From positions 1-30,667 of IMG/VR virus record IMGVR_UViG_3300035698_013511: a DNA stretch of 30,667 nucleotides. The stretch is one strand, 5' to 3'. Below, in pieces: positions 1 through 30,667 of this stretch. Origin of the DNA: a virus. Each line of letters opens with the position of its first letter. Within the stretch, counting starts at the first letter, position 1. A program made the position numbers and the translations under genes. The notes under the pieces are model-generated. The model saw only the letters and a program-made list of their open reading frames with translations. It was not told the DNA's origin and did not search any database.

Positions 1-159
1 ATTATAGCCGCTCGTAAACAAGCTTGTAGATGGGGTGCAGATGCTATTATAATTATTTATTCAGATTCTGATCAAAGTAGTGATTATAATCTTTTTTCAG
101 GATCTTCTATTAATAAAACAAAGCAACATCGCATTGTTGCAATTAAGTTTATTCATTAA
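1..159 (+). CDS. C-terminal end of an unidentified protein (partial)
   Basis: The first 52 codons of the window are open in frame 1 and end at TAA 157-159, so this is the tail of a gene that starts upstream. The visible part contains a WGADAIIIIY stretch followed by a Ser/Asp-rich segment and a final beta-like IVAIKFIH. An alpha helix followed by GADAII is common at the C-terminus of small heavy-metal-binding/YbjQ-like or lipoprotein-type domains, but the fragment is too short to assign. It is separated by about 105 bp of very AT-rich DNA from the next gene, which has its own ribosome site. Confidence 0.6.
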   Translation: MIAARKQACRWGADAIIIIYSDSDQSSDYNLFSGSSINKTKQHRIVAIKFIH

Positions 160-190
160 GGTCATAATAGGTTTTTAAAAAATTAAAATA

Positions 191-324
191 TGTTATAATT
201 ATATAAAAATTAGGTATTTATATTATAATTATGGTTGCGTAAAACATTTAATAAAAGGAGAAATTATGCGCATTTCATTAACAATTTTAATAGCTGTATT
301 TTGTTTAGTTTTTGCACTAGCAGC
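191..324 (+). repeat. Export cassette copy 1 (upstream region, RBS and signal-peptide codons)
   Basis: About 75 bp of upstream DNA plus the first 59 nt of the following gene are repeated at 1667-1798. The coding part is identical at every base, including silent sites. The upstream part differs by a few substitutions and a 2-bp indel. It contains TATAAT boxes at 194-199 and 224-229 (no convincing -35 box) and the ribosome site AAAAGGAG at 253-260. It probably supplies transcription, translation and export signals to the gene at 266. Confidence 0.85.
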
Positions 325-1630
325 AGTCGGTCAATACTTCCTACCCGCTATGGACGCGGCCGTTGATGTAACTGAAGCATTCCTTAAAAGTATAACAGCT
401 GCTTTTGGTGATCCTGTTGATCAATCTTTAATGCATGCGACTAAGCTTGTATTACATAAAGAAAAGATTGCTGCTGTTGGAAAAGAAGCAACTGAACTCG
501 GAAAAAGATATGATGTCTTAGCGAGGATAAAGATTCCTCTTACAACAGAAGAACAAGAAAACCTCAATAAAATTATGGGGCGTTTCCAACAGATTATGCC
601 GAGTGTTATTAAAAGTGTTGATGACGCTGGTAAAGCGACTGCAATATATACTGGATTAATTAAAGAGCAAATAGAGTTGGATCAGTTAGTAGTAATCAAA
701 AAAGAAGAAGAAATGCTTTTTGATTTAGCTAAAGCATGGGCAAATGCTGTTGAAGAACGAGATAATGCAATTAAACAAGAAGGTAAATTAAGAGCACAAC
801 ACCAGTCATTTTTATCAATGTCTAGAAAAGAACGTCACGAAAAAATAAAACAAGTTAAACAATCGATTGAATCATTAAAAAGGTTACAGGATGCCTCGCA
901 AAGTTTGGAAGAACAGAAACAATTGTTAGAAGCAATAGTATCGCAAGATAAAAAATTAGCTTTTTATAATAGAGTATTAGCGGGCTCTTATGATTTCCTT
1001 AATGCTATACTAGACCAACGTGTGTCAAAGCAACTCGCCAAGGAAAAAGAGTCTCTGGATAAGGTAACAGCAGCATTTAACGTCCTTACTGTGGCAAGGA
1101 GAAACTCCCTAACTGATATAAAAACGAGTAGGGATCTCATTTATTCCGAGACAACAGCTACCGATGAACAACGTGATTCTCTTATAGTTGAAACGCAAGC
1201 CGAGATAGATGCTATCGAGGCCACTGGTAAATACACTTCTAATCTGACTGGTTTGAAGATCAAACTAGAGTCGTTGAAGCACGGGATGAGTAACCACGTA
1301 GGCTGGCTCGAAAACCAGACAGCTGGTTTACAAACTAGCACTGCCGAAGCCAAGAAGTATACAGAACAGTTAGACGAGATGGTTTCTACGCTTTCTGCTA
1401 TATTTCCAAATTTAGTTGCTAATGAAAAAGTTCAAGCGACTATGAATGAAGGTGTCCGTGATGCAATTATCTTATACCAAGAAGAAGAAAAAGCAATAAA
1501 GGCAGTGGCAGATGCTGTTGCTGTTGTAGATAGTACTCCACCAGAGTGGCTTGAGAACCTTCAGAATGTTTTTGATCTTGAACCAGTACTGAATAAAGAG
1601 CTGGGAAGGGAAATGTATTACAGGGTATAG
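266..1630 (+). CDS. Exported, mostly helical protein of unknown function
   Basis: A 454-residue protein with a clear N-terminal signal peptide: MRIS, a hydrophobic core of about 15 residues, then ALAAVG, with probable cleavage around residues 19-22. The rest is rich in Glu, Lys, Gln, Ala and Leu with heptad-like runs (about residues 130-290 and 320-385), so long helices or coiled coils outside the cytoplasm are likely. No known domain was recognised. The ATG lies 5 nt after AAAAGGAG. Codon choice around 1000-1400 is richer in C-ending and G/C-rich codons than neighbouring phage genes, suggesting a different origin. The first 59 coding bases equal those of the gene at 1740. The role is unknown; an envelope function such as altering phage entry or host fitness is only a guess. 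Confidence 0.75.
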   Translation: MRISLTILIAVFCLVFALAAVGQYFLPAMDAAVDVTEAFLKSITAAFGDPVDQSLMHATKLVLHKEKIAAVGKEATELGKRYDVLARIKIPLTTEEQENLNKIMGRFQQIMPSVIKSVDDAGKATAIYTGLIKEQIELDQLVVIKKEEEMLFDLAKAWANAVEERDNAIKQEGKLRAQHQSFLSMSRKERHEKIKQVKQSIESLKRLQDASQSLEEQKQLLEAIVSQDKKLAFYNRVLAGSYDFLNAILDQRVSKQLAKEKESLDKVTAAFNVLTVARRNSLTDIKTSRDLIYSETTATDEQRDSLIVETQAEIDAIEATGKYTSNLTGLKIKLESLKHGMSNHVGWLENQTAGLQTSTAEAKKYTEQLDEMVSTLSAIFPNLVANEKVQATMNEGVRDAIILYQEEEKAIKAVADAVAVVDSTPPEWLENLQNVFDLEPVLNKELGREMYYRV

Positions 1631-1646
1631 GTTCTGTCCTTTATAT

Positions 1647-1679
1647 TTATAAATATGTTATAAATATGTTATAATTATA
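1647..1679 (+). promoter_or_regulatory. Tandem 11-bp repeats with TATAAATA/TATAAT boxes
   Basis: TTATAAATATG occurs twice in direct tandem (1647-1657, 1658-1668) and is followed by a third diverged unit TTATAATTATA (1669-1679). Each of the first two units contains TATAAATA, which matches the T4 late-promoter consensus. The third contains a TATAAT box at 1670-1675. The run lies 60-90 bp before the ATG at 1740. It may be a promoter or the binding site of a regulator. The functional reading is inference, because such words also arise by chance in AT-rich DNA. Confidence 0.4.
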
Positions 1680-1798
1680 TAAAATTTAGGTATTTATATT
1701 GATTATAGTTGCGTAAAACATTTAATAAAAGGAGAACTTATGCGCATTTCATTAACAATTTTAATAGCTGTATTTTGTTTAGTTTTTGCACTAGCAGC
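1667..1798 (+). repeat. Export cassette copy 2 (upstream region, RBS and signal-peptide codons)
   Basis: Second copy of the 191-324 element. It comprises 73 bp of upstream DNA with the same order of motifs, the conserved words GTTGCGTAAAACATTTAAT and AAAAGGAG, then 59 identical coding bases starting at ATG 1740. After those bases the two genes diverge completely, so the unit that was copied or gene-converted is a promoter-RBS-signal-peptide module and not a gene. Confidence 0.85.
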
Positions 1799-2246
1799 TG
1801 TTGGGACTGCTCAAGAGGCTGATCCAATTAAGTTTTCAGTTCTTGCTGGGGCGACTACTCCATTAACTCCTGGTGATGCTGATTTCGGAGATAACATAGG
1901 TTATCGCGCAGGGGGAATGGTTACTTTTTCAATGTATTTGAGTATGATGGGTACTTATGACTATTTAAAAGTATCTGATGATTTTAGTACAAAGAAAATA
2001 TCTTTATACGGAGTATTTACTCTTATGGAGATTTGGAAGGTTAAGTTGAGTGGTCTTGCGGGCGTTGAACTAGATGCAAAATCATACAGTGATTTTGATT
2101 ACAGTGGTTTTAGTTGGGGGGCTGTGGGTAGATTACCTATTGTTTCATGTGCTGATGTATATGCATTAGCTACAGCAACAACTACGCGTGATGCAGAAGT
2201 GTTTGGTGATATGACCTTGAGCGCTGGTTTAATTTATAATTTTTAA
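1740..2246 (+). CDS. Probable outer-membrane beta-barrel protein
   Basis: A 168-residue protein. It has the same signal peptide as the gene at 266, here followed by a good cleavage context (GTAQ, cut near residue 24). The mature part of about 144 residues alternates hydrophobic and polar residues in short strands rich in Gly, Tyr, Phe and Ser, and ends in IYNF. A C-terminal Phe preceded by alternating aromatics is the usual outer-membrane insertion signal of Gram-negative barrels. The size fits an 8-stranded barrel. Known phage-encoded small outer-membrane proteins (for example Lom-like proteins) alter host surface or exclude other phages; that role here is inference. A strong terminator follows. 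Confidence 0.7.
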   Translation: MRISLTILIAVFCLVFALAAVGTAQEADPIKFSVLAGATTPLTPGDADFGDNIGYRAGGMVTFSMYLSMMGTYDYLKVSDDFSTKKISLYGVFTLMEIWKVKLSGLAGVELDAKSYSDFDYSGFSWGAVGRLPIVSCADVYALATATTTRDAEVFGDMTLSAGLIYNF

Positions 2247-2267
2247 ATTGTGAGTTATTCTTTTTAC

Positions 2268-2295
2268 AAAAAGGGTCTCTTTAGGGACCCTTTTT
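2268..2295 (+). terminator. Rho-independent terminator after the export module
   Basis: A perfect 10-bp stem, AAAAAGGGTC (2268-2277) with GACCCTTTTT (2286-2295), encloses an 8-nt loop. The 3' arm itself supplies the T-run. The A-rich 5' arm makes the structure partly bidirectional. It separates the exported-protein genes from the metabolic gene run. Confidence 0.9.
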
Positions 2296-2328
2296 ATATT
2301 AATGTAGTAATTAGCGCTATTTATTGTA

Positions 2329-2334
2329 TATAAT
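2329..2334 (+). promoter_or_regulatory. Possible -10 box for the metabolic gene run
   Basis: TATAAT stands 28 bp before the ATG at 2362, just after the terminator at 2268-2295, where a new transcript would be expected to start. The upstream DNA has no good TTGACA match. Overlapping TATAAT-like words occur in the same AT-rich stretch, so the exact position is uncertain. Confidence 0.4.
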
Positions 2335-2361
2335 TATATAATTATATTTAAAGGTAATATT

Positions 2362-3036
2362 ATGAATGAAAGTGAATACAAAGCACAAGTAGCTGTAGGT
2401 ACTATTGATTATTTACAAGTAGCACAACAAACAATATTTAAAAAAGTATTAGCACGGATTATCGAAGATGTTAGTATTGGCACATCTAAAGGTATTAATA
2501 CTTGGTGTGCTGTAGCTTTAAATCCACGCACGGATATAAGGACATTGACACGTATGATAATCGATAGGGATATTCCCGATGATATTGTAGTTCTTTGTGC
2601 GTGTCATCCTTCTATAACAATTCCTATATTAAATAAATGGTTAGAAAGAGAAACTATTAGTGAAATTGTAGGCGTTCGGAAAAGGCTCTGGTGTTTACAA
2701 GCAGCAGCAGGTGTTTTGGAAGGTAATCGTATTGATATTGCAGTTTTTCCATCACCTTCAGTATTGCCTCCGCCTTATACCCCATATCCATCTGTCCCTA
2801 CAGTGACTTGGTATTCTAATGAACATTTTAATCTTCTTTCAGGTAGTGTGGTAAAAGATATTAATTATGTTGATATTAAACAATCAACTTGTTGTACACC
2901 AGTTCCGAAAATAGACGCAGACCCTGGGGATGTAATTGAACCTATTATTTATAAGTATTCATTAGATAATGTTAATTATGATAATGATATATTTGATATA
3001 ATAACTTCAGACTTTTCACAATTTATGGAACATTGA
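2362..3036 (+). CDS. HEAT/LRV-like repeat protein, unknown function
   Basis: A 224-residue protein. Its N-terminal half (about residues 1-115) is helical, with a repeated pattern in which a helix is followed by NP or HP, then a turn, an LxxM/LxxW helix and a D-rich loop (for example ALNPRTDIRTLTRMI and ACHPSITIPIL). This resembles leucine-rich-variant or HEAT-like repeats. The same layout, and a similar start (xQVAVGT versus IQIALGT), occurs in the protein at 5572, so the two are probably distant paralogs. The C-terminal half is Pro/Tyr-rich then acidic, and not recognised. The ribosome site AAAGG is at 2350-2354. The next gene starts directly after its TGA. Confidence 0.65.
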   Translation: MNESEYKAQVAVGTIDYLQVAQQTIFKKVLARIIEDVSIGTSKGINTWCAVALNPRTDIRTLTRMIIDRDIPDDIVVLCACHPSITIPILNKWLERETISEIVGVRKRLWCLQAAAGVLEGNRIDIAVFPSPSVLPPPYTPYPSVPTVTWYSNEHFNLLSGSVVKDINYVDIKQSTCCTPVPKIDADPGDVIEPIIYKYSLDNVNYDNDIFDIITSDFSQFMEH

Positions 3037-3348
3037 ATGGAAGAAAAAAAGAAAAAAGAAAAGACTTTTAAAAGTACTTTAAGAGATAGATTAAATAAAC
3101 TTGTTGGTGATGATGTACAAGTAGAAATAGTTACTGAGAAAGAAACTGTTTCAGGTAGAATTAGCGAAGTAGGAAAAGATTTTGTAGGAATTGTTCGTGT
3201 TATAGAAGAAGAAGAGATTCGAAAAAATATAGATCAAAATAATAAAGAAGAAGAACAAAAAATAATTTTAATATTAGAGCTTGAAATTTTAATAAGATTG
3301 CAGGATATTATATCTATATCAAGGATATTAAGATCAAGTTATCGTTAG
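3037..3348 (+). CDS. Small Sm-like protein (tentative)
   Basis: A 103-residue protein with a very basic start (MEEKKKKEK). The pattern LxxLVGDDVQVEIVTEKETVSG is followed by a second strand (DFVGIVRV), an acidic insert and a final hydrophobic segment ending in IISI. A helix followed by strands with a VxVxT...VxGxIxxVxxDFVxI pattern resembles Sm/Hfq-fold and DUF2642-like proteins. An RNA or protein scaffold role would follow from that fold, but the match is by eye only. The ATG directly follows the upstream TGA, so translation is probably coupled. The stop lies 10 bp before queE. Confidence 0.5.
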   Translation: MEEKKKKEKTFKSTLRDRLNKLVGDDVQVEIVTEKETVSGRISEVGKDFVGIVRVIEEEEIRKNIDQNNKEEEQKIILILELEILIRLQDIISISRILRSSYR

Positions 3349-3358
3349 AAAGGTCCAG

Positions 3359-4195
3359 ATGAATTATACCCTCGAAGATCGTAAGGAAATGCGCGGTATA
3401 TTAAAAAGTTCTAATACACATTTAAAAGTTTCAGAAATTTTCACTACTATACAAGGGGAAGGCCCAAGTACTGGAATTCCTGTAGTTTTTGTGCGATTGT
3501 CTTTATGTAATCTTAGGTGCAGTTGGTGTGATACCCCTTATACATGGAACTGGGAAGGTACTAATTTTAAACATGATACCAAAGATTATGAGCAATCTAA
3601 ATATGATCCTCGTAAAGAAATAATTTTAATGACTCCATCAGAGATATATCATAAAGTACAAGAGCTTGCGGGGTATAATGTAGATCGAGTTATTTTGACA
3701 GGAGGTGAGCCTCTTGTACAACAGAATAATCCTGCGTTTATAGAAATGTTAGATATTTTTGTAAATGATCTTATGCTTAAAGTTGAAGTAGAGACAAATG
3801 GGACTTTAATCCCTACTGAAAATGTTTATAATTATATTACACAATTTAATGTATCACCAAAACTTGAAAATAGTGGTAATATATTACAGATGCGCAGACG
3901 ATCAGAAGCGTACCGATTTTTTGTAAGTAAGGTCCAGGAATTTCAAGACGATTTATATCGAGATGTCTTTTTTAAGTTTGTGGTTGCACATAAGGATGAT
4001 ATTATTGAAATTGAAGAATTAATCAAGGATTATAGTATTCCTAGGTATAGTGTTTTACTTATGCCTGAAGGACGTACTGATGAAGAGACGCGCGCACGTT
4101 CTCAAGAAATAGTGAAGATTTGTATAGAAAAAGGTTATCGTTTTTGTAATCGCCTCCAAGTATGGATTTGGGATGGTGCATTGAGAGGAGTATAG
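3359..4195 (+). CDS. queE: QueE: 7-carboxy-7-deazaguanine synthase (radical SAM)
   Basis: A 278-residue radical-SAM enzyme that converts 6-carboxy-5,6,7,8-tetrahydropterin to 7-carboxy-7-deazaguanine (CDG), the branch point of queuosine, archaeosine and deazaguanine-DNA synthesis. The [4Fe-4S] motif C-x3-C-x2-C is C50-NLR-C54-SW-C57, preceded by the QueE signature TIQGEGPSTGIPVVFVRL and followed by DTPYTW. The SAM-binding GGEP is at 115-118, and VEVETNGT is also typical. ATG 3359 has AAAGG just upstream. The length is slightly above bacterial QueE. In phages this gene usually feeds base modification of phage DNA; the DpdA-like gene 1.9 kb downstream supports that here. QueC, QueD and FolE are not in the window and may be elsewhere or supplied by the host. 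Confidence 0.92.
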   Translation: MNYTLEDRKEMRGILKSSNTHLKVSEIFTTIQGEGPSTGIPVVFVRLSLCNLRCSWCDTPYTWNWEGTNFKHDTKDYEQSKYDPRKEIILMTPSEIYHKVQELAGYNVDRVILTGGEPLVQQNNPAFIEMLDIFVNDLMLKVEVETNGTLIPTENVYNYITQFNVSPKLENSGNILQMRRRSEAYRFFVSKVQEFQDDLYRDVFFKFVVAHKDDIIEIEELIKDYSIPRYSVLLMPEGRTDEETRARSQEIVKICIEKGYRFCNRLQVWIWDGALRGV

Positions 4196-4199
4196 AAAA

Positions 4200-5591
4200 T
4201 TGACAACAGAGAATTGGAGTACAGGAGAGTATCCAGATAATGGGGAGTGTCACGAGGTGTGTGCAGATCCGTTTCAGTATAATTCATCTGAAGGGGCTAT
4301 TGTTTATTTTTCTCTTACAGAATACCCAAAGGCTAAAAAAGTTAGAGAACGGTTTGATCCTGATCGACTTCTTTCTGAAACTAAAGTTGCAGAGTTTGAG
4401 TATTTCCGTGCGATGTATCCTAGTATGGATTTACATTTATTTTTTGGTTGTTCACCTATTGTACATAGTCAATTTTATAGATTTATAGAACATAATATCC
4501 GTGCACATGTTCTTCATCAGTTATCCGTTCATAAAGAAATAGGCCTTTATGCTTTTGATGGTACAGCAGCATTATCTCCTTTAAAAGTATCTCATGATAA
4601 GAAAGTTCTTGTACCTACTACTGGAAAATTTGTAGTTGTTTTAGAAGATTCTTCAGAATTAGTTATAGAAATAACAAAAGAGTCTTCTGGAGTTACTTGG
4701 GTTGTTTATTGTAAAGATTCTGTACAATTTTCTGTGTTTGATAAAATATATAGAGAGGCTGTACTTAAATATAATCAGTATACTGGGAAAGTATTTGATC
4801 AAGAAGGCAATTTTTTAGAATTGACTGATATATCGTTTGATGATATTTATCTTGCGGAAGATATTAGAAAAGAAGTAAAAATTAATATTATTGATTATAT
4901 TGATCCTAAAGCACTTGAGATGAAAAAGAAGAACGGTCTCCCAACAAAACGGGGGGTTATCTTTGTTGGGGAACCGGGGACTGGGAAGACCTTTTTGTCT
5001 CGTGTATTGGCTAATACATTAAATACTACTTTTATGCTAGTTACTAATATGGATCGCCCTTCAGATATGGATGGTGTGTTTGATTTTATGAAACAGTTTG
5101 ATAGGGCTATAATATTGTTTGAGGATATTGATGTTTATGTACGCGATAGAGAATTGGAAGGATCTTTATTATCATCGTTACTTAATCACTTAGATGGGAT
5201 TGAGTCTAATAATCATTTGGTAGTAATATGTACTACAAATAAAGTAAATACTCTTGATAAAGCTTTGAGTGATCGTCCGGGAAGAGTTGATCGTATTCTA
5301 ACGTTTGATGCACCTAATACGAGTCTTAAGATTGAAATGTTAAAAGGGTTTTGTAAGGGGAAAAAATGTGATACTGTAAATTTTGAGGATATTGTATCAC
5401 AGATACCTGTTAATTATACAGGGGCGCATCTTAAAGAATTATATATTACTGCGTGTACTACTGCAATAGCCCAAGATTCTATTGATTCTGATGGGATTGT
5501 TGAATTGTGCTCAGAATATTTTTCTGGGGGTATTAAAGTTATGAAAAATCGAAAAGAGAATAAGGTAGGTTTTGACCAAAAAAGAACTTAA
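4200..5591 (+). CDS. AAA+ ATPase with an unrecognised N-terminal domain
   Basis: A 463-residue protein that starts at TTG 4200, 9 nt after a strong AGAGGAG site. The C-terminal half is a complete AAA+ module: Walker A GEPGTGKT (257-264), Walker B IILFEDID (304-311), sensor-1 CTTN (344-347) and the arginine-bearing RPGRVDR (359-365), followed by the small helical lid. This order and the RPGR..R motif resemble the FtsH/Cdc48/BCS1 classical clade. The first 230 residues are not recognised and may choose the substrate. There is no membrane segment or protease motif, so it is probably a cytoplasmic remodelling ATPase. Its place between queE and the DpdA-like gene is suggestive, but no link to base modification can be shown. 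Confidence 0.85.
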   Translation: MTTENWSTGEYPDNGECHEVCADPFQYNSSEGAIVYFSLTEYPKAKKVRERFDPDRLLSETKVAEFEYFRAMYPSMDLHLFFGCSPIVHSQFYRFIEHNIRAHVLHQLSVHKEIGLYAFDGTAALSPLKVSHDKKVLVPTTGKFVVVLEDSSELVIEITKESSGVTWVVYCKDSVQFSVFDKIYREAVLKYNQYTGKVFDQEGNFLELTDISFDDIYLAEDIRKEVKINIIDYIDPKALEMKKKNGLPTKRGVIFVGEPGTGKTFLSRVLANTLNTTFMLVTNMDRPSDMDGVFDFMKQFDRAIILFEDIDVYVRDRELEGSLLSSLLNHLDGIESNNHLVVICTTNKVNTLDKALSDRPGRVDRILTFDAPNTSLKIEMLKGFCKGKKCDTVNFEDIVSQIPVNYTGAHLKELYITACTTAIAQDSIDSDGIVELCSEYFSGGIKVMKNRKENKVGFDQKRT

Positions 5592-5943
5592 TATCCAAAT
5601 AGCTTTAGGTACTATGATTACTGAGCCTAGTAAGATAGCTAAAATTATAAAGAGTTCTGATGATCCTGCAGTAATTAAGTGGGCAGCGCGTCATGAGAAG
5701 ATGCGTGTTCGTGAAGCTGCTGCTAAACACCCTAATTTATCACCTGTAGAACTTATTCGTATGCACATTACTGATCGTTCAGTAGTAGTTCAACGAGAAT
5801 TAGATCGTGTTGTAATGCACCGCCTTTTTGAACTGTTAGATATTTTAAAATTTATAGAAGATTATCCCCAATTTAATATTGTTTTTAAAGATGAAGAAAT
5901 TACCACCGAATACCACTCAGGTGCCATTAGCGAACAAGTGTGA
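5572..5943 (+). CDS. Small HEAT/LRV-like repeat protein
   Basis: A 123-residue protein from TTG 5572, overlapping the ATPase gene by 20 bp. AAGGTAGG stands just upstream, with AAGG 6 nt from the TTG. Two or three short helical repeats are visible, with a pattern of paired helices around HPN/HEK turns: VIKWAARHEKMRVREAAA, then KHPNLSPVELIRMH and a D-rich loop. This is the style of leucine-rich-variant or HEAT-like repeats. It resembles the N-terminal half of the protein at 2362. No catalytic motif is seen; a protein-interaction role is the likely class of function. Confidence 0.6.
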   Translation: MTKKELNIQIALGTMITEPSKIAKIIKSSDDPAVIKWAARHEKMRVREAAAKHPNLSPVELIRMHITDRSVVVQRELDRVVMHRLFELLDILKFIEDYPQFNIVFKDEEITTEYHSGAISEQV

Positions 5944-6112
5944 TGTATGCAGAGAAAAGTTAGCGGGTTATTATAATGCTACTTGGTATATTCATATATG
6001 TTCGATTAAGTGTTATGAAAAATTTTTAGAAAATTATAATAGAGAAGTGGATGAGTTTACAATAGTGAAATTAAAGCCTGATAAATCAGATGGGGGCACT
6101 GATGATATGTAG
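5891..6112 (+). CDS. Small zinc-binding protein
   Basis: About 73 residues from ATG 5891 (an in-frame TTG at 5879 is an alternative start). It overlaps the preceding gene by about 50 bp in another frame. It carries CDVC, then after about 20 residues SIKCYEKF with a Cys six residues earlier (ICSIKC). Two Cys pairs, C-x2-C and C-x3-C, suggest a single zinc ribbon of the TRASH/MYM-like style. The C-terminus is charged. Function is unknown; such small zinc proteins often bind DNA or protein. It overlaps the start region of the DpdA-like gene. Confidence 0.6.
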   Translation: MKKLPPNTTQVPLANKCDVCREKLAGYYNATWYIHICSIKCYEKFLENYNREVDEFTIVKLKPDKSDGGTDDM

Positions 6113-6824
6113 TGTTGAACTTCCTGTACCTTATTTAGAATATTCTACTTGTTTTGATTATGATTTTGTTATAGCAAGTATTTGGATAGTAAACGAAGAG
6201 TATCGTGATTATTATCTTTATAAAAGATCAAAACGCTTTACAATTTTAGATAATGGGGCGTTTGAAATAGGCCATGCGATAGATGATGATCAGTATATTA
6301 AAATTGCTGCTGAATTACATCCTGATATAATTATATGTCCTGATGTTTTTAAGAATCAACCCGCAACAGGTAGCCGTGCAATTGCATTTATTGATAAATG
6401 GTTAGATAATCTTATACCTGGTATTGATCTTATGGGGGTATTACAAGGAAATTCTAGACGTTCTTTAATATCTATGTATAATACTTTATATAAACAACAT
6501 TGTAAATATATTGGCCTTCCTTATGCTACTGAAATCGATAGGTTTCAATTTTTGAAGGCTCATCCGGAAATTGAAAATGTGCACATTCTTGGATTACCTA
6601 ATCTTGCGGAGGCTCTTGCACTTTGTACCCTTCCTAATGTAGTTTCTATTGATTCTTCTCTTCCTGTAAAAATTACAAAAGATGAAATGTTGTTAGAAGA
6701 TAAATTTTATTCTGATTCGTATGTAGATATTCAAGATCATTCATTAACTACTTCGTTATTACAACATAACCTTGAAATATTTAGTGCAGTATGTAATAGA
6801 AAAACAAAGATTGTACGGAGGTAA
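6102..6824 (+). CDS. DpdA-like guanine transglycosylase (7-deazaguanine insertion into DNA)
   Basis: A 240-residue protein from ATG 6102 (GGGGG 5 nt upstream; in-frame ATG 6090 lacks a ribosome site). The motif order matches the TIM-barrel tRNA-guanine transglycosylase/DpdA superfamily. ILDNGAFE holds an Asp (D50) at the place of the TGT general Asp in DSGGFQ. CPDVF follows, then GVLQG (112-116) as in the TGT GIVQG, then HILGLPN as in GGLAVGE, and finally SIDSSLP (D184) at the place of the TGT nucleophile in DCVLPTR. It is much shorter than bacterial TGT and lacks its zinc site, as in phage DpdA forms. Known DpdA enzymes exchange guanine in DNA for a 7-deazaguanine base. QueE upstream could supply the precursor. 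The subfamily cannot be settled by eye. Confidence 0.7.
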   Translation: MICSVELPVPYLEYSTCFDYDFVIASIWIVNEEYRDYYLYKRSKRFTILDNGAFEIGHAIDDDQYIKIAAELHPDIIICPDVFKNQPATGSRAIAFIDKWLDNLIPGIDLMGVLQGNSRRSLISMYNTLYKQHCKYIGLPYATEIDRFQFLKAHPEIENVHILGLPNLAEALALCTLPNVVSIDSSLPVKITKDEMLLEDKFYSDSYVDIQDHSLTTSLLQHNLEIFSAVCNRKTKIVRR

Positions 6825-6825
6825 T

Positions 6826-7398
6826 ATGCAATATAAAAATTTAGATTATCTGGATTATGACGGGTCTCAATTGCACCATGCATTTGCTTATAAAGAAGCG
6901 GGCCTTTTAGGACCTTCTTTAGTCTATTTTCACGGGGGTGCTAATGTTAAGGAACATTTAGTTGATTTAGAAGATTCTATATCTAATGATTATATTAGTG
7001 CTGATGATATGGTACATTTTATTATTGAGATTCCTGAAGCATCTATTCGAGAGATGGTGGTTTGGCAACGTTATTTTATTAGATGGATTGCTACGTGGCT
7101 TATGGATCACGGGGTAAGTGCGAAATATAGGGATACCTATTCTGGGCTTTGTGTTAATGGTGATGATATTATTATAGAGTCTCGTAAACTTTCAGTATCT
7201 ATTGCTACATTGTCCCAGTTTTCTGGACTTATACATGTGGGGATTAATATAGATCCAGGAAAAAATTGTCCGGTTGCCGCTATTGGTTTAGATGAATTAC
7301 ATCAAAATTGGGAAATTTTTGCGGGTGATATTGCTGAAACATTTTGTAAAGAATATAATGATATACAAAGAGCATGTTATAAAGTAATTGGAGTGTAG
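6826..7398 (+). CDS. DUF366-family protein, possible CDG decarboxylase (DpdL-like)
   Basis: A 190-residue protein. The start is fixed at ATG 6826 by GGAGG at 6817-6821; the previous gene stops at 6824. The centre holds SGLCVNGDDIIIESRKLSVS, then IATLSQFSGLIHVGINI, a pattern I recognise from DUF366, a family found in archaea and phages. From memory and not checked here, DUF366 proteins were proposed as the 7-carboxy-7-deazaguanine decarboxylase DpdL that leads to plain 2'-deoxy-7-deazaguanine in phage DNA. Close linkage to the DpdA-like gene and QueE fits this. If right, the base made would be 7-deazaguanine without a side chain and would need no QueC. Confidence 0.65.
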   Translation: MQYKNLDYLDYDGSQLHHAFAYKEAGLLGPSLVYFHGGANVKEHLVDLEDSISNDYISADDMVHFIIEIPEASIREMVVWQRYFIRWIATWLMDHGVSAKYRDTYSGLCVNGDDIIIESRKLSVSIATLSQFSGLIHVGINIDPGKNCPVAAIGLDELHQNWEIFAGDIAETFCKEYNDIQRACYKVIGV

Positions 7399-7403
7399 TG
7401 TTT

Positions 7404-7754
7404 ATGGAAAAATGTGATAAGTTCGACGAAGACCCAGAATTTCAAAAGACTTTGATGGAAGACTCTAAAAAGATTATGGAAGAAGTGCTACGTCGAGTAG
7501 ATGATAGTGCAAAGAAGTATGGTACTGCATACACTCTTGCTGATATTAGTACTGAGTTTGATGAAGAATTGCTTGATATAGTAGGATGGCCTTTGTTACT
7601 TATGGTCAGATTACGTCAGATTATGCAAAAACGTCTTCCAGAGATAAATAATCAATATTTAGAGAAGTTTTTGAAGTATCATGATAATGAGTATCTTTTA
7701 TATTTACGGGATCAAATTAACTTGGAATTACAAGAGCGTATTTCTAGTGAGTGA
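7404..7754 (+). CDS. Unknown acidic helical protein
   Basis: About 116 residues from ATG 7404 (GGAG at 7390-7393; GTG 7398 in the same frame is an alternative, overlapping the previous stop). The protein is highly charged and predicted all-helical, with a central hydrophobic LLDIVGWPLLLMVRLRQIM and a C-terminal YLLYLRDQINLELQERI. No family was recognised. It is packed tightly against the DUF366 gene and is probably co-translated with it. Confidence 0.65.
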   Translation: MEKCDKFDEDPEFQKTLMEDSKKIMEEVLRRVDDSAKKYGTAYTLADISTEFDEELLDIVGWPLLLMVRLRQIMQKRLPEINNQYLEKFLKYHDNEYLLYLRDQINLELQERISSE

Positions 7755-7803
7755 ATGAACTATTTTATAAGTGGGTATATGTCTATGAAAGCGGTGGTGT
7801 AAA

Positions 7804-8148
7804 ATGTCTGCAAAGTTTTTTAAATTTAAAATAAGTAAATCGTTACTTAAAAAGGCACCCCATGTTTCTAAAACATTACAAGATATCCCTAAGGATTTAC
7901 GCGATATTTTTACTCCAGAGACTGAAGAGGATATTTTTGTATTTGAAATGAATATAATACAATTTGTAAAAAGAGAAAAAAATCGTGAAAAAGTTATGCT
8001 GATTCAAAGACAGTTTGATCTTCCTATTCGACCTAATCAAGATTTGGAAAAATTGTCTATTTTAGTTCGTATATTTTTATTAAAACAAGAAAAAAATCAA
8101 CAAAATGGTCAAGAGGATAGGGATCCATTAGGTGGTCTTTATACATAA
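7804..8148 (+). CDS. Unknown small basic protein
   Basis: A 114-residue protein with a Lys-rich N-terminus (KFFKFKISKSLLKKA), a central DLRDIFTPETEEDIFVFEM segment and a hydrophilic Gln/Asn-rich tail ending in GGLYT. The ribosome site GGTGGTG stands just before ATG 7804. No domain was recognised. The 49 bp between the previous gene and this one also hold a 15-codon open frame (7755-7802) that is probably spurious. Confidence 0.6.
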   Translation: MSAKFFKFKISKSLLKKAPHVSKTLQDIPKDLRDIFTPETEEDIFVFEMNIIQFVKREKNREKVMLIQRQFDLPIRPNQDLEKLSILVRIFLLKQEKNQQNGQEDRDPLGGLYT

Positions 8149-8168
8149 TATTATATAAGGAAAGTAAA

Positions 8169-8537
8169 TTGAAAAAATCTGATGTATTTGTATATATTGC
8201 TGGGAAATATTCTGATGATACTATGCTCCAAACAGAGCAACATGTTTTAGATGCACAAGCGTTAGCGATTAATTGCGCAAACAATAATATAAAGTTTTTT
8301 TGTCCGCATACTCATTCAAAATTTTTTGATTTTTACGTACCTAATGTTTCTTGGGAGTATTGGATGGGCTTAGATTTGCACATAATTGAAAATTTAACTA
8401 ATTGTATGTTGTTAGTACATAACTATGCTGATTCAAAAGGGGCTATTACAGAAATGCAAAAGGCTCGTGATTTAAAGTATCCATTATTTTTTGAATGGCA
8501 CAGGTTTTTTGAATGGTACATTGCCTTGGAGGACTAA
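8169..8537 (+). CDS. Nucleoside 2-deoxyribosyltransferase-like protein (DUF4406 type)
   Basis: A 122-residue protein from TTG 8169 (AAGGAAAG 5-12 nt upstream). It opens with a strand ending in YIAGKYS, the typical nucleotide-binding start of the nucleoside deoxyribosyltransferase fold. It continues with an Ala-rich helix, FFCPHTHS, a WEYWMGLDLHII helix and ADSKGAITEMQKARDLKYP, where the SxGA..E..xA segment carries the usual catalytic Glu region. The family moves deoxyribose between bases or cleaves nucleosides; DUF4406 members in phages are mostly uncharacterised. The link to the deazaguanine genes is only by neighbourhood. Confidence 0.75.
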   Translation: MKKSDVFVYIAGKYSDDTMLQTEQHVLDAQALAINCANNNIKFFCPHTHSKFFDFYVPNVSWEYWMGLDLHIIENLTNCMLLVHNYADSKGAITEMQKARDLKYPLFFEWHRFFEWYIALED

Positions 8538-8538
8538 A

Positions 8539-9090
8539 TTGGAAAGTACTTATAAATCATCCACGTTTTTAGCTAGTTTGTTTTATAAATTTCATATACG
8601 CGATGCTGAAATTCGAAAACAGGTTACTGCGATATTTGAACCTCTTGTGGCATCTATTTTAAGAGATGCACCTGCTGATAAACGTATCCTTATTTTTAAA
8701 GGATTACTTCCTCTTATTCAGAAAATTATTATATATTTAGAATTTTTACAAACTTCTGTTCTCGATGAACGTCATAAAATGTTAATTATCCAAGTTCTTT
8801 TACAGGCTTTTGGATTTAGTACATATCTTATAGATAAAGTTGGTATTAATTCCGCAAGCCCCTCAACTTTCAGTCAAATTATGTCTCAAGTAAATATTGA
8901 TGAGCTTACATGTAATATAGGGGATTGTTTAATAGAACTCCGTCAATTATCTGATAATACAGAGAAAGACAATAAAGACGCTTTGAGTCATCTTGAAGTA
9001 TTACTTATGGATTTTAATCAAGTTACCCAACAATCTCTTACTATTGCAGAGGTTTTAGGCTCCTTAGAATCCGTCAAAGATGAACTATAG
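8539..9090 (+). CDS. Unknown helical protein
   Basis: 183 residues if translation starts at TTG 8539, which has GGAGGA at 8528-8533 and a 5-nt spacer. The frame is open further upstream (ATG 8491) inside the previous gene, but that start lacks a ribosome site. The protein is predicted all-helical with hydrophobic stretches (GLLPLIQKIIIYLEFLQ, LIIQVLLQAFGFSTYLI), not long enough to be convincing membrane spans. No family was recognised. It lies two genes before the portal and could be a head-related or terminase-related factor, but nothing proves this. Confidence 0.65.
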   Translation: MESTYKSSTFLASLFYKFHIRDAEIRKQVTAIFEPLVASILRDAPADKRILIFKGLLPLIQKIIIYLEFLQTSVLDERHKMLIIQVLLQAFGFSTYLIDKVGINSASPSTFSQIMSQVNIDELTCNIGDCLIELRQLSDNTEKDNKDALSHLEVLLMDFNQVTQQSLTIAEVLGSLESVKDEL

Positions 9091-9337
9091 TAAGTCTAAT
9101 AATGGGAAATCGCCTTATAAACAAGGTAAGTTGTCAGACATTGTGGGATTAAAGCGATCTCTTGTGACTAAAGTGCGTAAGGGGTCTGATAAAGATAATG
9201 TTAGTGCTTTAACTTCGGATTTGGTAAGAATTCTTGCTGGGTTGGGTATTATTATAAAGAATATGCATACTATTGCTACACTACTTTCGAATGAGGGTTG
9301 GGTAAAATTGAAAAAAATTAAAAGAGACGGAATATAA
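9080..9337 (+). CDS. Small unknown protein before portal
   Basis: An 85-residue, strongly basic protein that overlaps the previous gene by 11 bp and ends at TAA 9337, directly before the portal ATG. The N-terminal third is Lys/Ser-rich and the C-terminal part has an amphipathic helix around LVRILAGLGIIIKNMHTIATLL. No domain was recognised. The tight packing on both sides suggests translational coupling to the portal gene. Confidence 0.6.
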   Translation: MNYSKSNNGKSPYKQGKLSDIVGLKRSLVTKVRKGSDKDNVSALTSDLVRILAGLGIIIKNMHTIATLLSNEGWVKLKKIKRDGI

Positions 9338-12300
9338 ATGGGTTATCTTCTTCCTGGTACACGCTTTCAACGGTTTGGGGACACGCTTATTCCATCATAT
9401 GCAAATTCTTCAGGACTTAATGCAATCCCGTCAATTAAACCTATTGCTGGTGGTTCTATAACTAATACTCAAAATAGGATTGCTCGATCGAAGAGTGCCG
9501 CGCTTGCAGATATTAGTAGGACTGCCCCCACGTTTAATGATCCCCGATATACATTTACCACTCTTAGTATTCCTACAGATCTTCGTACTTTAAATGGGTT
9601 ATACAGATTTTTTGATGACACAGATCCAGTGGTGGGTAACAGCTTACGTCTCCATTGTGAATTCCCCCTTTCGAGAATTTCTCTAAAAGCAATTGGGGAT
9701 CCAGTAATTCAACATCATTATGAGGAGATGTGGTCCCGTTTAAATATGGAGAAACTTCTCTTTGATATTGCATTAGAATACTGGCGTATTGGTAATGTAT
9801 TTGCGTACGGTGCGTGGAATGTTGATGATTTTATGTGGGACCAGTTTGTAATTTTAAATCCTGATTATGTTACTGTTGAAAGTACTTATCTTAATCAACG
9901 CCCTTTTATTAAATTGCAACCAGATGAACATTTGAAGAAAATAGTTACTACAGGGCAACCTAAATTTTTATATGATCAACTTCCAAGAGAGATTATTAAG
10001 TATGTTAGAATGGGGCAAGAAATTCCTCTTGCACCTAATAATGTTTTTCATTTGGCACATAATAAAGCACCTTATGAGACATTAGGGCGTTCAATTATTA
10101 AAAGAATTTTAAAAAGTCTTATTTATGAAGACCGGATGTCAATGGCTAATTTTGCTGTAGCTACTCGTCAGACTATCCCAATTACAGTTGTTAAAATAGG
10201 TGATCCTGCATCAGGATGGGTCCCAGATTCTGATGAACTTGAAGAAGTGCGCCAATTATTGTCTGCCAGAGAAGTGGATCCCAACTTTTGTTATGACGAA
10301 GAAACAGAGTGTCTAACAAATACAGGCTGGGTGAAATATACTGATCTTACATATGATCATAAAATAGCAAGTTTTAATCCTAATAATAATAGCCTTGAAT
10401 ATTCACATCCCCAAGCAATTACTGTTCAAGATTATGATGATGATATGATTCATTTTAAATCTCGTAAGATCGATTGTAAAGTGACCCCAAATCATCGTAT
10501 GTGGGTTAAACGTGATGACAAATGGCGAGTGATTCATGCAGAAGATGTCGTCGAAACTGATGTCTTTCGAAATTGTGTGGATACTTATGAGAGTACTCCC
10601 TTATCAGATACCTTAGAGATCGCTGGTAAAATAGTCGATACAGGGGATTTCTTCGAATATATAGGTTGGTATATTTCAGAAGGATCTGTTAGTGGTTGTA
10701 GTTATCCAGGAAGGAATTATCAAATACGTATTACCCAAACACAGAAAGGATCATTTGCAGCTGTGGAACAGATAATGAATAAACTTCCTTGGAAATGGGC
10801 GCTTCATGATGGTTACCAGTTTGCGATTAATGATGTAGGATTAGGCGATTATTTAGTAGATAATTTTGGTAAAGGTTCCAGTAAAAAGAAACTCCCGCGT
10901 TGGGTATTAGATGCCCCTCCTCAGTATTTAGAAAGGTTGTTTACTGCTTATATTGATGGTGATGGTACCACTATAAAGACAAAGAGAGGTATATTTTATC
11001 AAGCTCATACTGCTTCTGAAAAGCTTGCAGATGCATTACAAGAAATCGGAATTAAGTTAGGGTATGCGGTCAGTTTAAAAACTCGTGAAAGTTCTTTTAA
11101 ATGGGGTGGGAAAAAGATTCCAGGAACTCATTATGATGGGGAGCGTTATTATATAAGAGCTAATGGTGAAAAGTATTTTGATTTACATAGATTAAATTTT
11201 TCTATGGATGATGTGTCGAGGTTCCCCAAACTTAAGCGGCGTAAAGATTATAATACCCCCCTTAAACAAGAAGTAGTTTTAGTAGGTGAAATTCCTCGAA
11301 AGGGTAAAAGGATTGATTGGGATAATGTTGACTTACCTTCTATTGTAGAAAAGACTGGAGGGTATGCTCCATTAGCATCGAAACTTTTAGGGTGTTCTGT
11401 TGGTACTGTTCTCGGTCAAATGGAGAAATTAGGAATTTCTCCTAAGAAGGTAGGTACTCGTGTATCTAAATATGAAGATACTGGAAATATAAAAAGAGTA
11501 CCCTACAAAGGGAAGATTTGGTGTGTATCCGTTCCAACTGGGATTATTATAACTAGACGGTACGGGGCCCCTTGTATAGCCGGGAACACATTAATTTACC
11601 ATTGGGGGATCGATATCCAATTCTATGGGGCTGCCGGAAAGATCTGGAACCTCACTAATGAATTTAATAGAATTATGAAATGGAAACTATTAGGTTTAGG
11701 AATATCTGAATCTATTCTTACAGGTGCTGGATCGTACGCATCTGCATATGCACAACTCGAAGTACTGCGTCAACGGTATTTACATTTTCAAACTACTTTA
11801 CAAAATTTTGTTTATCAAGGAATTTTTGAACCTGTTGCCCGCCAGTGTGGTTTTTATAAAACAAACGATGTAGTTGCTGGTAAATATTATCAAGGTAAAA
11901 AGTATGGGAGTCCTGAAGATCGTGTTGCATCTACTGAGACATTAATTCGTAAACATGGTGAGGGTTTTGGTAATTCAATAAATCAAACATATGTAGATCA
12001 TCTTATATATAAACAAGCTACTCAAGATAAAGAAATATCTCTTGTGTATCCAAAACTTGATTGGGATCTTTTGTCTTTGTCTAATGATGTACAATATAGA
12101 AATTTTTTGATGAATTTAGATAGACTGTTTCCAGGCCAACGTAAAATTTCAGAGGATACTTTTTATACTGCTGCAAAACTTGATAGAGATACAGAGCGTA
12201 TGAAGATAAAGACAGAACATGAAGAAGAGTTAGAGGATGCATTAGAAAAAGGTAAAGTAGATAATACATATAGAGAAAAGTTTGCTAAAGATGGTATTCC

Positions 12301-12748
12301 TTTCCCCATGGATCCTAAAGCACAACCAGGGCAACCGGGGCAACCAGGTTCGCCTGGTCCAGGGGGGTCTATAATTCCTCCAGGAGGAGCTCCACCAATG
12401 GGTGGTACTGGGGGGGGAAATCTAATGGGTACTCCTGCAATGACGCCTAATGCGCCTATAGGTAAGAATCAGTTCACAGGCTCTCCTAGCCAAGCGGGCC
12501 CTGCACCAGGAATTCCCAGAAGTCCTGAAGCTTCTCGGTATAAATCAATGAAGCTGCATAATGATTTAACGCGGGCTGCGGTAGAAATAGAAAAAGGAAA
12601 TGATGCTGAAGTTTTGAGATTACGCAAATTTAATAAAACTGCGGGTATTAATGTTGATGCTATTGATACAGAAATTAAATTAAATATTGATGAAGGTGGA
12701 TCAGATGTTGCTGAATCTCCGGAAAATTTCGATACTAAAAAAAGCTGA
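9338..12748 (+). CDS. Portal protein precursor interrupted by an intein
   Basis: 1136 residues in one frame. Removing residues 318-750 as an intein leaves a 703-residue portal, the dodecameric ring at one capsid vertex through which DNA passes. The extein shows features of large myovirus portals: NVFHLAHNKAPYETLGRSIIKRILK, the split RQLLSAREVDPNF joined to TLIYHWGIDIQFYG, and SLTNEF-like helices with SILTGAGSYASAYAQLEVLRQRY after the junction. The tail (about 994-1028) is a Pro/Gly-rich, collagen-like stretch, and KFNKTAGIN near the end resembles possible maturation sites in other head proteins here. The stop overlaps the next gene. I call it portal from these patterns and its place before the protease and capsid genes. 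Confidence 0.85.
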   Translation: MGYLLPGTRFQRFGDTLIPSYANSSGLNAIPSIKPIAGGSITNTQNRIARSKSAALADISRTAPTFNDPRYTFTTLSIPTDLRTLNGLYRFFDDTDPVVGNSLRLHCEFPLSRISLKAIGDPVIQHHYEEMWSRLNMEKLLFDIALEYWRIGNVFAYGAWNVDDFMWDQFVILNPDYVTVESTYLNQRPFIKLQPDEHLKKIVTTGQPKFLYDQLPREIIKYVRMGQEIPLAPNNVFHLAHNKAPYETLGRSIIKRILKSLIYEDRMSMANFAVATRQTIPITVVKIGDPASGWVPDSDELEEVRQLLSAREVDPNFCYDEETECLTNTGWVKYTDLTYDHKIASFNPNNNSLEYSHPQAITVQDYDDDMIHFKSRKIDCKVTPNHRMWVKRDDKWRVIHAEDVVETDVFRNCVDTYESTPLSDTLEIAGKIVDTGDFFEYIGWYISEGSVSGCSYPGRNYQIRITQTQKGSFAAVEQIMNKLPWKWALHDGYQFAINDVGLGDYLVDNFGKGSSKKKLPRWVLDAPPQYLERLFTAYIDGDGTTIKTKRGIFYQAHTASEKLADALQEIGIKLGYAVSLKTRESSFKWGGKKIPGTHYDGERYYIRANGEKYFDLHRLNFSMDDVSRFPKLKRRKDYNTPLKQEVVLVGEIPRKGKRIDWDNVDLPSIVEKTGGYAPLASKLLGCSVGTVLGQMEKLGISPKKVGTRVSKYEDTGNIKRVPYKGKIWCVSVPTGIIITRRYGAPCIAGNTLIYHWGIDIQFYGAAGKIWNLTNEFNRIMKWKLLGLGISESILTGAGSYASAYAQLEVLRQRYLHFQTTLQNFVYQGIFEPVARQCGFYKTNDVVAGKYYQGKKYGSPEDRVASTETLIRKHGEGFGNSINQTYVDHLIYKQATQDKEISLVYPKLDWDLLSLSNDVQYRNFLMNLDRLFPGQRKISEDTFYTAAKLDRDTERMKIKTEHEEELEDALEKGKVDNTYREKFAKDGIPFPMDPKAQPGQPGQPGSPGPGGSIIPPGGAPPMGGTGGGNLMGTPAMTPNAPIGKNQFTGSPSQAGPAPGIPRSPEASRYKSMKLHNDLTRAAVEIEKGNDAEVLRLRKFNKTAGINVDAIDTEIKLNIDEGGSDVAESPENFDTKKS
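10289..11587 (+). mobile_element. Intein with LAGLIDADG homing endonuclease and HTH, in portal gene
   Basis: 433 codons. The first residue is Cys318 (CYDEETECLTNTGWV, splicing block A). Block B is KVTPNHRMWV. The C-terminal block is GKIWCVSVPTGII...RRYGAPCIAGN ending in Asn750, with Thr751 as the first C-extein residue. The penultimate residue is Gly and not the usual His. Two LAGLIDADG motifs, EYIGWYISEGS (440-450) and ERLFTAYIDGDGT (532-544), keep their acidic residues, so the endonuclease may be active. Residues about 668-700 look like a helix-turn-helix (GGYAPLASKLLGCSVGTVL) that could add DNA contacts. The product should splice itself out of the portal and home into intein-free alleles. 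Confidence 0.92.
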
Positions 12749-13865
12749 TAATGAGGAGATAAATTCTCCTGAATTTAGCCCAATGAATATTATTCAGCGT
12801 GTATTAGAGGGGGTTCCTAATGATCAATATATTAAAGGTGATGTAAATGCTCCAGGTGCTGAATCGCAAGCATTGAAAGAAGAACGGGGCGTTTTGGCAG
12901 AAATGATTCAGGGTGCTGTTACCCAATCGTTGGAATCACGTGATATTCTTCCAGGTACTTCTTATAAATTAAAAGAAGGTGATCAAGAAGATGATTCTAC
13001 ATATCATATGACTGATGAATCTTATAAAGATTTTATTAGTGAATTCATTACAACTCTTATGAGTTCTTCAAGTACTCCTCTTTATAAATATACTGATCCT
13101 TCTTTTGAAGCTACTCGTGTTCCTACTGAAGAAGATTTTACAAATTCATTTAATAATTATATAGATATGATTGTACCTTATGCATGGAAGAATTATGTAA
13201 CGAAAGCTTTAAAAGAAAGCGAAGATCTTATTAGTCTTGATGAACCTATAGAAACTGATGAAGGTAGTATAGAACCTTTAGTTAGTCGTATTGAAGATCC
13301 TAAAGCTCTTCAAGAATTTGAAACTCCAGAACAAGATCCCGCAGTTGCTTTACTCCAACAAGTTAAAAATTCTCTTACTAATGATGTACAACGGGAATTA
13401 TTAGATATGTGGATGTATGATACTCCTGATTATCCTATAGATTCAGGAGAATTTCGCAGAGAAAAAGATCCGCCTACGGCTTTGCAAAAACCTGCTACAG
13501 ACCCTGCGCATGCCTATGCAGATATAGATGTTTTAGAAGATAAAGCTATTCAGACACACCGGTTGTGGAATGAAAGACATCCTGAAAATGTACTTGAGAG
13601 CCCTCAAGTAATTATTGCTTTTATACAGAATACTGTTGGACCTTTAATTAATGATATTAGGCAGCATGAAGGTAAACAACCTTATGGTGCTCCCTCTTCT
13701 ATTGAAGAGACTATCCTGCCAGAACATGAAGAATCTTTGTCAACGCCTCAAGAAGATGTTGTAGAAGATAATGAGACGACGTCTGCGAAAAGTTTAGGTT
13801 TAAAAAGTAGTAAAAAGGGTAAGTTAAATTTAAGAAAATGTGAACATTCTTTATGTCTAATTTAG
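12705..13865 (+). CDS. Unknown head-region protein following portal
   Basis: About 386 residues from ATG 12705 (AAGG at 12693-12696). ATGs at 12687 and 12690 are alternatives further inside the portal gene. It is an acidic, largely helical protein starting MLLNLRKISILKKAD, with Pro/Glu/Asp-rich linkers (EETILPEHEE, PEQDPAVALLQQ) and ending near KLNLRKCE. No domain was recognised. Its position between portal and sigma factor, and the KKAD motif near its start, suggest a virion or assembly protein, but this is inference. The 3' end overlaps the sigma gene by 13 bp. Confidence 0.65.
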   Translation: MLLNLRKISILKKADNEEINSPEFSPMNIIQRVLEGVPNDQYIKGDVNAPGAESQALKEERGVLAEMIQGAVTQSLESRDILPGTSYKLKEGDQEDDSTYHMTDESYKDFISEFITTLMSSSSTPLYKYTDPSFEATRVPTEEDFTNSFNNYIDMIVPYAWKNYVTKALKESEDLISLDEPIETDEGSIEPLVSRIEDPKALQEFETPEQDPAVALLQQVKNSLTNDVQRELLDMWMYDTPDYPIDSGEFRREKDPPTALQKPATDPAHAYADIDVLEDKAIQTHRLWNERHPENVLESPQVIIAFIQNTVGPLINDIRQHEGKQPYGAPSSIEETILPEHEESLSTPQEDVVEDNETTSAKSLGLKSSKKGKLNLRKCEHSLCLI

Positions 13866-14647
13866 ATATTTTATTGAATTCAATTCGGGTGGCTGGAGAG
13901 TCTAAGACTTTAACTAAAGAAGAAGAAATTAAGTTAGGTAATATTATACAAGATCCATCTACTTTAGAAGATGAGAAAAGAAAAGCCATTAATGTATTAG
14001 TATTGAAAAATATTTTTTTAGTTTTAAAACTTGTTCATAAATATAAACGCACTGCCTTTGATTTTGAGGATCTTGTAAGTTATGGGATTCTTGGGTTATT
14101 TTCTGCTGCTAAAAAATATAATCCCCTACGTTTAAACAGATTTGCAGCATACGCACGTTATTGGATTAGAGAGTCTGTAATGAAAGCAATTCGGGAGTAT
14201 AGTGGCACACCTAAAATTCCTGTTTATTTAGTAAAGGAGCTTTGGGCGGTTTCTAGAGTTTTATCAAAAAATAATAGTGAAATTAGTGATAAAGAATTAT
14301 CACAATTAGTTAATGTAGATGAAGAGTCTGTACGATATCTCCGTTCTTTAGTATTTAAAGTAATACAATTTGATCCTAAATATTCTGAAATAGATTCAGT
14401 AACGCCTGAAGATTATTACACAGTGAAGGAAAGAGATGATCTTTTTTTACAAGAAATACAGAAAGTGTTAACTTCTGAAGAACTTATTGTATTGACACAT
14501 TGTTATGAATTATGTAATTGTAGAAAGATGTCTTTTTTAGATATTGAGAGTGAATTACATATTAAGAATCCTAGAAAAGTAAAAGTATCTGCTCTTCAAA
14601 AGTTGGGAGATAGTAAGCTTTTGAAAATATTATATGAAGAAAGGTAA
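13853..14647 (+). CDS. Sigma-70-family RNA polymerase sigma factor
   Basis: 264 residues. Region 1.2 is [13 protein letters not shown] (20-32). Region 2 is clear: [14 protein letters not shown] (2.1), [19 protein letters not shown] (2.2) and [20 protein letters not shown] (2.3-2.4). A region-3 like segment is [19 protein letters not shown]. The C-terminal part (about 200-262) looks like a diverged region 4 with a [15 protein letters not shown] helix and a possible helix-turn-helix. Unlike T4 gp55 (shorter, no region 4), it keeps the layout of RpoH/RpoS-type factors. It should redirect host RNA polymerase to phage promoters, most likely late ones. The ATG lies inside the end of the previous gene and lacks a strong ribosome site, so coupling is likely. 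Confidence 0.85.
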
Positions 14648-14652
14648 TTGTT

Positions 14653-15216
14653 GTGGGTTTCAAAGAGGATCTTGATAATATTTCTTATAGTAATGTAGAA
14701 GTTCTCCCCGTTTTGCAGGGGCTTCAGCATATAAGTACTCCTTGTAAAAATGCTACAATTGACGAAGCTGAAACAATTTGGCCTATTTTAGAAGCATCTT
14801 TAGATACAAGTAAGGGCTATGGTCTAACTGCTAGTCAAATTGGTATTGGTAAAAAAGTAGCTTTTGTGAAAATGGGGGATAAAGTTTTTAGATTACTTAA
14901 TACTGAATTGATTGATGGGCAAGGATCTGAAATAAATTATAATGAAGGTTGTTTAAGTCTTCCTGGGAAAAGAGTACATACTGAAAGATATTCTAGTATT
15001 TCTATAAAAGATGACATATTAGGTAGAGTTTCTTTAGATGTATCTACTGATGGTCTTTTATGTATTATATTTCAACATGAAATTGATCATTTTAATGGGG
15101 TAACTATTCTTGACCGGAAACGGGTACCAATTAAGAGAGAAGGTTTTAAAATAGGTAGAAATTCTTTATGTTCTTGTGGTTCTGGGAAAAAGTATAAAAA
15201 GTGTTGTATACCATAA
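14653..15216 (+). CDS. def: Peptide deformylase with C-terminal SEC-C zinc motif
   Basis: 187 residues from GTG 14653 (AAGG 8 nt upstream). All three deformylase motifs are present: [10 protein letters not shown] (55-64; usual GxGLAAxQIG), EGCLS (98-102, metal ligand C100) and QHEIDH (141-146, ligands H142 and H146, catalytic E143). The enzyme removes the formyl group from new N-terminal Met. Residues 170-185 form a SEC-C motif ([17 protein letters not shown]), the zinc tail known from SecA. Phage deformylases are known, mainly from cyanophages, and are usually short forms without this tail. It ends the portal/sigma block and is followed by a terminator. Confidence 0.92.
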
Positions 15217-15269
15217 TATTGAAAGTATTAAAAACTTAAATTATTTTAAGTATTATTAAAGATTTATTT

Positions 15270-15304
15270 GCGTAGGTATTGTTACTTACGCTTTTGATTT
15301 TCTT
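15270..15304 (+). terminator. Rho-independent terminator after the deformylase gene
   Basis: An 8-bp stem, GCGTAGGT (15270-15277) with ACTTACGC (15284-15291), contains one G-T pair and a 6-nt loop. It is followed by TTTTGATTTTC. It should end or attenuate the transcript of the portal/sigma/deformylase block. Confidence 0.75.
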
Positions 15305-15442
15305 TTAAAAGACACATTATTTTATTGGGGAAAAGGCGCTTACTATTTTGTATAGTGATAAGAAGGGCCGTAAGGGATTATAGTCCTGAAAAAGGGACTA
15401 TACTATTATTATTGAACGGTATCGTTGGTGGAGTATATATTT
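15292..15442 (+). promoter_or_regulatory. Leader region of the capsid block with a stem-loop
   Basis: Because a terminator lies just upstream and the capsid genes begin just downstream, a promoter is expected here. TATAGT in TTTTGTATAGTGATAAG (near 15350) is a candidate -10 box without a clear -35. Downstream is a perfect 8-bp inverted repeat, TATAGTCC (15379-15386) and GGACTATA (15395-15402) with an 8-nt loop. It is not followed by a pure T-run, so it is more likely a 5'-leader or processing structure than a terminator. No gene was found in this interval. Confidence 0.45.
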
Positions 15443-15862
15443 TTGAATTCTTACGAACAACAAGCTGATCTTTTATACAAAGCTGTAAAAATTGCGGCTA
15501 TATCCCCTGTACAAGTAGATATAGGTGATTTAATAGCAATTACAGGAAATGATACTGATGTCTATGGTTTCGTGCGCGCTTCCCATAAAGAAGGTAAATT
15601 TATTTGTTTCGATATGCATACCAAAGATGGTATGCATACTATTAAAACATCGGATGAAAATTTTGTTCATATAATTAAGAAGGATGCTATGTTAGATTTA
15701 CGTAATCATTATGAGTATGAACGTACAGAAGATGAAAAAGATATGTTTAAGGCTCTTGAAGGGGAACATCATGAACGTCCTCGATTAAGTGTTGAAGAGT
15801 CTGATAAGTCTGTATTACCAACTTCTAAAGTTTCGCGTCTTTCTCTCCGTAAAAAGGAATAA
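15443..15862 (+). CDS. Small head-block protein, unknown
   Basis: 139 residues from TTG 15443, chosen because GGTGGAG (15427-15433) lies 9 nt before it; a TTG at 15425 in the same frame lacks a site. The N-terminal two thirds has beta-strand character (VQVDIGDLIAITG, DVYGFVRASHKEGKFICFDM), perhaps a small barrel. The tail is charged and ends SRLSLRKKE. No family was recognised. It stands two bases before the protease gene and is probably a capsid-assembly or minor virion protein. Confidence 0.65.
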   Translation: MNSYEQQADLLYKAVKIAAISPVQVDIGDLIAITGNDTDVYGFVRASHKEGKFICFDMHTKDGMHTIKTSDENFVHIIKKDAMLDLRNHYEYERTEDEKDMFKALEGEHHERPRLSVEESDKSVLPTSKVSRLSLRKKE

Positions 15863-15864
15863 TT

Positions 15865-18800
15865 ATGCTCAGGAAGTATGCATCGGCAACAATTACTGAC
15901 GTTATTACATCCGAAGAGAAATTTAATCAGGTTACCAAAGATTCTTCTCTTATTACTGTTGCATCTCCTGATGATTTAAGTCCACGTAAAGTAGTTAAAT
16001 ATAACCCTGATTTCGTATATGCCCGTTTTAAAGCAATCGGTAGTTTGGAAGCAGATGGTCCGAACGCTAATGCTGATGGATTCCCTTATGATCAATTTTT
16101 AGATAATAGATCAAATTATGGGTACCAATCGTTTATAGGTAAACATGCATTTATAGAACATGCGAGTGATAATATTGGTAATTCTATTGGGGATCTTTAT
16201 GCTGCTTACTTAAATAGATTCCCTACACAAACATTTGGGCGTGAGTGGGTAGAATTAAAGGATGATGAAAGGTTTCATATCCTTGCAAACAGGCAACCTC
16301 ACGAAGATGGTAGTATAGAAGTTTTAATGGCAGTTGATCGGCAACTTGCTCCAAAAATTGCGCGAATGTTAGAGACAGGATCCCCAACTGGGTGTAGCAT
16401 GGGGACCAATATAGATTGGAGTGAGTGCACCATTTGTGGCAATAAGGCATACGTAGAAGAAAATTATTGCCCCCATATTAAATTCAGTAAAGGTCAACAT
16501 GTTTTAGTTCCTGCAAGTCAACTTAGTCAGTTGATGAAAGCAGGAACTTTGCGTCCTGAGTGGCTTCCTTTTATTTTAAATCGTGCTGAAGATATTAAAG
16601 CCGTTAAAACGGCTGGCCGCAAAATGGTGTATGCGAAAGCATTTGAAGTTAATTATGGTTTAAGTTTCTTCGAATTGTCTATTGTAGCGAATCCTGCATT
16701 TAGTAAAGGTTATAAATTAGAAAAGGTGGCTTCTTTTAACAAACCTTCTTCTCAATTGATGCCCATGATTCATATTGCAGGCACTCCTATAGAGATGCTC
16801 TTTAATGTATCAAACGGATATTTTACAGATTCTATAGATAACCGTTCTCCAGAAGAAGAAGCACTTTTACAACGTGATGGTGAAGTTGCTAAAAATGCGT
16901 TAGCAAGTGGGAATGTCCATGAGGTTTTGGTAGATAAACGAAATGCTCCGTATTTTGTTAGTGCTAATATTGATTTAGTTCCCTCGGAGACGCCAGGGTT
17001 TTATAGAGTATCTGATCCTGGTGTGTTATTAGATAAAAGTTTTGCTAATACACGTAAATGGAATAAAATAGGTGTTGTAGGTACTATTGAAGAAGATTTC
17101 TTTGCTTGTGCTTCTTGTAAGAATGTATTTAATCGAAAAACTGCGAAGAAAGCAGATGTTCACGATATTACAAGTTTTACATCTTTTTCTATTTGTCCAG
17201 AGTGTGAAAAAGTTGATATACGTCGTAAAGGGGATGATAATAATATGTCCAAAAAACAAGCGGAATATGAAGCCCATCCAGGAACTTGTGAATTTACTGG
17301 GGATAAAGAAGTAATTCCTGGTAAAGGTGCTTTTGTAGGTGATAAAGATCTTTATGAAGGTTGGGCAGAAAAAGGGAGTAAATTAATTGAGAATGAAAAG
17401 GAATATAGGCCTATGGGAACAATCTTTGTAGATGCGATCGTAGCTAAAAGTGATTTTAATAATCGTTCTGCTCGTATTAAGGATCTTCGTAAGTCTGCTG
17501 AGACTTTAATTTCACGAGTTAAACTTGCTTTAGAGGCTCCCGATGATTTTCTTAAAGAAATGGGTCCTGGTAAAGGTCCTGGTAAAGGTCCAGGCAGAGG
17601 CTTAGGTCCTGGTAAAGGTCTTGGGCCACAACTTGGATTAGATGGGCCTGGTACAGGTATTTGTGTAAAAAAGCCTATTGCTGCTTTTGAAGAAAATGGT
17701 TTAAGTGATTTACTTTCTTCTGATGATGGTATTGATATAGCTATTGATATGGGGCCTGAAAGTATTGATGAAATTTTAGAGAATACTAAAGCAGATCTTG
17801 AGTTAGTATTACAAGATTTACAAATGGCTAAAGGAATGACTGATGCTCGTGAAAATGAAGCAATTAATGCTCTTGCGAACAAGGTTCGTTGGAGCCGCCG
17901 TCTTGTAATAGCTGCAGAGAAAACTGCAAGTGATGTAGATAAGTTAATTGAGGATGCTGATGCTGCTGTTAATGATGCTTTAAGTAAACTTCAGGAAGCT
18001 TGTAATGTTTTGAATGGTACACCTTCTGATGAAGAAAGTGAAGATTCTGAGAATACTACTGAAAAAAAAGATGATGATATTAAAGATAAAAAAGATAATA
18101 CTAATGATAATGATACTGAAGGAGATGACCCAATGGCAAAAGAATCAAAACTTGAATTGACTCAAGAGAATATTGGGTTGATTCGCCAGTTTAAGGATGC
18201 GTTTACTGTTCTACCATCTGAAAAAACTGCTGCAGATGATGATGATGAAAAGGATGAAAAGGACGAGAAAGATAATCCTTTTGCAAAGAAGGATGAAAAA
18301 GATGATGATAAGAAAGATGAGAAAAAAGACGAGAAAAAAGACGAGAAAGATAATCCTTTTGAAAAGAAGGACGCAGCTATTAAAGATGTAGTTAAAATGG
18401 GCAGCGATACACCTTTAGAAAAAGGTGCTACTGCAATGCCCCCAACAGGTGCTCGTGATCCTGGTGATTATGGTGACGCTGGCGCGATTGAGCGTTTTGA
18501 GATGCAGCGCTGGTGGACTGACATGTATCCTGAGTACGAGAAAATGAAAGCTACTGAACGTGCTACAGATCTTAATGACCCTGCAGGCAAAGTAGATCTT
18601 TTAACAGGGCCTGTTGGTAATAAACAGTTAGATGATCCCGAAGTAGGTAAGCAAACCAGTGTTCCGAATATTTTTGCGAAGAGATTTACAAAGAGTGATC
18701 CTAAATGGGGTACTTTTATTGGTGTGATTAAAGTTGCAGAAGATGGTAGTACTGAAGCATTTACGGCTAACTTTCATGATGTCGCGGGGACTGATGGCGA

Positions 18801-19701
18801 TCAAGAAGCGTATGACGCTTTTACATCTGAACCATATATAGACACAGTTGTAGATACTGTAAAAGAACACGGTGTATCAGAAGCTGCGAAGCAGATGCAA
18901 GGGAAGTTTGCCCAGTTAGAAAATATTACGCCTGGGAAGACTCAAAAAGTTAATCCTCTTTATGATACTAAAGAAGAAAAGAAAAATTCGAACAAAGAGC
19001 GTTCGAGTATGCGCCCTGATGAAAAAGAGGGCCATGGAAAAACTTCAGGTGATAAAGAATATTACGGCAAGGCCTATGGTGATGCTGGATATGCTAGTGA
19101 TCTTGTGACCGCCCAAAAGAAGGTTGCTTCTTTAACGCAAGACGTTCAAAATTTGAAGACAGAGAAGATAGCTTCTAAATTAGCTGATAGGGCATTGCAT
19201 TTGGCACGTATTTCAGCTTCTAGGGGTATTATTCCTTTTGATCTTGCTAGTATTTCAAAACAAGCGAAGGAATATATTAAATTAGATGAAACTGGTGTGC
19301 AAATAGTGAAGGCGCAGTTGGAAAAACTTCCTGTTCGGGATCAAAGAGCTCTTGAGGCTTATCAGATTCCGGAAGCAGAGAATATGCAAAAAGGAGTTAT
19401 TCATAATACTGTAGACGCTGTAGATAAGATTAGGATGCAGCATACTAATGCCGGTGATGCTGCCCCTGAGGGAATTCAGCCCGCAGTAAAAAGGGATGCA
19501 CAACTTACTGAGGCCCAGCAGGATAAAATTCGTAAGCAAGCTGAAATAGTTCCTCAGATGCATATGGATAATACTGCAGGTATTCCAGGAGGTATTCCTG
19601 ATGTTACGAAACATTTTAACACCCTCGAAAATCAGTTAAAAGCTCGAGGTGGTAGTGTATATGATGATAATAAACAGTATTTACACAGTAATCGTAGATA
19701 A
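15865..19701 (+). CDS. Prohead protease fused to a long scaffold-like region
   Basis: 1278 residues. Residues about 45-290 resemble the head-maturation protease of large myoviruses: GKHAFIEHASD with candidate His99, TGCSMGTNI with candidate nucleophile Ser178, a zinc site (C188, C191, C202, H204) and ELSIVANPAF. A second zinc finger is C415/C418 with C444/C447. Then come an EFTGDKEVIPGKG segment, a Gly-Pro-Lys repeat (about 567-598), an acidic helical part, a very acidic Lys/Asp/Glu repeat (about 789-836, NPFxKKD twice) and a coiled-coil C-terminus. The long charged second half looks like scaffold. Strong internal starts (feature at 18133; weaker at 17245) suggest separate production, as in lambda C/Nu3. 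It should cleave scaffold and capsid precursors. Confidence 0.75.
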   Translation: MLRKYASATITDVITSEEKFNQVTKDSSLITVASPDDLSPRKVVKYNPDFVYARFKAIGSLEADGPNANADGFPYDQFLDNRSNYGYQSFIGKHAFIEHASDNIGNSIGDLYAAYLNRFPTQTFGREWVELKDDERFHILANRQPHEDGSIEVLMAVDRQLAPKIARMLETGSPTGCSMGTNIDWSECTICGNKAYVEENYCPHIKFSKGQHVLVPASQLSQLMKAGTLRPEWLPFILNRAEDIKAVKTAGRKMVYAKAFEVNYGLSFFELSIVANPAFSKGYKLEKVASFNKPSSQLMPMIHIAGTPIEMLFNVSNGYFTDSIDNRSPEEEALLQRDGEVAKNALASGNVHEVLVDKRNAPYFVSANIDLVPSETPGFYRVSDPGVLLDKSFANTRKWNKIGVVGTIEEDFFACASCKNVFNRKTAKKADVHDITSFTSFSICPECEKVDIRRKGDDNNMSKKQAEYEAHPGTCEFTGDKEVIPGKGAFVGDKDLYEGWAEKGSKLIENEKEYRPMGTIFVDAIVAKSDFNNRSARIKDLRKSAETLISRVKLALEAPDDFLKEMGPGKGPGKGPGRGLGPGKGLGPQLGLDGPGTGICVKKPIAAFEENGLSDLLSSDDGIDIAIDMGPESIDEILENTKADLELVLQDLQMAKGMTDARENEAINALANKVRWSRRLVIAAEKTASDVDKLIEDADAAVNDALSKLQEACNVLNGTPSDEESEDSENTTEKKDDDIKDKKDNTNDNDTEGDDPMAKESKLELTQENIGLIRQFKDAFTVLPSEKTAADDDDEKDEKDEKDNPFAKKDEKDDDKKDEKKDEKKDEKDNPFEKKDAAIKDVVKMGSDTPLEKGATAMPPTGARDPGDYGDAGAIERFEMQRWWTDMYPEYEKMKATERATDLNDPAGKVDLLTGPVGNKQLDDPEVGKQTSVPNIFAKRFTKSDPKWGTFIGVIKVAEDGSTEAFTANFHDVAGTDGDQEAYDAFTSEPYIDTVVDTVKEHGVSEAAKQMQGKFAQLENITPGKTQKVNPLYDTKEEKKNSNKERSSMRPDEKEGHGKTSGDKEYYGKAYGDAGYASDLVTAQKKVASLTQDVQNLKTEKIASKLADRALHLARISASRGIIPFDLASISKQAKEYIKLDETGVQIVKAQLEKLPVRDQRALEAYQIPEAENMQKGVIHNTVDAVDKIRMQHTNAGDAAPEGIQPAVKRDAQLTEAQQDKIRKQAEIVPQMHMDNTAGIPGGIPDVTKHFNTLENQLKARGGSVYDDNKQYLHSNRR
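18133..19701 (+). CDS. Predicted separate scaffold product from an internal in-frame start
   Basis: ATG 18133 is codon 757 of the protease/scaffold gene. GAAGGAG at 18118-18124 precedes it with an 8-nt spacer, as strong as the best ribosome sites in the window. The product would be 522 residues, starting MAKESKLELTQENIGLIRQF and made of charged repeats plus C-terminal coiled coil, as expected of a scaffolding protein that needs many copies. A weaker start is ATG 17245 (AAAGGGG 11 nt before). Nested scaffold genes inside protease genes are known in lambda and other phages; use of this start is inferred. Confidence 0.55.
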   Translation: MAKESKLELTQENIGLIRQFKDAFTVLPSEKTAADDDDEKDEKDEKDNPFAKKDEKDDDKKDEKKDEKKDEKDNPFEKKDAAIKDVVKMGSDTPLEKGATAMPPTGARDPGDYGDAGAIERFEMQRWWTDMYPEYEKMKATERATDLNDPAGKVDLLTGPVGNKQLDDPEVGKQTSVPNIFAKRFTKSDPKWGTFIGVIKVAEDGSTEAFTANFHDVAGTDGDQEAYDAFTSEPYIDTVVDTVKEHGVSEAAKQMQGKFAQLENITPGKTQKVNPLYDTKEEKKNSNKERSSMRPDEKEGHGKTSGDKEYYGKAYGDAGYASDLVTAQKKVASLTQDVQNLKTEKIASKLADRALHLARISASRGIIPFDLASISKQAKEYIKLDETGVQIVKAQLEKLPVRDQRALEAYQIPEAENMQKGVIHNTVDAVDKIRMQHTNAGDAAPEGIQPAVKRDAQLTEAQQDKIRKQAEIVPQMHMDNTAGIPGGIPDVTKHFNTLENQLKARGGSVYDDNKQYLHSNRR

Positions 19702-19740
19702 ATTAATAACGTTTAACGTTCTTTTTAGGAGGAATTAAAT

Positions 19741-20295
19741 ATGGCGAACACACTTACTCTGAATGGTTATTTCGGAGTGAAGCAAGCGTTCCATGTATCT
19801 GATCCTGTTATCGCTACTGGGTGGTATGCAGGGTACTTGTTTAACGTTGCAAGCATTGGACTTTCTGGTGCCGGCGTTTTACAAGGTGCTGTTGGTGCTA
19901 GAGGGCCGTTTGTCGGTTTAAACGCAACTTCAGGTGCAGCGATCGCAGGTGTTGCTATGGAAAACTCTTCAGATGAGTCTCTTGCAGTTGCAGGGATGTC
20001 TCATCCGTCTGGTTCTAAAGTAACATTGCTTCATGGGCACAGTACCTTTTTCATTGATTTTGGAGGTACCGCTACTTCGGCGACTACCCGGCAATCTACA
20101 GGCGCTCCGTGGGAAGTAGATATTGAATCTGCTAGTCTCATGGATATGTTGTATGCTAGTTCAAATGCAAAGTTTTGTGAAGCTACCGGCGGTGACGCGG
20201 CTGAACAAGATACTATTAAACATGCAATAGGTCATTGTACACAAGTACCGGCTGCAGGAAATAGTTGGACATTAGGAGTTACCCTATACGGGTAA
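19741..20295 (+). CDS. Probable capsid decoration/stabilising protein
   Basis: 184 residues, rich in Gly, Ala, Ser and Thr, with a beta-strand pattern throughout and no charged clusters. A very strong AGGAGGA site before ATG 19741 suggests high expression. The gene lies directly between protease/scaffold and the major capsid gene, the usual place for head decoration proteins (as lambda D or similar). GHCTQVPAAGNSWTLGVTLYG at the end and KVTLLHGHSTFFIDF are beta-like. No family was recognised, so the role rests on position, composition and expected abundance. Confidence 0.6.
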   Translation: MANTLTLNGYFGVKQAFHVSDPVIATGWYAGYLFNVASIGLSGAGVLQGAVGARGPFVGLNATSGAAIAGVAMENSSDESLAVAGMSHPSGSKVTLLHGHSTFFIDFGGTATSATTRQSTGAPWEVDIESASLMDMLYASSNAKFCEATGGDAAEQDTIKHAIGHCTQVPAAGNSWTLGVTLYG

Positions 20296-20310
20296 GGAGG
20301 GAATATCTAG

Positions 20311-21303
20311 ATGGAAAAACAAGCTAGTTCATACCCGCCAGGATTCCAAAAAACGGCTCCTAATGCGGGTTTTGCTGTAGAGAAACAGGCAACTGATTTC
20401 TCTTCGAACGATCCTTATTCACAGTACACTGGTGCTAGTGAAGAAGATCAAATTTTTACTTTGCTTCAGACCGAAGCAGGCCGTCAGGCACTTGGTGCTC
20501 AGATGGCTATACCTATTCGTACTCAGCTTGATTATCAGGGCATGGCACGTAGATTTTTTGAAATCGATGTACTAGGTCAGGGTTAGATTGCTCGGTATGA
20601 TCGTGATATTGATGCCTTTGCTTCTACTGTTACAAAGAAGGGTGAAGCTGTTGAATTTATCGTGGAAGGTGAATATGTTGAACCGGTTACCTGGGAAATT
20701 TTTGCACCGGCCGCAATCCGGTTGAAAGAGATCCAGCAACGTAGGTTTAATGTCCTTGATCGTATGCAAGAGCGGATTCGTATCGCTGTGCAGCTTGAAG
20801 AGGACACACAGTTTTTAGCATTATCTGATATTACTGTGACTGCTAATACTGCTAACAATGCAGTTACTGTAAGTACTGCTGGGTGTAGTAAAGATTTCAT
20901 GAATCAATTGTCTGCTGTAATTATGAAATGGGATCTTCCAGCGTATGCATTTTTGATGAATTTCACTACTTATTCTCATTTGCGTTCGTGGAGACGGGAA
21001 GATATCGATCCTGTGACTCAGCGTGAAATTTGGCAAACGGGTCTTGTTGGAAGTGTGTGGGGTATTGATTTGATCGTATCTCGTTTAGTTCCTGATAGCA
21101 CTGTTTTCTGTTATTCTGAACCACGTTTTACCGGTGTGTTACCTGTTCGTACTGATCTTATCCTTCTGCCAGATGATACCCCAAAAGAGGCACTCATTGG
21201 GTATGTTGGATATGAGGAAATCGGAATGTTGATGGTTAACAGTAATGCGGTTGCAAAAGGTACATTTACTTCGTATATTGGTCATCATGCATTTACTGCT
21301 TAA
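20311..21303 (+). CDS. Major capsid protein (HK97 fold) with in-frame TAG at codon 92
   Basis: One frame of 331 codons that is open except for TAG at 20584-20586. Before it are 91 residues with a cleavable-looking N-terminus (EKQAS, QKTAP, EKQATD) ending MARRFFEIDVLGQG. After it comes IARYDRDIDAFASTVTKKG, then WEIFAPAAIRLKEIQQRRF, DLPAYAFLMN, SVWGIDLIVSR and GYVGYEEIGMLMVNSNAVAKG, the usual pattern of myovirus HK97-fold capsid subunits. The conserved QG-x-(I/L)xRYDRD segment spans the TAG, so both halves belong to one protein. The second half has no ATG near its start (first GTG at 20662). The ribosome site GGAGGG is before ATG 20311. Readthrough, suppression, true damage or a sequence error are all possible. 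Confidence 0.85.
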
Positions 21304-21344
21304 GTTGGTGATTAAGTAATTAGTATATGATTGTTGAGAAAATT

Positions 21345-21373
21345 GGTGGGGGAAATTAATTATTTCCTCCATC
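21345..21373 (+). other. Stem-loop after the major capsid gene
   Basis: GGTGGGGGAAAT and ATTTCCTCCATC can pair over 12 positions (G-T pairs included) around the 5-nt loop TAATT. No T-run follows, so it is at best a weak terminator. It could instead protect or separate the abundant capsid mRNA. It lies 42 bp after the capsid stop and 23 bp before the next ATG. Confidence 0.45.
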
Positions 21374-21395
21374 GTTTATAGACAAGGATGGTAAA

Positions 21396-21587
21396 ATGGG
21401 TGAAATAAAAGAAGATGTAGATAAGATTTTTAATAGGTTACGTGCCCGTTTATATAATATGGTAGAACAAATGGAACTTCAAAAGCTTCAGGTGAAATCG
21501 TATAAGCAGACTGTAAAAGATATTACGTCAGTTGCATGGAATGATGTAACTGATTTTATAGTTAATTTTAAAGAAGAGGATGAGTAA
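21396..21587 (+). CDS. Small coiled-coil protein
   Basis: A 63-residue protein, almost entirely helical with heptad-like spacing (VDKIFNRLRARLYNMVEQMELQ) and an acidic C-terminus. AAGGATGG lies before ATG 21396. The stop overlaps the start region of the next gene. No family was recognised. Small helical proteins after the capsid gene are common in myovirus head modules, but the function cannot be given. Confidence 0.6.
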   Translation: MGEIKEDVDKIFNRLRARLYNMVEQMELQKLQVKSYKQTVKDITSVAWNDVTDFIVNFKEEDE

Positions 21588-21588
21588 G

Positions 21589-22209
21589 ATGAGTACAAAT
21601 GATGTTATTGTAGTGGCTAATCGGGGTTACCAGGCTTTGTTAAATATTGATGGGCAAACTATCCCTATTAATAGTTATACTCCTGTGAATTTGAGTAGGG
21701 TATTTGATGAAGAAATTATAAACAAGTGCCCTAGTTTAAATAGTCTTTTGGAAGATGGCCATCTTATATATTATAAAGGGGAAATTCTTCCAGAAAATTT
21801 GAATGAGCCTAAGATTGAAAAGCTTCGTGAGGTCCGTGCTGAAAAGTTTGATGCTTCTTATACACAAGTACCGGAAGGTGATCGTGTAGATGTAAAAGTA
21901 TCTACAGCATCAGATATTTCGGAGCAAACAAAGAGTGCTATTCAAACAAAGGTTGTTCAAAATAAAGCGAAATCTTTGGAGGGGGATCAAAAATCTCTTA
22001 GTAATGTAAAAAATATTGCTGATAATGTTGTGGATGGTTCTGTACGTGAGCGACGTTCTTCTTTGACTCCTGAAGAACTTTCAATGAAAGTGACTATGGA
22101 TATACCTCCTGAACAATTTAAAAAGATTCAAGGGGATCGATATCACCAGCAGGCCAAGAAAACACAAAAAAAGGATGATAAAAATAAAAAAGATGTTAAA
22201 AATAAATAA
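21589..22209 (+). CDS. Unknown head-region protein with basic tail
   Basis: 206 residues from ATG 21589 (GAGG 9 nt upstream; ATG 21580 in frame overlaps its own ribosome site). The first 70 residues have a compact beta-rich look (DVIVVANRGYQALLNIDGQT, IPINSYTPVNLSRVFDE). The rest is charged and helical, ending in a Lys/Asp-rich tail. No family was recognised; a small capsid-associated or neck protein is possible from position only. Confidence 0.6.
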   Translation: MSTNDVIVVANRGYQALLNIDGQTIPINSYTPVNLSRVFDEEIINKCPSLNSLLEDGHLIYYKGEILPENLNEPKIEKLREVRAEKFDASYTQVPEGDRVDVKVSTASDISEQTKSAIQTKVVQNKAKSLEGDQKSLSNVKNIADNVVDGSVRERRSSLTPEELSMKVTMDIPPEQFKKIQGDRYHQQAKKTQKKDDKNKKDVKNK

Positions 22210-22241
22210 ACTTTTAGTAATAAATAAGGAGGTAACATAAT

Positions 22242-22865
22242 ATGGCTGTTACTGTAACTTGGGTTGAATGGGTTAGTGCAGAAACTCCTGGTACCGAACC
22301 CCATGATACTTTTACATTTAAAGTGGCTACTGATACACCCGCTACTATTACTTCTGCGACTAACTTAAACTTTGGTAATGTAAGTTCGCGGGATTTGACG
22401 CCCTCATCGTATCCTATTGCTGCAGGATCTAATAGTTATTCTAAGTTTATCAAGCTTAATTTTTCAGGATCTTTTACTGCAATTAGTAATGGGAAACTTT
22501 GGAAATCTGCAGGTGCTTATGTAACTGATGAGTATATTTGGCATTCGGGGTCAGTTGAAATGGCTACTCCCGCAGCTGCTACTGCTACTATTTTTTCTGG
22601 TGAACCGGACGTAGAGTGGACAGATTATGGTGTTGGTAGACGTATTCCTACGTCACAACCTAGTAATAATAACGTGATTTTAAGGTATGGTGGTACTTCC
22701 GAAAGCACTTTACCTGATGGTACTTTACCTGATGCTGCGTCTTCTCCAGATTATTATTCCGGAAGCCGTAGTGCGTTAATGGCTTTTCAGTTAACTAGTT
22801 CTGCATCAACTCCTGCAGGTGCTGTTAACCAAAAAACCATTTCGTTAACTTATGATCGAGCATAG
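22242..22865 (+). CDS. Beta-rich virion protein (unknown)
   Basis: 207 residues with a strong ribosome site (AAGGAGG) before ATG 22242. It is rich in Ser, Thr, Ala and Gly with few charges and an immunoglobulin-like or jelly-roll strand pattern (VTVTWVEWV, DTFTFKVAT, NSYSKFIKLNFSG, SALMAFQLTSS, KTISLTYDRA). A short internal repeat, DGTLPDGTLPDA-like, sits near residue 160. It is probably a head decoration or neck-fibre type protein. It ends with TAG, showing that TAG serves as a stop among the late genes. Confidence 0.6.
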   Translation: MAVTVTWVEWVSAETPGTEPHDTFTFKVATDTPATITSATNLNFGNVSSRDLTPSSYPIAAGSNSYSKFIKLNFSGSFTAISNGKLWKSAGAYVTDEYIWHSGSVEMATPAAATATIFSGEPDVEWTDYGVGRRIPTSQPSNNNVILRYGGTSESTLPDGTLPDAASSPDYYSGSRSALMAFQLTSSASTPAGAVNQKTISLTYDRA

Positions 22866-22882
22866 TTAGAAAAAGAATACTC

Positions 22883-22969
22883 ATGGGTAGTAATACAATA
22901 CAATCCGAAAATATTTTAGATTCAGGAAAGAATGCAATCATTCCTGTGTCTAATTTTTTGGGTTATTAA
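22883..22969 (+). CDS. Possible 28-residue protein
   Basis: ATG 22883 to TAA 22967-22969 encodes MGSNTIQSENILDSGKNAII followed by PVSNFLGY. It fills most of the 124-bp gap between two genes, but its ribosome site (AAAAGAA) is weak and there is no family match. The composition looks like ordinary protein and not random AT-rich DNA. Low confidence. Confidence 0.3.
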   Translation: MGSNTIQSENILDSGKNAIIPVSNFLGY

Positions 22970-22989
22970 GAATTGAGGAGGATAGAAAA

Positions 22990-23466
22990 GTGTGGAAAGC
23001 TAAATTTACAGATGGTACGGAAATTTTTGAGTATGATGATAAAGGGAATGAAGTTTTATTCAAACGTGTTTTAGAAAATGTAGAAAATTTATGTAATTTA
23101 TTTATTATTCAGGACAATATGACATTTAGTGTAAATATGTCCAATGGTTTATTTGAAATCCAACATAAAGAAAATGCACAATCTGCTATTAGTTTTTATG
23201 CGTTGAGTAATGAGGTAATGACAAATATTACAAAATTGCAAAACGTTAGACCTATTTATTTTGTTAGAGAAACAATAAATTTCAACACAGTATTAACTCA
23301 CAATGTTTCTAGTGGAAAAATTATTTATAATGCAACACCACCTACAATTGAATTTACTGCTTTAGGTTTTCAATGTAATTTAAAAGATGGCCGTAATATT
23401 AAAAGATATTTAGCAATATTCCCTAATGGGGTTTTTACAATAGAGGGGGGTGGCTTATCCAAATAA
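22990..23466 (+). CDS. Unknown tail/neck-region protein
   Basis: 158 residues from GTG 22990, directly after GAGGAGGA. It starts MWKAKFTDGTEIFEYDDKGNE and has a beta-rich body of alternating short strands (NMTFSVNMSNGLFEIQH, IKRYLAIFPNGVFTI). No family was recognised. The last codons contain a run of six G followed by T (23445-23451). That run is both a G-rich ribosome-site-like stretch for the next gene and a possible -1 slippery sequence (G GGG GGT), see findings. Its TAA overlaps the likely start of the next gene. Confidence 0.65.
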   Translation: MWKAKFTDGTEIFEYDDKGNEVLFKRVLENVENLCNLFIIQDNMTFSVNMSNGLFEIQHKENAQSAISFYALSNEVMTNITKLQNVRPIYFVRETINFNTVLTHNVSSGKIIYNATPPTIEFTALGFQCNLKDGRNIKRYLAIFPNGVFTIEGGGLSK

Positions 23467-24233
23467 TATATCGAGATAGATCAGAGAGAATTTGGTCAGA
23501 TTTTAAGGATGAAAACGGTGTAAGTGTTAAACCTTCTGGTGATGTTACATTAACTGTCCAATTTCAAACAGGTCAATCAACAGTTACAGATGTATCTCCT
23601 ACACATTCTGAAGATGGTAAATATTTTTATGATTTAAACGCTGCGGGGTACGACTTCGGATATTATGGGGCTTGGTGGCGTGTAGAAGAAGCCGGGGTAA
23701 CTATTACTCAAGATGTCCCCAATGTTTTCAAAGTTGAAGATAGAAAAGAATCTATTATTAAAGGTGTCATGATGGAACGGGTGCGTTCAATGTTATATAT
23801 GCATTCAGATTCTGCTGGATACCAGAACAAATTTCCTAGAGATAGAGAGATTCTAGATTATCTTCAAGAGAGTTTAAATTGGTGGAATGCTTTTCCTCCT
23901 GCAGTTACGTGGCATTCTTTTTTAGACATCCCTATGCCTTATTATGCTATTATAGAAGAAGGTGCTGTAATTAAAGCATTGCAAGCTATTGGTATTTATG
24001 AAGCTGGGAAGCATTTCAATTATAATGATAATGGAATATCATTGATGCGTGATCGTTCCGCGAAATATCAAATGATTTGGAATGGTTTATTACAAAATTA
24101 TACTACAAATTTAAAAGCTATGCGCACTAAATATGCGTTAGATAATGTAAGAATTTTGGGAATGTTCAGTAGCACAACTGGGTTCCCAAGATCTTTGTCC
24201 AGAGCTTTGCGCGGGGTATCAAAATTTGCGTGA
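23466..24233 (+). CDS. Neck protein with Ig-like N-terminus; non-standard start
   Basis: The frame is open from 23427 to TGA 24231-24233, but the only ATG/GTG/TTG starts are at 23766/23769 and beyond, 300 bp inside. The bases before that are clearly coding: YRDRSERIWSDFKDENG, VTLTVQFQTGQSTVTDVSP, EDGKYFYDLNAAGYDFG and YYGAWWRVEEAG form an Ig-like beta domain. I place the start at ATA 23466, which makes the TAATA overlap where the window elsewhere has TAATG (26027-26031). AGGGGGG and GGTGG stand upstream. Reaching the frame by -1 slippage in the preceding gene is the alternative. The C-terminal part (about residue 105 on) is helical (ILDYLQESLNWWNAF), like neck or adaptor proteins. Confidence 0.65.
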   Translation: MYRDRSERIWSDFKDENGVSVKPSGDVTLTVQFQTGQSTVTDVSPTHSEDGKYFYDLNAAGYDFGYYGAWWRVEEAGVTITQDVPNVFKVEDRKESIIKGVMMERVRSMLYMHSDSAGYQNKFPRDREILDYLQESLNWWNAFPPAVTWHSFLDIPMPYYAIIEEGAVIKALQAIGIYEAGKHFNYNDNGISLMRDRSAKYQMIWNGLLQNYTTNLKAMRTKYALDNVRILGMFSSTTGFPRSLSRALRGVSKFA

Positions 24234-24259
24234 GCCAAATAGTATGGGGTACATAATAA

Positions 24260-25099
24260 GTGGAATACTATGTTTATATGTATTTAGATAAAGACAATAT
24301 TCCTTTCTATATTGGAAAAGGGAAGGATAATAGATATCATACGAGTTGTCATTTAGATAAAAGTAATCCTAATCGTTTTCTAAAAAATAAAATTCGTAAA
24401 GTTGGTGTAAAAAACGTTAGAGTTTACTTTCTTAATAAAGATATAAATGAAGAAGCTGCTTTTCGTTGGGAGAAATATTGGATTAAATATATAGGACGTA
24501 GAGATTTAAAAGAAGGATCACTCTGTAACCTCACAGACGGTGGCGAAGGAGATAGTGGCAGGATTGTTTCTGAAGAAACTAAACAAAAAATAAGTAAAGT
24601 ACATAAAGGTAAGACAATTGCCCCTGAGGTGATAGAAAGACAAGCAGCATCTTTACGAGAACATTATCGAACTCATCCAAACCCTTTTAAAGGTAAAAAG
24701 CATTCTAAAGAAACTCGACAAAAGATGCGCGAATCTGCAATAGGTCGTAAACTATCTGATGAAGCTAAAGGAAAATTAAGTACATTTAATAAAGGTCGAT
24801 TAGTGGGTGAAAAGAATCCTATGTACGGTAAATCCTCCCCTTTTAAAGATAAACACCATATAGAAGCGACAAAACAAAGACTTAGTGAAATTGCAAAAGG
24901 TCGTATTATTTCTGAGGAAACTAAACAAAAAATGAGTAAAGCTAATAAAGGGCGTTCTGCTTGGAATAAAGGTAAATCTGCTTTGAATAAAGGTAAGAAG
25001 ATGTCTAATGAACAAAAGAAAAAGATTAGTGAATCTTGCCGAGGTCTGCGTAAAATTACAGGGTGTGCTGAGTTAAAACGGGAAAAGCGGAGAAAGTAG
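24260..25099 (+). CDS. GIY-YIG homing endonuclease with NUMOD3 repeats
   Basis: 279 residues from GTG 24260 (GGGGT about 9 nt upstream). The N-terminal GIY-YIG nuclease domain has YVYMYLD (4-10; GIY variant), FYIGKGK (16-22), R25, a Glu in EAAFRWEKYW and N90. From residue 100 to 265 there are about six copies of the SEETKQKISKVHKGKT type, the NUMOD3 DNA-binding motif of phage GIY-YIG enzymes such as I-TevI and Seg proteins. It is Lys/Arg-rich. It is a free-standing gene between two neck genes and probably spreads by cutting alleles that lack it. No intron boundary was seen around it. Confidence 0.9.
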   Translation: MEYYVYMYLDKDNIPFYIGKGKDNRYHTSCHLDKSNPNRFLKNKIRKVGVKNVRVYFLNKDINEEAAFRWEKYWIKYIGRRDLKEGSLCNLTDGGEGDSGRIVSEETKQKISKVHKGKTIAPEVIERQAASLREHYRTHPNPFKGKKHSKETRQKMRESAIGRKLSDEAKGKLSTFNKGRLVGEKNPMYGKSSPFKDKHHIEATKQRLSEIAKGRIISEETKQKMSKANKGRSAWNKGKSALNKGKKMSNEQKKKISESCRGLRKITGCAELKREKRRK

Positions 25100-25111
25100 A
25101 TATAATAAATT

Positions 25112-26029
25112 ATGCCTAATAGCAATAATCCATTACCTGTTGGTGATGATTTATATATAGAATGTGAGCTGGGTTTAGATGCAGAAATCATTGATTATAT
25201 TCAAGAGACCCATACTTTGCAGGTACGTGTGGGTGGAGAGCCTTTTTATCTCTGGACTCGCCAAGATCAAGGAAGTATAGTAAGTAAATCAATTACTTCT
25301 TGGGAAACTACAGGGACACAATATTCTGCTTACATTTGGCAACCGTCTGATGGTGCAGCTAATCATCCAAATGCTAGAAGTCAACAAGATAAATTTAAAG
25401 TATTTAATGATAGTACTCCTATGACGAGAGTTTATGATAAAGATTCTATCGCGTATGATACTGAATATGCGCTTGTAATTGATGTAGGTGATGATGAAAG
25501 TGATGCAAAGTCAGTGCTTATTTGGTTTAATGAAGATTTTACTCCTGGAAATGTATCTTATATTTATCATAATTTATGCTCCTGTGTAGATACATCTACA
25601 GGGTATCCAAATAGAGAATGTCCTCTTTGTAAAGGTACTAGTTATCCCGCTGCATTTGTTCAATATACTACAACTGCTACTAAATATTCTTCTGTTAATA
25701 CAGTAATTATACGTGTTCCTATGGTTGCAGAGACATTTACACCAGAACAAGTTGGCAGAGTTAAAAGACGTCCAATATCCCATTGGATGGAAGCTGCGCC
25801 CTATGTAAATAATTTTGATGTAATTATGGGGACAACTGGTAGAAATTCCGGTGTATTGTTTGAAGTAGTTGGTAAGCGTGATTCACGTTGGCGTGGTATT
25901 TTAATGCATCAAGAATTTGATACTATTAGGATAGAAGAATCTGATATAAGGTATTCTTTAGCTCCTGTATCAGTATCTGCAGTTACTTCTGATAATGTTA
26001 CAATTACTTCTGGTACAGAGATTTATTAA
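25112..26029 (+). CDS. Neck/connector protein with a small zinc site (tentative)
   Basis: 305 residues. The protein is beta-rich, starts MPNSNNPLPVGDDLYI and contains a Cys cluster, CSCVD followed by ECPLCKG (about residues 157-175), that looks like a zinc knuckle. KRRPISHWMEAAPYVNNFDV and a KRDSRWRGILMHQEFDTIRI segment follow. No family was recognised with confidence. Its place between the Ig-like neck gene and the tail-terminator-like gene suggests a head-tail joining protein. Its TAA overlaps the next start as TAATG, so translation is coupled. Confidence 0.6.
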   Translation: MPNSNNPLPVGDDLYIECELGLDAEIIDYIQETHTLQVRVGGEPFYLWTRQDQGSIVSKSITSWETTGTQYSAYIWQPSDGAANHPNARSQQDKFKVFNDSTPMTRVYDKDSIAYDTEYALVIDVGDDESDAKSVLIWFNEDFTPGNVSYIYHNLCSCVDTSTGYPNRECPLCKGTSYPAAFVQYTTTATKYSSVNTVIIRVPMVAETFTPEQVGRVKRRPISHWMEAAPYVNNFDVIMGTTGRNSGVLFEVVGKRDSRWRGILMHQEFDTIRIEESDIRYSLAPVSVSAVTSDNVTITSGTEIY

Positions 26030-27117
26030 TGCCTGTTTTAAAATACAATCAAAGTAGAGATATTAAACAAAATTTTGTAAATTTTGTTAATAAAATTTTT
26101 AGTTTGAATACTGTTTGGGAGAATGAGGGGGTAGAAATTGTATCTCTATCTGGAGATAATTTACCACTTGCGATGGAGCAGTACCCCTGGGACAATGAGA
26201 AGTATCCAATAGTTGTGTTATTTGCCCAAGGCGCTTCTGATGATCATTGGGCGATTGATAGTCGTATAGGGGATTTTACTGAAACTTTATTTGCAGGGTC
26301 TGTAGCACGTGATTATACTACATTGGGAGTACAACCAGTTGCAACGGGTACTCAACTTTTACTTGATTCATTAACTATTAGATCAGTTTCACTTTTAGTA
26401 AAAAATATTGGGCCGTATGAAGAAAATATTCTTGTAAATGTGTGGTCAGAATCAGGGGATGATCCAGTTTCTATTTTAGCAAGTGGGAGTATTTGTGGTC
26501 AAACTACTTCAGGATTAAAATGGTTACAAACTTCTGTTAATCCTAGTATTACTCTTGCGAAAGATTCTAAATATTTTATAACTGCTCAAGCGCCTTCAGG
26601 ATCATATCAATGGATGATAGACGATGATGTAAATACTGCGAAAACCCCATATAGTAAATATGGTACATATGACGGTTCTTCTTGGACAATTACTGCTGAT
26701 CAGTCTCCAATGGCTAAAATTTGTGGTGCTTCAGTCAGACGCCTTGGTGGTGGATTATCTTCAGAAATACGGTTATTTGTTGAGGCTAAAGATTTATCTA
26801 CAGTTCAAAAAATTACTGATTTATTATTTATATATTTACATCTTGCAAAGCATTCTAACCCCAAGAGAAGAGTAAAGTTAACTAATCCTAACGTTACTGG
26901 AATGGAGTTAGACTTCGTAAGTGATCTTTCTGACAAAGGGATCTATATTGTAGATGTAGTTAAAGGTCCTGAGACTGTAAGAGAACGTGGTGTAGATCGT
27001 TTATTCTCTATAGATTTAACTGTTTCTTGTTATTCACATTGGACTGAGGACTTTGAATTATCTACGATTGAAGATGTTGCTATTACGAGCATTGTAAGTG
27101 TTGATGATATTACATAG
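26029..27117 (+). CDS. Tail terminator-like protein with an inserted beta-sandwich (tentative)
   Basis: 362 residues. Residues 1-95 and 236-345 read as one mixed alpha/beta domain (for example PIVVLFAQG; KITDLLFIYLHLAKH; GIYIVDVVKG; LFSIDLTVSCYSHW), of the kind seen in tail completion/terminator proteins. Between them, about 100-235, lies a separate Ser/Thr/Gly-rich beta-sandwich (SVSLLVKNIGPYEENILVNV, ITLAKDSKYFITAQ, YSKYGTYDGSSW), similar in style to carbohydrate-binding or Ig-like modules displayed on virions. The gene ends 40 bp before the tail sheath gene, the usual place of the tail terminator. The assignment rests on position and pattern. Confidence 0.6.
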   Translation: MPVLKYNQSRDIKQNFVNFVNKIFSLNTVWENEGVEIVSLSGDNLPLAMEQYPWDNEKYPIVVLFAQGASDDHWAIDSRIGDFTETLFAGSVARDYTTLGVQPVATGTQLLLDSLTIRSVSLLVKNIGPYEENILVNVWSESGDDPVSILASGSICGQTTSGLKWLQTSVNPSITLAKDSKYFITAQAPSGSYQWMIDDDVNTAKTPYSKYGTYDGSSWTITADQSPMAKICGASVRRLGGGLSSEIRLFVEAKDLSTVQKITDLLFIYLHLAKHSNPKRRVKLTNPNVTGMELDFVSDLSDKGIYIVDVVKGPETVRERGVDRLFSIDLTVSCYSHWTEDFELSTIEDVAITSIVSVDDIT

Positions 27118-27159
27118 AATATGAGAATGTTAGCAGATATAAATTTTTAGGAGGTTATG

Positions 27160-28566
27160 ATGGCTTATACTCCACCGAGTGTTCAGGTAACTAGTATCGC
27201 GAACAATCGGATTATTAATATTTCCGAAGATGCGCGTATTCCTGCAGTTGTAGGTACAGGACCTATGGCCCGGGTTATTACAGATTATCCTATAACAAGA
27301 AGTTCTCTTGCATACGATTTACTCCCTGTATCAGGGAGTGCTGTAACTCTTACTCAAGTTGCGGCATATCCAGGATCATCAAGTTATAATACTGAATGGG
27401 AAGCAGAAGTGCATGTAACTGCTTCTGGATCTACTGGGTCTGTATACTGGGCAGGCGTTGCAGGAGTGCATCAACCTTTAGTAGGTCAAACATATTATGT
27501 TTCTTATAAATATCCAGTATTTCCTACACAATTTGAACCTCAATTATTAGTAGATACTAAAGATGTTGTTGCTTTTTACGGTTCAGAAAGTACTGGGATT
27601 AAAGCAGGTCCAACTACAGGAAGTGGTAGTATTGCAATTGGTGCGAATTTAGCTCTTGAAAACGGCGCTCCTGCAGTAATGTGTTTACAAATTAGTGGAT
27701 CATATGCGTCTGCAACTACGTGGTCAGAAGCATTTGCTAAGTTAGAGAAAAAAAGTAATATTGCATATTTAATCCCTCTCGCCTCTGGTTCTACTGGAAA
27801 GACTGCTGCACACGCTGCTGCAGTTGCTCATGTTAATATGGAGTCTGCTCCAAGTATAGGACATGAACAATCTTGTATTTTAGGAGCAAGTTCAGGGATG
27901 GTTGTTAGTACTATTATAAGTAATGCAACTACTTTAGCTGATCGTAGAGTTATTTACATGGCTCCTGGGAAGGGTATTACCCGTACAACTTCTGCAGGAA
28001 CAGTACTTACTTTAGATGGTGCATGGGTAGGTGCAGCTTATGCAGGGTTACTCACTTCTCAAGAGAAATTAATTACACCAGTTACTGGAAAAGTTCTTAC
28101 AGGTTTTGTAATTCCTGATGATCAGTATAATCCATTAACTTTTAATAGATTTGGCGCTAATGGTGTTAATGTTATTACTGCTTTGAATGGACTTAATAAA
28201 GTACGTCATTCAACTACTACAGACCCAACAAGCGCGGATACTTGGGAAGTTTCAGTAGTTGCTGCTGATGATATGGTACGTAGAATTACCCGGAATAAAT
28301 TAACGCAGACTTATGTAGGAAAAGGTATTGTTATTGATGATGCTACTATTTCAGCGGTAGAATCTACAGTAGCCTCTATTTGGGGGGCATTACGTAGACA
28401 AGGTTTAATTCAGAATTATGGTACTAAAACAGACCCTACCACAGGAGAAGTTCCTATTTCTGCATCGCGTGATTCGAGTGATCCCACAAAAATAAATGTG
28501 TCTGGATCCGTTAATTTCTTATATCCGCTTAATTATGTTCACGTGGAGTTCTTCGTTTACGTATAA
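27160..28566 (+). CDS. Contractile tail sheath protein
   Basis: 468 residues from the second of two adjacent ATGs; AGGAGG at 27149-27154 fits ATG 27160 better than ATG 27157. The N-terminus MAYTPPSVQV with PAVVGTGP and the C-terminal part are typical of myovirus sheath: DDMVRRITRNKLTQTYVGKG, then an A/V-rich helix SAVESTVASIWGALRRQGL, and finally DPTKINVSGSVNFLYPLNYV with VEFFVYV, the strand that hooks to neighbouring subunits. This gene fixes the phage as contractile-tailed. Strong ribosome site and TAA stop, as for other abundant proteins here. Confidence 0.92.
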   Translation: MAYTPPSVQVTSIANNRIINISEDARIPAVVGTGPMARVITDYPITRSSLAYDLLPVSGSAVTLTQVAAYPGSSSYNTEWEAEVHVTASGSTGSVYWAGVAGVHQPLVGQTYYVSYKYPVFPTQFEPQLLVDTKDVVAFYGSESTGIKAGPTTGSGSIAIGANLALENGAPAVMCLQISGSYASATTWSEAFAKLEKKSNIAYLIPLASGSTGKTAAHAAAVAHVNMESAPSIGHEQSCILGASSGMVVSTIISNATTLADRRVIYMAPGKGITRTTSAGTVLTLDGAWVGAAYAGLLTSQEKLITPVTGKVLTGFVIPDDQYNPLTFNRFGANGVNVITALNGLNKVRHSTTTDPTSADTWEVSVVAADDMVRRITRNKLTQTYVGKGIVIDDATISAVESTVASIWGALRRQGLIQNYGTKTDPTTGEVPISASRDSSDPTKINVSGSVNFLYPLNYVHVEFFVYV

Positions 28567-28605
28567 TGAATATGCATGTTGAAAAATAGATAAAGGGGAC
28601 ACGGT

Positions 28606-29085
28606 ATGGCTAGGCTACCTATTACAAGGGCAGAAGTATTTTATTCATATGTTATTCAAATTGAAGGGGTTCCTGTCGGAACGTTACGAGAATTTACACC
28701 ATCACATACGCGTACTCATGAACATGTTCGTGAGATTGGTACAAATGGTGGTGAGATTATTGAGATTGTTCCCGGAGTTCCTACTTATTCAATTACGTTA
28801 AATAAAGTACGGTTGTATGAAAATACATTATTGAATCATTTTGGAATAACTTCTCAAGATATTCAAAAACAAGTTAAGCCTGTTGATATTGTTGAAACAG
28901 TGTGGCAGCCTTCAGATATTTCTAATGAAGATGTTTCAGGTGATGGTGAAGGTGAAGGTACTGTTCTTCGTAAATCTACTTATGAAGATTGTTGGATTAC
29001 TGATTGGGGAAAGACCATTTCTTCAGATGGTGGTGTATTAATAGTTGAAAATATTACAGTCCAGGCTACTCGAGTTGTTGGGTAA
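28606..29085 (+). CDS. Tail tube protein
   Basis: 159 residues directly after the sheath gene, with AAAGGGG before ATG 28606. It is beta-rich and starts MARLPITRAEVFYSYVIQIE. It includes GEIIEIVPGVPTYSITLNKVRLY, a typical tube-domain strand pair, and ends YEDCWITDWGKTISSDGG and IVENITVQATRVVG, as in myovirus tube (gp19-like) proteins. Gene order sheath-tube-chaperone-tape measure supports this. It forms the inner channel for DNA. Confidence 0.85.
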   Translation: MARLPITRAEVFYSYVIQIEGVPVGTLREFTPSHTRTHEHVREIGTNGGEIIEIVPGVPTYSITLNKVRLYENTLLNHFGITSQDIQKQVKPVDIVETVWQPSDISNEDVSGDGEGEGTVLRKSTYEDCWITDWGKTISSDGGVLIVENITVQATRVVG

Positions 29086-29108
29086 TTTATACAAATAAGG
29101 ATATAGAG

Positions 29109-29627
29109 ATGAGTATTTTAGAACAGTTGGGTATTAGTACAGTTCCTTTAGAAAGTACTTCTGTACCTTTTAAAGGTTGGACAGATAGTCCTATTAAAGA
29201 ATGGTCTTTTACAATGCGAATATTAACTATTGGAGATCTTGTAGAAATATCGAGGGCTACTGCGGGTGCAACTCCTATTGAAGCGTCGTATTTAAGTAAA
29301 ATCCATTTATTAGCTAGAAGCCTTGTAGCTATTAAAGGACAGCCGATTGTAGCTTTAGATGATATAGAAAAGTATAATAAAGAACATAATTTATCAGGGC
29401 GGCAACAAGTTGATATTTATGAATATAAAGTATTATTCATGCGTAAGTTAACTGAACCTGTTGTAAATAGACTTGCTTTTATGTATGATGAATTACAAGA
29501 TGAATATTTGACTAATCATTTAGGTGTAGAATTATCTGACGAGTTAAAAGCTGCTAAGATTGGTGAGGTAGATTTAAGTAATATAAGTCCTTCTGTAGAA
29601 GAGGTGGCTTCTGATGAAGCAACTTAG
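29109..29627 (+). CDS. Tail-assembly protein (chaperone-like or baseplate hub-related)
   Basis: 172 residues, helical, starting MSILEQLGIS, with IKEWSFTMRILTIGDLVEI, LLARSLVAIKGQPIVALDD and a YEYKVLFMRKLTEPVVNRLAFMYDEL-type segment. It sits between tube and tape-measure genes, where myoviruses keep their tail-assembly chaperones. The stop overlaps the next ATG by 14 bp. The next gene has its own AGAGGTGG site and lies in the +1 frame, so a classical -1 fusion product is not supported here. Confidence 0.65.
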   Translation: MSILEQLGISTVPLESTSVPFKGWTDSPIKEWSFTMRILTIGDLVEISRATAGATPIEASYLSKIHLLARSLVAIKGQPIVALDDIEKYNKEHNLSGRQQVDIYEYKVLFMRKLTEPVVNRLAFMYDELQDEYLTNHLGVELSDELKAAKIGEVDLSNISPSVEEVASDEAT

Positions 29628-30273
29628 TAATGTTATTATTGAAAATAAATTTCCACAGATTGTTTTTAATATTGGGGATATCTATTTTTCATTTGATTTT
29701 GATATGGAACCTTTTCTTTCTACTGTCGATGGAATCGTCTCTTATTTTGAAAAAATTATAATTGTTCATACAAAATTTGGTAAATCAATTACTGGCCAAG
29801 AATTTTTACAAGATTTACCAGCCCCCTTTCTTTTCCTTCTTTTAGAACAGTATCAAATCAAACGTTCAGCAATTTTAGAAGACCTTTCAAAACAAGAGGA
29901 AGCTTTTTATAATTCTAACCAATCTAAATATTTATGGAAAGTATTTAAGAATGCTCAGCCAGAGAGAGTATTGACTATTTCGAATAAGTTAAATATTTTT
30001 CAACAAAATTGGGTTGTGTTTAATTCATCGCAAGATGATAAAGACTTATCAGGTTTGATATTTAATATATTTGATGCATTAAAGCCTTGGTTAAATAATG
30101 AACTTTACCATAAAGTTAAACAACGTGAGGAAAATACACGTACGAATAAATATTGGGATGATGATAATATGGATGAAAGACTTCAACAAGAGGCTCAAAA
30201 TATGTTGAAAAAGTCTAAGACCCTTGAAGAAGATGATCTTGATATAATTGAAATAGAGAAATCAAATGGCTAA
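29614..30273 (+). CDS. Second tail-assembly protein between tube and tape measure
   Basis: 219 residues from ATG 29614 (AGAGGTGG at 29600-29607). It starts with strands (NVIIENKFPQIVFNIGDIYF), continues with helices (EFLQDLPAPFLFLLLEQYQI, YLWKVFKNAQPERVLTISNK) and ends in an acidic, charged tail. It overlaps the tape-measure start by 8 bp. No family can be named with certainty; by position it is the second chaperone-like gene, comparable in place to T4 gp28/gp26-type assembly factors. Confidence 0.6.
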   Translation: MKQLSNVIIENKFPQIVFNIGDIYFSFDFDMEPFLSTVDGIVSYFEKIIIVHTKFGKSITGQEFLQDLPAPFLFLLLEQYQIKRSAILEDLSKQEEAFYNSNQSKYLWKVFKNAQPERVLTISNKLNIFQQNWVVFNSSQDDKDLSGLIFNIFDALKPWLNNELYHKVKQREENTRTNKYWDDDNMDERLQQEAQNMLKKSKTLEEDDLDIIEIEKSNG

Positions 30274-30667
30274 AAGTGGTGCTACAGGCCCTCCAGGACG
30301 TCCTATACATCCAGGTTCTTCTATTTATGGGGAGAGTCCTGAAAAAATTGCGAAAGTTGTTAAACAGTATGATAGATATCTTGCTGCTTTAGAAAAGACT
30401 AAAAAAGGTTTATCTAAAGTTACAAAACAAGAGATTAAAGATTTAGAACAACTTCGTCGTCACCTGGTTAAGGTTAATTCAGCTACTGTAGGATTCCAAA
30501 AAACTTCTCAATTACTTGCGACTAAAATAGGAGGATCTGGAGGAGTATCTGGTGCTCTTACTAAATTTACGGGAGCTTTAGCTAATACCGCAGGCCATAT
30601 GAATAAAACGACAGGGTTGATGAACATTTTTGGGAAGTCAACTAGTTTATCTGCAGCAAAATTTTCA
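30266..30667 (+). CDS. Tape-measure protein, N-terminal part (runs off the window)
   Basis: 134 codons from ATG 30266 to the window end without a stop. The start is Gly/Pro-rich (MAKSGATGPPGRPIHPG), followed by charged helices (KQYDRYLAALEKTKKGLSKV, KDLEQLRRHLVKVNSA). It then changes to Gly/Ala/Thr-rich helical sequence (GALTKFTGALANTAGHMN), the style of tape-measure N-termini. Position after the two tail-assembly genes is as expected. The protein sets tail length. The ribosome site (GAGAA in the previous gene) is weak, so translation is probably coupled. Confidence 0.7.
   Translation, partial: MAKSGATGPPGRPIHPGSSIYGESPEKIAKVVKQYDRYLAALEKTKKGLSKVTKQEIKDLEQLRRHLVKVNSATVGFQKTSQLLATKIGGSGGVSGALTKFTGALANTAGHMNKTTGLMNIFGKSTSLSAAKFS

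Follow-up and report, generated by a model that had tools for sequence, protein, structure and literature searches.

An in-frame amber codon in the major capsid gene of a phage genome fragment, most likely an ordinary nonsense change

The stretch of DNA analysed here (the window) is the complete 30,667-base linear record of an IMG/VR virus, a genome fragment. It carries a major capsid gene whose 330-codon frame is open save for a TAG at codon 92, within the stretch LGQG-X-IARYDRD. The features of the locus are as follows.

15865..19701, + strand: large intact gene with a head maturation protease-like segment, marking the head gene cluster (phrog_18299, homologues)
19741..20295, + strand: conserved upstream neighbour gene, intact in the window and in relatives (homologue comparison)
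20294..20300, + strand: ribosome-binding site of the capsid gene, AAGGAGG, intact
20311..21303, + strand: major capsid protein gene, phage G gp27-like, HK97 fold, a single frame with one interruption (phrog_2522 for both halves, PDB 6wkk_A, HK97-fold matches)
20584..20586, + strand: in-frame TAG, codon 92, aligned with glutamine in 34/34 covering close relatives
20587..21303, + strand: 238 codons plus stop 3' of the TAG, in which purifying selection persists and which has no start of its own before the GTG at 20662

The window capsid is a phage G gp27-like HK97-fold major capsid protein. Both halves of the gene match PHROG 2522 (major head protein), and Bacillus phage G gp27 (PDB 6wkk_A) is matched with E 1e-67, or 4e-83 by profile. 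Residues 3-278 of 6wkk_A align with residues 38-316 of the window capsid (E 1.3e-67), which establishes homology with the mature capsid domain. This alignment, with 38.5% identity over 87% of the query, runs unbroken through codon 92, although the phage G gene is intact and specifies alanine at the aligned position. The closest named phages to the capsid are phage G and the acidobacterial phage Tunturi_5. In a structural model of the capsid of one relative (L090) the core is confidently predicted, whereas the mean pLDDT is just 51.6, and Foldseek matches the model best to HK97 capsid chains (E about 5e-5), albeit at low TM-scores; the 6WKK sequence match outweighs this model as evidence. The HK97-fold identification made in an earlier, sequence-only reading of the window is thus upheld, and the sequence together with the alignment of relatives also bears out its description of the TAG as codon 92 of one continuous capsid frame, inside a conserved stretch.

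The capsid ATG is preceded by a good Shine-Dalgarno sequence, and the frame is no chance ORF, since homology crosses the stop in relatives without gap or frameshift. An intron or intein at the TAG was considered and rejected, the frame being seamless there and without insertion. Because the TAG precedes the long spine helix and the entire P/A core, the 91-residue product would be devoid of the spine helix and of the P and A domains and, judging from the L090 model and the HK97 fold, cannot form a capsid subunit. The second half had been said to lack a usable start, and indeed its first ATG, GTG or TTG is the GTG of codon 118 (20662), with no ribosome-binding site either there or at the ATT of codon 93.

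The alignment of homologous capsid genes, which the sequence-only reading had proposed, identifies the residue that belongs at codon 92. It is glutamine in all 34 relatives covering the site (about 54-85% identity, including about five near-duplicates of others), encoded by CAG in 20 and by CAA in 14. CAG is used by five of the six nearest relatives, so that the TAG can be explained by a single C-to-T transition. The intact IMG/VR relatives L018/L088, L022/L090, L001 and L021 share the gene neighbourhood and a protein 83-85% identical, but have CAG or CAA where the window has TAG. At greater distance the residue differs, being alanine in phage G and valine in L051 (24% identity). The TAG is seen solely in this record: none of the 34 relatives has a stop at this position, a TAG-specific degenerate pattern for the site matched no other viral contig, and a search for siblings in the genome collection matched two contigs, neither with a capsid gene.

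The remainder of the capsid gene is without decay, as indicated by the absence of private substitutions at otherwise invariant columns (0-7 in relatives) and by low dN/dS on either side of the stop. Against six near relatives this ratio lies at 0.02-0.06 upstream of the stop and at 0.06-0.10 downstream. These values are rough, synonymous sites being near saturation, but show that both halves are strongly constrained by purifying selection. No internal stop was found in about 30 other window genes with homologues, nor in 156 gene-locus pairs of the relatives (45,424 aligned codons).

The code of the window is standard. TAG ends 11 of its 35 genes and is not depleted as a terminator, in line with the earlier count of at least eleven. 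Seven or more of these genes co-terminate with homologues (the ORFs ending at 3348, 4195, 7398, 9090, 22865, 27117 and 29627 finish within about 7 codons of homologue ends), which shows that TAG is a true stop in the window. ORF coverage, by a crude ORF count, is 93.5% under the standard code and 95.5% with TAG read as glutamine, a rise far short of the coding-density gain of >10% by which code 15 is assigned to contigs of 5-100 kb (PMC9523058). Back-up stops after TAG-ended genes, such as a suppressing genome might have, gave no signal: the mean distance to the next stop is 7.7 codons (permutation P about 0.16), in a comparison dominated by one outlier running into the following gene.

There are no tRNA genes in the 30,667-base window, and so no CUA anticodon. 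The relatives' contigs are richer, with 14 tRNAs in G008, 35 plus a tmRNA in G028, eight in G022, three in G005 and one each in G001 and G012; the CUA anticodon is absent among all those read. The 35 predicted tRNA genes of G028 (locus L084, G028:C1:123000-141000) serve most amino acids and are accompanied by the tmRNA. Two further candidates were rejected. A tRNA of one relative that ARAGORN had missed has the anticodon loop AATGATA and reads TGA (Ser), hence not amber, and a tRNA-like gene of the close relative G008 (L083 11611-11682), unassigned by ARAGORN, has an 8-base anticodon loop, TTTTTACT, that is not CTA. G008, whose capsid is 85% identical, also has a tRNA-Gln(CTG), one base off an amber suppressor. 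This leaves the idea of suppression alive, yet is no evidence for it.

Several explanations of the codon-92 TAG can be weighed against these data. The code-15 crAss-like and Lak phages, in which TAG is reassigned to Gln (PMC9523058, PMC8346664), likewise have TAG where glutamine is expected; however, in-frame TAGs are numerous in those phages, their coding density rises under code 15 and they have suppressor tRNAs, features not seen in the window. Use of code 15 by this phage would fit the ancestral residue, glutamine being what code 15 inserts. It is nonetheless largely refuted, with next to no probability left to it, by the eleven TAG-terminated genes, several of them co-terminating with homologues, by a density gain of 2 points, and by the fact that about 30 genes that have homologues are free of any further in-frame TAG. 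The sequence-only reading had been correct in setting aside a genome-wide reassignment. Suppression of a real stop is the more plausible proposal, though still unlikely: a host or phage tRNA, for example a mutated tRNA-Gln(CUG) with anticodon CUA, would insert an amino acid at UAG and so produce full-length capsid. The proposal fits a capsid gene that is otherwise undamaged, and with a 30.7-kb fragment of the genome on record, a suppressor may lie outside it. A phage tRNA-Gln one anticodon base from a suppressor does exist in the G008 set, and the A or V found at this column in distant capsids (phage G and L051, respectively) implies that the identity of the residue may be flexible. Against it stand the lack of a CUA anticodon in the window and among the relatives' tRNAs, including the 35 of G028, the eleven genes that stop at TAG, and the occurrence of a single internal TAG where code-15 phages have many. 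It is decidedly improbable that a standard-code phage is involved that, with an amber suppressor just gained by phage or host (a mutated phage tRNA-Gln, for instance), tolerates the capsid TAG as its first in-frame one, an early step to code reassignment. Were suppression true, it would reveal a phage just entering amber reassignment.

Programmed readthrough, in which a leaky amber would set capsid yield or provide a useful 91-residue product, agrees with the position of the codon within a continuous frame and with the A that follows it. An A directly after a stop codon is a comparatively leaky context for readthrough. However, no relative has the same stop, the local 101-nt stretch beginning at the stop is no more stably folded than shuffled sequences (z -0.62), no separate domain is contained in the short product, and such a stop would throttle the most abundant virion protein. 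Programmed readthrough at codon 92 is therefore unlikely, and in our estimate very much so. The suggestion that a leaky stop controls capsid yield is opposed, in addition, by an ancestral glutamine one transition away, by the lack of a suppressor tRNA in the relatives' contigs, and by the fact that only 1 gene among the roughly 30 that could be checked is affected. It is more improbable again that this is a defective duplicate of a capsid gene whose intact copy lies in another part of the genome. The incomplete genome would leave room for a second copy, but the gene lies in its standard position with conserved neighbours, it shows no decay, and the larger relatives (contigs of 54-194 kb) have one capsid gene; in G028, an insertion appears to divide a single gene into the two capsid matches seen.

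Highly probable, in our view, is a sporadic nonsense change of one base in a major capsid gene of ordinary type; it would be a consensus error or else an amber allele that is genuine and of recent origin. This reading explains everything with the fewest assumptions. The ancestor would have had glutamine at codon 92, probably as CAG, and one C-to-T transition would have given TAG, which the alignment places in this record alone. As no other part of the gene is damaged and all of it is under constraint, the change is of very recent origin, an artefact, or harmless through readthrough; purifying selection along the whole gene is equally expected under efficient readthrough, which counts against a sporadic nonsense change. 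We give a consensus error in this metagenome contig slightly less than an even chance, although it would be a lone isolated error in a contig without other visible fault. A genuine new amber allele, which we regard as possible but somewhat doubtful, would be lethal alone, given its truncated product, and could be maintained solely by co-infection alongside intact siblings, in the manner of laboratory head-gene amber mutants; the division between error and allele is a judgement and not a measurement. Laboratory amber mutants in head genes such as T4 gene 23 give an N-terminal fragment. The window would resemble these classical mutants in having an amber within the major head protein gene, and in the fragment made, but they were selected in laboratory suppressor hosts, whereas no suppressor is known for the window phage. 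The codon-92 TAG is thus most likely ordinary, with no new control of capsid production. The options first listed for it (suppression or readthrough, mutation, error) were the right ones, and mutation or error fits all the data, while control by a leaky stop is unsupported. More generally, a lone TAG in a contig assembled from a metagenome says little in favour of recoding, and one should look at relatives, stop usage and tRNAs beforehand.

Other irregularities were observed in this group of phages. Insertions interrupt the capsid gene at almost the same codon in several relatives, namely L006 (about 7070-7950) and L047, L048 and L050 (around codons 63-68). Motifs resembling those of a group I intron, AATCAGCAGGAAACC and AAGATATAGTCC, occur in the L006 insertion, which also has its own ORF but gave no Rfam match at the gathering threshold. 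L050 has a second capsid insertion after codon 96, four codons past the position of the window's TAG. The portal gene of the window (9338-12748) includes about 430 extra in-frame codons (10289-11587) with a LAGLIDADG match, which are not in L088 or L096, are apparently present in L090, and probably represent an intein. Finally, a conserved gene at 23457-24233 (64-74% identical in relatives) has no ATG, GTG or TTG at the start indicated by its homologues, and probably begins with a rare start codon.
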